Positions 1 to 64,000 of a DNA stretch of 64,000 nucleotides are shown here, one piece after another. The first letter of the stretch is position 1; every line of letters starts with the position of its first letter. A program made the translations under genes and the position numbers. Under the pieces are notes generated by a model. It saw nothing but the letters and a program-made list of their open reading frames with translations, did not search any database and was not told where the DNA came from. The stretch is from Variovorax paradoxus (lineage in GTDB: Bacteria > Pseudomonadota > Gammaproteobacteria > Burkholderiales > Burkholderiaceae_C), in assembly GCF_029919115.1 (NCBI RefSeq), contig NZ_CP123990.1:2480001-2544000 (forward strand). The letters are read 5' to 3'.

Positions 1-756
1 GAGCCGCGCTTCCGCCCGAGCGTGATCACCGCGCAGCGGCTCGCTGCCGGTGTGCTCGGCCGCAAGACCAACGAAGGTTTCTACAACTACAACGACGGCG
101 TGATGCAGCAGCCTGCCGAAGCCGCGCCTCCCACCGTGGCAGCGCTGCCCTCGGTGTGGGTTTCGCCTCGCGCCGCGCGCCGCGCCGAGCTGCTGCGGCT
201 GGTGAATACGCTGGGCGCCCAGATCGACAGCGGCGCTACCGCCGCGCCCACTTCGCTCATCCTGGTGGCGCCGCTGGGCTTCGACGTGACCACAGTGGCC
301 GCGGTCGAGCGCCTGGACGCGACGCGCACCGTCGGCATCGACATGCTGATCGACGATGCCGCGACCAAGCGCCGCGTGCTCGCCACAAACCCGGCCACGC
401 GGCGCGACATCCGCGATGCGGCGCACGCCCTTTTTGCGCGCGACGGCAAGGCCGTGAGCGTGATCCGCGACAGCGGCGGCTTCGTCACGCAGCGCGTGAT
501 CGGCACCATCGTGAACATCGCCTCCGACATGTGCCAGCAGCGCGTGTGCTCGCCGGCCGATCTTGAAACGGCGGTGCAGCTGGGCCTGGGCTATCCGCGT
601 GGCCCGCTGGCCATGGGCAACCTGTACGGCCCGACCAACATGCTCGAGGTGCTGTTCAACCTGCAGACCGTCTACGGCGATCCACGCTATCGCCCGAGCC
701 CGTGGCTGCGCCGCCGCGGTGCGCTTGGCCTGAGCCTGCTGCACGAAGAAGAATAA
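1..756 (+). CDS. 3-hydroxyacyl-CoA dehydrogenase, C-terminal part (5' end outside window)
   Basis: The reading frame is open from base 1, so the N-terminal NAD-binding half lies upstream of the window and 251 residues are visible. The opening stretch ends in the GRKTNEGFYNY type of sequence that closes the first C-terminal domain of 3-hydroxyacyl-CoA dehydrogenases. A second copy-like domain follows, with the conserved GLGYPRGPLAMGNLYGP stretch near the end. The enzyme oxidises (S)-3-hydroxyacyl-CoA to 3-ketoacyl-CoA with NAD+. It is the first visible gene of a plus-strand operon and lies 32 bases before an enoyl-CoA hydratase. Family assignment is firm; substrate chain length cannot be told. 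Confidence 0.88.
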   Translation, partial: EPRFRPSVITAQRLAAGVLGRKTNEGFYNYNDGVMQQPAEAAPPTVAALPSVWVSPRAARRAELLRLVNTLGAQIDSGATAAPTSLILVAPLGFDVTTVAAVERLDATRTVGIDMLIDDAATKRRVLATNPATRRDIRDAAHALFARDGKAVSVIRDSGGFVTQRVIGTIVNIASDMCQQRVCSPADLETAVQLGLGYPRGPLAMGNLYGPTNMLEVLFNLQTVYGDPRYRPSPWLRRRGALGLSLLHEEE

Positions 757-788
757 ACGGACGCCAATACTGGAAAGCAACGACATCG

Positions 789-1568
789 ATGACCGCCGAA
801 CTCAAGAGCACCAGCGAAGGACGCACCATGGTGCTGACCATCGCCAACCCGACCCAGCGCAACGCGCTGGGCCCCGAGATCTACGCCGCAGGCATCGAGG
901 CGCTCAACGGCGCCGAGAGCAGCGACGAGATCCGCAGCGTCGTCATCGTGGGCGAAGGCGCGTGGTTCTGCGCCGGCGGCTCGCTGCAGCGGCTGTCCGA
1001 CAACCGCCAGCGCGACCCTTCGGTGCAGGCCGAAAGCATCGAGGGCCTGCACAACTGGATCGACTCCATCCGCACCTTCCCCAAGCCGATCATTGCGGCG
1101 GTCGAAGGCGCGGCGGCCGGCGCGGGCTTTTCGCTGGCACTGGCCTGCGACTTCGTGGTGGCTGCACGCGATGCGATTTTTGCGGCGTCATACAGCAATG
1201 TGGCGCTCTCGCCCGACGGCGGCCTGAGCTGGCACCTGGGCCAGGCGTTGCCGCGCCAGCTGGCCAGCGAATGGCTGATGGCCGGCGAGCGCATCGGCGC
1301 GCCGCGGCTGCATGCGCTGGGGCTGGTCAACGAACTTAGCGAAAACGGCCAGGCGCTCGCAAGCGCGCTGGCGCTTGCGGCCAAGCTCAATGCCCGTGCG
1401 CCCAATTCGCTGGCCAGCATCAAGGAGCTGCTCAGCGAGGCGCGCGGCGCCACCTTTGCGTCGCAGCTCTCGCAGGAGCGCGACCACTTCGTTCGCAACC
1501 TTCACCATCCGAATGCCGGCATCGGCATTGCCGCTTTTCTCGAGAAGAAGCCGCCGCAATACGAATAG
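789..1568 (+). CDS. enoyl-CoA hydratase/isomerase family protein
   Basis: A 259-residue crotonase-fold protein. The start is the ATG at 789; the same frame is open further upstream but that part overlaps the preceding gene. An oxyanion-hole stretch is visible (GEGAWFCAGG near residues 55-65), followed by the AAGAGFSLALACDF segment near residue 110. The pattern resembles the subfamily annotated elsewhere as 'alternative-type oxepin-CoA hydrolase', but I cannot separate that from a general enoyl-CoA hydratase. With the preceding dehydrogenase and the downstream acyl-CoA dehydrogenase it supplies the hydration step of a beta-oxidation sequence. A 59-base gap separates it from the regulator gene. 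Confidence 0.85.
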   Translation: MTAELKSTSEGRTMVLTIANPTQRNALGPEIYAAGIEALNGAESSDEIRSVVIVGEGAWFCAGGSLQRLSDNRQRDPSVQAESIEGLHNWIDSIRTFPKPIIAAVEGAAAGAGFSLALACDFVVAARDAIFAASYSNVALSPDGGLSWHLGQALPRQLASEWLMAGERIGAPRLHALGLVNELSENGQALASALALAAKLNARAPNSLASIKELLSEARGATFASQLSQERDHFVRNLHHPNAGIGIAAFLEKKPPQYE

Positions 1569-1627
1569 CGGCACGACGTCACTCCCGTGACACCCTTCAG
1601 CCTTTCAGTCGCCGACAGGACAGACCA

Positions 1628-2347
1628 ATGGACGACCCCATTCTTACCATCGAAGAACGTGAAGCGATCAACAGTGGTCGCTGGTTTTCTTCTCTCTCTC
1701 CATCGCTACGGCACGACATTCTTCGATGTGCTTTTGTCAAACGCTACAAGGACGGCGACCTGATTGCCGCCCGCGGCGATCCGCCCGATCACTGGATTGC
1801 CTGCGCCAAGGGCGCGGTGCGCGTGAGTTCGACGGCCGTATCGGGCAAGCAGGTGACGCTGACCTATGTGGAGCCGGGCATCTGGTTCGGCGACGTGGCG
1901 ATGTTCGACGGGGACCGGCGCACGCACGATGCCTACGCGCATGGCGACACCACGGTGCTCTGCGTGGCGCGAGCCGACTTTCAAAAAATCCTGGCCACGC
2001 ATGTGGAGCTGTACGAAGCATTGATGCGGCTGCAGGCGCGCCGCATCCGCACGCTGTTCGGGCTGGTGGAAGACCTCAACACCCTGCCCTTGCGCGCACG
2101 GCTGGCCAAGCAGCTCATTCACCTGGTGCGCAGCTACGGCGTGCCCAACCTGGAAGACGGCAGCCAGACGCGCATCGGCCTGCAGCTGGCGCAGGAAGAA
2201 CTCGCGCAGCTGCTCGGCGCCTCGCGCCAGCGGGTCAACCAGGAGCTCAAGACCATGGAGCGCGAGGGCACCATCCGGATCGAGCCGGGCGGGCTGGTCG
2301 TGCTGGACCGCGCAGCCTTGATGCGCGTCTCCGAAGCTGAGACCTGA
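1628..2347 (+). CDS. Crp/Fnr-family transcriptional regulator
   Basis: A 239-residue regulator. The N-terminal two thirds has the cyclic-nucleotide-binding beta-barrel pattern (GIWFGDVAMFDGDRRTHDAYA around residues 80-100) followed by a long dimerisation helix. The C-terminus carries a Crp-type winged helix whose recognition region reads LGASRQRVNQELKTMEREG. The N-terminus lacks the cysteine cluster of Fnr-type oxygen sensors, so a Crp-like or ligand-free mode is more likely; the effector is unknown. An AGGA ribosome site lies 8 bases before ATG 1628. It sits inside the acyl-CoA catabolic operon and probably controls it, which is inference from position. The kinase gene follows after 23 bases. 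Confidence 0.88.
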   Translation: MDDPILTIEEREAINSGRWFSSLSPSLRHDILRCAFVKRYKDGDLIAARGDPPDHWIACAKGAVRVSSTAVSGKQVTLTYVEPGIWFGDVAMFDGDRRTHDAYAHGDTTVLCVARADFQKILATHVELYEALMRLQARRIRTLFGLVEDLNTLPLRARLAKQLIHLVRSYGVPNLEDGSQTRIGLQLAQEELAQLLGASRQRVNQELKTMEREGTIRIEPGGLVVLDRAALMRVSEAET

Positions 2348-2370
2348 GAAAACCAAAAAGAGACTGAGAC

Positions 2371-3477
2371 ATGAGCCAGGACTTCTCGAATTTCATCGGC
2401 ACCCGCGCCGTTTCGCAGCAACATGCCTTCGACATCGAAGCGCTTGCGGCCTGGCTCACAAAGAACCTCGACGGCTTCAAGGGCCCGCTCACGGTCGAAA
2501 TGTTCAAGGGCGGGCAATCGAACCCGACCTACAAGCTGGTGACGCCCACGCAGAGCTACGTGATGCGCGCCAAGCCCGGCCCCGTTGCCAAGCTGCTGCC
2601 CTCGGCACATGCAGTGGAGCGCGAGTTCAAGGTCATGAGCGGCCTGCAGGGCACCGATGTGCCCGTGCCGCGCATGCACTGCCTGTGCGAGGACGAATCC
2701 GTCATCGGCCGCGCCTTCTACGTCATGGAGTTCATGCAGGGCCGCGTGCTGTGGGACCAGTCGCTGCCCGGCATGAGCAATTCCGAACGCGCGGCCTACT
2801 ACGACGAGATGAACCGCGTCATCGCGGCGCTGCACACCGTGAAGTTTGCCGAGCGCGGCCTTGCCGACTACGGCAAGCCGGGCAACTATTTCGAGCGCCA
2901 GATCGGCCGCTGGAGCAAGCAATACAAGGCCTCGACCGATGGCGCCGGCGAACTGTCGCAGCCGATCGACGCCATGGAGCGCCTGATCGACTGGCTACCC
3001 GCCCACATGCCGGCGAGCGCACGCGACGAGAGCAAAGTCTCGATCGTGCATGGCGACTACCGCCTCGACAACGTGATGTTCCACGCCACGGAGCCGCGCA
3101 TCATTGCGGTGCTCGACTGGGAGCTCTCCACGCTGGGCCACCCGCTGGCGGACTTCAGCTATCACTGCATGTCCTGGCACATGCCTCCTACCACCGGCCG
3201 CGGCATCGGCGGCGTGGATGTCGTGGCGCTGGGCATTCCCACCGAAAGCGAATACATCCGCCGCTACTGCGAGCGCACGCGCATCAGCACGCCCGAGGCG
3301 CTGGCCCCGGACTGGAACTTCTACCAGGCCTACAACCTGTTCCGCATGGCCGCGATCCTGCAAGGCATTGCCAAGCGGGTCGAAGCCGGTACCGCGTCGA
3401 GCGAGCAAGCCGTGGCCTCTGCGCGCGGCGCGCGACCGATGGCCGAGATGGCCTGGCAGTTCGCCCAAAAGGCGTAA
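2371..3477 (+). CDS. APH-like phosphotransferase (ACAD10/11- or LvaA-type kinase)
   Basis: A 368-residue aminoglycoside-phosphotransferase-fold protein. The Brenner-type catalytic motif VHGDYRLDN is near residue 227, and the DWELSTLGHPLADF metal-binding/DFG-equivalent segment near residue 250. An FKGGQSNPTYKL nucleotide-loop-like stretch lies near residue 46. This branch of the APH superfamily accompanies acyl-CoA dehydrogenases. In mammals it is fused to one (ACAD10/11); in Pseudomonas levulinate catabolism LvaA phosphorylates a 4-hydroxyacyl-CoA. Here it lies directly upstream (30 bases) of an acyl-CoA dehydrogenase, which supports the same partnership. It is not an antibiotic-resistance gene by context. 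The substrate is inferred, not shown. Confidence 0.85.
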   Translation: MSQDFSNFIGTRAVSQQHAFDIEALAAWLTKNLDGFKGPLTVEMFKGGQSNPTYKLVTPTQSYVMRAKPGPVAKLLPSAHAVEREFKVMSGLQGTDVPVPRMHCLCEDESVIGRAFYVMEFMQGRVLWDQSLPGMSNSERAAYYDEMNRVIAALHTVKFAERGLADYGKPGNYFERQIGRWSKQYKASTDGAGELSQPIDAMERLIDWLPAHMPASARDESKVSIVHGDYRLDNVMFHATEPRIIAVLDWELSTLGHPLADFSYHCMSWHMPPTTGRGIGGVDVVALGIPTESEYIRRYCERTRISTPEALAPDWNFYQAYNLFRMAAILQGIAKRVEAGTASSEQAVASARGARPMAEMAWQFAQKA

Positions 3478-3507
3478 CCAGCCCCTAAAACCCCACCAGG
3501 AGACAGC

Positions 3508-4779
3508 ATGGATTTCGAATATTCGGCCAAGACCAAGGAATTGCAGAAACGCGTCACGGCCTTCATGGACGAGAACATCTACCCGGCCGAAGCCGAGTAC
3601 GCGGCCGAGCTGGCCGCCAACACGGCCGCGGGCAAGCGCTGGACCGCGCTCAAGACCGTCGAGAAGGTCAAGGCGAAGGCCAAGGCCCAGGGCCTGTGGA
3701 ACCTGTTCCTGCCGGTCGACAGCGCCTCCGCCTCCGGCTACGAAGGTGCGGGCCTCACCAACCAGGAATACGCGCCTCTGGCCGAGATCATGGGCCGGGT
3801 GCAATGGGCTTCGGAAGCCTTCAACTGCTCGGCGCCGGACACCGGCAACATGGAAACCATTGCGCGCTACGGCTCGGAGGCCATCAAGGCGCGCTGGCTC
3901 AAGCCGCTGCTCGAAGGCGAGATTCGCTCGGCCTTCGCAATGACCGAACCCGACGTGGCCTCCAGCGATGCGACCAACATCTCGACCCGCATCGAGCGCC
4001 AGGGCGACGAGTACGTGATCAACGGCCACAAGTGGTGGATTTCAGGCGCCGCCGACCCGCGCTGCGCCGTGTTCATCACCATGGGCAAGAGCGACCCCGA
4101 TGCGCCACGGCATTCGCAGCAGAGCATGGTGATCGTGCCGGCCGATGCCAAGGGCATCCGCATCGTGCGCCCGCTCAACGTCATGGGCTACGACGATGCG
4201 CCGCACGGGCACGTCGAGATGTACTTCGAGAACGTGCGCGTACCGGTCGACAACATCCTGCTGGGTGAAGGCCGCGGGTTTGAAATTGCCCAGGGCCGCC
4301 TTGGCCCGGGACGCATCCACCACTGCATGCGACTGATCGGCCTGGCCGAGCGCGCACTCGAGCTGATGTGCAAGCGTGCCTCGTCGCGCGTGGCTTTCGG
4401 CAAGACCGTTGCATCGCAGACCGTGACGCAAGAGCGCATTGCCGAGGCACGCTGCAAGATCGACATGGCGCGCCTGCTCACACTCAAGGCCGCCTGGCTG
4501 ATGGACGTGGCCGGGAACAAGGTTGCGAAGAACGAAATCGCAATGATCAAGGTGGTGGCGCCGAGCATGGCCTGCCAGGTGATCGACTGGGCCATGCAGG
4601 TGCATGGCGGCGGCGGCATGTGCGACGACTTTCCGCTTGCCTATGCCTACGCCGGCGCGCGCACACTGCGCTTTGCGGACGGCCCCGACGAAGTGCACCG
4701 CAACGCAATCGCGAAGTGGGAGCTGGGCAAGTACGCGCCCAGCAAAACAGAAGCCGAAGCGCCCGTCACGCGCTTCTGA
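3508..4779 (+). CDS. acyl-CoA dehydrogenase (ACAD10/11-like)
   Basis: A 423-residue FAD-dependent acyl-CoA dehydrogenase. The first signature [14 protein letters not shown] is near residue 145, the FAD/substrate segment [10 protein letters not shown] near residue 172, and the C-terminal [30 protein letters not shown] region (quoted in part: [10 protein letters not shown]) near residue 365. The HGGGGMC and [10 protein letters not shown] pattern is typical of the branch that partners APH-like kinases. It has a good ribosome site (CAGGAG, 7 bases before ATG 3508). It is the last gene of the operon and is followed by a strong terminator. In kinase-partnered systems the enzyme acts on a 4-phosphoacyl-CoA intermediate; here that role is inferred from the adjacent kinase gene. 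Confidence 0.9.
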
Positions 4780-4790
4780 TTTGTTGCATT

Positions 4791-4823
4791 ACCCCCTCTC
4801 CCTTTGGGAGAGGGTTGGGGTGA
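4791..4823. repeat. short dispersed GC-rich palindromic repeat (REP-like)
   Basis: A perfect 9-bp stem (4794-4802 with 4806-4814, CCCTCTCCC/GGGAGAGGG, loop TTT) is followed by TTGGGGTGAGGG. This combination of a CCCTCTCCC hairpin plus a GGGGTGAGGG tail is familiar from dispersed intergenic repeats in many proteobacteria. It lies between two convergent genes, as such elements usually do. Copy number cannot be judged from one window. Confidence 0.5.
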
Positions 4824-4824
4824 G

Positions 4825-4863
4825 GGCCGACGGCGATCAATTCGCCTCGGCCTTTTCTTTTTC
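4825..4863 (+). terminator. intrinsic terminator of the acyl-CoA catabolic operon
   Basis: GGCCGA (4825-4830) and GGCGA (4832-4836) pair with TCGCC (4842-4846) and TCGGCC (4847-4852). The stem is 11 bp with one bulged base and is followed by TTTTCTTTTTC. It begins 46 bases after the acyl-CoA dehydrogenase stop and overlaps the stop codon of the convergent GNAT gene. Confidence 0.75.
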
Positions 4864-5347
4864 AGAGCTTCTTCTGCAGAAACACCGCGTGCCCGAACGC
4901 CGGATCGAGCTGATAGCCGACGAACCCCTCGCGCTCGTAACTCCGCAACGCCGGCGCATTGCCCGAAAGCACTTCCAGCGTGAGCTTGCACGCACCACGC
5001 GCGCGAGCCTCTTGCTCGACCCGTTCGAACATGCGTTGCGCAACCCGCTGGCCGCGATGGCTGGCCCGCACGACCACGTCGTGCACATTGACCAGCGGCT
5101 TGCAGGCGAAGGTCGAAAAACCTTCGATGCAGTTGATGAGTCCCACTGGCTGCGCGCCGTCGTAAGCCAGCACGCTGAAGGCCTGCGGGCGCGCGGACAG
5201 CGCAGCGGGCAAGCCGGCACGCACCTCGGCTTGGAGCGGCGTGCCGCCGCCAGCGGGGTCTTGCGCATAGCTGTCGAGCAAATCGACCAGCGCGGCCGAT
5301 TGCGCTGCATTGCCGTAGTCCACCAGGACGACTTCGATCATTGCCAT
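4862..5347 (-). CDS. GNAT family N-acetyltransferase
   Basis: About 161 residues with the GNAT fold: a beta-strand/helix core and the acetyl-CoA-binding motif VVRASHRGQRVAQRMFERV (R/Q-x-x-G-x-G/R type) near residue 95, then a C-terminal strand with LRSYEREGFVGYQLD. Two ATGs are possible, at 5347 (overlapping the glmM stop as TAATG) and at 5341. I give the first because of the overlap. It is probably co-transcribed as the last gene of the folP-glmM operon. Its acceptor substrate (small molecule, peptide or protein) cannot be predicted. Confidence 0.8.
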   Translation of the reverse strand: MAMIEVVLVDYGNAAQSAALVDLLDSYAQDPAGGGTPLQAEVRAGLPAALSARPQAFSVLAYDGAQPVGLINCIEGFSTFACKPLVNVHDVVVRASHRGQRVAQRMFERVEQEARARGACKLTLEVLSGNAPALRSYEREGFVGYQLDPAFGHAVFLQKKL

Positions 5348-6684
5348 TACTGTGCGGACTCGAGCGTCGCGGCAAGGCGCTTCGCGCAAGACTCGGACTG
5401 CCTGGCGTCGCGTGCCTCGACCATCACACGCACCAGCGGCTCAGTGCCGCTGGCACGAATCAGCACGCGGCCGCCGTCGCCGAGCTCGGCCTCGATGCGC
5501 TGCGTTTCATTGGCCAGTGCCTTGTTGCTCTTCCAGTCCTGCCCCGGCGTGAGCCGAATGTTGATGAGGGTCTGGGGGAACAGCGTGATGTCCGCCAGGA
5601 GCTGTGCCACCGTCTTGCCGCTGCGCACGCAGGCTTGCAGCACCTGCAACGCGCTCACAATGCCGTCGCCAGTGGTGTGTCGGTCGAGCGCCAGCAGATG
5701 GCCGGAGCCCTCTCCGCCCAGCAGCCAGCCCCGCTTGTCGAGTTCTTCGAGCACATAGCGGTCGCCCACCTTGGCACGCACGAACTCGATGCCCTGGTCG
5801 CGCAGCGCTATCTCGACAGCCTTGTTGGTCATGAGGGTGCCGACCACGCCGGCAGGCTTTTCTCCGCGCGCAATGCGCTCGGCCACCATGAGGTAGAGCA
5901 GTTCGTCGCCGTTGAAAAGGCGTCCGCTGGCATCCACGAATTGCAGGCGGTCGGCGTCGCCGTCGAGCGCTATGCCGTAGTCGGCTTTTTGTGCCGTCAC
6001 AGTCTCTACCAGCGCTGCGGGATGGGTCGCGCCAAAGCCCTTGTTGATGTTGAGCCCGTCGGGCGCGCAGCCGATGCTGGTGACCTCCGCCCCCAACTCA
6101 TGGAACACGTTCGGCGCCACCTGGTAGGCCGCGCCGTGCGCGGCGTCGATCACGAGCTTCATGTCGCGCAGCGTCAGGTCGTTGGCAAAGGTGCTCTTGC
6201 AGAACTCGATGTAGCGGCCAGGCGCATCGTTCAGGCGGCGGGCCTTGCCGAGGTCGGCCGAGGTGGCCCACACGGGCGCCTCTTCGAGTGCGGCTTCCAC
6301 CGCAAGCTCCCATTCGTCGTCGAGCTTGCTGCCGTGGGCGTTGAAAAACTTGATGCCGTTGTCCGGGTAGGCGTTGTGGCTCGCGCTGATCACCACGCCC
6401 AGGCTCGCGCGCTGCGCGCGGGTAAGGTAAGCCACGCCTGGCGTAGGCAGCGGGCCCAGCAGCACCACGTCGACGCCTGCGGAGTTGAAGCCCGATTCCA
6501 GCGCGGATTCGAGCATGTAGCCCGAAATGCGCGTGTCCTTGCCGATCAGCACCGTGGGGCGCGACTCGCTCTTTTTGAGCACGCGGCCCACCGCATGCGC
6601 AAGGCGCAGAACGAAATCGGGTGTGATGGGAGACTGGCCGACCGTGCCGCGGATGCCGTCGGTGCCAAAGTATTTACGGGTCAT
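5347..6684 (-). CDS. glmM: phosphoglucosamine mutase
   Basis: This 445-residue enzyme interconverts glucosamine-6-phosphate and glucosamine-1-phosphate in the cytoplasm, feeding UDP-GlcNAc for peptidoglycan and for the lipid A genes elsewhere in this window. The start [13 protein letters not shown] is the family N-terminus and gives exactly the usual length. The phosphoserine motif ISASHN places the active serine at residue 102, as in E. coli. The metal-binding DGDADR is near residue 240 and the phosphate-binding [14 protein letters not shown] segment near residue 410. Its ATG overlaps the folP stop as ATGA, so the two genes are translationally coupled. Confidence 0.96.
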
Positions 6685-7580
6685 GAGGTTTGTCGTTTTT
6701 GTTGATTGATTGAAGCCGGTGCGCCCGCCTGCGGCTCTTGGGCTTTCATGGCTTGCCAGACCGCGAGCGCCGCCACTGTGTCGCGCACGTCGTGCACCCG
6801 CACGATGGCCGCGCCGCGGTCCACCGCCAGCATTGCCGCCGTGACGCTGGGCACTAGGCGTTCGGCAGCGGCCGGAATGCCGCTGACGGTGCCGATTGAC
6901 GACTTGCGAGACCAGCCCAGCAGCAGCGGATAACCGGCTTCGAGCAACTCGCGCTGCCGTGCCAGCAACGCAAAATTTTGCGCCACCGTCTTGCCGAAAC
7001 CGATTCCCGGGTCCAGGGTGATTCGCGAGGGGTTGATCTGGAGCAAACGCAGTTGGGCCACCTGCTGCGCCCAGAACGCCAGCACTTCCGGCACCACGTC
7101 GCCCTGCATGGGCGCGACTTGCATGGTTTGCGGATCCCGATGCATGTGCATCAGGCAAATGCCGCACGAAGGATGCGCGGCCACGGCTTCGCGCGCGCCC
7201 GGTTGCCGCAACGCCCAGACGTCGTTGATGATGTCGGCGCCAAGCTCGAGCACAGCGCGCATGACTTCCGGCTTGTAGGTGTCTATGGACAGCGGCACGT
7301 TCAGCTTGACGGCCTCGCGGACCACCGGCAGCACGCGCGCCAGTTCGGCATCGAGCGGCACGGCCGGGCTACCGGGCCGGGTCGATTCGCCGCCGATGTC
7401 GAGAATGTCGGCGCCTTCCTTCAGCAACCGCTCGCAATGCTGCAGGGCCGCGGCGGTGGAGGCATGCGCCCCGCCGTCGGAAAAAGAATCGGGAGTGACG
7501 TTGACGATGCCCATCACGCGCGGCCGCGCGAGATCGATCGCGAAACGTGCGGTCTGCCAGATCAACGGGGCCATCGCCAT
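6681..7580 (-). CDS. folP: dihydropteroate synthase
   Basis: A 299-residue TIM-barrel enzyme that condenses p-aminobenzoate with dihydropterin pyrophosphate in folate synthesis, the step blocked by sulfonamides. The pterin-binding signature [14 protein letters not shown] starts near residue 24. It is followed by [15 protein letters not shown] near residue 58, [14 protein letters not shown] sequence ([10 protein letters not shown]) near residue 190, and a C-terminal RVHDVRDT. The four-base ATGA overlap with glmM is the common folP-glmM arrangement. A second in-frame ATG lies two codons inside the chosen start. Confidence 0.96.
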
Positions 7581-7600
7581 GCGGCACCTTCACTATCGAA

Positions 7601-7621
7601 AACGGGGCCAATGGCCCCGTT
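7601..7621 (-). terminator. terminator hairpin between ftsH and folP
   Basis: A perfect 9-bp stem (AACGGGGCC 7601-7609 with GGCCCCGTT 7613-7621, 3-base loop) reads into GTTTTC on the minus strand. It lies 25 bases after the ftsH stop and 20 bases before folP, so it should reduce read-through from ftsH into folP-glmM. Confidence 0.65.
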
Positions 7622-7646
7622 GTTGTGTGACACCGGATGATGCACT

Positions 7647-9563
7647 TCAGGCAGCAGTCGGTGCCGGATCCGGTTTCACTGCCGGCGTACCGCCGCTGCC
7701 GCCGCTGCCCGAAGGCGGGATGCGGGGCGTCCAGTCCTTGGGGGGGCGCGGTGCGCGGCCGGCCATGATGTCGTCGAGCTGTTCGCTGTCGATGGTTTCC
7801 CACTCGAGCAGCGCCTTGGCCATGGCGTGCATCTTGTCGCTGTTGTCCTCGATGAGGCGGCGGGCCAGGGCGTACTGCTCGTCGATGATGCGGCGGACTT
7901 CCTCGTCCACCTTTTGCATCGTCTGCTCGCTCATGGTGGTCGTCTTGGTGACGGAACGGCCCAGGAAGACTTCGCCTTCGTTTTCCGCATAGACCATCGG
8001 GCCCAGTGCATCGGTCATGCCGTAGCGGGTGACCATGTCACGTGCCAGCTGGGTTGCCTTGTTGAAGTCGTCCGAGGCGCCGGTGGTGCGCTGGTTCATG
8101 AAGACTTCTTCGGCAATCCGGCCGCCGAACAACATCGAGATCTTGTTGAGCGCCCATTCCTTGTCGTAGCCGTAGCGGTCTTTCTCGGGCAGCGTGAAGG
8201 TCACGCCCAATGCGCGGCCGCGCGGAACAATGGTTACCTTGTGAACGGGGTCGGATTTGGGCAGGAGCTTGCCGATGAGGGCGTGGCCGGCTTCGTGGTA
8301 GGCAGTGTTTCGCAACTCTTCGGGGTCCATGACCGCCGAGCGGCGCTCCGGGCCCATGAAGATCTTGTCCTTGGCTTTTTCGAAGTCCTGCATCTCGACC
8401 ACGCGCGCATTGCGGCGCGCAGCCATGAGGGCGGCTTCGTTGCAAAGGTTGGCCAGGTCGGCGCCGGACATGCCGGGCGTTCCACGGGCGATGACGTTCG
8501 GATTGACGTCCTGGCCGAGCGGCACCTTGCGCATGTGAACGGCGAGGATCTGCTCGCGCCCCTTGACGTCGGGCAGCGTGACATACACCTGGCGGTCGAA
8601 ACGGCCCGGGCGCAGCAGCGCGGCGTCGAGAATGTCGGGGCGGTTGGTTGCAGCCACCACGATCACGCCGAGATTGGTTTCGAAACCATCCATCTCGACC
8701 AGCATCTGGTTCAGGGTTTGTTCGCGCTCGTCGTTGCCGCCGCCCAGGCCGGCACCACGCTGGCGGCCCACCGCATCGATTTCGTCGATGAAGATGATGC
8801 AAGGGGCGTTCTTCTTGGCGTTTTCGAACATGTCGCGCACGCGGGCCGCGCCCACGCCGACGAACATTTCAACGAAGTCGGAGCCCGAGATCGAGAAGAA
8901 CGGAACCTTGGCTTCCCCAGCGATCGACTTGGCGAGCAAGGTCTTGCCGGTACCCGGAGGGCCAACCAGCAGCAGGCCGCGCGGAATGCGGCCGCCGAGC
9001 TTCTGGAAGCGCTGCGGGTCTTTCAGGAAGTCGACCACCTCACGGACTTCTTCCTTGGCCTCGTCGCAGCCTGCGACGTCGGCGAAGGTGACCGTGTTGT
9101 TGTTCTCGTCCATCATGCGGGCCTTGCTCTTGCCGAAGCTGAATGCTCCGCCTTTGCCGCCGCCCTGCATCTGGCGCATGAAGTAGATCCAGACGCCGAT
9201 CAGGAGCAGCATGGGGCCCCAGCTCACCAGGAGCGTCATGAGGAGCGAGCCCTCTTCACGCGGCTTGACGTCGAACTTGACGTTGTGATCGATCAGGTCG
9301 CCGACCAGGCCCCGGTCGAGCACCGTGGCGGTCGTGCGGATCTTGCGATCGTCGTTGGTGACGGCGATGATTTCCCCGCCGCCCGCGCCTTCGGGGATGA
9401 CGGCGCTCTTGATCTGATTGTTTCGGACCTGATCAAGGAACTCCGAATAACTTACTGTTCCCGAGCCAACGCCGCCGCGGGTGTCAAACTGCTTGAACAC
9501 AGTGAACAACACCATGGCAATGACGAGCCATACGGCAACTTTGGAAAACCACTGATTGTTCAA
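7647..9563 (-). CDS. ftsH: ATP-dependent zinc metalloprotease FtsH (TTG start)
   Basis: This membrane-anchored AAA+ protease (638 residues from TTG 9563) degrades misfolded membrane proteins and regulators such as LpxC and sigma-32 in related bacteria. The order is: transmembrane helix 1 (about 6-24), periplasmic domain, transmembrane helix 2 (about 107-128), Walker A GPPGTGKT (201-208), Walker B IIFIDE (256-261), zinc-binding HEAGH (423-427), and a glycine/proline-rich tail. I choose TTG because GGAG lies 7 bases upstream and the next residues [12 protein letters not shown] start the family's N-terminus. A longer frame from 9635 adds 24 non-conserved residues. The gene is divided from rlmE upstream by about 190 bases. 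Confidence 0.95.
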
Positions 9564-9633
9564 ACGAAGCTCCAGTCGAAAGCGCGTGACAAGATTATGA
9601 AAAGAACGCGCTGTGGATACGCAATTGCGCCCC

Positions 9634-9650
9634 ATTTTAGGCTTTTCAAG
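9634..9650 (-). promoter_or_regulatory. candidate ftsH promoter region
   Basis: On the minus strand upstream of ftsH, CTTGAAA (9644-9650) resembles the -35 of heat-shock (sigma-32) promoters and TAAAAT (9634-9639) resembles a sigma-70 -10. A CGCAATT lies 14 bases after CTTGAAA where a sigma-32 -10 (CCCCAT-type) would be expected, with two mismatches. ftsH is a heat-shock gene in E. coli. The call is tentative. Confidence 0.3.
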
Positions 9651-9753
9651 CTACGAAAAGCGGGCATTTCCCTAATGCGGCCATAGCCTCGGAAGGGTTT
9701 GCACCCCTTCGACACCCCTTGGCAGCTTATTCAGGGGCGGGCACGTCAAGGTA

Positions 9754-10422
9754 TCAAAGCGTTTCCTGGGCCTTCAGCCCCATTCCCACCAAGAAGGTTT
9801 CGGACGACTTGTCGCGCGAAGCCTTCGGTTTGAAGGGCTTGACGGTGCGAAAGTTCGCCTTGAACAGCTTCACGAGTTCGTCGTAGCCGCTGCCGTGGAA
9901 AAGCTTGGCGACCAATGCCCCTTCAGGTTTCAGGTGATGCTGTGCAAAGTCGATGGCCAGCTCGATCAGGTGCGCCACACGAGCTGCGTCGGCCGAGTGG
10001 ATGCCCGAAAGGTTGGGGGCCATGTCGGAAACCACCAGGTCTGCCTTCCGGCCCGCCAGCACGCCCAGCACCTGCTCCAGCAGTTCTGGCTCACGAAAAT
10101 CGCCCTGCAGGAAGGTCACGCCCTCGATAGGCTCCATTGGCAGGATGTCCAGAGCGATGATGGTGCCGTTCAACCCCCCTGCAGCCGCGCCATCGGGCGA
10201 CATGCGCCGCCGAAGGTACTGGCTCCAGGCGCCGGGTGTGGAACCCAGGTCGACCACGAGCTGGCCCGGCTTGACCAGGCCCAGCGACTCGTCGATTTCC
10301 TTGAGCTTGTAGGCGGCACGTGCGCGATACCCCTCCCGCGTGGCCAGCTTCACGTACGGATCGTTGATGTGGTCGTGTAGCCACGCCTTGTTGACTTTTT
10401 TGCTCTTTGCCTTGGTGCTCAT
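9754..10422 (-). CDS. rlmE: 23S rRNA (uridine-2'-O-) methyltransferase RlmE
   Basis: This 222-residue SAM-dependent methyltransferase modifies U2552 in the A loop of 23S rRNA. The start [15 protein letters not shown] is preceded by GAGAGG 6 bases away. The catalytic K-D-K-E tetrad fits: Lys in AAYKLKEID, Asp in [12 protein letters not shown], Lys in [13 protein letters not shown], Glu in SSETFLVG. The SAM-binding [15 protein letters not shown] is near residue 60. The pairing of rlmE with ftsH downstream and a YhbY protein divergent upstream is the conserved proteobacterial neighbourhood. Confidence 0.95.
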
Positions 10423-10512
10423 GGGTGGCCTCTCGTGCTTCGCGCTGCGGTATTCGCCCTGGAAGCGGCCTGGCGGGTCGAGAGGTTGCTTTCTACCCTC
10501 GATAATACGGGG

Positions 10513-10992
10513 ATGCCCGCCATTCAACTTACCCCTGCCGAGCGCAAGGTGCACCGCGCCGACGCTCACCACCTGGATCCGATCGTCATGGTCGGTGGAG
10601 ACGGGCTGACCCCTGCCGTTAAAAAAGAAGCCGACGCGGCGCTCAAGGCCCACGGCCTGATCAAGATCCGCGTCTTCTCAGACGACCGCCTGGCGCGCGA
10701 CGCCATGCTGCAGGAACTGGCCGACGAACTCGGCGCTGCGCCTATCCAGCACATCGGCAAGCTGCTGGTGCTGTGGCGCCCCAAGCCCGAGAAGGAGCGC
10801 GTGGTCGACGAAGACCGCATGCCCGGCCCGCGCGACATCAAGGTGCTCAAGTACAGCAAGCGCGGCGGCCAGCGCCCCGAGATCAAGACGTTGCGGGTGC
10901 TGGGCAACCAGCGCCTCACCCCTGGCGGCACCATCAAGCGCGCCAAGGCCAAAAGGCCGCTCTCGGCCAAGAAACGCAACCAGGCAGACTGA
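10513..10992 (+). CDS. YhbY-family (CRM-domain) RNA-binding protein
   Basis: A 159-residue protein. The first about 95 residues form a CRS1/YhbY (CRM) RNA-binding domain: [18 protein letters not shown], then the GxxG-like [12 protein letters not shown] loop and a C-terminal strand ending GKLLVLWRP. The remaining lysine/arginine-rich tail is typical of the longer betaproteobacterial forms. YhbY associates with pre-50S ribosomal subunits, which fits its divergent placement from rlmE. The 90-base shared upstream region presumably holds both promoters. Confidence 0.88.
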
Positions 10993-10994
10993 AC

Positions 10995-11753
10995 TTGGCG
11001 CCAGCGCAAGGCGCCCAGCGCCATATCCTCTGCATGAAGTGGGGCACGAAATACGGCCCCGAATACGTCAACCGCCTCTACGCGATGGTGCGCCGCAATC
11101 TGAGCGGCGACTTCAAGTTCGTGTGCCTGACGGACGACGGCACCGGCATTCGTCCCGAAGTGACCTGCCTGCCGATTCCTCCGCTCAACCTGCAGCTGGC
11201 GCCCGGCCAGCGCGACGGCGCGTGGAAAAAGCTCACCACCTTCGAAAAAGACCTGCACGGCCTGCGCGGCACCGCCCTCTTCCTCGATGTCGACGTGGTG
11301 ATCGTCGGCAGCCTCGATGCATTCTTCGAGCACCCGGGCGAGTTCCTGATCATTCATGACTACGCACGTCCCTGGCGTCGCCAGCGGATCACCGGCAATT
11401 CGTCGGTCTACCGCTTTGAACTGGGTGCCCATGCCGACGTGCTGGCGTACTTTCGCGACAACATGGACAAGGTACAGGCCGAGTACCGCAACGAACAGAC
11501 CTACCTGTCCGCCATGATGCACAAGCAGGGCAAGCTGGGCTATTGGCCGACCGCCTGGTGCCCGAGCTTCAAGTACCACGGCATTCCCGCCTGGCCGGCC
11601 AACTACTGGGAAGAGCCCTTCGTGCCCGAAGGCGCGCGCATCATGGTGTTCCACGGCGAATGCAATCCGCCCGACGCGCTGGCGGGCCGGCGCAACCGCG
11701 CTTTCCGCTACATCCGGCGGGCGAACTGGGTCGCGAAGTTCTGGAAAGAATGA
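10995..11753 (+). CDS. glycosyltransferase-like protein of unknown specificity (probable TTG start)
   Basis: A 252-residue soluble protein with a Rossmann-like N-terminal strand HILCMKWGTKYG, a DVDVVIVGSLDAFF segment near residue 98 that looks like the DxD metal/nucleotide-sugar site of GT-A glycosyltransferases, and a C-terminal basic stretch. The ATG at 11034 would cut into the first conserved strand, so I prefer TTG 10995, which has an AGG 10 bases upstream; this is a judgement call. The gene starts 2 bases after the YhbY stop, implying co-transcription. The acceptor and sugar are unknown. It may belong to a family annotated only as hypothetical. Confidence 0.65.
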   Translation: MAPAQGAQRHILCMKWGTKYGPEYVNRLYAMVRRNLSGDFKFVCLTDDGTGIRPEVTCLPIPPLNLQLAPGQRDGAWKKLTTFEKDLHGLRGTALFLDVDVVIVGSLDAFFEHPGEFLIIHDYARPWRRQRITGNSSVYRFELGAHADVLAYFRDNMDKVQAEYRNEQTYLSAMMHKQGKLGYWPTAWCPSFKYHGIPAWPANYWEEPFVPEGARIMVFHGECNPPDALAGRRNRAFRYIRRANWVAKFWKE

Positions 11754-11800
11754 GCTGAGCGGACAAGGGCGCCGAGCGGCAGCGCCCCCGCCGCCGGTCC

Positions 11801-12226
11801 TCAGCTTGCCGCGGGCGCTTTGGCAGCGCCCATGCGCCACAGCAGCGCACCGGCGCACAGCCACTGAACCAGGTACATGCCGCTTCCCACGGCATGCCAG
11901 AGTTTCAGGTTGTCGCGCGCAAGAATCCGGGGCGCCACGGCATATTGCTGGAGCAGCGCCAGCAGCAAAGCACCCAGTATCAGGAAGATGGCGGTCATCG
12001 ACGCGTTGTCGATGCGGTCGTCCATCTTCGTCCTGAAGTGAACCAGCAGCAGCAGGCCGCAGCCAATGGCGATCCAGCTCTGCGCTTCGAACAGCTGACC
12101 TGCAAAATTGCCCGCCACGGCGGGGTTGCCGAGCCGCGCGAAAAGCATCGGCACGACCAGAAAGCCGATCGTCGTGAGGCTGCCCCACCAGAAGGCGGCG
12201 AGCAACAGCGCGAGGCGGTCTTTCAT
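11801..12226 (-). CDS. DUF4149 (TMEM205-like) membrane protein
   Basis: A 141-residue inner-membrane protein with about four hydrophobic segments: residues 5-27, 48-64, 76-95 and 115-133. The N-terminal WWGSLTTIGFLVVPMLFARL pattern and a central loop with charged residues match DUF4149. Its function is unknown. It lies 18 bases downstream of greA and is the last gene of the car-greA transcription unit. Confidence 0.8.
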   Translation of the reverse strand: MKDRLALLLAAFWWGSLTTIGFLVVPMLFARLGNPAVAGNFAGQLFEAQSWIAIGCGLLLLVHFRTKMDDRIDNASMTAIFLILGALLLALLQQYAVAPRILARDNLKLWHAVGSGMYLVQWLCAGALLWRMGAAKAPAAS

Positions 12227-12244
12227 CGGGCGTGAATCAGGTGG

Positions 12245-12721
12245 TCAGATATAGCGAACCGCCACGATCTCGTAGCGCTTGAGGCCGCCCGGGGCCTGCA
12301 CCTCGGCGACGTCGCCTTCTTCCTTGCCGATGAGCGCACGCGCAATCGGGCTGGAGATATTGATGAGTCCGAGCTTCAGGTCGGCTTCGTCTTCACCGAC
12401 GATCTGGTACTTGACCGCTTCGCCGGTTTCTTCTTCCTCGAGTTCCACCGTGGAGCCGAACACCACCTTGCCGCCGGCATCGAGTTCGGCCGGATCGATG
12501 ATCTGCGCCGCCGACAGCTTGCCTTCGACTTCCTGGATACGGCCTTCGATGAAGCCCTGGCGGTCCTTGGCGACTTCGTACTCGGCGTTTTCGCTCAGGT
12601 CGCCCTGCGCGCGGGCCTCGGAAATTGCGTTGATGACCCAGGGGCGGTCCACGGTCTTGAGCTGATGCAGCTCGGCGCGCAGCTTTTCGGCACCGCGCTT
12701 GGTAATTGGGATGGTGGCCAT
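12245..12721 (-). CDS. greA: transcription elongation factor GreA
   Basis: This 158-residue factor has the usual length and rescues backtracked RNA polymerase by stimulating transcript cleavage. The N-terminal coiled coil carries the acidic tip ([13 protein letters not shown], residues about 42-54) that reaches into the secondary channel. The C-terminal FKBP-like domain contains [18 protein letters not shown] lies 8 bases before the ATG. It follows the Kdo-hydroxylase-type gene in the operon and has a hairpin in its leader. Confidence 0.97.
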
Positions 12722-12743
12722 GTTTGGTTCTCCATAAAGCGAA

Positions 12744-12769
12744 ACCGCCGAACGCTGCCGTTCGGCGGT
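12744..12769 (-). terminator. hairpin in the greA leader
   Basis: A perfect 11-bp stem (12744-12754 with 12759-12769, 4-base loop) lies between the upstream gene's stop (12786) and the greA start. On the minus strand it is followed by GGTTTCGCTTT, a weak U tract, so it could be a leaky terminator, an attenuator or an mRNA-stability hairpin. Confidence 0.5.
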
Positions 12770-12785
12770 CGATTGGGGGAAGGGA

Positions 12786-13655
12786 TCAGACGAGTGTGCG
12801 TCCGGTCAGCCGGCTCAGGATGGCGAGCGGGCTCGAATCGGGATTGTATTGCTTAGCTGCGGGCAGATGAAGGGTCTGCTCGAGCATGTACTGGCCCGCC
12901 ATGACGGCATGCGAGGTCTGGTCGGAAAAGCACACCCACACCGAGCCCGGCGGAAATTCGGCCTTCTCCTGCGGCGAATTTTCCTGGTAGGCCATGTCCG
13001 ACTTCATGCCGTCGTGCAGTTGCAGCATCAGGTGGTCGTATTCGCTGCGGAAAGACTTGGTCACGTGCAACGCCTGCAGCAGCTTGGCCTGCCAGCGCAC
13101 ATAGGGCTTGGCGCGCGGCAAAAAACGCTTGGCGATGTCCTCGAAAGGTTCGCCCACGCGCCACACGCGCGGCGCGCCTTCGGGGTTCACGTTGGTGAAC
13201 ACCCGAAGAATGCGCTCGCCATAGTTGGGCCGCGAAGGAAACGCATCCACATGCAGGCGGCGGTCGTCGGCGCGCCACGACTGCACGCGCGTCTCGACCT
13301 GCGCCGGGCGGTAGCTGGTTGGCGCGAGCCGCAGGGCCTGCGTGTAGTGCGGCAGCAGGCCGTGGATGAGCTGCTGTGCCTGCGCGCGGAACCGCCCCAC
13401 CATTGCCGCTGCCTTGCGCTGCACCTCCTCGTCGCCGGCGGCGCCCTTGAGCTTGCCGCTGGCGTCGAGGCTGATGTTGCGCACGTCCGGCGACAGCAGG
13501 CTCGGCGTGAGCAGGCTACGCTCTTCGGCCAGCAGCTCGAAGCCCAGGCGCGGAAAGTACAGCACCTTGCCCGCTTCCAGTTCGGCGATCCACGCCTCGT
13601 TGGGCGTGGCCGCATTCCAGTCTGCGAGGCCGAGTTCGACGAGCTGCGTTTCCAT
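12786..13655 (-). CDS. Kdo hydroxylase family protein
   Basis: A 289-residue protein that matches, by its overall pattern, the Fe(II)/2-oxoglutarate-dependent Kdo 3-hydroxylase (KdoO) family, which hydroxylates Kdo in the lipopolysaccharide inner core. Candidate iron ligands are visible in the double-stranded beta-helix region: [12 protein letters not shown] (His-x-Asp near residue 145) and a later His in [12 protein letters not shown] near residue 245. The ATG at 13655 is 8 bases after the carB stop; a GTG two codons earlier is possible. Its location between carB and greA is unrelated to LPS. The window does contain lipid A genes. Confidence 0.75.
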
Positions 13656-13663
13656 GGCCACGC

Positions 13664-16912
<3,249 letters not shown>

Positions 16913-16913
16913 C

Positions 16914-17471
16914 TTATTTATCCTTGGTGAAACCGATGCCGCGGCCGCTGTAGGCGCCCGGCTTCGGCTCATCCATCAGTTGATGGATCGCGTTGAATAC
17001 ATCGCGAAAGTTCTGGTCGTATCGCTGTTCCAGCGCGTTCAGCTTGCGCTTGAGATCGGCGTGCTCCGACAGCATGCTGCGCAGCTTGACAAAGGTACGC
17101 ATGATCTCGATGTTGACGGCCACGGCGCGTTCGCTGCGCAGCACGCTCGACAACATGGCCACGCCCTGTTCGGTGAATGCCACGCTGCGGTAGCGTGCGC
17201 CGCCGGAACCCGGCTTCTCGGGTTTTGAGATCACAAGTTGTGATCTCAAATTCTCGAGGTCCTGGTTCTCCAGGGTAAAGGCAAAGTCCGCGGGAAAGCG
17301 ATCGAGGTTGCGGCGCATGGCCTGCAACAACACCCGGGCCTCGACGCCATAGAGCGCGGCAAGGTCCTGCGCCAGCATGACCTTCAGGCCGCGCAGCACA
17401 TAGATCTTGCCCTCGGCATCGCGCAAGGCGGCGATGACCGAGACGTCGAGCACCGCGGGTGCATCAGCCAC
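16914..17471 (-). CDS. ORF6N-domain DNA-binding protein inserted between carA and carB
   Basis: A 185-residue protein starting at GTG 17471 (GGAG 7 bases upstream), which overlaps the last codons of carA by 8 bases. Residues about 14-108 match the ORF6N domain of phage antirepressor-type proteins: [20 protein letters not shown], a long basic helix with [17 protein letters not shown], and the hallmark [19 protein letters not shown]. Residues 128-165 look like a coiled coil. The stop is one base before carB and its last codons carry carB's ribosome site. ORF6N proteins are usually phage-borne or solitary, and I know no role for one in carbamoyl phosphate synthesis. Regulation of the operon is speculation. 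Confidence 0.85.
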
Positions 17472-18648
17472 GTGCCTGCTCCATGAGCGCGGTGAAGCGG
17501 TCGAACAGGTAGCCGATGTCGTGCGGGCCGGGCGAAGCTTCCGGGTGGCCCTGGAAGCAGAACGCCGGCTTGTCGGTGCGCGCAAGGCCCTGCAGCGTGT
17601 TGTCGAACAGGCTGATGTGGGTGGCGCGCAGGTTGGCCGGCAGCGACTTCTCATCGACCGCGAAGCCATGGTTCTGGCTCGTGATGCTCACGCGGCCGTT
17701 GTCCAGGTCTTTCACCGGATGGTTCGCGCCGTGGTGGCCAAACTTCATCTTGAAGGTCTTCGCACCCGAGGCCAGCGCCATGATCTGGTGCCCCAGGCAG
17801 ATGCCGAAGGTGGGAATGCCGGTTTCGATGAGTTCCCTCACCGCGCTGATCGCGTAGTCGCAGGGTTCCGGGTCGCCCGGGCCGTTGGCCAGGAAGATGC
17901 CGTCGGGTTTGAGCTTGAGCACGTCGGCAGCGGGCGTTTGGGCCGGCACCACGGTAATGCGTGCGCCGCGCTGCGCGATCATGCGCAGGATGTTCTTCTT
18001 GACGCCGTAGTCGAACGCCACCACGTGGAACTTGGGCGTGATCTGCACACCGTAGCCGGGCTTGCCGTTCGAGTTCACGAGCTTCCACTCGGTTTCGGTC
18101 CACTCGTAGGTCTGCTTCACCGAAACGACCTTGGCCAGGTCGAGCCCGGCCATGTTGGGCGCGCCCTTGGCGGCGGCAATGGCCTTGTCGATCAGCGCCT
18201 GCGTCACGGCTTCGCCCGTGGCCAGGCCCAGGATGCAGCCGTTCTGCGCGCCATGGGTGCGCAGGTGGCGAGTGAGCTTGCGGGTGTCGATGTTCGCAAT
18301 GGCCACCGTCTTGCCGGCCACGAGGTATTCGTTCAGCGTCGCGGTCTTGCGGAAATTGGATGCGACGAGCGGCAGGTCTTTGATGATCAGGCCAGCGGCA
18401 TGGATCTTGTCGGCTTCGATGTCTTCCCCGTTGACGCCGTAATTGCCGATGTGCGGATACGTGAGCGTCACGATCTGCTGGCAATAACTCGGGTCGGTGA
18501 GGATTTCCTGGTAACCGGTCATGGAGGTGTTGAACACCACTTCACCGGTCGTGGAGCCGGCGGCTCCGATCGAATTGCCTTGAAAGACCGTGCCGTCTGC
18601 GAGCGCCAGGATGGCGGGCGGGAAACTTCCCTTGAGAGACAAAAGCAC
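17464..18648 (-). CDS. carA: carbamoyl-phosphate synthase small subunit (glutamine amidotransferase)
   Basis: A 394-residue subunit that hydrolyses glutamine and channels ammonia to CarB. The N-terminal CPSase domain contains [16 protein letters not shown]. The C-terminal class I amidotransferase has nucleophile Cys284 in GICLGHQ and the His368/Glu370 pair in GHPEASPGP. Translation starts at GTG 18648, preceded by GGAG 7 bases away. It is first in the carA-ORF6N-carB-Kdo hydroxylase-greA-DUF4149 series. Confidence 0.97.
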
Positions 18649-18766
18649 TGGGTTCTCCGGATGGTTACGGTCGCCCGGAGCCCCAGGCGCGTTGCCTGCG
18701 GACTGCTGCTTAAGGGGAAGATGGCGTTGTAGGCGGCCGGGCGACGCTATTGCGAGTAAGCCCCCG

Positions 18767-18772
18767 ATTGTA
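18767..18772 (-). promoter_or_regulatory. candidate carA promoter (-10) with structured leader
   Basis: On the minus strand TACAAT (18767-18772) is a good -10, while no convincing -35 is seen. The predicted leader of about 110 bases can fold: GTCGCCCGG (18670-18678) pairs with CCGGGCGAC (18737-18745), enclosing a smaller CAGGC/GCCTG hairpin (18684-18698). No leader peptide is evident. Confidence 0.4.
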
Positions 18773-18846
18773 GCCCGGCGGCGTCACCCTCCTGACTTGA
18801 AAGGCCGGAAAACATGCGGCGCCGACGTCTTTATGGCGTCCGGGAA

Positions 18847-19641
18847 TCAGGAATTCGCCCGCGCAAGGCCGGCCGCGCCGCTCGCGTGCAGGCAGATGGC
18901 CGCCGCGGCGGCCACGTTCAGCGATTCCTCGCCGCCGGGCTGCGCAATGCGGATATGGTGCGTTGCGCGGGCCTCCAGCGCCGCTGAAACGCCCTGCCCC
19001 TCGTGCCCCATGAGCCAGGCGCAAGGATGCGGCAGCCTGGCTTTGTGCAGCCATTCGCCCCGGTGCGAACTGGTGGCCACCAGCGGCACCTTCAGTTGGT
19101 CGAGCGCATCGGCCTCCACGCCCTCGATCAACCGCAGGCCGAAATGGGCGCCCATGCCTGCCCGCAGCACCTTGGGCGCCCACAACGCGGCGGTGCCCTT
19201 GAGCGCGATCACCTGCTTGAACCCGAAGGCCGCCGCGCTGCGCAGTATGGAGCCGGCATTTCCGGCATCCTGAAGGCGATCGAGCACCACGCTGGGCGCG
19301 TCGGGCAGCAGCGCCGGCCGGTCGGGCAAGTCGAGCACGAAACCCATGGGCGCGGGCGACTCCAGTCCGCTGGCGCCGCGCAAGAGATCATCGCCGACCA
19401 CTACTGTTTTGATAGCAATATTCGTCCATTCGGCAGGACACTGCGGCCAGAACGATTCTGAAAATACAGCCAGGGCGGGCTTGATACCCCTGGCGAGGGC
19501 GGCGCGGCAGAGGTGGTCGCCCTCCAGCCACACGCGGCCGAGCTTGCGGTAGGCGCCGGGGTCCTGTGCCAGCTTGCGCAGGTCCTTGAGCAGCGGGTTG
19601 TCGCGCGAGCTGATGTGGCTCGCGCCGGCGGGAGTGGTCAT
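18847..19641 (-). CDS. TrmH/SpoU-family RNA 2'-O-methyltransferase
   Basis: A 264-residue SPOUT methyltransferase. A small N-terminal substrate-binding domain (ISSRDNPLLKDLRKLAQDP) precedes the knotted C-terminal SAM domain. Its three motifs are visible: LDRLQDAGNAGSILRSAAAFG near residue 120, LMGHEGQGVS near residue 212, and the closing PGGEESLNVAAAAAICL near residue 235. The exact rRNA or tRNA target is not predictable. It is the last gene of the rpsB-lpx-rnhB series, 12 bases after rnhB. An AT-rich tract inside it (19401-19416) is treated in the findings. Confidence 0.9.
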   Translation of the reverse strand: MTTPAGASHISSRDNPLLKDLRKLAQDPGAYRKLGRVWLEGDHLCRAALARGIKPALAVFSESFWPQCPAEWTNIAIKTVVVGDDLLRGASGLESPAPMGFVLDLPDRPALLPDAPSVVLDRLQDAGNAGSILRSAAAFGFKQVIALKGTAALWAPKVLRAGMGAHFGLRLIEGVEADALDQLKVPLVATSSHRGEWLHKARLPHPCAWLMGHEGQGVSAALEARATHHIRIAQPGGEESLNVAAAAAICLHASGAAGLARANS

Positions 19642-19653
19642 GCGGCAGGCGTC

Positions 19654-20373
19654 TCAGGGCGCGGCACGCAAATCGAGACGTGCAATCTCGACCGTGGCGG
19701 AGTCCATCGAGATCGCCATGGACGCGTCGTCGGGTACGGCAGCTCCGCCGGCCGTGCGCGCCAACGCGGCAGCCACCGGGCTGAACGACCGGCGATGGTG
19801 GACGCAGGCGCCATGGCGCAGCAGCGCCTCCAGATGCTCCGGCGTGCCGTAGCCCTTGTGGCCGGCAAAGCCGTAGTGGGGAAATTCGACGTGCAGTTGC
19901 TCGCACAGCCGGTCGCGGTGGACCTTCGCAAGGATGGACGCAGCGGAAATCGCCTTGACTCGCGCATCGCCCTTCACGATGGCCTCGGCCAGCACGTCAA
20001 GGGTCGGAAGGCGATTGCCGTCGACCAGCACCTTTGCGGGCTTCAGGCGCAGCCCCTCCACTGCGCGGCGCATGGCCAGCATCGTGGCCTGCAGGATGTT
20101 GTGGGTGTCGATTTCTTCGACACTCGCCTGCGCCACCGAGCAGCACAGCGCCTTGGCAAGAATCTGGTCGTGCAGGCGCTCGCGCTGCAGGGCCGTGAGG
20201 GTCTTGGAATCGGCCAGGCCGCGAATCGGCCGCTGGTCGTCCAGGATGACGGCCGCAGCCACCACCGGGCCGGCCAGCGGCCCGCGGCCCGCTTCGTCGA
20301 CGCCCGCAACCAGGCCCGGCGCGTCCCACACCAGGGCCGCCTGCTCAGCTTTCAAGAACTTTCTGGATCGCAT
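19654..20373 (-). CDS. rnhB: ribonuclease HII
   Basis: A 239-residue enzyme that cleaves RNA in RNA-DNA hybrids and single ribonucleotides in DNA. The type 2 RNase H signature [19 protein letters not shown] sits near residues 24-42 (Asp26, Glu27 catalytic). Further acidic residues lie in VDGNRLP, and [20 protein letters not shown] is near residue 150. The ATG at 20373 overlaps the end of lpxB by 29 bases, which implies coupling; a TTG inside the overlap is an alternative. Neighbours lpxB and trmH match the common lpxB-rnhB order. Confidence 0.93.
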
Positions 20374-21493
20374 CGGCGCAAAGTGTCGGCGTATCGCGCT
20401 GCAGTTGCACGTGCAGCTCTGAAAATTTTTGTTGCAGCGCCCGGGTCTTTTCGGGCGCATCGAGCCACTCCAGCGTGGCATGGGCCAGCGCCTCGGGCGT
20501 GGCTGCCTCCTGCAACAGTTCAGGCACGACGAACTCGCGCGCCAGGATGTTGGGCAACCCGACCCAGGGCTGGAGCTGCTTGCGCTGCATCAGGCGCCAT
20601 GACAGCGAGTTCATGTTGTACGCAATGACCATCGGCCGCTTGAAAAGCGCCGCCTCGAGCGTAGCCGTGCCGCTGGCAATGAGCGTCACGTCGCAGGCGG
20701 CCAACGCGGCATGCGACTGGCCGTCGAGCAGCTTCACCCGGCCCGCCGCGCCACTGGCCTGCAACAAGGCCTCGACCTCTACGCGGAGCCCCGGAAGGAT
20801 GGGGGCGACAAACTGCAATGCCGGCCTTGCCTTGAGCATTTGCGCCGCGGCGGCGAAGAATCGCGCAGCCAGATAGCGCACTTCCGAACGGCGGCTGCCT
20901 GGCAGCAAGGCGACCACCTCCGCATCGGGCGCCAGGCCCAATGCTGCACGCGCCGCGCTGCGGTCGGGCGCCATGGGAATCACGTTGGCCAGCGGGTGGC
21001 CGACATAGCTGCCCTGCACGCCGTTTTCAGCCAGCAGCGCAGGTTCGAACGGGAAGATGCACAGCACGTGGTCGGCCGCGGCCCGGATTTTTTCGATACG
21101 CTCGGCGCGCCAAGCCCAGATCGAGGGACAGACGAAGTGCACCGTCTTCATGCCTCGGCTGCGGAGGCCCGCCTCCAGATCGAGGTTGAAATCGGGGGCG
21201 TCGACGCCGATGAAGAGTTCGGGCCATTCGCGCAACAGCCGCGCCTTCAGCTGGCGGCGAATGCCGGCAATCTCGGCATAGTGGCGCAGCACTTCGATAT
21301 AGCCGCGCACCGCGAGTTTTTCTTGCGGCCACCAGCTCTGCAAGCCATGCGCGAGCATTCGGGGACCGCCGATGCCGACAGTCTGGAGCGAAGGCCAGCG
21401 CGCCTGCAAGCCGTCAAGAAGCAGGCCCGCAAGCAGATCGCCGGAAGCTTCTCCCGCGACCAGCGCGAACCGTCGCTGTTCGTCCTTGCCCAT
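20345..21493 (-). CDS. lpxB: lipid-A-disaccharide synthase
   Basis: A 382-residue GT19 glycosyltransferase that joins UDP-2,3-diacylglucosamine and lipid X at the inner-membrane surface. It carries the N-terminal [18 protein letters not shown], the central [14 protein letters not shown] (W-A-W motif near residue 135) and the [13 protein letters not shown]-binding loop near residue 195. [11 protein letters not shown] is near residue 280. It follows lpxA by 12 bases. Confidence 0.96.
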
Positions 21494-21505
21494 GCGACTG
21501 TTACT

Positions 21506-22294
21506 TCAACGCGCGATGCCGCGCGTCGAATTGGCGAGAAAGCGCTCCATCAGCGCCACGTCCTCGGCCGCTTCAGGAATTTCAGCCGCCAAGGCGTTGA
21601 TGCCGGCGCGCGCTTCTTCGAGCGTCTTGCCCTGCCGGTACAGCAGGCGGTGCATCTGCTTCACCGCAGCCAGCCGGGCTGCCGAGAAATCGCGGCGGCG
21701 AAGGCCCACGACGTTGAAGCCGCGGACCGCAAGCGGATTGCCATCGACCAGCATGAAGGGCGGCACGTCCTGCGACACCGCGCTGGCAAAGCCGACCATG
21801 GCGTGGGCACCCACCGAAACAAATTGGTGAATGCCCGTGAGGCCGCCGATCGTGACCCAGTCGGCCAGGTGCACGTGGCCGGCCAGCGTGGTGTTGTTGG
21901 CCAGCGTGGTGTGGTCATCGACACGGCAGTCGTGCGCGATGTGCGTGTACGCCATGATCCAGTTGTCGTTGCCCACGCGCGTGATGCCGCCCGCCCCGGG
22001 CACGCCGAGATTGAAGGTGCAAAACTCGCGAATGACGTTGCGGTCGCCAATGACCAGTTCGGTCGGCTCGCCGGCGTACTTCTTGTCCTGCGGCACGGCA
22101 CCGAGCGACGAAAACTGAAAGATCCGGTTGTCGCGGCCGATGGTGGTGCGGCCTTCGATCACGCAATGCGGGCCGATGCTCGTGCCCGCGCCAACCCGCA
22201 CATGGGGTCCGATGATGGTGTACGGCCCGACCGAAACCGAGGCGTCCAGTTCTGCCTTCGGGTCGATGAGCGCTGTCGGGTGAACCTGCGTCAT
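21506..22294 (-). CDS. lpxA: UDP-N-acetylglucosamine O-acyltransferase
   Basis: A 262-residue protein, the same length as E. coli LpxA, that attaches 3-hydroxyacyl chains to UDP-GlcNAc in the first committed lipid A step. The N-terminal left-handed parallel beta-helix shows the hexapeptide repeats ([20 protein letters not shown]). The catalytic His region reads [10 protein letters not shown] near residue 120. The C-terminal helical part carries the [12 protein letters not shown] segment. The start [10 protein letters not shown] is conserved. Confidence 0.96.
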
Positions 22295-22317
22295 GCCTTG
22301 TTGTAGCCGCCGCAAGA

Positions 22318-22767
22318 TCAGTTGATCTGGCGCATGGCGCACATCAGCGTGGCCTCGCAGGCGAGCTCTGCACCGACAAGGGCACGGCCCTTGAACTTGG
22401 AGATGCCGGCCTTCATGCGCTCGATTTCGACTTCGAGCGTGAGCTGGTCGCCTGGCTCCACGGGGCGCTTGAAGCGCGCGCCGTCAATGGCGGCAAAGTA
22501 GTAGACCGTGTTGTCGTCGGGCACGATGTCCAGCGAATGGAACGACAGCAGCGCCGCTGCCTGCGCCATGGCTTCGAGCATCAGCACGCCCGGCATGACC
22601 GGACGGTGAGGAAAGTGGCCGTTGAAGAACGGCTCGTTCATGGTCACGTTCTTGAGCGCCGTGATGCGCTTGCCCTTTTCCATGTCCAGCACGCGATCCA
22701 CCAGCAGGAACGGGTAACGGTGGGGCAGCAGCTTGAGGATTTGATGGATATCGAGCGTCGTCGTCAT
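22318..22767 (-). CDS. fabZ: 3-hydroxyacyl-ACP dehydratase FabZ
   Basis: A 149-residue hot-dog-fold enzyme that dehydrates 3-hydroxyacyl-ACP, competing with LpxA for the hydroxymyristoyl-type substrate. The signature is [22 protein letters not shown] (quoted in part: [11 protein letters not shown]), with His near residue 53 and Glu near residue 67. MTTTLDIHQ is taken as the start, with AGGA 10 bases upstream. An ATG six codons earlier (22785) is possible. Confidence 0.95.
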
Positions 22768-22790
22768 GATTTTCTGTTCCTGCATCGTCT

Positions 22791-23768
22791 TCACTTTTTC
22801 TGGGGGGCCTTCTCCAGCGCCTTCAGTCGTTCGCGCAGGCTGTGCAACTGCTTGAGCGTTGCAGCATTTTTTTCCCAGCTCGCATTGTCGTCGATGGGAA
22901 ACATGCCGGTGTATTGGCCGGCCTTGTGGATCGAGCGGGTAACCACCGTGGCGGCCGAGACGTGCACGCCATCGGCAACGGTCAGGTGGCCCAGCACGAT
23001 CGCCCCGCCGCCGAAGGTGCAATGCGCCCCAATGGTGGCGCTGCCCGCCACGCCGACGCAGCCGGCCATTGCGGTGTGCTTGCCCACGCGTACGTTGTGG
23101 CCGATCTGGATGAGGTTGTCGAGCTTGACGCCGTCTTCGATGACGGTGTCGTCGAGCGCGCCGCGGTCGATGCAGGTGTTGGCGCCGATTTCGACGTCGT
23201 TGCCGATGCGCACCGCGCCCAGCTGCTCGATCTTGACCCACTCTCCCTTGTGCGGCGCCAGGCCGAAGCCGTCGGCGCCGATCACCACGCCGGGGTGCAG
23301 CAGGCAACGTTCGCCAACAATGCAGTCTTCGCTGATCGTCACGCGCGACTTCAGGACCGTGCCGGCACCGATGCGCGCGCCCCGCTCCACCACGCACAGC
23401 GCGCTGATGCGTGCTGTCGGGTCCACATGGGCTTCCGGGTGGATGACCGCGGAGGGATGGATGCGATCGGCCTCGGGGCGCGCATGGTGCGCCTTCCAGA
23501 GCTGCGTGAGCCGCGCAAAGTAGAGATACGGATCGGCCACGACGATGAACGCGCCGCGCGCCGCCGCCGCCTCGCGCATGGCGGGCGAAACGATCACGCA
23601 GGCGGCCTTGGACGCCGCCAGTTCCTGCTGGTATTTGGGATGGCTCAGAAAACTGAGCGCATCGGGCTGGGCGTTTTGAAGCGGCGCAAGCCGCTCGATG
23701 CACAGCGCCGCGTCCCCGTGGAGCTCGCCTCCCAAGGCGTCAACAATGGCTCCGAGCTGCAGTGCCAC
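22791..23768 (-). CDS. lpxD: UDP-3-O-acylglucosamine N-acyltransferase
   Basis: A 325-residue trimeric acyltransferase that adds the second hydroxyacyl chain in lipid A synthesis. An N-terminal uridine-binding domain ([18 protein letters not shown]) is followed by a long left-handed beta-helix of hexapeptide repeats. The catalytic His lies in [21 protein letters not shown]. Translation appears to start at GTG 23768, 15 bases after the ompH stop, without a strong ribosome site. Confidence 0.96.
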
Positions 23769-23783
23769 GCCGTTTTCGCGGCG

Positions 23784-24332
23784 TTATTTGCCGCCCGCAG
23801 GCGCGGAAGAAGTGGTCGAGGCGTTCAGCGCCTTGATCACCTTGTCCGTGATGTCGTGCTTCGGATTGATGTAGATCGCTTCCTGCAGGATGGCGTCGTA
23901 CTTTTCGGCCTCGGCCACTTGCTTGACCACTCGGTTGGCGCGTTCGTAGACCTGCTGGAGCTCTTCGTTCTTGCGCGCATTGAGGTCTTCCTGGAACTCG
24001 CGGCGGCGGCGCTGGAAATCGCGGTCCTGGTCGACCAGCGCGCGCTGGCGCGCGGTGCGCTGGCTTTCCGACAAGGTGGGCGCCTCGCGCTCGAACCTTT
24101 CGGAGGCCGACTTCAACGCCTCGCCCTGCGTCGTGAGGTCTTTCTCGCGCTTGAGAAACTCCGATTCGAGCTTGGCTTGCGCGGCCTTGGCGGGCTGGGC
24201 TTCGCGCAGCACGCGGTCCGGGTTCACGAATCCGATGCGAAAAGTCTCCTGCGCCTGGGCGGCAGGCGCGGCAACCAGTGCAAAAACGGGGATCAACAAC
24301 GCGCCAGCTGCGGCGCGGATCAAATGCGTCAT
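23784..24332 (-). CDS. OmpH/Skp-family periplasmic chaperone
   Basis: 182 residues with a clear signal peptide ending AAPAAQA-QE near residue 28. A short strand FRIGFVNPDRVL follows, then a long charged alpha-helical hairpin rich in K, E, Q and R (residues 45-145), the tentacles of Skp-type chaperones that hold unfolded outer-membrane proteins. The ATG directly abuts the bamA stop (TAA then ATG), so the two are coupled, and they act in the same pathway. Confidence 0.93.
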   Translation of the reverse strand: MTHLIRAAAGALLIPVFALVAAPAAQAQETFRIGFVNPDRVLREAQPAKAAQAKLESEFLKREKDLTTQGEALKSASERFEREAPTLSESQRTARQRALVDQDRDFQRRRREFQEDLNARKNEELQQVYERANRVVKQVAEAEKYDAILQEAIYINPKHDITDKVIKALNASTTSSAPAGGK

Positions 24333-26759
24333 TTAGAAAGAAGTTCCGATCTGGAATTGCAAGCGCTGAATTCTATCCTTCGGGATCGTGACGAGGCCGG
24401 TCGCCGGATCCACCACTTCCTTCTGCGACTTGATGGGGAACGCGTAGGCCAGGCGCAGCGGGCCGAGCGGCGAAATCCAGCTGACGCCGAGGCCGACCGA
24501 AGCACGCAACTTCTTCTGTGCCTTGTACTGCGCATCGGTCAGGCCTTCTGCGCGCGAACCGAACACATTGCCGACGTCGAAGAAACCGTAGAGGCGCAGA
24601 GTGCGGTCGTTGCCGGCGCCCGGGAACGGGGTGCTCAGCTCGGCGTTGAAGATCGCCTTCTTGGTGCCGCCCAATGCGGCGCCTTCGGTCTGGCCGAGCA
24701 GCGGAGCATCGCGCGGACCCAGCGAGTTCTGCTCGAAGCCGCGGATCGAACCCAGGCCACCCGCATAGAAGTTCTTGAAGATCGGGAACGTCTTGCCGCC
24801 GAACGCCTTGCCGTAGCCGACTTCGCCGTTGATTGCGAAGGTGTACTGCTTGTTGATCGGGAAGAACTGCTGGTACTGGTAGCTCGTCTTGAGATACTTC
24901 ATGTCACCGCCGACGCCCAGCTCGAGGTTGGCGCGCTGCAGGCGCCCGCTCGTCGGAACGAGTGCGCTGTCGCGGTTGTCGCGGCCCCAGCCGATGGTGA
25001 GCGGCACGCCCCACACGCTGTCCTGGTCGCATCGCGAGACGAAAAGGCCTGAGGCGTCCGTCTTGCACTGGAAGTAGTCGCGGTACGACTTGGGCGTGAG
25101 GAAGGCGAACGAGCTCTGCGCGTCGAACGCGTAGCGCTCGAGGCCGACGCCGAAGAAGACGGTGTCGACTTCGCTGAACGGCACGCCAAAGCGGATGGAA
25201 GCGCCCTGGTTAACCAGCTTGTAATCGCCGTCGACCGAGTAGTTGTACGGCCGCGTGGTGGTGTGATAGACGCTCACCGTGCGCGAGATGCCGTCCTGCG
25301 TGAAGTACGGGTCGGTCGTGGTCAGCGAAAGCGTGCGGTTGTACTTGCTGGTGTTGACCTGCAAGCCGAGGAAATTGCCCGACCCGAACACGTTCTCCTG
25401 CGAGATGCCGAAGGTGAGAGCCACCTTCTCCGCGCTGGAATAGCCGGCGCCGAGCTGCAGGCTGCCGGTGGGCTTTTCCGCCACGTTCACGACGAGGTCG
25501 ACCTGGTCGGGCGAACCCGGGATTTCCTGGGTTTCGACGTTCACTTCAGTGAAGAAGCCGAGGCGGTCCACGCGGTCGCGCGAGATCTTGATCTTGTCGC
25601 CGTCGTACCACGAAGCTTCGAACTGGCGGAACTCGCGGCGGATCACTTCGTCGCGCGTCTTGGCGTTGCCGCCCACGGCCACGCGGCGCACATAGACGCG
25701 GCGCGACGGTTCGGCCTGCAACGTCAACGTCACGCGATTGTTAACGCGATCGATCTCAGGGCGAGCCTGCACACGCGCGAACGCATAGCCGAAGGTACCG
25801 AAATAATCGGTGAAGGCCTTGGTGGTTTCGGTCACCTCCTCGCCGTTGTACGGCTCGCCGGGCTTGATGCTCACGAGCGACTTGAATTCCTCGTCGCGGC
25901 CCAGGTAGTTGCCGTCGAGCTTGACGCCGGCCACCACGAATTTTTCACCTTCGGTGATGTTCACCGTCACCGTCAGGTCCTGCCGGTCGGGCGAGATGGC
26001 CACCTGCGTCGAATCGATACGGAACTCGAGGTAGCCACGCGTGATGTAGTACGAGCGAAGCGTTTCCAGGTCGGCGTTCAGCTTGGAGCGCGAATACTGG
26101 TTCGACTTGGTGTACCAGCTCATGAAACCGCCGCTGTCCTGGTCGAACAGGCTCAGCAGCGTCGATTCGCTGAAGGCCTTGTTGCCGACCACGCGCACTT
26201 CGCGGATGCGGGCGGAGTCGCCTTCGGTCACGGTGAACGTGAGGTTGACCCGGTTGCGCTCGATGGGCGTGACCGTGGTCACGACCTGCGCGTTGTAGAG
26301 GCTGCGGCTCACGTACTGGCGCTTGAGCTCCTGCTCCGCGCGGTCGGCCAGCGCCTTGTCGTACGGCCGGCCGTCGGTCAGGCCGACTTCGCGCAGCGCC
26401 TTCTGGAGCGCAGCCTTGTCGAATTCCTTGGTGCCGACGAAATCGACGTCTGCAATGGTGGGCCGCTCTTCGACGATCACCACCAGCACATTGCCGTTGA
26501 CGTCGATGCGCACATCCTTGAACAAACCCAGGTCGAACAGCGCGCGAATGGCGGCCGATCCGCGTTCGTCGCTGTAGGTGTCGCCCACACGCAGCGGCAA
26601 CGACGCGAAGATCGTGCCGGGCTCCACGCGTTGCAAGCCTTCGACGCGAATGTCGCGCACCGTGAAAGGCTCAACGGCCCAGGCTGCCGTGGCCGCCAGC
26701 GCGCTGGCCACTACCGCGGCAACGCTACGCAGGCGAAAGCGACTGAAGTTTGTGTTCAT
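24333..26759 (-). CDS. bamA: outer membrane protein assembly factor BamA
   Basis: 808 residues. A signal peptide ends near AAWA-VEPF (residue 31). Five POTRA domains (about 33-430) follow, beginning FTVRDIRVEGLQRVEPGTIF. The C-terminal 16-strand barrel (about 430-808) includes the SIRGFEQNSLGPRD (VRGF/IRGF) motif near residue 675 and ends in a C-terminal phenylalanine (IGTSF), the beta-signal. It is the core of the BAM complex. The start MNTNFSRFRLR is chosen because it begins the signal peptide. Confidence 0.97.
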   Translation of the reverse strand: MNTNFSRFRLRSVAAVVASALAATAAWAVEPFTVRDIRVEGLQRVEPGTIFASLPLRVGDTYSDERGSAAIRALFDLGLFKDVRIDVNGNVLVVIVEERPTIADVDFVGTKEFDKAALQKALREVGLTDGRPYDKALADRAEQELKRQYVSRSLYNAQVVTTVTPIERNRVNLTFTVTEGDSARIREVRVVGNKAFSESTLLSLFDQDSGGFMSWYTKSNQYSRSKLNADLETLRSYYITRGYLEFRIDSTQVAISPDRQDLTVTVNITEGEKFVVAGVKLDGNYLGRDEEFKSLVSIKPGEPYNGEEVTETTKAFTDYFGTFGYAFARVQARPEIDRVNNRVTLTLQAEPSRRVYVRRVAVGGNAKTRDEVIRREFRQFEASWYDGDKIKISRDRVDRLGFFTEVNVETQEIPGSPDQVDLVVNVAEKPTGSLQLGAGYSSAEKVALTFGISQENVFGSGNFLGLQVNTSKYNRTLSLTTTDPYFTQDGISRTVSVYHTTTRPYNYSVDGDYKLVNQGASIRFGVPFSEVDTVFFGVGLERYAFDAQSSFAFLTPKSYRDYFQCKTDASGLFVSRCDQDSVWGVPLTIGWGRDNRDSALVPTSGRLQRANLELGVGGDMKYLKTSYQYQQFFPINKQYTFAINGEVGYGKAFGGKTFPIFKNFYAGGLGSIRGFEQNSLGPRDAPLLGQTEGAALGGTKKAIFNAELSTPFPGAGNDRTLRLYGFFDVGNVFGSRAEGLTDAQYKAQKKLRASVGLGVSWISPLGPLRLAYAFPIKSQKEVVDPATGLVTIPKDRIQRLQFQIGTSF

Positions 26760-26797
26760 CTGTGAATTGGGCCGGCGCGGAAAGGGCCGGCAGAAAG

Positions 26798-28168
26798 TTA
26801 ACCAAAGAGCCGCGTGACGTCGTTGAAGAGTGCGACCGACATCATGACCAGCAGCAAAGCGACACCGCCGCGCTGAAGCCGTTCCATCCAAGCGTCAGAG
26901 ACGCTCTTGCCGGTCAGGCCCTCCCAAAGATAATACATCAGGTGTCCCCCATCGAGGACCGGCAGCGGCATGAGATTGAGCACGCCCAGGCTCACGCTGA
27001 TCAGCGCAAGGAACACCAGGTACTGGGTCAGCCCGAGGCTTGCGGACTTGCCCGCATAGTCGGCAATCGTGAGCGGCCCGCTCAGGTTCTTGAGCGAAGC
27101 CTCGCCAATCACCATCTTGCCCATCATGCGAACGGTGAGCGCCGAGACCTCCCAGGTGCGCACGATGCCGTGCCACACACCGTCGACAGGCCCCTGCCGG
27201 ACCTTGACCATTTCGGGCGGCGCGCCCACGTAGGCGCCGATCCGGCCGACCTTCACGCCAGCCTCTTCACGCAGCTCCGGCCTGACTTCGAGCTCGACCA
27301 GTTGGCCGCCGCGCTGCACCTGCCAGGCTTGCACGCGCGGCTGGCCGCCGTCGATCGACGTCCGGATCACCTCGCGCAGCTGCTGCCCGTCGACGATTGG
27401 CGTGTTGCCGATGGCCCGCACCAGATCGCCGTTGCGAAGGCCGGCGCGCTCTGCGGCACTGCCTGCCATGACCTCGCCGATCTCGGGCCGCGTGAGCGGA
27501 GCGAGCACGCCGATCTTGCGGAACATCTGCGGGTCGGCGTCCTTGGCCTGCATGCGGCTCAGGGGCAGCACGATCTGGCGCTCGGGCCGGCCGCCCTCGC
27601 CTGCGACTTCGAGCGTCAGGTCTCGGCCATCGAGGGCGCCGCGCGTCATGCGCCAGCGAAGGTCCTCGAACGATTGCACGGGTGCCAGGTCGCCGTCGAA
27701 ACCGGCGCGGGTGACGTGCTCGCCGCCGCGCAGGCCCGCGGCCTCGGCCAATGAGGCAGCCACGGGACGGGCCAGCTTGGCGACCGGCTCGTCCACTCCG
27801 ATCCAGTTGACGGCCGTGTAAAGCACGACCGCGAGCAGCAGGTTGGCAATGGGCCCCGCGGCAACGATGGCGGCGCGCGAGCGCAACGGCTGCGTGTTGA
27901 AGGCGCGGTGTCGCTCTTCAGGCGCAACCGGCCCCTCGCGCTCATCGAGCATCTTGACGTAGCCGCCGAGAGGGAATGCGCCAATGACGAACTCGGTCGA
28001 CTGGCCAGGATGCTGGCGCTTGGGCTGCCAGCGGTACAGCGTCTTGCCGAACCCCACCGAGAACCGCAGCACCTTGACGCCGCAAGCGACCGCAACGCGG
28101 TAATGGCCGTATTCGTGCACGGCAATCAGGACGCCGATGGCAACCACAAAGGCGATGACGGTGAGCAT
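26798..28168 (-). CDS. rseP: RIP zinc metalloprotease RseP
   Basis: A 456-residue inner-membrane site-2 protease that performs the second cleavage of anti-sigma-E RseA and trims signal-peptide remnants. The zinc site HEYGH is at residues 18-22 in the first transmembrane helix, the LDG metal ligand in NLMPLPVLDGGH near residue 400, and two PDZ domains lie between (about 115-310; AERAGLRNGDLVRAI near residue 240). It lies between dxr and bamA, the conserved order. Confidence 0.96.
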   Translation of the reverse strand: MLTVIAFVVAIGVLIAVHEYGHYRVAVACGVKVLRFSVGFGKTLYRWQPKRQHPGQSTEFVIGAFPLGGYVKMLDEREGPVAPEERHRAFNTQPLRSRAAIVAAGPIANLLLAVVLYTAVNWIGVDEPVAKLARPVAASLAEAAGLRGGEHVTRAGFDGDLAPVQSFEDLRWRMTRGALDGRDLTLEVAGEGGRPERQIVLPLSRMQAKDADPQMFRKIGVLAPLTRPEIGEVMAGSAAERAGLRNGDLVRAIGNTPIVDGQQLREVIRTSIDGGQPRVQAWQVQRGGQLVELEVRPELREEAGVKVGRIGAYVGAPPEMVKVRQGPVDGVWHGIVRTWEVSALTVRMMGKMVIGEASLKNLSGPLTIADYAGKSASLGLTQYLVFLALISVSLGVLNLMPLPVLDGGHLMYYLWEGLTGKSVSDAWMERLQRGGVALLLVMMSVALFNDVTRLFG

Positions 28169-28194
28169 TCGGGTCCTCGGTTGTCTCTGGCGTA

Positions 28195-29382
28195 TCAGGC
28201 CGCAAAGCGCAGCGCCGCGGCATTGGCGGCCGCGCGGGCACTGGCATCGAGCGCCAGCAGGTCCGCCAGCGATGCGGGCTTGGAGGGCGAAACGGTTTCC
28301 AAAGTTTCCATGTTGACCGCATGAATGCGGTCGAAGCGCAGGCGCCGGTCAAGAAAGGCTTCGACTGCGACTTCGTTGGCAGCATTGAGCACCGCCGTGG
28401 TCCCGGGGGCTGCGCGAAGTGCGTGCCAGGCCAGGCCTAGCCCGGGAAACAGTGCTGCATCGGGGGCATCGAAGCTCAGCGCCGCCATCTGGCGGAAGTC
28501 CAGGCGCCCCGCTCCGCTTTCAATGCGCTCCGGCCAGGCCAGGCCCACGGCGATGGGCACGCGCATGTCGGGCGTGCCGAGCTGCGCTATGACCGAAGCA
28601 TCGGTGAACTGGACCATCGAATGCACCACGCTCTGGGGGTGGATGACCACCTCGATCTGCTCGGGCAGCACACCGAACAGGTGGCGCGCCTCGATCACCT
28701 CGAGCGCCTTGTTCATCATGGTGGCGGAATCGACCGAAATCTTGCGCCCCATGACCCAGTTCGGATGGGCACAGGCCTGCTCCGGCGTAACCGTACCGAG
28801 CGTGCCGGGCGCACGCGTGCGGAACGGCCCGCCGGAAGCGGTCAGGATGATCTTGTCGATCCGCCGCGGCCAGGTGGACGGGTCTTCAGGCAGCGACTGG
28901 AAGATGGCAGAGTGTTCGCTGTCGATCGGCAGCAGCGTGGCGCCGCCTTCGCGCACGGTGCGCATGAAAAGCTCGCCGCCAACGACCAGCGCCTCTTTGT
29001 TGGCCAGGAGGAGCCGCTTGCCCGCGCGTGCCGCAGCCAGGCACGGCCCAAGGCCCGCAGCGCCCACGATGGCGGCCATGACAGCATCGACCTCTTCGTG
29101 CGACGCTATTTTTTCTATAGCATCCGGCCCACTCAGAACACGCGTCGGAAGATTGTTCTGCTCGAGCTTTTGCGCCAGCAAAGCCGCATGTGGCGCACTT
29201 GCCATGACGGCGAACCGGGGCGAAAACCGCGCGCACTGCGCCAGCAGTTCGTCGACCTTGGTGGAGGCCGACAAAGCAAAAACCTCGAAGCGCTCAGGAT
29301 GCCGCGAAATGACATCCAGCGTGCTGACCCCGACCGAACCGGTCGAGCCCAGCACCGTGATGCGTTGTTTGGGTGTGTTCAC
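28195..29382 (-). CDS. dxr: 1-deoxy-D-xylulose-5-phosphate reductoisomerase
   Basis: A 395-residue NADPH-dependent enzyme of the MEP isoprenoid pathway. The dinucleotide-binding loop [16 protein letters not shown] is near residue 10. [13 protein letters not shown] is near residue 125 and [14 protein letters not shown] near residue 150. The C-terminal helical domain ends with [11 protein letters not shown]. Translation starts at GTG 29382, which overlaps the cdsA stop as GTGA. Residues around 103-110 are encoded by an AT-rich tract discussed in the findings. Confidence 0.96.
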
Positions 29383-30224
29383 AAGGAAGCCAGCATCATT
29401 GCAATGGGAAGTGCCGGCAAGAGGGCATCCACGCGGTCGAGCACGCCGCCGTGGCCGGGCAGCAAGCTGCTGCTGTCCTTGGCGCCGGCACTGCGCTTGA
29501 TCAGCGATTCGACCAGGTCGCCAACCACGCTCATCGCGGCAAGAAACACCACGCCCACGAGCAACAGCCACCAGCCGCGTTCATGCAGCCGGGTATAGAG
29601 GCTTGCCACGGTTGCACCGGCCGCCCTGTCGGCCCAGACCCACGCAAAAGCCAGCACCACCACGCCGGCCATGCCGCCCCACACGCCTTCCCAGCTCTTG
29701 CCGGGGCTGATGGCGGGTGCGAGCTTGCCGCGCGTGAACTTGAGGCCGAAGGCGCGGCCTGCGAAATACGCGAACACGTCGGCCACCCAGACCAGCACAA
29801 GAATGGAAAGCAGAAAGTTGATGCCGACCATGCGCGCCTGCACGGCCGCGAGCCAGGCCACCCAGAGCGCCAGCAGCCCGCCCACGAGCCGCAAGCCACG
29901 CGGAACCCGGGGCCAGCCCGGCACCGCGACGCGCAGCAGCGCGGCGCCACCAAGCACCCAGGCCGCGCTGGCCAGCAGCCACATGAGCATGAGCGGCCGC
30001 TCGAGCAACCCTAGCCACCACGACAGCACGCAAAGCGCGACCGTTTCCAGCCCCAGGAACACGGAGAGCCGCTGCCCGTAACCGTTGAGACGCCCCCACT
30101 CCCAAGCCCCGGCACCGATCAGCACCAGCATGACGCAGGCAAAAGGAACGTGCGACGGATAGAAAAGCGCCGGCAGCAGGATCGCCAGCAGGACGATGGC
30201 CGTGAGGATGCGTTGTTTGAGCAT
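29379..30224 (-). CDS. cdsA: phosphatidate cytidylyltransferase
   Basis: A 281-residue polytopic membrane enzyme that makes CDP-diacylglycerol. About eight hydrophobic segments are visible. The family signature near the C-terminus is split over [21 protein letters not shown] and [19 protein letters not shown] (residues about 220-270), holding the conserved acidic metal ligands. The earlier [14 protein letters not shown] and ISPGKSWEG segments are also typical. It is coupled to dxr by GTGA. Confidence 0.95.
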
Positions 30225-30253
30225 GCGGCGGTATTTCGGGCCGTTGAAGGCCG

Positions 30254-30997
30254 TCAGGCCAACTGGCGATCTGAGGTGGAATCGCTGCCGGCCGTGACCT
30301 GCGCGGAAGTCTTGCCGAAACGGCGCTCGCGAAGCTGGAATGCGGCAATTCCGGCATCCAGCTCAGCTTCATCGAACTCGGGCCACAGCTTGTCGCTGAA
30401 GAAAAGCTCCGCATAGGCGCTCTGCCACAGCAGGAAGTTCGACAGGCGCTGCTCGCCGCCGGTGCGAATGAGCAGGTCGGGGTCTGGCACATGGGCCAGG
30501 GCCATGGCGCGATCGAGGTTGGCTTCGGTGAGCGGCGCGCCCTGCTCCGCCAGCTTGGCGGCAGCGCGTGCAATGTCCCACCGGCCACCGTAGTTGAAGC
30601 AGACGTTGAGAACGAGCTTCGTGTTCTGCGCGGTTGCCTCTTCGGCATCGACCAGGCCTTGCACCATTTTCTTGGAGAGCCCGGCCCGTTCGCCAACGAA
30701 GTGCAGCCGCACGCCGTCGCGGCTCAGCTTGGGCACCTCGCGTGCGAGAGCACCAACCATGATTTCCATCAGCCCCGAAACCTCTTCGGGCGGCCGGTTC
30801 CAGTTTTCGGACGAAAACGCGAACACCGTGAGAACACCCACGCCGCGGTCGACGCAGGCCCTGACGCAACGGCGCAGCGACTCGACGCCTTGCTTGTGGC
30901 CTGCCACGCGAGGCAGGAATCGCCGCGTGGCCCAGCGGCCATTGCCATCCATGACGATGGCAATGTGGTGGGGAATCTGCAGCGAAGACGAGGCCAT
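30254..30997 (-). CDS. uppS: undecaprenyl (polyprenyl) diphosphate synthase
   Basis: A 247-residue cis-prenyltransferase that makes the C55 lipid carrier for peptidoglycan. The catalytic Asp is in AIVMDGNGRWATRR (near residue 18), SSENWNRP lies near residue 70, and the RTGGEQRLSNFLLWQSAYAE region (RTGGEQRLSNF) is near residue 190. ATG 30997 is preceded by GAGG 6 bases away. A TTG four codons upstream would overlap the frr stop. Confidence 0.95.
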   Translation of the reverse strand: MASSSLQIPHHIAIVMDGNGRWATRRFLPRVAGHKQGVESLRRCVRACVDRGVGVLTVFAFSSENWNRPPEEVSGLMEIMVGALAREVPKLSRDGVRLHFVGERAGLSKKMVQGLVDAEEATAQNTKLVLNVCFNYGGRWDIARAAAKLAEQGAPLTEANLDRAMALAHVPDPDLLIRTGGEQRLSNFLLWQSAYAELFFSDKLWPEFDEAELDAGIAAFQLRERRFGKTSAQVTAGSDSTSDRQLA

Positions 30998-31005
30998 GCG
31001 CAGCC

Positions 31006-31575
31006 TCAAACGGCCATGATCTCCGCTTCCTTGGCCGCGACCAGCCGGTCGATTTCCGCGATGTGGCGGTCGGTGACCTTCTGGATCTCGGCCTCGGCGC
31101 GCTTCTGGTCGTCTTCGGAGGCGAGCTTTTCCTTGACCAGCTTCTTGACGGCTTCGTTCGCATCGCGGCGCAGGTTGCGCGTGGCGATCTTGGCGCTTTC
31201 GCCCTCGTTGCGGACCAGCTTGGTCATTTCCTTGCGGCGCTCTTCGCTCATTGCCGGAAGCGGCACGCGGATCAGGTCGCCCATGGAGGCCGGATTCAGG
31301 CCCAGGTCGCTTTCGCGGATGGCCTTTTCAATCTTGGCGCCCATGCCCTTTTCCCAGGGCTGGACGCTGATGGTGCGCGAATCGAGCACCGACACGTTGG
31401 CCACCTGGCTCAGGGGAACCTGCGAGCCGTAGTACTCCACATGGATGGAGTCGAGCAGCGCGGAATTGGCGCGGCCCGTACGGATCTTGGTGAGGTTGTT
31501 CTGGAACGCAGCCAGCGACTGGTTCATCTTCGCATCGGTCGTGCTGCGGATTTCTGCAATGGTTGGGGTCGTCAT
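31006..31575 (-). CDS. frr: ribosome recycling factor
   Basis: A 189-residue factor that splits post-termination ribosomes with EF-G. The pattern is helix bundle, hinge, small beta domain, helix: an N-terminal [20 protein letters not shown], a central [20 protein letters not shown], and a C-terminal long helix with [17 protein letters not shown] lies 9 bases before the ATG. It follows pyrH by 11 bases. Confidence 0.97.
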
Positions 31576-31586
31576 CTCAATACTCC

Positions 31587-32309
31587 TCAGGCATGCACCA
31601 GCGTGCCCTCGTCCTCGCCCATGACGACGCGCTTGAGGGCGCCGTTCTTGAAGATCGAGAACACCTTGATCGGCAACTTCTGGTCGCGGCACAGCGCAAA
31701 AGCCGTGGCGTCCATGATGCCGAGATTCTGCGCGATTGCCTCGTCGAAAGTGAGCGTGGAATAGCGCGTTGCGTCCGGATGGGTCTTGGGGTCGGCGGAA
31801 TAGACACCGTCGACCTTGGTCGCCTTGAGCACCAGCTCGGCGCCAATTTCGGCACCGCGCAGTGCGGCGGCGGTGTCGGTGGTGAAGAACGGGTTGCCGG
31901 TACCCGCGGCAAACACCACGACCTTGCCCTCTTCGAGATACTGCAGTGCCTTGGGCCGCACGTAGGGCTCGACCACCTGCTCGATGGCAATGGCGGACAT
32001 CACGCGCGCCACAAGCCCTTGTTTGTTCATGGCATCGGCCAGCGCCAGCGAATTCATCACCGTGGCCAGCATGCCCATGTAGTCGGCCGTGGCCCTGTCC
32101 ATGCCGACCGAGCCTCCCGCGACGCCGCGGAAGATGTTGCCACCGCCGATGACAACGGCGACTTCCACGCCCATGTTCACCACCTCAGCCACCTCCTCGA
32201 CCATGCGAACGATCGTCGCACGGTTAATACCAAAGGCATCATCTCCCATTAACGCCTCACCCGACAGCTTCAACAAGATTCGCTTGTGGGCTGGACGGGG
32301 ATCAGACAT
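31587..32309 (-). CDS. pyrH: uridylate kinase
   Basis: A 240-residue UMP kinase of the amino-acid-kinase fold, forming UDP for pyrimidine nucleotides. It carries the N-terminal [25 protein letters not shown] near residue 57, the [13 protein letters not shown] phosphate-binding segment near residue 140 and [15 protein letters not shown] near residue 165. The start [10 protein letters not shown] is used; a longer frame upstream is not conserved. Confidence 0.97.
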
Positions 32310-32360
32310 GGGCAATTTCCTTACTTGGGTTGGCGGGGGCGAGTGTAGAACGAGGCGGTG

Positions 32361-32396
32361 AAAAAGCGACGGCACACACATGCGCGCCGTCGCTTT
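32361..32396 (-). terminator. terminator between tsf and pyrH
   Basis: On the minus strand an 11-bp perfect stem (32386-32396 with 32363-32373, 12-base loop) is followed by TTTTT. It lies just after the tsf stop (32412), so pyrH-frr-uppS expression may depend on read-through or a promoter in the 50-base space that follows. Confidence 0.65.
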
Positions 32397-32411
32397 GGGG
32401 CGTAACAGTTT

Positions 32412-33341
32412 TTACGCAGCGGCCTTGGCGGCAGCAACTTGGGCCGCAACTTCGGCAGCGAAGTCGTCGACCTTCTTTTCGATGCCTTCGCCGACCACGT
32501 AAAGGGTGAAGCCCTTGATGGTGGTGTTGGCGGCCTTGAGCATCTGCTCGACGGTCTGCTTGCCGTCGGTGCTCTTCACGAAGACCTGGTTGTGCAGCGA
32601 GACTTCCTTGAGGTACTTCTGCACGCCGCCTTCGATGCGCTTGGCAACGATGTCGGCAGGCTGCGGCTTCTTGCCTTCGGCTTCGGCCGTCTTGCGGTCT
32701 TCCTCGGCCTTGCCGGCAGCAACGGCGCGCTCTTTTTCGATCAGGTCGGCGGGAACGTCGGCAGCAGAAATGGCAACCGGCTTCATGGCCGCGACGTGCA
32801 TGGCAACGTCCTTGGCCGAGGTGTCGTCGCCTTCGAACTCGACCATCACGCCGATGCGCGTGCCGTGCAGGTAAGAAGCTAGCTTGCCGTTGCCGCCGAA
32901 GTGCTTGAAGCGGCGGAAGCTCATGTTCTCGCCGATCTTGCCGATCAGGCCCTTGCGCACGTCTTCGAGCGTGGGGCCGAAACCGTCTTGTTCATAGGGC
33001 AGCGCGCCGAGTGCAGCGATGTCGGCGGGGTTGTTCTTGGCAACCAGCATTGCGGCAGCGTTGGCCATGGCCAGGAAGCTGTCGTTCTTGGTGACGAAGT
33101 CGGTTTCGCAGTTGATTTCGATCATGCCGCCGGCCGAACCTTCGACAAATGCCGTGACCACGCCTTCGGCGGTGATGCGGCCCGAAGCCTTGCCTGCCTT
33201 GTTGCCGAGCTTGATGCGCAGCAGCTCTTCGGCTTTTTCCATGTTGCCGTCGGCCTCGGTCAGGGCCTTCTTGCATTCCATCATGGGCGCGTCGGTCTTT
33301 GCGCGCAGTTCGCCGACCATGCTTGCGGTGATTGCAGCCAT
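32412..33341 (-). CDS. tsf: translation elongation factor Ts
   Basis: A 309-residue guanine-nucleotide exchange factor for EF-Tu. The N-terminal UBA-like domain has [21 protein letters not shown], followed by the core TDFV motif ([11 protein letters not shown] near residue 80). The dimerisation/coiled-coil segment and a C-terminal alanine-rich module follow. It is separated from rpsB by a hairpin-plus-U-tract signal. Confidence 0.97.
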
Positions 33342-33372
33342 TGTTCTATCTCCGTGTCCAAAAAATCAGATT

Positions 33373-33398
33373 AAAAAAAAGGGGCACCAAAGCCCCTT
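33373..33398 (-). terminator. terminator/attenuator between rpsB and tsf
   Basis: On the minus strand AAGGGGC (33392-33398) and GCCCCTT (33379-33385) form a 7-bp stem with a six-base loop, followed by a run of eight T. It lies in the 81-base rpsB-tsf gap and probably sets the S2 to EF-Ts ratio by partial termination. Confidence 0.75.
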
Positions 33399-33422
33399 CT
33401 TCAGGCGCGTGAGAGCACTCGA

Positions 33423-34175
33423 TCAGGCCGAGGCGCCCTCTTCGACTTCGACGAATTCGTCGCTGCCTTCGGCGATGGCCTTGACCACGTCGCCGGTGGC
33501 GCTGTTGCGGCCTTCGATGATCGCGTCGGCGATGCCGCGGGCGTACAGCGTGACGGCCTTCGACGAGTCGTCGTTGCCCGGAATGACGTAGTCGATGCCT
33601 TCGGGCGAGTGGTTGGAGTCCACCACGCCGATCAGCGGGATGCCGAGCTTCTTGGCTTCTGCCACGGCGATCTTGTGGAAGCCCACGTCGATCACGAAGA
33701 TGGCGTCGGGCAGCGCGGTCATGTCCTGGATGCCGCCGATGTCCTTCTCGAGCTTCTCGATTTCACGCGTGAACGTGAGTTGCTCTTTCTTGCTCAGGCT
33801 TTCGAGGCCGGCTTCCTGCTGGGCCTTCATGTCCTTCAGACGCTTGATCGAGGTCTTGACGGTCTTGAAGTTGGTCAGCATGCCGCCGAGCCAGCGGGTG
33901 TCGACGAAAGGCACGCCAGCGCGGCGGGCTTCGGCAGCCACGATTTCACGGGCTTGGCGCTTGGTGCCGACCATGAGGATGGTGCCGCGGTTGGCAGTGA
34001 GCTGCTTGGCGTACTTCATCGCGTCCTGGAACATCGGGAGCGACTTTTCCAGGTTGATGATGTGGATCTTGTTGCGATGGCCGAAGATGAACGGAGCCAT
34101 CTTGGGGTTCCAGAAGCGGGTTTGGTGACCGAAGTGGACACCGGCTTCCAGCATTTCGCGCATGGTGGTCGACAT
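33423..34175 (-). CDS. rpsB: 30S ribosomal protein S2
   Basis: A 250-residue S2. Signatures are [22 protein letters not shown] at the N-terminus (part: [11 protein letters not shown]), [11 protein letters not shown] near residue 65, [13 protein letters not shown] near residue 95 and [23 protein letters not shown] (part: [13 protein letters not shown]) near residue 190. It is the first gene of the long minus-strand translation/envelope cluster. Confidence 0.98.
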
Positions 34176-34283
34176 TGAAATTACTCCAAAGGTTGGGTCT
34201 AAAATCCAGCCCGTTTTGCGCCTCCTTCGAATGGAGTCACAACACCTTGATTGGGCCGGTTTGCGAATGTGTCTGGCTGGGGT

Positions 34284-34329
34284 GCGGCGGGAGCCGCCGC
34301 ATGATCAGCGAAACCCAACGAGTATAGCA
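34284..34329 (-). promoter_or_regulatory. rpsB promoter (extended -10) and leader hairpin
   Basis: On the minus strand TGCTATACT (34321-34329) is an extended -10 element (TG-N-TATACT) with no good -35. The implied leader is about 135 bases long. It contains a 7-bp GC stem, GCGGCGG (34284-34290) with CCGCCGC (34294-34300) and a 3-base loop, just downstream of the start point. The hairpin could take part in S2 autoregulation; that part is conjecture. Confidence 0.45.
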
Positions 34330-34398
34330 CGCCTGCCCCTGTCTTTCTCCCCGCCCCGCCTCCCGGAATCAAGCGTCCGCGCCCTCGCAGAACCACCC

Positions 34399-35724
34399 AT
34401 GAACGACCTTCACGCCGCCCGTCTGAACCTTCTGGCAGGCGGCAGCGATGCACGCACCGAAATGGAGCGTGCCATCGAAGTCTCCGAATCCCCAGCCTGC
34501 AGCCACGTTTTCACCCGAACGCTTTTTGAGGAAGCCCGTCGGCAGGATGCGCAATCGGCGCCGCAAAGCAGGCTCTCCGGGCTCGCATTCACCGCCAAGG
34601 ACCTGTTCGACATCGAAGGGCAGCCGACTCCCGCCGGCTCCGTGGTGCTTGCGCATGCGCCGGCCGCCAAGGCGGACGCCGTGGCCGTGGCGCGGCTGCG
34701 CGCCGCGGGCGGCGTGCTGACCGGCCGCACCAACATGACCGAATTCGCTTTCTCGGGGGTGGGCGTCAATCCGCACCATCGCACCCCGGCCAATGTGAGC
34801 GACGCCGCCACGCCGCGCATTCCCGGAGGCTCTTCTTCGGGCGCCGCCATTTCGGTTGCAACCGGGGCCGCGTACATCGGCCTGGGCTCCGACACCGGCG
34901 GCTCGATTCGCATTCCCGCCGCGCTGAACGGCATCGTGGGCTTCAAGAGCACCGCCCGCCTCGTTCCGGCCGACGGTGCCCTGCCGCTGTCGACGACCTT
35001 GGACACCGTGTGCGCCATGACCCGGTCGGTGCGGGATGCCATCACGGCGCATGAAGTCCTTGCGGCGCGCCGGGTCACCGCAGGTGCGGCCGCTCTAGGG
35101 GCATACCGGCTGGCCGTCGTGAAGAACGTATTCTTCGACGACATCGAGCCTGCCGTGGCCCGTGCCTTTGACGACGCGCTCCGAACGCTGCGCGCCGGCG
35201 GCGCCCATATCGAGGAAATCGCGCTGCCGGAATTGGCAGAGCTGCAGGCCATCAATGCCACCGGCGGCTTCTCCGCGGCAGAGTCGTACGCCTGGCACCG
35301 GCTGCTGCTGGAGCGCAGCGGCGCCGGCTACGACCCGCGCGTTGCACAGCGCATCCTCAGGGGCGCCGGCATGAAGGCGCACGAATACATCGACCTCGTG
35401 AATGCCCGGCGCGCATGGATCGCCCGCGTCGAAGCAGCGCTCGCGCCGTACGACGCCGTGCTGTCGCCAACGGTTCCGATCACCGCGCCTCCCATCGAGA
35501 GCGTGGCGCCTGGCGCCGAGCGCGACGAAGAGTTCTTCCGCGTCAACGCGCTGCTGCTGCGCAACCCGTCGATCATCAACATGCTCGACGGCTGCGCCAT
35601 TTCGTTGCCCTGCCATGCCGCCGGCGAGTTGCCGGCAGGCCTGATGCTGTGGCACGCCGCACTGCACGACGATGCCGTTCTCGCGATTGCCTTACAAACG
35701 GAACACGCACTGCGAAGACAATAG
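34399..35724 (+). CDS. amidase signature family hydrolase
   Basis: 441 residues with the Ser-cisSer-Lys triad of the amidase signature family: Lys67 in FTAKDLF, Ser145/146 in the PGGSSSG loop and Ser169 in SDTGGSIRIPA. The 24-residue spacing between the serines is the family norm. GatA-type tRNA partners are absent and the protein is shorter than GatA, so it is a stand-alone amidase. The substrate is unknown. It is divergent from rpsB and lies 50 bases before a D-amino-acid dehydrogenase-like gene, which suggests (weakly) amide or amino-acid catabolism. Confidence 0.87.
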   Translation: MNDLHAARLNLLAGGSDARTEMERAIEVSESPACSHVFTRTLFEEARRQDAQSAPQSRLSGLAFTAKDLFDIEGQPTPAGSVVLAHAPAAKADAVAVARLRAAGGVLTGRTNMTEFAFSGVGVNPHHRTPANVSDAATPRIPGGSSSGAAISVATGAAYIGLGSDTGGSIRIPAALNGIVGFKSTARLVPADGALPLSTTLDTVCAMTRSVRDAITAHEVLAARRVTAGAAALGAYRLAVVKNVFFDDIEPAVARAFDDALRTLRAGGAHIEEIALPELAELQAINATGGFSAAESYAWHRLLLERSGAGYDPRVAQRILRGAGMKAHEYIDLVNARRAWIARVEAALAPYDAVLSPTVPITAPPIESVAPGAERDEEFFRVNALLLRNPSIINMLDGCAISLPCHAAGELPAGLMLWHAALHDDAVLAIALQTEHALRRQ

Positions 35725-35774
35725 CTGCACGCCTATCGACCGGCGTCAGCCATCTCTTCTTACTCAAGCATTCA

Positions 35775-37031
35775 ATGAAAATCGCGATCGTGGGCGCCGG
35801 GATCATCGGCGTCACCACCGCCTGGGAACTGGCTTCGGACGGCCATGAAGTGTCTGTATTCGAGCGCCGCGGTGCAGCGGCCGAGGAAGCCAGTTTTGCC
35901 AATGCGGGCGTGGTCGCACCGGGTTATGTAACGCCTTGGGCCGCCCCGGGCATGCGTGCCAAGGTTCTGCGTTCGCTGCTCTCGTCTCACGGTGCCGTCA
36001 AGCTGCGCTGGCCGCTGAGTTCGCGCGACATTGGCTGGATGTCGCGCTGGCAGAAGGCCTGCAAGCTCGAAACCTACCTGGCCAACCGTGCCCGCATGCA
36101 GCGCCTGGCTTTCTACAGCCGCACTCGCCTGCATGAGGTGACTGAAGCGCGCGAACTCAGCTATGAGCGCAGCGACGGCTACCTTGTGTTGCTGCGCTCC
36201 AAGCGCGAGAAAAAGCTGGTGCAGCCCGGCCTCGACGTCCTGCGGGCGGCGGGCAGCGTCTTTCGCGAAGTCGATGCCGACGAGGCCCGGCGCATCGAAC
36301 CTGCGCTCAGCACCGACACCGCACTTGCAGGCGCCATCTACCTGCCCGAAGACGAGGTGGCCAACTGCCGCCAGTTTGCGCTGCTGCTCAAGTGGGAGGC
36401 CGAGGCGCTCGGCGCCGAGTTTCATTTCAATTGCGACATTGCGCCGCTGAGCCGCGCCGAGCCCACCTCCCTCTCGCTTGCGAGCGGTTCCCCGCCGCTG
36501 CGTTTCGATGCGGTAGTGGTGTGCGCCGGACTTGCCTCGGCGTCGCTGCTGCGGCCGCTCGGTCTTCGGATTCCGCTCGCCCCCATCTACGGCCATTCCG
36601 TCAGCGCGCCCATTCGCGAATCGCTCAACGCGCCGCGCAGCGCGGTAATGGATGAACGCTACAAAGTCGCAATTTCGCGGCTGGGCCAGCGCGTGCGCGT
36701 GGCCGGCAGCGCGGAAATCGGCGGCTCGCTGGCCACCATGAACCCGTCCGCCGTGCAAACACTCTACAAGGTGCTGCACGACTGGTTCCCTGGCGCAGTC
36801 ACGCTGCAGTCGGGCGTTCAGCAATGGAAGGGCGCACGGCCGATGCTGCCCGACGGCCCCCCGGTGCTGGGCGCCAGTGGCGTGCCGGGCGTCTGGCTCA
36901 ACCTGGGCCACGGGTCGAGCGGCTGGGCGCTGTCGTGCGGCAGTGCGCGTGTGGTGGCCGACCTGATCAGGGGCCGCGATGCGGGCGTCGACCTGGAAGG
37001 GCTGGGCGTCGAGCGGCTCTACCTTCGCTAG
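35775..37031 (+). CDS. FAD-dependent D-amino-acid dehydrogenase (DadA-like)
   Basis: A 418-residue DAO-fold flavoprotein. The N-terminal Rossmann GAGIIGVTTAWELASDGHEV is at residues 7-26 with a following Glu (VFERR). ANAGVVAPGYVTPWAAPGM near residue 47 is the DadA pattern. A C-terminal WKGARPMLPDGPPVLGAS and LNLGHGSSGWALSCGSA (part) complete the FAD site. It oxidises a D-amino acid, or possibly a related secondary amine, to the 2-oxo acid, passing electrons to the respiratory chain. No alanine racemase gene lies next to it. Confidence 0.85.
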   Translation: MKIAIVGAGIIGVTTAWELASDGHEVSVFERRGAAAEEASFANAGVVAPGYVTPWAAPGMRAKVLRSLLSSHGAVKLRWPLSSRDIGWMSRWQKACKLETYLANRARMQRLAFYSRTRLHEVTEARELSYERSDGYLVLLRSKREKKLVQPGLDVLRAAGSVFREVDADEARRIEPALSTDTALAGAIYLPEDEVANCRQFALLLKWEAEALGAEFHFNCDIAPLSRAEPTSLSLASGSPPLRFDAVVVCAGLASASLLRPLGLRIPLAPIYGHSVSAPIRESLNAPRSAVMDERYKVAISRLGQRVRVAGSAEIGGSLATMNPSAVQTLYKVLHDWFPGAVTLQSGVQQWKGARPMLPDGPPVLGASGVPGVWLNLGHGSSGWALSCGSARVVADLIRGRDAGVDLEGLGVERLYLR

Positions 37032-37082
37032 ATTCCGCAGTTCCCTCGGTAGCTGGCTGCTCAAGGGCGGCAAAATGGTTCG

Positions 37083-38546
37083 ATGCAGCGAATCACGTCC
37101 GGCACGGTCGCCAATCTTTTCGACATCGCGGCAACGCGTCGCATCGAGCAAGCGGCGGCAGCCGCCCTCCCTGCCCATACGCTGATGCAGCGCGCCGGCC
37201 TGGCTGTAGCCCGGCTGGCCATGGCAATCGCGCCGCATGCGCGCACGATCTGGATAGCATGCGGGCCCGGCAACAACGGCGGCGACGGTTTCGAAGCGGC
37301 CGCGCAGCTGCAGCACCGGGGGTTTTTGCCGATCGTCACTTTCACCGGCGATGAAAATCGGCTGCCGGCGGATGCGAAGGTGTCGCTTCGCCGAGCCAGG
37401 GATGCCGGCGTGATCTTCGCGCCGACCCCGCCCGCCACCTATGGACTGGCCATCGATGCGCTGCTCGGCATCGGCGCCGCCCGGCCGATCGAGAACCCCA
37501 TGGCCGAATGGCTTCGCCAGATGCATTCGACAGCCCAACCGGTGCTCAGTGTCGATGTGCCTTCGGGGTTGAATGCCGACACCGGGGTTACAAGCATTCC
37601 TGGTTGCTCGGATGCCGCATCGACTCGTTTCTGCATCACCTTTCTGAGCCTCAAACCAGGCCTTTTCACGGCACAAGGCCGGGATTCGGCAGGCACGGTG
37701 TGGTTCGATGACCTGGGTTGCGGCAGCGGCATCGCCGAAGCGCCCGCCGCATGCCTTGCGGGCATGCCCACGGCAGCACCGCGCAGCCACGCGTCGCACA
37801 AAGGCAGCTACGGCGATGTCGCCGTGATCGGCGGTGCCTCCGGCATGGCCGGCGCAGCGCTGCTGGCCGCATCGGCCGCATTGCATGCCGGTGCCGGACG
37901 CGTGTTTGCCGGGCTGCTCGACCCGAGCGCGGCCCCGGTCGACGTGGCACAGCCCGAACTGATGCTGCGCGATGCCGATACGCTGGATCTTTCCGGCATG
38001 ACTGCGGTTTGCGGATGCGGTGGAGGTACAGCCGTACGCGCGGTGCTGCCACGCGTATTGGCGACGGCGGCCGCACTGGTGCTCGATGCCGATGCATTGA
38101 ACGCCATTGCCGGCGACAGCGCCCTTCAGGCGCAACTGGCATCACGCACGCGGCGTGGAAAACCCACCGTCATCACCCCGCATCCTCTCGAAGCCGCACG
38201 CTTGTTGAACTGCACGGCCGCGGACATTCAGGCGGACAGGCTGGCAGCTGCCCGCAAGCTGGCCTCACGCTACGGCGCCATTGCCGTACTCAAAGGCTCG
38301 GGAACGGTCATTGCAGGCAGCAGCGGGAGGCCGCCTGTGCTGAACCCGACCGGGAACGCAGCGCTTGCAACCGCCGGCACGGGCGACGTGCTGGCCGGGA
38401 TGATTGGCGCCGCGCTGGCCTCGGGGCAACCGCCCTTCGAGGCCGCGCACCACGCCGTCTGGCGCCACGGCCACATCGCCGACACCTGGCCGGCCGATGC
38501 GCCGCCCCTGACGGCCGGCGCGTTGGCGCGCCAGGCACCCGGTTGA
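37083..38546 (+). CDS. bifunctional NAD(P)H-hydrate epimerase / ADP-dependent NAD(P)H-hydrate dehydratase
   Basis: A 487-residue metabolite-repair enzyme that salvages hydrated NADH and NADPH. The N-terminal YjeF/NnrE epimerase domain (about 1-205) has the GPGNNGGDGFEAA motif near residue 60 and DVPSGLNADTG near residue 160. The C-terminal NnrD dehydratase domain of the ribokinase-like fold (about 225-487) has the TPHPLEAARLL, VLKGSGTVIA and NPTGNAALATAGTGDVLAG (part: GNAALATAGTGDVLAG) segments. It ends 16 bases from the convergent SDR gene. Confidence 0.94.
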   Translation: MQRITSGTVANLFDIAATRRIEQAAAAALPAHTLMQRAGLAVARLAMAIAPHARTIWIACGPGNNGGDGFEAAAQLQHRGFLPIVTFTGDENRLPADAKVSLRRARDAGVIFAPTPPATYGLAIDALLGIGAARPIENPMAEWLRQMHSTAQPVLSVDVPSGLNADTGVTSIPGCSDAASTRFCITFLSLKPGLFTAQGRDSAGTVWFDDLGCGSGIAEAPAACLAGMPTAAPRSHASHKGSYGDVAVIGGASGMAGAALLAASAALHAGAGRVFAGLLDPSAAPVDVAQPELMLRDADTLDLSGMTAVCGCGGGTAVRAVLPRVLATAAALVLDADALNAIAGDSALQAQLASRTRRGKPTVITPHPLEAARLLNCTAADIQADRLAAARKLASRYGAIAVLKGSGTVIAGSSGRPPVLNPTGNAALATAGTGDVLAGMIGAALASGQPPFEAAHHAVWRHGHIADTWPADAPPLTAGALARQAPG

Positions 38547-38562
38547 CGAGGTCCTGGAGGCC

Positions 38563-39327
38563 CTAGCCGCGTCCGACGAAGGGCATCTTCGTCGCCATCA
38601 CGGTGTGGAACAGCACGTTGGCTTCCAGCGGCAGGTTTGCCATGTAGAGCACCGACTGGCCGACGATCTTGACGTCCATCAGCGGCTCGATCGCAAGCTC
38701 TCCGTTGGCTTGCGGCACGCCCTTGGCCATGCGCGCAGCCAGTTCGGTCATGGCGTTGCCCACGTCGATCTGGCCGACCGCGATGTCGTACTTGCGCCCG
38801 TCGAGCGATGCGGTCTTGGTAAGGCCCTCGACCGCATGCTTGGTCGCCGTGTAGGCGGGCGAATTCGGCCGGGGCGCCGTGGCCGAGATGGAACCGTTGT
38901 TGATGATGCGGCCGCCTCGCGGGGTTTGCGCCTTCATTGTGCGGAACGCCTGCTGGATGCAGAAGAACATGCCGTTCAGGTTGATGTCGACCACTCCGCG
39001 CCATTGCTCCGGCGTCCAGTCTTCGAACGGGCCCGGCGGGTTGCCCACGCCGGCATTGTTGAACAGCAGGTCGACACGGCCGAAGCGTTCGACCACGGCG
39101 GCGAACAGCGCCTGCACCGATTCGGCGTTGGCCACGTCGGTGGGCACTGCAAACGCGCGTGCGCCGGCGCCCGACTCTTCCGCCACCTGCTCCAGTGGCT
39201 CGGGGCGGCGCCCCGCCAGCCCCACGCTCCAGCCGTCGGCCAGCAATGCGAGCGCCGCGGCGCGTCCGATGCCTGTGCCCGCGCCTGTGACGATGGCGAT
39301 GCGGCCCTTGTTGTTTTCCACGCTCAT
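38563..39327 (-). CDS. SDR family oxidoreductase
   Basis: A 254-residue short-chain dehydrogenase. The NAD(P) motif [13 protein letters not shown] lies near residue 15 and NNAG in [13 protein letters not shown] near residue 88. The catalytic Ser-Tyr-Lys runs [25 protein letters not shown] (Ser near 148, Tyr-x-x-x-Lys near 158-162; part shown: [12 protein letters not shown]). It lies 54 bases downstream of rnr on the same strand, with no visible functional link. The substrate is unknown. Confidence 0.88.
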
Positions 39328-39381
39328 GCTCAGTGTCTCCTTCTCAGCTTGTCTGTCTTGCTTGTATATGGATGCGATGCA

Positions 39382-41676
39382 TCATGTGCGGCGCGGTGGC
39401 TTGCGCCCCTTCATCTTGTTGGCAGCCTTCTTCACCGCCGACTTGAAGGCTTGCATCGCAGATTGAGGTCCTGCCGCGGCAGTGACTGCGCGGTCGCCGC
39501 GCTGTTCGGGGGCCGCCTCGGCCTTGTGGCGCGAACTGCGCTTGGCTGATGCCTTGACCGGCACGCCGGCCGAGCCCACGCCCTTGTCCTTCATGGCCCG
39601 CGACGTGAGTTCTTCACCCTCGCGCACCAGGCGGAAATCGATCTTGCGCCCGTCCAGGTCGACCCTGCTCACCTGCACCCGCACGCGGGTGCCGATGGCA
39701 TAGCGGATGCCGGTGCGCTCGCCGCGCAGTTCCTGGCGCATTTCGTCGAACTTGAAGTATTCGCCGCCCAGTTCCGTGATGTGCACCAGCCCCTCGACAT
39801 ACATGGCGTCCAATGTCACGAAGATGCCGAAGGTGGTGGCCGCGGTGACCACGCCGCCGTATTCCTCGCCCAGATGCTCGCGCATGTATTTGCACTTGAG
39901 CCAGGCTTCGACGTCGCGGCTGGCTTCGTCGGCACGGCGCTCGTTGGCGCTGCAATGCAGGCCGGCGGCTTCCCAGGCCAGCACTTCCTTCGTGGGCGCG
40001 ACGGTGGCCTTCTGCGGCTTGGTGGTCGGCGCCTTCACGCGCGAAGCCAACCGCTTGGCAAGCTTGGCATGCGCCTCGCCAGGAGTCGGCAGCATCGGCA
40101 GCTGATAGCGCGTCTTGCCGAGAATGGCCTTGATCACGCGGTGCACCAGCAGGTCCGGGTAGCGCCGGATCGGGCTCGTGAAGTGCGTATAGGCCTCGTA
40201 CGCCAGGCCGAAGTGGCCGCTGTTGATGGGCGTATAGATCGCCTGCTGCATCGAGCGAAGCAGCATCGTGTGGATCTGCTGCGCGTCAGGCCGCTCCTTG
40301 GTGGCTTCGGCAATGGCCTGGAACTCGCCGGGACGCGGATCGTCGGTAATGCTCAGCCCCACGCCCATGGCTTTCAGATACCCGCGCAAGATTTCCTTCT
40401 TCTCGGGCGTCGGGCCTTCGTGCACCCGGAACAGGCCCGGGTGCTTGCCTTCTGCGATGAAGTCGGCGCTGCACACGTTGGCCGCGAGCATGGCTTCTTC
40501 GATGAGGCGGTGCGCCTCGTTGCGCGTGCGCGGAACGATCTTCTCGATGCGGCCCGCGTCGTCGCAAATGATCTGCGTCTCGGTGGTTTCGAAGTCGACT
40601 GCGCCGCGCTTGCCGCGCTGCTTGAGCAGCGCCTTGTACACGTCGGCCAGGTTCAGCAGGTCCTTTACGCGGTCCTTGCGCTTGGCTGCCTCGGGTCCGC
40701 GCGTGTTGCCAAGAATGGCCGCCACCTCGGTATAGGTGAAGCGCGCGTGGCTGAACATCACCGCCGGGTAGAACTGGTAGGCGTAGATCTCGCCGTCGGC
40801 GGCCACGAGCATGTCGCATACCATGCACAGGCGCTCGACCTCGGGGTTCAGCGAGCACAAGCCGTTCGAAAGCTTTTCCGGCAGCATCGGGATAACGCGG
40901 CGCGGAAAGTAGACACTGGTCGCGCGGTCGTAGGCGTCGATGTCGATCGCCGAGCCGGTCTGCACATAGGCGCTGACGTCGGCAATGGCCACCAGCAGGC
41001 GCCATCCCTTGCCTCGGCCAACCTTCGCGGGTTCGCAGTACACCGCGTCGTCGAAGTCGCGTGCGTCTTCGCCGTCAATGGTGACCAGCGGCACGTCGGT
41101 CAGATCGATGCGGCCCTTCTTGTCGGCGGGGCGAACCTTCTCCGGCAAGGCCTTGGCTTCGGCCAGGCATTCGGCTGAAAACTCGTGCGGCACGCCGTAC
41201 TTGCGCACGGCAATTTCGATCTCCATGCCCGGGTCGTCGATCTCGCCGAGCACTTCCTTCACGCGGCCCACTGGCTGGCCGAACAGCGCCGGCGGCTCGG
41301 TGAGCTGCACCACCACAACCTGCCCCACCTTCGCGGGACCGGTCGCGCCCTTGGGAATCAGGACGTCCTGTCCGTAGCGTTTGTCTTCGGGGGCGACGAG
41401 CCAGATGCCGCCTTCATGCAACAGACGGCCGATGATCGGCTGCTCGGGCCGTTCGACGATTTCGACCACCCGCCCCTCGGGACGGCCGCGCCGGTCTTGC
41501 CGCACCACGCGCGCCTTGACGCGGTCTTTGTGCAGCACTGCACGCATCTCGTTCGGGGGCAGATAGATGTCGGCTTCGCCATCATCGCGCTGCACGAAAC
41601 CGTGTCCGTCGCGATGTCCCTGAACAGTTCCTTCAAATTCATCCAGCAGACCGCTGGAGTGGCCATTATTTTTGAT
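39382..41676 (-). CDS. rnr: ribonuclease R (start codon unresolved)
   Basis: A 3'-5' exoribonuclease. Visible order: cold-shock domain 1 (EGTVQGHRDGHGFV onward), cold-shock domain 2, RNB catalytic domain with the DGEDARDFDDAVYCE acidic cluster, S1 domain (GGVVTAATTFGIFVTLD) and a basic tail ending KMKGRKPPRRT. The usual N-terminal helix-turn-helix is missing. The conserved frame runs upstream of GTG 41595 for another 42 codons (to CTG 41721) without ATG, GTG or TTG; starting at GTG 41595 would remove conserved residues. I place the end at ATC 41676, which follows AGGAAAGAGAG, giving 764 residues, but this is a guess. See findings. Confidence 0.85.
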   Translation of the reverse strand: MKNNGHSSGLLDEFEGTVQGHRDGHGFVQRDDGEADIYLPPNEMRAVLHKDRVKARVVRQDRRGRPEGRVVEIVERPEQPIIGRLLHEGGIWLVAPEDKRYGQDVLIPKGATGPAKVGQVVVVQLTEPPALFGQPVGRVKEVLGEIDDPGMEIEIAVRKYGVPHEFSAECLAEAKALPEKVRPADKKGRIDLTDVPLVTIDGEDARDFDDAVYCEPAKVGRGKGWRLLVAIADVSAYVQTGSAIDIDAYDRATSVYFPRRVIPMLPEKLSNGLCSLNPEVERLCMVCDMLVAADGEIYAYQFYPAVMFSHARFTYTEVAAILGNTRGPEAAKRKDRVKDLLNLADVYKALLKQRGKRGAVDFETTETQIICDDAGRIEKIVPRTRNEAHRLIEEAMLAANVCSADFIAEGKHPGLFRVHEGPTPEKKEILRGYLKAMGVGLSITDDPRPGEFQAIAEATKERPDAQQIHTMLLRSMQQAIYTPINSGHFGLAYEAYTHFTSPIRRYPDLLVHRVIKAILGKTRYQLPMLPTPGEAHAKLAKRLASRVKAPTTKPQKATVAPTKEVLAWEAAGLHCSANERRADEASRDVEAWLKCKYMREHLGEEYGGVVTAATTFGIFVTLDAMYVEGLVHITELGGEYFKFDEMRQELRGERTGIRYAIGTRVRVQVSRVDLDGRKIDFRLVREGEELTSRAMKDKGVGSAGVPVKASAKRSSRHKAEAAPEQRGDRAVTAAAGPQSAMQAFKSAVKKAANKMKGRKPPRRT

Positions 41677-41681
41677 ATGAT
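41673..41681 (+). promoter_or_regulatory. candidate tRNA-Leu promoter (extended -10)
   Basis: TGATATGAT (41673-41681) is an extended -10 (TG-N-TATGAT) on the plus strand, which would start the tRNA-Leu transcript about 40 bases upstream of the tRNA. No clear -35 is seen. It overlaps the divergent 5' end of rnr. Confidence 0.35.
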
Positions 41682-41729
41682 TCTCTCTTTCCTGAAATTC
41701 AAAACATAACTGCTTCGGCAGCTATGTGG

Positions 41730-41814
<85 letters not shown>

Positions 41815-41828
41815 CCCCTACCAAGCTG

Positions 41829-41866
41829 AAACCCCTGTGAATCTGTGATTTACAGGGGTTTTTTCT
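41829..41866 (+). terminator. terminator of tRNA-Leu
   Basis: AAACCCCTGT pairs with ACAGGGGTTT as a 10-bp stem that extends by A-T and wobble pairs to about 14 bp, followed by TTTTTTCTTTT. It begins 15 bases after the tRNA CCA. Confidence 0.85.
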
Positions 41867-42359
41867 TTTCCCTGGGAACATGATCGAGGGATGTTCTCCC
41901 TCACGAAAGCCGGTCACGGCCAAGGCAGGCCAGACCGACGGCAATCCGCCGCATTCGCGCACGCTATCGCAGTCCCGAAGCGGGAGTTTTTGCGAAACGG
42001 TTTTCGACGACACGGATTCGGACAAGTGGAACGGGCTTCGTCTCATGAAGTGATGCAGCAACCTGCTCGCCGAGCAGCGGCTTTTCGCCATTCTGACGCA
42101 GTACATCGACGAATGATCGCGCACAGTCTCATGAAGCGCGGCAACCCGCGTTGCCAGTAAAGGTGAACCGCAAACCCAACCTGATGAGCGCGGCGTTCAA
42201 CTCGCTGCGATCACAAGATGGATCTGCGGAGTTGCGACAGGCCTTGAAGCCCGTTGTGCACCTTACCACGCCAAGGTTGCTGCCGATCCAACCATCTGCA
42301 AACCGGATCTTTCCGACCATCATCCGCGCCATACTTGCGCGACAACCGCCCCTTCGTTC
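41867..42359. other. about 490-bp stretch without a recognisable gene
   Basis: No open frame here reads like a protein family, and codon usage is unlike the neighbours. The longest frames are broken or overlap the tRNA. It could be a decayed gene or an insertion scar between tRNA-Leu and the YkvA gene. A promoter for the YkvA gene should lie near its right end, but I cannot point to one. Confidence 0.5.
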
Positions 42360-42752
42360 ATGTCCATTCTCAAAAGCATCCGGCAGTGGGCGTCGCGGAT
42401 CAAGCGCGACGCCGTGACGCTGTGGTTTGCCTACCGCCATCCGGGCACACCGTGGTTTGCAAAGGCTCTCGCTGCGTTTGTCGTCGCGTATGCGCTGAGC
42501 CCGATTGATCTCATTCCCGACTTCATTCCGGTACTTGGCTATCTGGACGACGCCTTGCTGTTGCCCGGCCTCATCTGGCTGAACATCCGGCTCATTCCCG
42601 GAGACGTTCTCCAGGAATGCCGTGCCCGCGCAGATGTGTGGATGAAAGAACAAGGCGCGAAGCCTCGAAGCATGGCCGGTGCGGTGCTTGTCTTCGCCAT
42701 CTGGATTGGTGTTGCCATTGCTATATGGGCTTGGTTCAACACCCGCTCCTGA
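42360..42752 (+). CDS. YkvA/DUF1232 family membrane protein
   Basis: A 130-residue protein with the DUF1232 core: a basic N-terminus, WFAKALAAFVVAYALSPIDLIPDFIPVLGYLDD (part: ALSPIDLIPDFIPVLGYLDD), where the SPIDLIPDFIP motif near residue 43 is diagnostic, and a C-terminal hydrophobic segment (residues 106-124, AVLVFAIWIGVAIAIWAWF). The family's function is not established. The gene stands alone between tRNA-Leu and a palindromic site. Confidence 0.85.
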   Translation: MSILKSIRQWASRIKRDAVTLWFAYRHPGTPWFAKALAAFVVAYALSPIDLIPDFIPVLGYLDDALLLPGLIWLNIRLIPGDVLQECRARADVWMKEQGAKPRSMAGAVLVFAIWIGVAIAIWAWFNTRS

Positions 42753-42784
42753 CCCTCACCCGGGCGACCAGGAGCCCACGGACC

Positions 42785-42820
42785 GAGCCAAAAGTGTGGC
42801 GAAAGTCACACTTTTGGCTC
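42785..42820. promoter_or_regulatory. perfect 14-bp palindrome with a CRP-like core
   Basis: GAGCCAAAAGTGTG (42785-42798) is the exact inverse of CACACTTTTGGCTC (42807-42820), with 8 bases between. The centre reads TGTGGCGAAAGTCACA, which matches the CRP/Vfr consensus TGTGA-N6-TCACA at 9 of 10 defined positions. No T run follows on either strand, so it is unlikely to be a plain terminator. It sits 33 bases after the YkvA-family stop and 85 bases before the 28-codon ORF. Confidence 0.5.
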
Positions 42821-42904
42821 AATATGATTCTAAAAGTAACTCAAGAACGCACATATGGTTACGTTTAGTTTGAAAATACAGCCATCAAACCAACGGAAAC
42901 CATC

Positions 42905-42991
42905 GTGATTACTGCATTTACCTTGTTGATCGGCATGTTCCTCGGAGCGTTGTTCATGAGCCTTCTGGTCATCTCGCGTTCGGATGATTGA
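42905..42991 (+). CDS. possible 28-residue membrane peptide
   Basis: GTG 42905 opens a 28-codon frame: a hydrophobic segment of about 20 residues (FTLLIGMFLGALFMSLLVI) ending SRSDD and a TGA. The single helix with a charged tail resembles small DUF3789-type membrane proteins. A GGA-containing stretch lies about 9 bases upstream but is weak. It is followed after 31 bases by a strong bidirectional terminator, as expected for the end of a short transcript. Too short to be sure. Confidence 0.4.
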   Translation: MITAFTLLIGMFLGALFMSLLVISRSDD

Positions 42992-43022
42992 GCACTGCCG
43001 GCCAGCGGCCGCTCGAACCAAG

Positions 43023-43060
43023 CCAAAAGAAAAGCCCGCTTCCGCGGGCTTTTCTTTTGG
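43023..43060. terminator. bidirectional terminator
   Basis: A perfect 17-bp stem (43023-43039 with 43044-43060, loop TTCC) has T-rich and A-rich arms, so it ends transcripts from both sides: the short plus-strand transcript and rimO on the minus strand (stop at 43078). Confidence 0.85.
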
Positions 43061-43077
43061 AAAACGGCTGCAGCGGC

Positions 43078-44484
43078 CTAGATCGGCAAGGCAATCAAGT
43101 CGTGCCCCTCGGCGCCGACGATGCGGGCCTTGGTGAATTCACCCACCTTGAGCGTCTTGCTGATTTTTTCGGGCGGCAGCAAACGCACGGTGCCGTCGAT
43201 CTCCGGCGCGTCGGCGTAAGTACGGCCCACACCACCCTTGCGGCCCAAGCCAGGCGCCGAGTCGACCAGCACCTGCATCGTCGCGCCGATGCGCTGCTGC
43301 AGCTTGGCGATCGACACGGCTTCAGCCACTTCCATGAAGCGGGCGCGGCGCGCTTCGCGCTCGGCCGCCGGCAGCATGCCCGGAATGTCGTTGGCAGTGG
43401 CACCTTCGACTGGGCTGTAGGCAAAGCAGCCTGCCCGGTCGATCTGGGCCTCGCGAATGAAGTCGAGCAGGTGCTCGAACTCTTGCTCCGTTTCGCCGGG
43501 AAAGCCGGCGATGAAGGTGCTGCGGATCACGAGCTCTGGGCAGACTTCGCGCCAGCGCGCCAGACGCTCCAGGTTCTTTTCGCCGCTGGCGGGCCGCTTC
43601 ATGCGCTTGAGCACATCGGGGTGGCTGTGCTGCAACGGCACGTCCAGGTAAGGCAGCACCTGCCCGCTCGCCATCAACGGAATGATTTCGTCCACGCTTG
43701 GGTACGGGTACACATAGTGCAGGCGGACCCAAGCGCCGTACGGCTCGGCAATTTCGCCGAGCGTGCGCACCAGTTCGAGCATGCGGGTCTTGACCGGCTT
43801 GCCGTCCCAGAATCCGGTTCGGTACTTCACGTCCACGCCGTAGGCGGAGGTGTCCTGGCTGATCACCAGCAGCTCTTTCACGCCGCCTTCGAACAAGGCC
43901 TTGGCCTCGCCGAGCACGTCGCCCACCGGCCGCGACACCAGGTCGCCCCGCATCGAGGGAATGATGCAGAAGGTGCAGCGGTGATTGCAGCCTTCGCTGA
44001 TCTTCAGGTACGCGTAGTGGCGCGGCGTGAGCTTGAGGCCGGCAATGCCGAAGGTGTTGGGAACGAGGTCGACGAACGGGTCATGCGGCTTTGGCAGGTT
44101 GGCATGTACCGCATCCATCACTTCTTGCGTGGCGTGCGGACCGGTCACGGCCAACACGCTCGGGTGCATTTGCCGCACCAGGTTGCCGCCCTGATCGCCC
44201 GTCTTGGCGCCAAGGCACCCTGTGACGATGACGCGGCCGTTTTCCGCCAGGGCCTCGCCGATGGTGTCCAGGCTCTCCTTCACCGCATCGTCGATGAAGC
44301 CGCAGGTGTTGACGATCACCAGGTCGGCGCCTTCGAAGGTCTTGGCCGTCTGGTAACCCTCAGCGCTGAGCTGGGTCAGGATCAATTCGGAATCGGTAAG
44401 GGCCTTGGGGCAGCCCAGGCTCACAAAGCCGACCTTGGGGGCAGCCGGCGTGGCGGTACGTTCGGGGGAGGCAACTTCGCTCAT
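43078..44484 (-). CDS. rimO: ribosomal protein S12 methylthiotransferase RimO
   Basis: A 468-residue radical-SAM enzyme that adds a methylthio group to the conserved aspartate of S12. The N-terminal UPF0004 domain carries cysteines in [20 protein letters not shown] and VTGCLGA that bind the auxiliary cluster. The radical-SAM motif [15 protein letters not shown] near residue 175 has the C-x3-C-x2-C pattern, and a C-terminal TRAM domain follows. Start [11 protein letters not shown]; 41 bases separate it from phaR upstream. Confidence 0.95.
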
Positions 44485-44525
44485 ATATGCCCCTATTGTC
44501 CCAGCTATCGGCCGGGACCGGGATT

Positions 44526-45086
44526 TCAGGGCCGTTTGATGCCGAATGCACCCAGAACCTGCTCGGTGTTCTTCTGCATCTGCTCCTGCATTTGCAGGAA
44601 CACATTCTTGGATTGTTCGACGTAGTTGCCCATCAGCCCCTGGAGCATCGGCGACTGCATCGTCATGAAGCGGGACCACATTTCGGGCGTGAGGCCTTCG
44701 GCCTTGTCGGCGAGCTGCGCCTGCACTTCGGTCATGGCCTGGATGTTCTTCTCGAGATAGGGGCCCATGTAGCCCTGCATGGCCTGCCCGTAGAAACGAA
44801 TGATGTTGGCCAGCACCTGTTCGGTGAACATGGGCGCGCCGCCTGCTTCTTCTTCAAGAATGATCTGCAGCAGGATGCTGCGCGTGAGGTCGTCGCCGGT
44901 CTTTGCATCGCGCACCACGAACTGGGCATTCTGTATGACCAGCTGCTTCACCTCGGTGAGCGTGATGTAGGTGGATGTCTCGGTGTCGTAGAGCCTTCGG
45001 TTGGGGTACTTCTTGATTACACGTTGCACCGGCTTGACCCCGGACTTCTTGCTCTGCACTGCGGACTCCTTCACATGGATGCCCAT
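44526..45086 (-). CDS. phaR: polyhydroxyalkanoate synthesis repressor PhaR
   Basis: A 186-residue regulator that binds PHA granules and represses phasin genes when polymer is absent. The N-terminal DNA-binding PHB/PHA accumulation domain reads [20 protein letters not shown] near residue 16. The following granule-binding repeat has LLQIILEEE and [13 protein letters not shown], with a glutamine/methionine-rich C-terminal coil. Start [10 protein letters not shown] is used, with GGAT upstream. A longer frame with an ATG at 45122 exists. The 3-hydroxybutyrate dehydrogenase at 49.1 kb belongs to the same storage-polymer metabolism. Confidence 0.93.
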
Positions 45087-45157
45087 GTCATCCGATGATT
45101 CTAGGTAGCGGTTTTGCTGCATCGCGACAAGGTTTACCCTGACCGCGCATCCACCCT

Positions 45158-45526
45158 TCAATCGGGCGTTGTCGCGTATTCGGCGCCGCACGCATTGCAT
45201 GCCGCGCTCTCGGGGCGCTCTGCGGTCGCCTCTCGAAAACGCAAGGGACTCTTGTGGCCATACACCACCCAGCAACGTGGGCAGTGCTCGTGGCCGGCGG
45301 TGGGCAAGTAAGCGCGGGAGCGCTGCTCGGCGCGTTCCTGCGTGACGGGTATGCCCTGGCTCAGGGCGCGCGCAATCTCGCGCGCTGCCATGGTGTCGGT
45401 CCGGCCGCTTGCGTGGTCGTTGATGCCATAGACCGCACGTGCAAATTCAATGGGGGCCTGCCGAAGCAATGCGGCAAGGCGCATGTCGGCATGAGCCCGA
45501 TCAACCATCGTTGATCGCGTATTCAT
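45158..45526 (-). CDS. hypothetical protein with C-terminal C4 zinc ribbon
   Basis: About 122 residues. Not recognised as a named family. The C-terminal third has CPRCW and, about 30 residues later, CNACG, a likely four-cysteine zinc ribbon. The N-terminal part is helical and charged, with the segment RQAPIEFARAVYGINDH. Several ATGs (45526, 45508 and inside) are possible and none has a strong ribosome site, so the start is uncertain. It lies between phaR and tRNA-Val on the same strand. Confidence 0.6.
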   Translation of the reverse strand: MNTRSTMVDRAHADMRLAALLRQAPIEFARAVYGINDHASGRTDTMAAREIARALSQGIPVTQERAEQRSRAYLPTAGHEHCPRCWVVYGHKSPLRFREATAERPESAACNACGAEYATTPD

Positions 45527-45628
45527 CAGATCGCTTATCAAGAAATTTGGAAAAGGCTTGCAGAGCGGCCAAGGTAGCACAACAACATGGCCATGGTCTT
45601 TGTCTGCTTACCGCAAGGACGATTGAAA

Positions 45629-45645
45629 CACCGGGGAACCCGGTG
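45629..45645 (-). terminator. possible terminator downstream of tRNA-Val
   Basis: CACCGGG (45629-45635) pairs with CCCGGTG (45639-45645), 3-base loop, followed on the minus strand by TTTCAATC. A weak hairpin 50 bases after the tRNA 3' end. Confidence 0.4.
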
Positions 45646-45695
45646 AAAGCTCTGTTCGCCTGACCCGGTGGTTGGCCGGAAGTTGAAACAGAAAT

Positions 45696-45772
45696 TGGTA
45701 GGCGCGATTGGACTCGAACCAACGACCCCCACCATGTCAAGGTGGTGCTCTAACCAGCTGAGCTACGCGCCT
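45696..45772 (-). tRNA. tRNA-Val (anticodon GAC)
   Basis: 77 bases on the minus strand. The acceptor AGGCGCG/CGCGCCT is followed by an encoded A-CCA. The D arm is GCTCAGCTGGTTAGAGC, the anticodon stem CCACC/GGTGG with loop TTGACAT (anticodon GAC), and the T arm carries GGTTCGAGTCC. It reads GUC (and GUU by wobble) codons. Confidence 0.96.
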
Positions 45773-45795
45773 AAGGATGTGTCCGAGAAGCAGCT

Positions 45796-45804
45796 ATTGT
45801 AGCA
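45796..45804 (-). promoter_or_regulatory. candidate tRNA-Val promoter (extended -10)
   Basis: TGCTACAAT on the minus strand is an extended -10 element that would place the start point about 17 bases upstream of the tRNA 5' end. No recognisable -35. It lies between the relA stop and the tRNA. Confidence 0.5.
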
Positions 45805-45813
45805 GGAGAAAAC

Positions 45814-45827
45814 GCGCTTTTTAGCGC
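45814..45827 (-). terminator. small hairpin at the relA stop
   Basis: GCGC-TAAAAA-GCGC on the minus strand straddles the relA stop codon and is followed by GTTTTC. A weak terminator candidate. Confidence 0.35.
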
Positions 45828-48061
45828 CGACGTGCAGATCGCACACCGGCAACCGCCGTAACCACGCCAAGCACCTGCGCGAGCCGTGCCGCATCGGCGA
45901 TTTCCACAGTGAACGTCATCCACGCCGTGCCCTTGACCGATTGGGTCTGCACGCCGATCACGTTCATCTTCTCTCGTGCGAACACATCGGAGATGTCGCG
46001 CAGCAAGCCCTGGCGGTCGGAGGCTTCCACAGCCACGTCGACTGCATACATCGGCGCTTCGCCGCCCTTGGCTGCACCCCATTCGACATCGATCACCCGC
46101 TCGCCGTCGCGCGAAGCCATCATCCTGAAATTGCTGCAGTCGGTGCGATGGACGCTCACGCCATGGCCGCGCGTCACAAAACCGCTGATGGCATCTGGCG
46201 GTGCGGGCTTGCAGCACTTGGCCAGCTGCGTCATCAATGAAGACACGCCCACCACCAGCACGCCGCCCTTGCCGGATTTTTCGCTCGCGCGCGGCTTCTT
46301 GAGCTGCACGCCGTCGTCGGGGTTGGGCGCAGGCTCGGGCGGTCGCAGCAGCATCTCGATGTTGCGCAGCGAAAACTCGTCCTTGCCGACCACTTCGAAC
46401 AGATGATCCGCAGACTTGAATCCGAGTTGCGAAGCCAGGTCCTCGAGCCGCGTCGAAGTCTTGCCTTCGCGCTGCAGCAGCTTCTCGACGGCCTCGCGCC
46501 CGCGCGCCACGGTTTCGTGCGTGATCTGCGCGTTGAACCACGCGCGCACTTTTGCGCGGGCGCGGTGGCTTGCAAGGTAGCCCAGCTCGGCGTTGAGCCA
46601 ATCCCGCGAAGGACCGCCCTCCTTCGCCGCGATGATCTCCACCGTCTGCCCGTTCGAGAGCGGCGTGTTCAGCGGCACCATCGCCCCGTCGACACGCGCG
46701 CCGCGGCACCGATGGCCGAGCGTGGTGTGCACGGTGTAGGCAAAGTCGACCGGCGTGGCGCCCTGCGGCAACTCCACGATGGCGGCGTCCGGCGTCAATA
46801 CATAAATGCGGTCGTCGAAGAGCCCTTGGCCCTGCGAGCCGCCCGAAAGGTCGCGCTCCCATGCCAGCAGCTGCCGCAGCACGGCAATCTTCGCGTCGTA
46901 CTCTCCGCTCGCCCACACGCCCGCATATCCCTTGTGGCCCGCTTCCTTGTAGGCCCAGTGCGCTGCCACGCCGTGCTCGGCATGGTCATGCATTTCTTCC
47001 GTGCGGATCTGGATCTCGATCGGCTTGCCCGGCTTGCCCTCGACCACCTCGCGCACCACCGTGTGCAGCGACTGGTATCCGTTGGGCTTGGGGCGTGCGA
47101 TGTAGTCGTCGAACTCTTCGTCGATGGGCAGGAAGTGCGAGTGCACCCAGGCCAGCGCCGCGTAGCAGTCCTTCACGTCGGGCACCACCACGCGCAGCGC
47201 GAGGATGTCGAACACCTGCGCAAAGTCGAGCGACTTGCCGCGCATTTTCTTGACGATGCTGTAGATGTTCTTCGGCCGGCCCTGCACCGTGGCGCGCACG
47301 CCCTCGGCCTGCAGTTCGCGTTCGAGCTGCGAGCGCAGTTGTTCAACGTGGCCCTCGCGCTCGACCCGTTTCTCGTCAAGCAGGCGCGCAATCAGCTTGT
47401 AGGTTTCGGGTTCCAGAAAGCGGAACGAAAGATCTTCGATCTCCCACTTCACCTGCCAGATGCCCAGGCGGTTGGCCAGCGGCGCAAACACCTGCAGCGA
47501 TTCGCGCGCCACGCTCTCGGGTGCCGGCTGCTTGCTGGCCGCAGCATGCCGCAAGGTCTGCAGCCGCGAAGCCAGGCGCAGCATCACCACGCGCAGGTCG
47601 CGCGAAAACGCGAGCAGCATCTTGCGCACGTTCTCGGTCTGCGCCCCTGCGCCTTCGGACAGATGGTGGCCTTGCGAAGCCGAGCGCGCCTGCTCCTGCA
47701 CGCGAACCAGCTTGGTGGTTTCCACCGCCAGTGCCGCAAAGTTGTCGCCGAACACCTTGGCGATCACTTCCTGCGGGCGGTTGAGGTGCTGGCAGGCGTA
47801 CACCAGGTAGCTCGCAGCCTGCATGGCCTCGGAGCCACCCATTTTCGCGACGATGGCCGCCACCGCATCGGCATGTGCCAGCGTGTTTTCGCCGGTGTCC
47901 AGCTTTTCGTCGGCAATCAGCGGCTCGGCAAATGCACGCGCGCGCGCGAGCATGTTCTCCATGACCGGAGTGCGATCGGCGGTTGCGGCGGACAACGGAT
48001 AGTCGACCATGACCGCGTCTGGCGTGTTTGCCGTTTGAAGGCTCGAAGACTCGCGCTTCAC
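45821..48061 (-). CDS. relA: RelA-type (p)ppGpp synthetase
   Basis: A 746-residue stringent-response enzyme starting at GTG 48061 (GAGG 5 bases upstream, 7 bases after the preceding stop). The N-terminal hydrolase-like domain lacks the HDxxED motif (the region reads YLVYACQHLNRP), so hydrolase activity is probably lost, as in E. coli RelA. The synthetase domain (about 215-360) keeps VQGRPKNIYSIVKKM and FDDYIARPKPNGYQSLHT. TGS domain (VYVLTPDAAIVELPQGATP-like), zinc-finger/RIS region (KCCKPAPPDAISGFV) and C-terminal ACT domain follow. Another SpoT-type enzyme should exist elsewhere in the genome. Confidence 0.93.
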   Translation of the reverse strand: MKRESSSLQTANTPDAVMVDYPLSAATADRTPVMENMLARARAFAEPLIADEKLDTGENTLAHADAVAAIVAKMGGSEAMQAASYLVYACQHLNRPQEVIAKVFGDNFAALAVETTKLVRVQEQARSASQGHHLSEGAGAQTENVRKMLLAFSRDLRVVMLRLASRLQTLRHAAASKQPAPESVARESLQVFAPLANRLGIWQVKWEIEDLSFRFLEPETYKLIARLLDEKRVEREGHVEQLRSQLERELQAEGVRATVQGRPKNIYSIVKKMRGKSLDFAQVFDILALRVVVPDVKDCYAALAWVHSHFLPIDEEFDDYIARPKPNGYQSLHTVVREVVEGKPGKPIEIQIRTEEMHDHAEHGVAAHWAYKEAGHKGYAGVWASGEYDAKIAVLRQLLAWERDLSGGSQGQGLFDDRIYVLTPDAAIVELPQGATPVDFAYTVHTTLGHRCRGARVDGAMVPLNTPLSNGQTVEIIAAKEGGPSRDWLNAELGYLASHRARAKVRAWFNAQITHETVARGREAVEKLLQREGKTSTRLEDLASQLGFKSADHLFEVVGKDEFSLRNIEMLLRPPEPAPNPDDGVQLKKPRASEKSGKGGVLVVGVSSLMTQLAKCCKPAPPDAISGFVTRGHGVSVHRTDCSNFRMMASRDGERVIDVEWGAAKGGEAPMYAVDVAVEASDRQGLLRDISDVFAREKMNVIGVQTQSVKGTAWMTFTVEIADAARLAQVLGVVTAVAGVRSARRR

Positions 48062-48068
48062 GTTGGCC

Positions 48069-49022
48069 TCAATCGAACAGGAAGGATGTGACGGCGGAGA
48101 CCTGCACAGGGTCGACGAAAGTGGGCGCATGGCCCACGCCCTCGAACTCGACCAACGCCGCGCGCGGGCCGCGCCCGGTCATGGCCAGCGCCGTTTCGCG
48201 CGCGAGCAAATCCGACTGGGCACCACGCGTCACGAGCGTGCGCGCGTCGATGGCGTCGTAAAGGCTCCACATCACCGCGCCGCCCTGGGCCGCGGCTTCG
48301 GGCGTGATGGCGCGCAGCGCCACGGCAATGGCCGGGTCGTAGTGAAGTACCCAAGGGCCGGCACCGTCGTCATTGCCGCTTTCGAGCTTGCCAGAACCAT
48401 CGGCCGTACGCTGCGCTGCCGGCACCACCATGTGCTGCGACAAGGCAAGCCATTGAGCCGGCGTGTGCGGGCCGAAGGTGGTCGATATCGACCACATGGC
48501 ATCAGCTGCCTCCTGCACGCTGGCGTAGCGGCCGCCCTGGCCCACATAGGCGCCGATGCGTTGAAGAGCACCCGCCTCGATCGTCGGGCCGACGTCGTTC
48601 ACCACGAAGCGGCGGACAGGCCGGGCCAGCGGCAATTGCTTGTGGCCCGCCAGCACGAATCCGATCAACCCGCCCATGCTGGTACCCAGATAGTCGAACG
48701 CGTCGATCGATTGCTCGCGCTGCAACTGTGCAACCAGCGCCAGCACGTCGGCCGCGTAGACCGGCACCTGGTAGAGCGCCGGGTCTCGCAACCAGTCGCT
48801 CCGGCCGCGCCCCGCAACATCGGGGCAGACGACGCGAACGTTGCCGTTGGCATGCGCAACGATGGCCCGGGCCAGCACGTCGAAATCGCGGCCTTGGCGG
48901 GTCAGCCCGTGCACGCACATCACCACATGCGCGCTGCGCGCGTCGCCCCATTGCCAATAGGCCATGCGATGGCCGCCCTGGGCGTCATCGCACGCCACGT
49001 AATGAAGCGTCGGGTCGGTCAT
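48069..49022 (-). CDS. alpha/beta-fold hydrolase
   Basis: A 317-residue hydrolase. The oxyanion HGLTRQGRDFD lies near residue 37, the nucleophile elbow LGTSMGG near residue 113 (Ser in G-x-S-x-G) and a late GVGHAPTF with the catalytic His near residue 300. The start MTDPTLHYVA is preferred over an ATG 14 codons upstream. The gene ends 7 bases before relA, so the two may be co-transcribed. The substrate is unknown (esterase, lipase or similar). Confidence 0.86.
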   Translation of the reverse strand: MTDPTLHYVACDDAQGGHRMAYWQWGDARSAHVVMCVHGLTRQGRDFDVLARAIVAHANGNVRVVCPDVAGRGRSDWLRDPALYQVPVYAADVLALVAQLQREQSIDAFDYLGTSMGGLIGFVLAGHKQLPLARPVRRFVVNDVGPTIEAGALQRIGAYVGQGGRYASVQEAADAMWSISTTFGPHTPAQWLALSQHMVVPAAQRTADGSGKLESGNDDGAGPWVLHYDPAIAVALRAITPEAAAQGGAVMWSLYDAIDARTLVTRGAQSDLLARETALAMTGRGPRAALVEFEGVGHAPTFVDPVQVSAVTSFLFD

Positions 49023-49090
49023 GGAAACGAAGTCGTCCTGGTGCGGATAATGGTCTCGTCGCATCCTAATTCATCCGGAGATTGATCTTC

Positions 49091-49861
49091 ATGCTCAAAG
49101 GCAAAACCGCGCTTGTTACGGGGTCCACCAGCGGCATTGGCTTTGCCATTGCCAAGGCACTTGCACAACAAGGCGCACACATCGTGCTCAACGGCTTTGG
49201 CGATGCCGAGGCTCCCAAGTCGCAGATCGAGTCGCTCGGCGTGCGTGCCGAATACCACGGCGCCGACATGAGCAAGCCCGCCCAGATCGAAGACATGATG
49301 AAGTTCGCCGCAGCCAGATTCGGCCGCGTCGACATCCTCGTGAACAACGCCGGCATCCAGCACGTGGCAAAGGTCGAGGACTTTCCGCCAGAACGTTGGG
49401 ACGCCATCATTGCCATCAACCTGACCAGCGCGTTTCATACGACGCGGCTCGCAATTCCGGCCATGCGCGAAGCCAACTGGGGCCGCATCGTCAACGTGGC
49501 GTCGGCCCACGGACTGGTTGCCTCGGCGCAGAAGTCAGCCTATGTGGCGGCCAAGCACGGCATCGTCGGCCTCACCAAGTCGGTTGCGCTCGAAACCGCG
49601 ACCACCGGCATTACCAGCAATGCAATCTGCCCGGGCTGGGTGCTGACCCAACTGGTGCAAAAGCAGATCGACGACCGCGCCGCGCGCGAAGGCATCTCGG
49701 CCGAGCAGGCGCAAAACGAGCTGCTGGGCGAAAAGCAGCCTTCGCTGCAGTTCACCACGGTCGAACAGCTCGGCGGCCTGGCGGTGTTCCTGTGCTCGCC
49801 CGCCGCCGACCAGGTGCGCGGCGTGGCCTGGCAAATGGACGGCGGCTGGACGGCCCAGTAA
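49091..49861 (+). CDS. 3-hydroxybutyrate dehydrogenase
   Basis: A 256-residue SDR that interconverts (R)-3-hydroxybutyrate and acetoacetate with NAD, in polyhydroxybutyrate breakdown. It carries TGSTSGIGFAIAKAL near residue 10, LNGFGDAEA (the D in the first loop typical of this enzyme), NNAGIQHV near residue 87, catalytic YVAAKHG near residue 152 and the substrate-lid CPGWVLTQLVQKQI (part) near residue 183. CGGAG lies 10 bases before the ATG. With phaR nearby it fits a PHB-storing organism. Confidence 0.92.
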   Translation: MLKGKTALVTGSTSGIGFAIAKALAQQGAHIVLNGFGDAEAPKSQIESLGVRAEYHGADMSKPAQIEDMMKFAAARFGRVDILVNNAGIQHVAKVEDFPPERWDAIIAINLTSAFHTTRLAIPAMREANWGRIVNVASAHGLVASAQKSAYVAAKHGIVGLTKSVALETATTGITSNAICPGWVLTQLVQKQIDDRAAREGISAEQAQNELLGEKQPSLQFTTVEQLGGLAVFLCSPAADQVRGVAWQMDGGWTAQ

Positions 49862-49868
49862 TCAGCGC

Positions 49869-49890
49869 GGCGCGGCAGCCGCGCCTCCTT
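49869..49890. terminator. hairpin between convergent genes
   Basis: GGCGCGG (49869-49875) pairs with CCGCGCC (49879-49885), followed by TCCTTCTT on the plus strand. It lies between the bdh-like gene and the SIMPL gene and probably ends one or both transcripts. Confidence 0.5.
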
Positions 49891-49891
49891 C

Positions 49892-50599
49892 TTATTTGAG
49901 CTGCACCGACCCGGACACGTTCACGACCACGCTGGTCTTCCCGGCTTCCACCGGAACCGGCGCATCGGCCGAAAAAGACTTGGCGGATGCCGCCATGACG
50001 CGCGGCCGGATCGGGCCGTTGTCGTTCGCGTTCACCGAAACCTCGCGCAGCGTGTAGCCACCGAAGCCGAAGCCCTTGGCCAGTTCGGTGGCCTTCTGCT
50101 TGAAGTTGTCGATGGCGATCGTCTGCGCCTCGGTTTCGCTCTTGGCGCGCTGCTCGCGGCTCAGCGCAAAGCCCACATTGCCAACGTTGAGCGTGGTGAT
50201 GCGCCCGGCCGTCTGGGTAATCCGCGGAAAGTCGCGGCCTTCGAGCACCATTTCAGCGGAGCCCTGCCAGCCGTTGATCTTGCCTTCGCGCGTGTAGCGC
50301 GGCGACAGGCTGAAATTGCCGGTGCGCACATCGAGTTGGCCCGGCTGTGCATTCTTCTTGGCTTCGGCCAGCGCGGCGTCCACAGCGGCCTTGAGCTGCG
50401 ACTGAACCGTGGCGGCGTCGGTTGCGTCGCGCGTGGTGGTGAGCGTCATGCTCAGCAGGTCCTGCTGGACCTCGACCGTGCCCGAGGCCGTGAGCTGCAG
50501 CACGTTCTGTGGCGGCGCCATGTTCTGGGCCATGGCGCTGCTTGCGGCCCCGGCCGCGGCCAATGCGACGCAAGCCGCGATCAGTTTGATTTTTTTCAA
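49892..50599 (-). CDS. SIMPL (DUF541) domain periplasmic protein
   Basis: A 235-residue exported protein. TTG 50599 is preceded by GGGAG 9 bases away, followed by LKKIKLIAACVALAAAGAAS and a signal-peptide cleavage after AMAQ (about residue 25). The remainder is a SIMPL domain: VLQLTASGTVEVQQDLLSMTL, QTAGRITTLNVGNVGFALS, a central helical pair and FGFGGYTLREVSV. The family's function is poorly known; some members bind signalling proteins or act in the envelope. It lies 52 bases after a small exported-protein gene. Confidence 0.87.
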   Translation of the reverse strand: MKKIKLIAACVALAAAGAASSAMAQNMAPPQNVLQLTASGTVEVQQDLLSMTLTTTRDATDAATVQSQLKAAVDAALAEAKKNAQPGQLDVRTGNFSLSPRYTREGKINGWQGSAEMVLEGRDFPRITQTAGRITTLNVGNVGFALSREQRAKSETEAQTIAIDNFKQKATELAKGFGFGGYTLREVSVNANDNGPIRPRVMAASAKSFSADAPVPVEAGKTSVVVNVSGSVQLK

Positions 50600-50651
50600 G
50601 ACGAGATACTCCCTGGATTGGTACTCAAGACGCCAGACGCGCCGCGCCACC

Positions 50652-51008
50652 TCAGCGGCGCTGGCTGCGTGGCAAGGTCAGCGCGCGGCTGGCCGACATC
50701 GGCGCCGGCGCGATTCGCTCGGCCGGCTGCGATTCTGCCGAATTCGGCCGCGGGGGGGTGCCGGGCGGCGTCCACTGCCTTCGAACCTGCTGCCGCAGCT
50801 CGAAGAGTTCGGCCGCTGTAAGGCGCCGGCCGGCTGCCGCCTCCTCCCGCCGGATCTCGTCGCGCTGGGCCGCCCGATGGGCCGCAACGGCTTCGCGCAC
50901 CTCGCTGCGGCGCACGTCCCCCACCTTGAGAAAGTCACCGGCCAAAGCCAATGCAGGGCTGCAGCCGCAGGCAACGATGATCGGAAACGCGGAAAGAAGA
51001 GTTCTCAT
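50652..51008 (-). CDS. hypothetical small exported protein
   Basis: 118 residues with an N-terminal hydrophobic signal (RTLLSAFPIIVACGCSPALALAG). The two cysteines near residues 14 and 16 do not form a clear lipobox. A highly charged middle part follows (VREAVAAHRAAQRDEIRREEAAAGRRLTAAELFELRQQVRRQW, shortened: RREEAAAGRRLTAAELFEL), predicted helical, then a proline-rich tail. No named family recognised. It is divergent from the OmpR gene across a 172-base space, so it could be OmpR-controlled. Confidence 0.6.
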   Translation of the reverse strand: MRTLLSAFPIIVACGCSPALALAGDFLKVGDVRRSEVREAVAAHRAAQRDEIRREEAAAGRRLTAAELFELRQQVRRQWTPPGTPPRPNSAESQPAERIAPAPMSASRALTLPRSQRR

Positions 51009-51180
51009 TGAACAAAAGTCATCAGTGGGGTGGACTTTGCCACCGCCGGGCTAACGTCGGATGACTAGACCGCGAGCGACCGCAAGTTTTGTAACTTAGT
51101 GTCAAACCATAAGTAAAACTGGCTCAACGAGGGCCTAACGCCTTCAGAATCGGCGCTGTTACAAATTCAACGTTGTAGAA

Positions 51181-51912
51181 ATGACTCAAGTTCCCGCTCG
51201 CACTGACAAGATCGTGATCGTCGATGACGACGCCCGCATCCGCGACCTGCTTCGTCGCTACCTTACCCAGGAAGGTTTCGAAGTGATCGTGGCCGAGGAC
51301 GGCAAGGCGCTCAACCGCATCCTGCTGCGCGACACGGTCGACCTGATCGTGCTCGACCTGATGATGCCCGGCGAAGACGGCCTTTCGGTCTGCCGACGCC
51401 TGCGCGCCGCCAACGACCGCACGCCGATCATCATGCTCACCGCCAAGGGCGAAGACGTCGACCGCATCGTCGGCCTCGAGGTCGGCGCCGACGACTACCT
51501 TGGCAAGCCCTTCAACCCGCGTGAACTGCTGGCCCGCGTGCACGCCGTGCTGCGCCGCCGTCCGCCGCTCGAGGCGCCGGGCGCTCCTTCCACCGAGAAC
51601 GAAACCGTGACCTTCGGGCCTTTTGCGTTCGATCTCGGTTCGCGCACGCTCAAGAAGGACGGCGAGGAGCTTTCGCTCACCACCGGCGAATTCGCGATGC
51701 TGAAGGCGCTGGTGCGCCATCCGCGCCAGCCGCTGTCGCGCGAAAAGCTGGCCCAGTTGGCCCGCGGCCGCGAGTTCGAGCCCTTCGACCGAAGCCTCGA
51801 CGTGCAGATCTCGCGCCTGCGCAAGCTGGTCGAGGCCGACGCCGCGGCGCCCCGCTACATCCAGACGGTGTGGGGCGTGGGCTACGTGTTCGTGCCGGAC
51901 GGCGCGGCCTGA
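51181..51912 (+). CDS. ompR: OmpR-family response regulator
   Basis: A 243-residue DNA-binding response regulator. The receiver domain has acidic residues 15-17 (VDDD), phosphoacceptor Asp59 in VLDLMMP and Lys109 in GKPFNP. The C-terminal winged helix (about 145-240) ends QTVWGVGYVFVPD. Its high similarity in pattern to OmpR (FNPRELLARVHAVLRRRP) supports the symbol; Burkholderiales members are also called RisA. It is followed by the sensor kinase gene, which starts after about 76 bases in another frame. Confidence 0.92.
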   Translation: MTQVPARTDKIVIVDDDARIRDLLRRYLTQEGFEVIVAEDGKALNRILLRDTVDLIVLDLMMPGEDGLSVCRRLRAANDRTPIIMLTAKGEDVDRIVGLEVGADDYLGKPFNPRELLARVHAVLRRRPPLEAPGAPSTENETVTFGPFAFDLGSRTLKKDGEELSLTTGEFAMLKALVRHPRQPLSREKLAQLARGREFEPFDRSLDVQISRLRKLVEADAAAPRYIQTVWGVGYVFVPDGAA

Positions 51913-51988
51913 ACGACGTTCAGAGGTGGCCATCGGCCTGCAATCCGCCAGACCCAGCCCAGCCCAGGAGGACGGCGCCCAGGTCACG

Positions 51989-53398
51989 ATGCCAAGCCCT
52001 CTCGAGGGCACCGGCCAGCGTGACCGGCGACCGGGCCTGAAGCTCGGCTTCAGCCTTTTCTGGCGCACATTCTTCCTGCTCGCGCTGCTGCTGATCGGCT
52101 GCACGGTCGCCTGGCTGCAGACTTTCCGCTCGCTCGAATACGAGCCGCGCGCCATCCAGACGGCGCACCAGATCGCCTCGCTCGTGAACCTCACGCGCGC
52201 GGCGCTGGTGTACTCGGACGCGATCACGCGGGTGTCGCTCATCAAGACGCTGGCCGACCAGGAAGGCGTGCGCATTCTTCCGCGCGAGCCCAACGACCGG
52301 TTTCAGCCCTACACCAGCGGCGCGCTCGACCAGCGGGTGACCGAAGAGCTGATCGACCAGCTCGGCGAAGGCACCACGGTGGCCAGCCGCGTCAATGACG
52401 AGCCGGGCCTGTGGATCGGCTTCACCATCGAGAGCGACGCCTATTGGCTGCTACTCGACCCGACCCGCTTCAGCCGCGTGGGCGGCCGCACCTGGCTGGT
52501 GTGGCTCAGCACGGCCATGGCGCTCTCGCTGGCCGGCGCGGCGCTGATCACCCGGCTGATCAACCTGCCCCTGAAGCAGCTTTCGCGCGCCACCATGCAG
52601 GTGCGCGAAGGCGAATACGAGGCGCACCGGCTCGACGAGCGCGCCCGCACCAACGAAATCCGCGCGGTGAACATCGGCTTCAACCGCATGGCCGACCAGC
52701 TCGCCAAGATCGAACAGGACCGCGCCATCATGCTGGCCGGCATCTCGCACGACCTGCGCACCCCGCTGGCGCGCCTGCGGCTCGAAACCGAGATGAGCGT
52801 GTCCGACGAGGATGCGCGCGACCACATGGCGGCCGACATTGCCCAGCTCGACGCCATCATCGACAAGTTCCTCGACTACGCTCGCCCCGACCATGTCGAC
52901 CCCAAGCCCGTGCTGCTGCGCGACGTGGTGGATGCCTGCACCTATGCCGTGCAGGACTACGAAGAAATGAACATCCGGGTCGACGTGCCGCCCGACCTGC
53001 GTGTGATGGGCGACGAGGTCGAGCTCACCCGCGTCATTTCCAACCTGGTGGAAAACGCCCGGCGCTACGGCAAGACGCCTTCCACCGGCGTGGCCGACGT
53101 GGTGATCCAGGCGCAAGCCAACAACGATGCGGTGCTCATCAAGGTGCGCGACCACGGCGCGGGCGTCGAGCCCGCCCTGCTCTCGCAGCTGACCAAGCCC
53201 TTCTTCCGCGGCGACGTGGCGCGCACCTCGGCGGCCGGCGCCGGCCTCGGCCTGTCGATCGTGGCCAAGAACATCGAGCGCATGGGCGGCACGTTCGCGC
53301 TCACCAGCACGCCGGGGCGCGGCCTTGCGGCGCACATCCGCATGCCGCGCGCCATGCCGGTGCCCAAGCCGGCGGAAGCGCCCAGCCGCCGGGCCTGA
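51989..53398 (+). CDS. envZ: EnvZ-type sensor histidine kinase
   Basis: A 469-residue inner-membrane sensor. Transmembrane helices at about residues 22-44 and 168-190 bracket a periplasmic domain of about 120 residues. A HAMP segment follows (about 190-240), then the phosphoacceptor His254 in ISHDLRTPLARLR and the ATP-binding domain with NLVENARRYG, DHGAGVEP and GAGLGLSIVAKNIERMGG (part). ATG 51989 has AGG 5 bases upstream; a GTG at 51926 is possible. The partner is the preceding OmpR; it probably senses osmolarity or pH. Confidence 0.93.
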   Translation: MPSPLEGTGQRDRRPGLKLGFSLFWRTFFLLALLLIGCTVAWLQTFRSLEYEPRAIQTAHQIASLVNLTRAALVYSDAITRVSLIKTLADQEGVRILPREPNDRFQPYTSGALDQRVTEELIDQLGEGTTVASRVNDEPGLWIGFTIESDAYWLLLDPTRFSRVGGRTWLVWLSTAMALSLAGAALITRLINLPLKQLSRATMQVREGEYEAHRLDERARTNEIRAVNIGFNRMADQLAKIEQDRAIMLAGISHDLRTPLARLRLETEMSVSDEDARDHMAADIAQLDAIIDKFLDYARPDHVDPKPVLLRDVVDACTYAVQDYEEMNIRVDVPPDLRVMGDEVELTRVISNLVENARRYGKTPSTGVADVVIQAQANNDAVLIKVRDHGAGVEPALLSQLTKPFFRGDVARTSAAGAGLGLSIVAKNIERMGGTFALTSTPGRGLAAHIRMPRAMPVPKPAEAPSRRA

Positions 53399-53414
53399 GC
53401 CGGGGGGCCGAAAG

Positions 53415-53903
53415 TCAGCGGTAAAGCAGCGCCACGGCGCGAGCTTCCATCGCCCGGCCCTCGCCCACGGGGCCGAGCTTCTCGGCCGTCTTGGCCTTCA
53501 CGTTGACCTGCTCGGGCGCAAGCCCCAGCGTCTCGGCAATGCGCTGGCACATCGCCGGAATGTGCGGTGCCAGCTTGGGCGCCTGCGCGATCACCGTACT
53601 GTCGACGTTGCCGATTTCCCAGCCGGCGGCACGCACGCGGCGCGCCGCCTCGCCGAGCAGCACGGCCGAATCCGCCCCGCGAAATTGCGCGTCGGTGTCC
53701 GGAAAATACCGGCCGATGTCGCCCAGCCCCGCCGCGCCGAGCAAAGCGTCGGTAATGGCATGCAGCAGCACGTCGGCATCTGAATGCCCCAGAAGGCCGG
53801 TGGTGTGCGGCACCTCGACCCCGCCCAGGATCAGCTTGCGCCCAGCCACGAGTTGGTGAACGTCCCAGCCTTCGCCGACGCGAATATTGAACGGCGCCGT
53901 CAT
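53415..53903 (-). CDS. ispF: 2-C-methyl-D-erythritol 2,4-cyclodiphosphate synthase
   Basis: A 162-residue trimeric MEP-pathway enzyme. The metal-binding DVHQ is near residue 17. The family signature [25 protein letters not shown] begins near residue 42 (part: [19 protein letters not shown]). [19 protein letters not shown] (part) is near residue 138. The ATG overlaps the ispD stop as ATGA, as in many proteobacteria, and the gene is convergent with envZ. Confidence 0.96.
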
Positions 53904-54613
53904 GCCGCACCCTTCTTGCGGCCGAGCAGAACCGCTTCGGCCAGCGCAAAGTCTTCTGAGAAGGTCACCTTGAAGTTCTGCGCGCTTCCCGGCACCAGCA
54001 AGGGCGAAAGGCCGATCGCCTCGATGGCGCCGGCTTCGTCCGTTACCGCGTCGCCTGCGCGCTCCAGCGCATCGAGCAGCATGCCAATCCGAAACATCTG
54101 CGGCGTCTGCGCCAGCCACTTGTCGGCGCGCGGCAGCGTTTGCGACACCCGGCTGTCGCCGGAAGAAACCTTCAGCGTATCCGCCAGCCGGTGCGCAAGC
54201 AGCCCGCCGACGGCGTCGTGCTCGCAAGCGGCAATCAGCGCCTCGATCTGGCTCGATGTGACCAGGCAGCGCGCCGCGTCGTGCACCAGCACCCAGTCAT
54301 GCGCTCCGGCGCCTTTGTGCCGCAGCGCCGCCAGGCCGTTGCGCACCGTGGCCGCCCGTGTGACGCCGCCCACCTGCAGCAGGAATTCACCCGTGGACGG
54401 AAAGCGCGGCAACGCCGCTTGAATGTCGCGGTCTTCAGGCGACACCACCACCGCCAGCCCGGCAAAGCGGCCTGCCAGCGCGCGGAATGCCTCCACCGTG
54501 TGGGCCACCATCGACGCCCCCGCGAGCCGCTGGTATTGCTTGGGCTGCGCGCCACCCGCACGGTGGCCGAAACCGGCGCAAGGAATCAGCACGAAAAGTC
54601 GGGAGGAAGACAT
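53900..54613 (-). CDS. ispD: 2-C-methyl-D-erythritol 4-phosphate cytidylyltransferase
   Basis: A 237-residue CTP-dependent nucleotidyltransferase. The N-terminal CTP-binding loop [19 protein letters not shown] is near residue 10. [14 protein letters not shown] lies near residue 85, VHDAARCLV near residue 108 and QTPQMFR near residue 163. It is divergent from mfd across 117 bases and coupled to ispF. With dxr at 28-29 kb, three MEP-pathway enzymes fall in this window. Confidence 0.96.
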
Positions 54614-54730
54614 GGAGGTCCGGCAGCGGCCAAGGGCCGTCAAGCGAATAAGGGGCCGCCATTCTAGAATCGACAGCTTCACACCCCTCGCCAGCCGGCG
54701 CGGGGTGTCGTGCATTTTCAGAAGCGCTCA

Positions 54731-57700
54731 ATGGACCTCCCCCACCTCACGGCGGGCAAGCGATTCACGCTGCCGCGTCCTCCTCTATCGGCCGACGCCC
54801 TGCTGCTGGCGCAATTGGGCATGCGCGAAAAAGCCGCGGGCCGCGCCACCGCGGTGTTCACGGCTGACGCAAACGACGCCCAGCGCCTGATCGACGAAAT
54901 GGCGTTCTTTGCGCCGGACCTGCGCTGCGCCCTGTTCCCCGACTGGGAAACGCTGCCCTACGACAGCTTTTCTCCCCACCAGGACCTGATCAGCGAACGG
55001 CTCGCCACACTCTGGCGCATCAGCCAGAAAGAGGCCGACGTGGTGCTGGTGCCCGCCACCACCGCGCTCTACCGGCTGGCGCCGCCCGCCTTCCTGGCGG
55101 GCTACACCTTTCACTTCAAGGCCAAGCAGAAGCTCGAGGAATCGAAGCTCAAGGCCCAGCTCACGCTGGCCGGCTACAGCCATGTGACGCAGGTGGTGAG
55201 CCCCGGCGAATACGCGGTGCGCGGCGGGCTGATCGACCTGTTTCCCATGGGCTCGCTCGTGCCCTACCGCGTCGACCTGTTCGACGACGAGATCGACTCG
55301 ATCCGCACCTTCGACCCCGACACCCAGCGCAGCCTCTACCCCGTGCCCGAGGTACGCCTGCTGCCGGGCCGCGAGTTTCCGATGGACGACGACGCCCGCG
55401 CGCGCTTTCGAAGCCGCTGGCGCGAGCTGCTCGAGGGCGACCCGACCAAGAGCCGCATCTACAAGGACATGGGCAACGGCGTGGCCACAGCCGGCATCGA
55501 GTACTACCTGCCGCTGTTCTTCGACGAGACGGCCACGGTGTTCGATTACTTCGGCCCCGACGCCACCGTGGTGCTGCACGGCGACCTCGAACCCGCGTTC
55601 CAGCATTTCTGGCAAGACACCAACGAGCGCTATCGCCTGGTGCGCGGCGACCCCGAGCGGCCGGCGCTGCCGCCCGAGGCGCTGTTTCTCAATGCCGAGC
55701 AGTTCTACCAGCGGGCCAAGCCGCATGCGCAGCTGGCCATCCGAGGCGACATCGCCGCCGAAACGCCGTATGCGGAGTTCGACAGGCTGCCGCCGTTCGC
55801 GGTGGTCCGCGGCGCCGAAGACCCGCTCGTCGGCCTCAAGGCCCACATCAAGGCAACGCCGCACCGGGTGCTGCTGATTGCCGAAAGCGAAGGCCGGCGC
55901 GAAAGCCTGCTCGACTTTCTCCGTGCCAGCGGCGTGAGCCCGCCGGCCTTCGACTCGCTGGCCGAGTTCGAGGCCTCCCCCGACGAGAAGATCGGCATTG
56001 CCACCGCCGCGCTGGCCTCTGGCTTCGCGTGGCGCGAACAGGGCATCGACCTCGTCACCGAAACCGAGCTCTTCGCCACCGCGCCCACCACCCGCCGCCG
56101 CAACAAGAAGCAGGAACAGGTCAGCGACGTCGAGGCGCTGATCAAGGACCTGTCCGAGCTCAACGTGGGCGACCCGGTGGTCCACACCGCCCACGGCATC
56201 GGCCGCTACCGCGGCCTGATCCACATGGACCTGGGCCAAGGCGTGGATGCCGAAGGCAAGCCGCTGCTGCAGGAAATGCTGCACCTGGAGTACGCCGACA
56301 AGGCCACGCTCTACGTGCCCGTTTCGCAGCTGCACCAGATCAGCCGCTACACCGGCGTGAGCGCCGACGAGGCGCCGCTGCACAAGCTGGGCTCCGGCCA
56401 GTGGGAAAAGGCCAAGCGCAAGGCCGCCGAGCAGGTGCGCGACTCCGCCGCCGAGCTGCTCAACATCTATGCGCGCCGGGCCGCTCGGCAAGGCCACGCA
56501 TTCCGCTATTCGGCCGCCGACTACGAAGTGTTCGCCAACGACTTCGGCTTTCAGGAAACAGCCGACCAGAAGGCCGCGATCCATGCCGTGGTGCAGGACA
56601 TGATCTCGCCGCAGCCGATGGACCGCCTGGTCTGCGGCGACGTGGGTTTCGGCAAGACTGAAGTGGCGCTGCGCGCCGCGTTCATCGCCATTACCGGCGG
56701 CAAGCAGGTGGCGTTCCTCGCACCCACCACGCTGCTGGCCGAGCAACATTACCAGACGCTGGTCGACCGCTTCGCCAAGTGGCCGGTCAAGGTGGCGGAA
56801 ATGAGCCGCTTCCGTTCGGCCAAGGAAATCACCGCGGCGGCCAAGGGCCTGGCCGAAGGCACGGTCGACATCGTGGTCGGCACGCACAAGCTGCTCTCGC
56901 AATCGGTCAAGTTCAAGAACCTGGGCCTGCTCATCATCGACGAGGAGCACCGCTTCGGCGTGCGGCATAAAGAAGCGATGAAGGCGATGCGCGCCGAGGT
57001 CGACGTGCTCACCCTCACCGCCACGCCGATTCCGCGCACGCTGGGCATGGCGCTCGAGGGCCTGCGAGACCTGAGCGTGATTGCGACCGCGCCGCAGCGG
57101 CGCCTGGCCATCAAGACCTTCGTGCGCAATGAGGGCACCGGCGTGATCCGCGAGGCCGTGCTGCGCGAGTTGAAGCGCGGCGGACAGGTCTACTTTCTGC
57201 ACAACGAGGTCGAGACCATCGAGAACCGGCGTCAGAAGCTCGAGGAGATTCTTCCGGAAGCGCGCATTGCCGTGGCCCACGGCCAGATGCCCGAGCGCGA
57301 GCTGGAGCGCGTGATGCGCGACTTCGTGGCGCAGCGCTACAACCTGCTCTTGTGCTCGACCATCATCGAGACCGGCATCGACGTGCCGACCGCCAACACC
57401 ATCGTGATGAGCCGCGCCGACAAGTTTGGCCTCGCGCAGCTGCACCAGCTGCGCGGCCGCGTCGGGCGCTCGCACCACCAAGCCTATGCCTACCTCATGG
57501 TGCCCGACACCGAGGGCCTGACCAAGCAGGCGGCCCAGCGGCTCGACGCCATCCAGCAGATGGAAGAGCTGGGCTCGGGCTTCTATCTTGCGATGCACGA
57601 CCTGGAGATCCGCGGCACCGGCGAGGTGCTGGGCGAGAACCAGAGCGGCAACATGATGGAGATCGGCTTCCAGCTCTACAACGAGATGCTGAGCGAAGCC

Positions 57701-58213
57701 GTTCGCGCGCTCAAGGCCGGGCAGGAGCCCGACCTGCTCGCGCCGCTCTCGGTCACAACCGAGATCAACCTGCACGCGCCCGCCCTCTTGCCCGATGACT
57801 ACTGCGGGGACGTACACCTGCGCCTCTCGTTCTACAAGAAGCTGGCCACCGCCAAGACACCCGAGCAGATCGACACGCTGCTGGAAGAAATCGTCGACCG
57901 TTTCGGCAAGCTGCCGCCGCAGGCGCAGACGCTGATCGACACGCACCGGCTGCGCGTGCTGGCGCGGCCGTACGGCGTGGTCAAGGTCGATGCGGCGCCG
58001 GGCGTGATCCACATCACCTTCAAGAAAGACCCGCCGGTCGATTCGATGGCCATCATTCACCTGATCCAGAAGAACAAGCACATCAAGCTTGCCGGCAACG
58101 AAAAGCTGCGCATCGAGCGCGAACTGAAAGAGCCGAAGGACCGCGCACAGATGGTGCGCGACGTGCTGCGCAGCCTCGGCCAACCCATCGTCAAGGAAAC
58201 CGCCCCCGCATGA
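54731..58213 (+). CDS. mfd: transcription-repair coupling factor Mfd
   Basis: A 1160-residue ATP-dependent translocase that removes stalled RNA polymerase and recruits UvrA. The UvrB-like N-terminus (FPDWETLPYDSFSPHQDL near residue 78), RNA polymerase interaction domain (DPVVHTAHGIGRYRGL near residue 480), and RecG-like helicase are present: Walker A CGDVGFGKTEVALRAAF near residue 640, DEEH near residue 740, TATPIPRT near residue 765 and the LHQLRGRVGRS helicase motif near residue 908. A C-terminal TRCF domain follows. ATG 54731 is chosen; a GTG seven codons earlier is possible. Its stop overlaps serB as ATGA. Confidence 0.97.
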   Translation: MDLPHLTAGKRFTLPRPPLSADALLLAQLGMREKAAGRATAVFTADANDAQRLIDEMAFFAPDLRCALFPDWETLPYDSFSPHQDLISERLATLWRISQKEADVVLVPATTALYRLAPPAFLAGYTFHFKAKQKLEESKLKAQLTLAGYSHVTQVVSPGEYAVRGGLIDLFPMGSLVPYRVDLFDDEIDSIRTFDPDTQRSLYPVPEVRLLPGREFPMDDDARARFRSRWRELLEGDPTKSRIYKDMGNGVATAGIEYYLPLFFDETATVFDYFGPDATVVLHGDLEPAFQHFWQDTNERYRLVRGDPERPALPPEALFLNAEQFYQRAKPHAQLAIRGDIAAETPYAEFDRLPPFAVVRGAEDPLVGLKAHIKATPHRVLLIAESEGRRESLLDFLRASGVSPPAFDSLAEFEASPDEKIGIATAALASGFAWREQGIDLVTETELFATAPTTRRRNKKQEQVSDVEALIKDLSELNVGDPVVHTAHGIGRYRGLIHMDLGQGVDAEGKPLLQEMLHLEYADKATLYVPVSQLHQISRYTGVSADEAPLHKLGSGQWEKAKRKAAEQVRDSAAELLNIYARRAARQGHAFRYSAADYEVFANDFGFQETADQKAAIHAVVQDMISPQPMDRLVCGDVGFGKTEVALRAAFIAITGGKQVAFLAPTTLLAEQHYQTLVDRFAKWPVKVAEMSRFRSAKEITAAAKGLAEGTVDIVVGTHKLLSQSVKFKNLGLLIIDEEHRFGVRHKEAMKAMRAEVDVLTLTATPIPRTLGMALEGLRDLSVIATAPQRRLAIKTFVRNEGTGVIREAVLRELKRGGQVYFLHNEVETIENRRQKLEEILPEARIAVAHGQMPERELERVMRDFVAQRYNLLLCSTIIETGIDVPTANTIVMSRADKFGLAQLHQLRGRVGRSHHQAYAYLMVPDTEGLTKQAAQRLDAIQQMEELGSGFYLAMHDLEIRGTGEVLGENQSGNMMEIGFQLYNEMLSEAVRALKAGQEPDLLAPLSVTTEINLHAPALLPDDYCGDVHLRLSFYKKLATAKTPEQIDTLLEEIVDRFGKLPPQAQTLIDTHRLRVLARPYGVVKVDAAPGVIHITFKKDPPVDSMAIIHLIQKNKHIKLAGNEKLRIERELKEPKDRAQMVRDVLRSLGQPIVKETAPA

Positions 58214-58920
58214 GCGCTACAGAAATCTCTTCCGGCCTCGTCATCCAGCGCGTGAAGCCGCCGCTGAAGCTCGCCGACTTCAAGCTGATCGCGTTCGACA
58301 TGGATTCGACGCTGATCAACATCGAGTGCATCGACGAGATTGCCGATGCCGTGGGCAAGAAAGCGGAGGTGGCCGCCATTACCGAAGCCACGATGCGCGG
58401 CGAAATCAAGGACTTCAAGGAAAGCCTCCGGCGCCGCGTGGCGCTCTTGAAAGGCGTGCCGGTCGAGGCGCTGCAGCAGGTGTACGACCAGCGTCTGCAG
58501 CTCAACCCAGGTGCTGCCGAACTGGTCGCGACGTGCAAGGCGGCCGGGCTCAAGGTGCTGCTGGTGTCGGGCGGCTTCACGTTCTTTGCCAACCGGGTGA
58601 AAGACCGCCTGGGCATCGATTTCGCACGCTCCAACCTGCTCGACGAAGCCGATGGCCGACTCACCGGCCAGGTGGTGCAGCAAAGCTGGGGCGACATCTG
58701 CGACGGCGCCGAGAAGCGCCGCACGCTGCGCGAAGTCGCATCTCTGCTCGGCATCTCCCTTGCCGAAACCATTGCCGTGGGCGACGGCGCCAACGACCTG
58801 CCGATGATGGGCGAAGCCGGCCTCTCCGTGGCGTACCACGCCAAGCCGAAGGTGCGCGAACAGGCCATGGTGGCCATCAACGAAGGCGGCCTCGACCGCT
58901 TGCTGGAGATTTTGAAATGA
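58210..58920 (+). CDS. serB: phosphoserine phosphatase
   Basis: A 236-residue HAD-superfamily phosphatase that makes L-serine. Motif I FDMDSTLI has nucleophile Asp30 and Asp32. Motif II LLVSGGF is near residue 120, and motif III/IV has Lys in EKRRTLR and VGDGANDLPMMGEAG near residue 192. The gene is coupled to mfd (ATGA) and to the next gene (ATGA). Confidence 0.94.
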   Translation: MSATEISSGLVIQRVKPPLKLADFKLIAFDMDSTLINIECIDEIADAVGKKAEVAAITEATMRGEIKDFKESLRRRVALLKGVPVEALQQVYDQRLQLNPGAAELVATCKAAGLKVLLVSGGFTFFANRVKDRLGIDFARSNLLDEADGRLTGQVVQQSWGDICDGAEKRRTLREVASLLGISLAETIAVGDGANDLPMMGEAGLSVAYHAKPKVREQAMVAINEGGLDRLLEILK

Positions 58921-59984
58921 ACGACGACACAGCTCCGCTCTACAGTGCAGACGCCCTCAGGGACTACGGCAGCGCATTGCTGCAAAAAGCCGGGCTTGCC
59001 GCCGCGATGGCCGATAGCGTTGCTCGCACACTGGTCGAAGGCGACCTGCTGGGCCACGACACGCACGGGCTCGCCCTGCTGGCCGGCTATGTGAAGGAAA
59101 TTGAATCCGGCGGCATGACGCGCGACGGTGCCCCCGAGGTGCTGTCGGACCGGCCCGCCGCCGTGCTGTGGGATGGCAAGCGCTTGCCCGGCCCCTGGCT
59201 CATGGACCAGGGCATGGACATGCTGCTCCCGCGCGCGCGCGAGCTCGGCACCGCCTCGCTCGTGATCCGCCGCAGCCATCACATCGCCTGCCTCGCCGTC
59301 TACATGCTGCGCGCGCTGCAGGAAGACATGCTGATGCTGCTCGCCTGCTCCGACCCCAATACGGCCAGCGTCGCGCCCTTCGGCGGCACGCAGGCGGTGT
59401 TCACGCCCAATCCGCTGGCCATGGGCTTTCCGCTGTCGCAAGGCGGCGTGATGGTCGACATTTCGGCTTCCATCACCACCAACGGCATGAGCAACCGCAA
59501 GCGCGCGGCCGGCGAGACTTTTGCCGAAGAATGGCTGATCGACGCCGCGGGCAAGCCCACGAGCAACCCGCAGGTGCTGTTCGACCAGCCGCCCGGCACG
59601 CTGCTGCCGGTAGGCGGACTGAGTCACGGCCACAAGGGTTATGGAATGGCACTGTTGGTCGAAACACTGACCGCGGGCCTCGCAGGCCACGGCCGGGCCG
59701 ATCCGCCCGAGGGCTGGGGTGCGACGGTGCACATCACGCTGCACGATCTGCACGCGTTCGGCGGCAAGGAAGCCTTCTTGCGCCAGATGGACCACGTGGC
59801 GGCCCAATGCCGCAACAACGCGCCCGTCGATCCGGCGAAACCGGTGCGCCTGCCGGGCGAAGGCGGTTTGAAGCGCCGTGAAACCCAATCGAAGAATGGG
59901 GTGCGACTGCACCCGTCGATTGCGCGTGCGCTGAAGGATGCGGAGCAGCGCTATGGGCTACAGCTCGCGCAGGCATTGCTGTAG
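58917..59984 (+). CDS. Ldh (malate/L-lactate dehydrogenase-type) family oxidoreductase
   Basis: A 355-residue NAD(P)-dependent oxidoreductase of the family that also includes ureidoglycolate, sulfolactate and delta-1-piperideine-2-carboxylate dehydrogenases. Signatures: LLGHDTHGLALLAGYV near residue 45, RRSHHIACLAVYMLRAL near residue 118, FTPNPLAMGFPL near residue 160 and SHGHKGYGMALLVETLT (part) near residue 240. The start overlaps the serB stop as ATGA, which raises the idea of a 2-hydroxy-acid or serine-linked substrate. Precise activity not determinable. Confidence 0.87.
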   Translation: MNDDTAPLYSADALRDYGSALLQKAGLAAAMADSVARTLVEGDLLGHDTHGLALLAGYVKEIESGGMTRDGAPEVLSDRPAAVLWDGKRLPGPWLMDQGMDMLLPRARELGTASLVIRRSHHIACLAVYMLRALQEDMLMLLACSDPNTASVAPFGGTQAVFTPNPLAMGFPLSQGGVMVDISASITTNGMSNRKRAAGETFAEEWLIDAAGKPTSNPQVLFDQPPGTLLPVGGLSHGHKGYGMALLVETLTAGLAGHGRADPPEGWGATVHITLHDLHAFGGKEAFLRQMDHVAAQCRNNAPVDPAKPVRLPGEGGLKRRETQSKNGVRLHPSIARALKDAEQRYGLQLAQALL

Positions 59985-60022
59985 GAAAAGCAGTCTGCGA
60001 TTTACTTGAAGTTGCGCTGTTC

Positions 60023-60167
60023 AGTTCAGGGCGGCGCACCCGCCGACGGGGTACCTTTCTCCGCGAATGTCCCCCGGCCTGCGGCCTCCTATAAAGGAGG
60101 AGGGGCGCAGCCCCGGGGGACATTCGCGGAGGGGAGTACCCGGTGGCCTTTGCACGCACCCTGAACT
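60023..60167. repeat. 145-bp near-perfect inverted repeat (palindromic element)
   Basis: Arms: AGTTCAGGG (60023-60031) with CCCTGAACT (60159-60167); GGGTAC (60048-60053) with GTACCC (60136-60141); the 19-bp CTCCGCG... arm (60059-60077) exactly inverted at 60113-60131; CTGCG (60079-60083) with CGCAG (60106-60110); CCTCCT (60085-60090) with AGGAGG (60095-60100); loop ATAA. It could fold into one long hairpin. It lies between the Ldh-type gene (stop 59984) and the convergent DUF6172 gene. It looks like a mobile palindromic element (MITE or REP-like) or a very large terminator. No ORF inside. Confidence 0.7.
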
Positions 60168-60199
60168 AAGTGGCCCCGATCACGCGAGACAGGCAGAAA

Positions 60200-60523
60200 T
60201 CAGTCTTCTTCGGGAGGCTCTTCCGTACGCTCCCCAGCGGGGCGCGGTGCGCGCTTGCCAGGCTTGGCCAGGATCTCGACATAGAACTGCTTGCCGGCCT
60301 CCTTGACGACGCCGTCGATCAGCCCCGTGATCGCCGAAAGGTGCACGGCTTCGGCAGTTTCCGCCGAGGTGCCGAACTTGCAGTCGAAGTCCCAAAAGTC
60401 CGCGCCTTCGGGCAGAACGCGCCGGCGCTCACGCTTGATGTACTTGCGAATCTCGTGCTTGATGGCTTCGAGGAGGCGGTCAGGGTGCTTGCCCTCGACC
60501 TGAAGCTGAAAGGTTTTTCTCAT
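60200..60523 (-). CDS. DUF6172 family protein
   Basis: A 107-residue soluble protein, MRKTFQLQVEGKHPDRLLEA at the start, with the conserved basic RKYIKRERRR segment near residue 26, EGADFWDFDCKFG near residue 39 and a C-terminal acidic tail (EEPPEED). The pattern matches DUF6172. Its function is unknown; the basic helix and small size would suit nucleic-acid or ribosome contacts, but this is speculation. Its 5' end abuts a divergent 75-aa gene. Confidence 0.78.
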   Translation of the reverse strand: MRKTFQLQVEGKHPDRLLEAIKHEIRKYIKRERRRVLPEGADFWDFDCKFGTSAETAEAVHLSAITGLIDGVVKEAGKQFYVEILAKPGKRAPRPAGERTEEPPEED

Positions 60524-60584
60524 GGGTGATCGTAACGCGCCGCGCTGTGTACAGTCGGCGGTTCAATGGAAAGCAGGTAAAGAC

Positions 60585-60812
60585 ATGGCGCGCGCAAACG
60601 ACTGGGCAAGCAAGGTAATGGCATTGGTCAACGGCGGCAACGCATCGGCGGCCATCGCGCAGATCAAGGTCGCGCCCTCGGTCAAGGACCTGAAGGCGCT
60701 CCAGACCATCATGACGCTGTCGAAAATGAAAGGCCGCTATCCCAATGTGGATGCGGCCATCGAGGACAACTTGGCGCTGCTGGCGGCGCCGCGGCTGCAC
60801 CGCTCGCCCTGA
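60585..60812 (+). CDS. hypothetical protein, 75 residues
   Basis: A short soluble protein, not recognised as a family. ATG 60585 has AGG 7 bases upstream. An earlier ATG at 60522 would overlap the DUF6172 start. The sequence is mostly helical (ASKVMALVNGGNASAAIAQIKV, then DLKALQTIMTLSKMKGRYPN). It is divergent from the DUF6172 gene and ends 4 bases before the convergent aminotransferase. Confidence 0.6.
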   Translation: MARANDWASKVMALVNGGNASAAIAQIKVAPSVKDLKALQTIMTLSKMKGRYPNVDAAIEDNLALLAAPRLHRSP

Positions 60813-60816
60813 AGAT

Positions 60817-62004
60817 CTACAGCGCCTGGCCCAGGCGCTTCACGCCCTCTTCGATCTTCGTCACGTCGGCCGTCGCAAAGCTCAACCGCAGCGTCGCCAG
60901 ATCGGGCTTCTCGGCATAGAACGGCGCGCCCGGCACAAAGGCCACCAGCTGCTCGATGGCGCGCTTGGCCAGTTCGGTTGCATCGGCCAGCTTGCCGTTG
61001 GCACCGGTGAGGCGGGCCCAGAAGAACAAGCCGCCCTGCGGCTGGGTAAAGCTCACCGCATCACCCAACTCGCGCTTCAGCGCCGCGCCCATGGCCTGCG
61101 CGCGCTGGCCGTACACCTCGCGCACATGCGCCAGCGTGGCCGGCATGCGGCCGCTCTTGAGGTATTGCGCGGCCGTGGCCTGCGAGAAGGTGCTGGTGTG
61201 CGCATCGCTGAACTGCTTGCACATGGTGGCCTTGGCCAGCAGCTCGGCGGGGGCGATCATCCAGCCGATGCGAAGGCCCGGGCTCAGCACCTTGCTGAGG
61301 CTGCCGCAATGGGCGAGCAGCTCGCGGCTGCCCGGCACGTCCTTGCTCAAAGCCATGATCGAAGGCGGCGGTGCCTCACCGAAGTACAGGTCGCCGTAGG
61401 GGTCGTCCTCGACGATCAGCGTCTGGTACTTGACGGCCAGCTCGAGCACCTTCTTGCGGCGCTCCAGGCTCAGCATGGCGCCGCTCGGGTTGCCGAAGGT
61501 GGGAATCAGGTAGACGAACTTGGGCTTGTGCTCGGCAATGAGCTTTTCGAGCTCGTCGGTCTTCACGCCGTTGGCGTCGATGGGCGCACTGATGAGCTGG
61601 GCGCCGTACAGCCGAAAACACTGGATGGTGGCCAGGAAGGTCGGACCTTCGACAATCACCTTGTCGCCGGGCGAGATCATGGTCTTGCCCAGCAGGTCGA
61701 GCGCCTGCTGGCTGCCGGTGGTGACGATCAGGCCGGTCGGGTCCACCTCGACACCCTTGGTCTTCATGAAGGCGCTGAGCTGCGTGCGCAGCGGCTCGTA
61801 GCCCTCCGTAGCGCCATATTGCAGCGCGCCGCCGGGTTCTTCGGTCAGCGCCTTCTGGCTCGCCTCCTTCAGGCCCTCGACGTCGAACATGGCGCTGTCG
61901 GGAAATCCGCCCGCAAAGCTGATGATGCCGGGCTTGCCCAGCAGCTTGAAGAGTTCGCGGATGGCGGAGGTTTCGACGTTGTCGAGGCGGGAAGCGAATT
62001 GCAT
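60817..62004 (-). CDS. PLP-dependent aminotransferase (2-aminoadipate/aromatic-type, fold I)
   Basis: A 395-residue fold-type I aminotransferase. The N-terminal ISFAGGFPD lies at residues 28-36, GALQYGATEGYEPLR near residue 60 and TTGSQQALDLLGK near residue 96. NPSG has Asn172, DDPYGDL has Tyr203, and the Schiff-base lysine 238 sits in CGSLSKVLSPGLRIGW. A C-terminal RLSFA segment anchors the substrate carboxylate. The pattern is that of the 2-aminoadipate/LysN or alanine-glyoxylate-like group. Amino donor and acceptor unknown. Divergent from nth. Confidence 0.88.
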   Translation of the reverse strand: MQFASRLDNVETSAIRELFKLLGKPGIISFAGGFPDSAMFDVEGLKEASQKALTEEPGGALQYGATEGYEPLRTQLSAFMKTKGVEVDPTGLIVTTGSQQALDLLGKTMISPGDKVIVEGPTFLATIQCFRLYGAQLISAPIDANGVKTDELEKLIAEHKPKFVYLIPTFGNPSGAMLSLERRKKVLELAVKYQTLIVEDDPYGDLYFGEAPPPSIMALSKDVPGSRELLAHCGSLSKVLSPGLRIGWMIAPAELLAKATMCKQFSDAHTSTFSQATAAQYLKSGRMPATLAHVREVYGQRAQAMGAALKRELGDAVSFTQPQGGLFFWARLTGANGKLADATELAKRAIEQLVAFVPGAPFYAEKPDLATLRLSFATADVTKIEEGVKRLGQAL

Positions 62005-62156
62005 GGGAAGTCTCACTTTCTGAGGCGCTATTGTGGCGAAAGCCGCGGGCAATAAAGCTGCGTAAGGCCATCGGCTTTCAACGATATATTGCAACTATCG
62101 CTGCCCGCCCCCACACCGCCCCCATACGGCAGACGAGCGCCGCGCTTCCAGCCCCC

Positions 62157-62804
62157 ATGAAAAAAGACAACATTCCCCTCTTCTTCGCCACCCTGCAGGC
62201 GGCCAATCCCACCCCTGAAACCGAGCTTGAATACGCCACGCCCTTCGAGCTGCTGGCCGCCGTGCTGCTTTCCGCGCAGGCGACGGACGTGGGCGTGAAC
62301 AAGGCCACCCGCAAGCTTTTTCCGGTGGCGAACACGCCACAAGCCATCCTGAGGCTGGGCGTGGAAGGCCTGGAGGAATACATCAAGACCATCGGGCTCT
62401 ACCGCAGCAAGGCCAAGCACCTGATCGAGACTTGCCGCATGCTCGTGGAGCAGCACGGCGGCGAAGTGCCGCGCACGCGCGCCGAGCTCGAGGCGCTGCC
62501 GGGCGTCGGGCGCAAGACCGCGAACGTGGTGCTCAACGTGGCATTCGGCGAGGCGACGATTGCCGTGGACACGCACATCTTTCGCGTCAGCAACCGCACC
62601 GGGCTTGCGCCGGGCAAGACGCCGCTCGAAGTGGAGCTCAAGCTGGAGAAGCGGGTGCCTTTCGAGTTTCGGCTGCATGCGCACCACTGGCTCATCTTGC
62701 ATGGGCGCTACATCTGCGTGGCGCGCACGCCAAAGTGCTGGGAATGCGCGGTGGCGCCCTACTGCGACTACAAGCCGAAGACGCCTCGGCCCAAGTCGGC
62801 CTGA
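62157..62804 (+). CDS. nth: endonuclease III
   Basis: A 215-residue base-excision repair glycosylase/AP lyase. The helix-hairpin-helix LEALPGVGRKTANVVLNVAFG (part: LPGVGRKTANVV) has Lys120, and Asp138 sits in VDTHIFRVSNR. The [4Fe-4S] ligands Cys187, Cys194, Cys197 and Cys203 have the C-x6-C-x2-C-x5-C spacing and the same numbers as E. coli Nth. ATG 62157 starts the family N-terminus; a longer upstream frame is not conserved. Confidence 0.96.
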   Translation: MKKDNIPLFFATLQAANPTPETELEYATPFELLAAVLLSAQATDVGVNKATRKLFPVANTPQAILRLGVEGLEEYIKTIGLYRSKAKHLIETCRMLVEQHGGEVPRTRAELEALPGVGRKTANVVLNVAFGEATIAVDTHIFRVSNRTGLAPGKTPLEVELKLEKRVPFEFRLHAHHWLILHGRYICVARTPKCWECAVAPYCDYKPKTPRPKSA

Positions 62805-62822
62805 TGCCGACCCTTGCCCAGG

Positions 62823-63719
62823 CTAGAGCTCGAATGCTTCGGGCTGCCGTCCGTCGATGTCGGTAAAGCCGTATTCACGCGCTAGGTCAGCCACGCGGTG
62901 CACGCCGCCGCTTTTCTGCATCACCCGCGCGTCGCCCGCCAGCGCGGCAATGGCGCGGCCCAGGTAGCGCGGCGACTCGGTTCTTGCGAGCGCCGGGCGT
63001 TCACGCCAATGCGCTTCGTCGGTCTTGTGCCCGGCGAGCACGAACTCGGTTCGCATCCAGCCCGGTGAAAGCGCAAGCGACGCCACACCGTGCGGGCGGA
63101 GTTCCTCGGCCATGCCAAAGGCCAACCGGTTCATCGCCGACTTGGCGAGATCGTAGAACAGGTTGCCGCGCATGTACTTGTCGCGGTCCCAGAAGCTGGT
63201 GATCGCGATCAGGCCGCTCTTCTGCGCCACCATGAGCGGCGCCGCGAACCGGCTCGCGAGCAGGTGGTTGCGCACGCCGCGGTCGAACATCGAGTCCCAG
63301 TTGGAAAGCGGATGCTCCCAGAACGGTGCCTCGAAAACGCCGTCGAAGGTTTCGTGCCCGCCCCAGGCGTTGTTCACCAGCACGTCGAGGCGGCCCTGCT
63401 CGCGCTGCACCCGCGCGAAGAGGCTTGCCACGTCGTCTTCCTGTGTGTGGTCGCAGCGCACCGCAATGCCGTGGCCGCCCATGCGCGTGAGTTCATCGGC
63501 CGTATCGTCGATGCTGCCCGGGAGGGCTTCGAGTTCCGAGAGCGCGAGGATGCGTCCATAGCTTTCGGCCGGCCGCGCGCGCGTGCTGCGGCCTGTGACG
63601 TACACGGTGGCCCCCGCCGCGCCCAGCTCCAGGGCAATGCCGCGGCCGGCGCCCCGGCTGGCGCCGGTCACCACGGCCACGCGGCCCTTCAGCGGCTTCT
63701 TGGCTTCGTCGTCTTGCAT
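62823..63719 (-). CDS. SDR family oxidoreductase
   Basis: A 298-residue short-chain dehydrogenase. TGASRGAGRGIALEL is near residue 18 and NNAWGG near residue 110. The usual Tyr-x-x-x-Lys is represented by FYDLAKSAMNRL (Tyr near residue 185), and an extra loop is present around FEAPFWEHPLSNWDSMFD. The C-terminal tail ends EAFEL. The pattern resembles the SDR group with a DHRS1-like insertion. It is probably co-regulated with the upstream AraC gene, whose stop is 49 bases before this start. Substrate unknown. Confidence 0.85.
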   Translation of the reverse strand: MQDDEAKKPLKGRVAVVTGASRGAGRGIALELGAAGATVYVTGRSTRARPAESYGRILALSELEALPGSIDDTADELTRMGGHGIAVRCDHTQEDDVASLFARVQREQGRLDVLVNNAWGGHETFDGVFEAPFWEHPLSNWDSMFDRGVRNHLLASRFAAPLMVAQKSGLIAITSFWDRDKYMRGNLFYDLAKSAMNRLAFGMAEELRPHGVASLALSPGWMRTEFVLAGHKTDEAHWRERPALARTESPRYLGRAIAALAGDARVMQKSGGVHRVADLAREYGFTDIDGRQPEAFEL

Positions 63720-63768
63720 CGAGTTCTTTCCTTTTTCTCCGAGTTCGAAGCCCGAAGGTACCGCCGCG

Positions 63769-64000
63769 TCACGTCGCCGTATTGGAAGAAACCGAAACCG
63801 TGCGGCCGAGAAACTCGGTCGGCGTGAGGCCGCTGAGCGCCTTGAACTCGTTGACCAGGTGCGACTGGTCGTAGAAGCCGCCATCGAGCGCCAGTTCCGC
63901 CCAGCCGGGCATGCGCGGCCGCGGCTGCCGCAAGGCGCGCAGGCAGGCATGCAGCCGCGCGAGCCTGCCCCACGTGCGCGGCGAGAGGCCCACCTGCTGT
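63769..64000 (-). CDS. AraC-family transcriptional regulator, C-terminal end (cut by window edge)
   Basis: The last 76 residues of an AraC/XylS-type regulator; the gene continues beyond 64000. The second helix-turn-helix is visible: LALDGGFYDQSHLVNEFKALSG followed by LTPTEFLGR (part: GGFYDQSHLVNEFKALSG). It likely controls the adjacent SDR gene on the same strand; this is inferred from adjacency. Confidence 0.87.
   Translation of the reverse strand, partial: QQVGLSPRTWGRLARLHACLRALRQPRPRMPGWAELALDGGFYDQSHLVNEFKALSGLTPTEFLGRTVSVSSNTAT

Follow-up and report, generated by a model that had tools for sequence, protein, structure and literature searches.

The closest known mechanism to the one proposed here is that of the controller protein C.Kpn2I, which has a site in its own coding region and stalls RNA polymerase, and whose authors consider that C.Kpn2I-like proteins may commonly have sites of this kind (PMC6237814). 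The ORF6N gene studied here has a putative site inside its coding region, whereas C.Kpn2I is the controller of a restriction-modification system and not an ORF6N protein, with binding and stalling measured there and predicted here. LacI limits its own gene by an elongation roadblock at O3 (PMC3711431). A repressor blocking elongation on its own gene is also what is proposed for the ORF6N protein. The O3 site lies outside the lacI coding sequence, unlike the ORF6N palindrome.

BstA belongs to the same loose network (KilA-N-like) and has a short cognate DNA-based element, aba, in its own locus; aba overlaps the gene start, has direct repeats and serves self-immunity in phage defence (PMC8585504), while the element of the ORF6N genes is a mid-gene palindrome whose bases follow the recognition helix. 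The ORF6N/Bro-N network of phage and satellite proteins is described as one of domain-swapping DNA-interactive proteins (PMC10111431). The same Pfam domain is found in the ORF6N protein of the window, i.e. the whole 64,000-nt stretch of Variovorax paradoxus DNA analysed here. These domain names reportedly come from Iyer 2002. The open-licence literature searched yielded no account of internal palindromes or a recognition code.

Gene organization and conservation of the carAB locus

As originally predicted, an ORF6N frame starts in the end of carA and stops one base ahead of carB; it lies on the minus strand (Table 1). With its start codon GTG at 17471–17469 and the carA stop TGA at 17466–17464, the two genes overlap by 8 nt, and its stop TAA (16916–16914) is followed by one base and the carB ATG (16912–16910). 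A likely ribosome site of carB was also located where it had been expected, as AAGGA (16925–16921) within the last ORF6N codons, 8 nt ahead of the ATG. Residues 22–110 match Pfam ORF6N (PF10543; E 1.1e-27, 96.6 bits against a curated cut-off of 27.8), while Pfam searched to E 1 gave besides this solely a sub-threshold Phage_pRha match, with neither a KilA-N domain nor a catalytic domain. A crude scan found no sigma-70-like promoter for the gene, whose neighbours are carA and carB rather than components of a restriction-modification system.

Table 1. Positions of the ORF6N gene, its neighbours and the proposed regulatory features in the window
Feature	Position	Strand	Remarks
ORF6N gene	16914..17471	-	185 codons, GTG start; 19 orthologues in genus
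carA	17464..18648	-	End shared with ORF6N start over 8 nt
carB	13664..16912	-	ATG one base past ORF6N stop
Overlap of ORF6N start and carA stop	17464..17471	-	8 nt, GTGGCTGA; same length as carA/carB overlap at empty sites
AAGGA, likely carB ribosome site	16921..16925	-	Inside ORF6N end
27-nt perfect palindrome, proposed operator	17224..17250	.	Centre 17237; codes residues 74-83
Predicted recognition helix codons (residues 45-54: R46, V47, Q50, R54)	17310..17339	-	Co-variation, AlphaFold
R93 codon, GG-A-R-Y loop residue co-varying with pair 10	17193..17195	-	Co-variation

A close ORF6N copy (84–100% identity) is present in 19 of 101 genus genomes, and each of the 19 sits between carA and carB, overlapping the carA end and with carB directly past its stop; several further ORF6N genes occur elsewhere in genus genomes. 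The earlier statement that carA and carB normally abut is nearly right, as the two genes overlap by 8 nt (ATGCCTAA) in the 20 gene-free genus genomes opened, out of 76 with a carB match and no such copy. When 167 ORF6N loci were scanned for carA- and carB-like ends, the other double matches were duplicates (L001 and L137) and orthologues from two other genera of the same family, L141 and L132. The former is 59% identical, with the same 8-nt overlap and carB 3 nt past the ORF6N stop, while the latter is 63% identical and has 431 nt of other DNA ahead of carB (insert at L132 2052–2484). The synteny check originally suggested thus finds the interlock in the 19 genus copies and L141, and an insert in L132; the carA-ORF6N-carB arrangement is probably older than the genus, because two further genera have an orthologue in this place.

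Pairwise comparison of the 19 genus copies (171 pairs) gives the ORF6N gene a dN of 0.025, a dS of 0.229 and a dN/dS of 0.109, which is near the value of carA (0.123; carB, 0.033). This ratio and the kept interlock indicate that the gene is selected rather than neutral. The preserved frame, coupling and selection claimed by the original prediction therefore hold, in view of the 19/19 interlocks, the orthologues in two genera and the dN/dS, while its alternative of a neutral insertion that became fixed is contradicted.

The internal palindrome

The ORF6N gene contains the perfect palindrome TTTGAGATCACAA-C-TTGTGATCTCAAA (17224–17250), which is the sole match in the window with up to 3 mismatches, with none in 100 shuffles, and the sole symmetric match in the 5.8-Mb genome, where the one further match is asymmetric, with 3 mismatches. 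A site upstream of carA, as first envisaged, was not borne out, as the sole window match and sole symmetric genome match lies inside the ORF6N gene; the idea of a regulator is upheld in spirit by the look of a DNA-binding regulator, without the carA-upstream site.

After merging of genes more than 85% identical (228 to 171) and selection of the best palindrome between the helix and the FTE motif, the palindrome reaches at least 10/11 pairs in 162 of the 171 non-redundant ORF6N genes, 8 or 9 pairs in eight others, and 5 in the fragment L046. Loci obtained from the protein search alone reach at least 10/11 pairs in 139/148 cases, compared with 4/440 control windows (45 codons, unrelated ORFs of the same loci). 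In L066, L071, L077, L078 and L079, the palindrome-coded protein segment occurs twice in the ORF6N protein. The segments anchored on the protein motif alone have a mean of 11.2/12 pairs versus 5.1 after synonymous reshuffling according to each gene's own codon usage (n = 120 unique segments, from 153 ORFs minus 9 unanchored and 5 in another frame, with identical segments merged), with p ≤ 0.01 in 116 of the 120. Among the 19 genus copies, the arm codons have no synonymous change and the central Q codon varies (CAA 11, CAG 8), with one pair broken in 4/19 orthologues (R to K). The pooled synonymous rate of the nine palindrome codons including the centre is 0.115 versus 0.188 elsewhere in the gene, though this is not the lowest-synonymous window, as windows near the gene ends go down to 0.030.

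Palindromic DNA would fold into a hairpin as RNA, and LRSQxVTS is a common peptide of the ORF6N family, so that the palindrome might be taken for a hairpin of the mRNA or for a motif that matters solely at the protein level. Mismatches at pairs 3–12 show no excess of G-T (12) over A-C (29), a pattern that speaks for a double-stranded site rather than an RNA hairpin. As for the peptide, the pairing is lost under synonymous reshuffling but survives by compensatory changes; moreover, 12 of 170 genes have the palindrome in another reading frame, where it codes e.g. EVVANCDHL or ELITICDK and obeys the same code as described below. The compensatory changes and the other-frame palindromes mean that the DNA is conserved and not the peptide, and both of these readings are thus extremely improbable. 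The conservation of LRSQxVTS-like peptides would be explained as that of DNA sites read in frame.

Predicted recognition helix and palindrome bases

Among protein columns outside the palindrome-coded stretch, the best predictors of the palindrome bases lie in one short helix, and in the AlphaFold model the code residues are on a predicted helix (residues 45–54) after a turn. In window numbering, residue 54 is associated with pair 3 (R with C-G in 161/161; N, S or H with A-T in 6/6). Residue 50 is associated with pairs 4–5, where Q goes with CA (107) or TG (2), E with CG (27/27), D with CG (1), R with GC (14), TC (3), AC (2) or AT (1), and K with TC (7), GG (2) or GT (1). For residue 46 and pair 7, K occurs with G in 93/93 and R with A in 45/57 and G in 12/57, while G, F, S, T or I at this position mostly goes with A. 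In the loop that follows the helix, residue 93 is associated with pair 10, and the commonest combinations include R with G (112) or A (3) and K with A (22) or G (3).

The first co-variation set left out two segments with fewer than 9 pairs, and its rules held in 31/32 and 28/29 cases on loci outside the discovery set; these include the palindrome-pattern loci L177–L201, L398 and L476–L484, with L150 unscored because its helix pattern was misread. Nine plasmid genes from Bacteroides, Parabacteroides, Haliovirga, Sulfuricurvum, Butyrivibrio and Treponema fit in 9/9 cases at pairs 4–5 and in 7/8 at pair 7, where L520 fits on one arm only and L525 has glycine (the helices of L520, L522, L525 and L526 were read by eye). 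The site of L520 (score 9) is surpassed by a chance palindrome at another place in the same gene (10).

A tree built without the helix and palindrome columns has 22 changes at pairs 4–5 and 28 at pair 7. There are few phylogenetically independent contrasts (6 and 7, respectively), and the supported independent pairs go in the same direction in 5–6/6 cases at pairs 4–5 (sign test, p 0.03–0.06) and 6–7/7 at pair 7 (p 0.016–0.03), never in the opposite one. The rules for residues 50 and 46 hold in 11 of the 12 other-frame genes, though their palindrome codes other residues, and the twelfth (L212) obeys the residue-54 rule; the link thus does not connect one part of the protein with another. Within the carAB lineage, L141 and L132 have K46, K93 and the site TTTAAGGTCACAA, while the window has R46, R93 and the site TTTGAGATCACAA, so that the changed residues of these orthologues go with matching changed bases.

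Rickettsia palindromic elements are an example of self-spreading repeats that are tolerated in coding regions. An origin of this kind for the ORF6N palindrome would accord with same-sequence long palindromes outside ORF6N genes (2/10 sites in 398 genomes) and with in-frame palindromes in some phage genes, but is highly unlikely, given that the palindrome keeps the same protein place across phyla and its bases follow the recognition helix. The phage genes L299, L308 and L313 (viral contigs), and also L422, L466 and L471, have like palindromes in frame, up to three per gene, coding VADCDLK or EVTNCDLK. In L479 (796–860), a palindrome lies 55 nt past the ORF6N stop, with flanks in common with the orphan L481 from another genome, as if part of a longer repeat, and in L474 (1656–1682) a like palindrome is found in an apparent tRNA variable arm, as judged by eye.

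Distribution and origin of the gene

The ORF6N gene is a travelling gene that resides mostly in cellular genomes. The cellular-genome scan, which may leave out records very near the window's genome, gave at least 573 stretches with relatives; the 80 loci kept among the cellular matches listed are 48–62% identical and come from many phyla. Relatives occur in 5 of 50,697 phage records and 21 of 72,556 plasmid records, and the viral-contig scan gave 13 loci. The protein matches PHROG 4792 (phage antirepressor; E 3e-27, residues 17–166), but the gene is not carried by a phage or prophage; 19 species have it in their carAB operon. The phage origin put forward at first is therefore not sustained for the stand-alone type, with 5 phage records and 13 viral-contig loci against at least 573 cellular stretches.

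The high mobility of the gene is one ground for regarding the palindrome as a recombination or movement site, read by the ORF6N protein itself or by some other enzyme, and core-type palindromes near some gene ends and the two in L066, L071, L077, L078 and L079 point the same way. However, the carA/carB junction showed neither a target duplication nor a fixed end, the site lies mid-gene and Pfam gives no catalytic domain for the protein, which makes this function improbable. Core-type palindromes occur near the ends of the ORF6N genes L006, L054, L068, L002, L035, L061 and L136, and an array of several palindromes lies just upstream of the ORF6N gene in L236 (863–970).

Alternatively, the protein may act in defence on invading DNA as BstA does, with the internal palindrome as a cognate, aba-like self-immunity element that spares or neutralises it; the protein would bind the palindrome as in the model below, to a different end. 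The best PADLOC match is PDC-S05 (E 2.9e-49), a putative candidate class that is unvalidated for most members according to a 2026 paper; the spread of the gene is patchy (43/299 family genomes), L526 has a type I methyltransferase region on one side and hsdS on the other, and BstA itself combines a KilA-N(-like) domain with a cognate DNA element in its own locus (PMC8585504). On the other hand, aba spans −29 to +34 with direct repeats and is not a mid-gene palindrome (PMC8585504), the ORF6N protein is short and without a second large domain, and the position in a housekeeping operon is kept in three genera. A defence role of this type is thus considered rather unlikely. Plasmid ORF6N genes lie tight in gene rows, with L526 just ahead of hsdS in a type I restriction locus and L522 and L524 overlapping the next gene by 8 nt.

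Proposed self-operator and roadblock model

A dimeric helix-turn-helix ORF6N protein very probably binds the 25–27 bp palindrome inside its own coding sequence, and both the binding and the dimer are what we infer from the presence of the palindrome, its conservation at the DNA level and the tracking of its bases with the helix. The purpose of self-binding is probably autoregulation. Taken as a whole, the self-binding ORF6N dimer with negative autoregulation by roadblock is a likely explanation of the data. By recognising the palindrome in its own gene, the dimer would make it a self-operator, and once bound would stop RNA polymerase about 230–234 nt into the gene, resulting in negative autoregulation. 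A gene that carries its operator along could live without its own promoter in a foreign operon. The most speculative step is that the roadblock between carA and carB, 325 nt ahead of the carB start, would lower carB transcription, and a real effect of the bound protein on carB is somewhat doubtful.

In support of a self-operator, some loci have besides the internal palindrome a second one ahead of the ORF6N start, which is near-identical and 29 nt ahead of the start in L525, similar and at −58 in L521, and at −74 in L524. The pre-start palindromes of L524, L006 and L061 belong to another class than the internal one, and the flanking copies are therefore not all cognate.

Sister families and implications

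Internal palindromes with at least 10/11 pairs were counted in 21/30 RhuM genes (loci L551–L600) and 11/23 Bro-N genes (L528–L550), these being whole-gene counts with a higher chance rate than in the ORF6N windows. Of 52 non-redundant RhuM ORFs, some of them fragments, 30 have 10 pairs or more at the aligned place and a further 13 have 9. In the 35 of these 52 that have at least 9 pairs and the helix present, RhuM helix residue +3 is associated with pairs 3–4, with E and GG in 13/13, L, M or Q and AG in 11/12, and K or R and CA in 7/9.

Proteins of the ORF6N, RhuM and Bro-N families occur widely and are poorly characterised, with the word ORF6N found in 5 papers of the literature searched, and the sequence-legible protein-DNA code gives every such ORF6N gene a predicted binding site. 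It is tentatively proposed that a large share of the Bro-N network, comprising ORF6N, RhuM and some of the Bro-N genes, may consist of self-addressed mobile genes, each with a palindrome read by its own decodable helix and acting as a feedback valve when fixed between host genes. If so, a self-addressed gene would need no promoter of its own and would limit itself wherever it lands, while one fixed between host genes, such as carA and carB, would become a feedback valve on the downstream gene. Autoregulation of this kind, if true, would show how a mobile gene carries its control inside itself and settles in a housekeeping operon.
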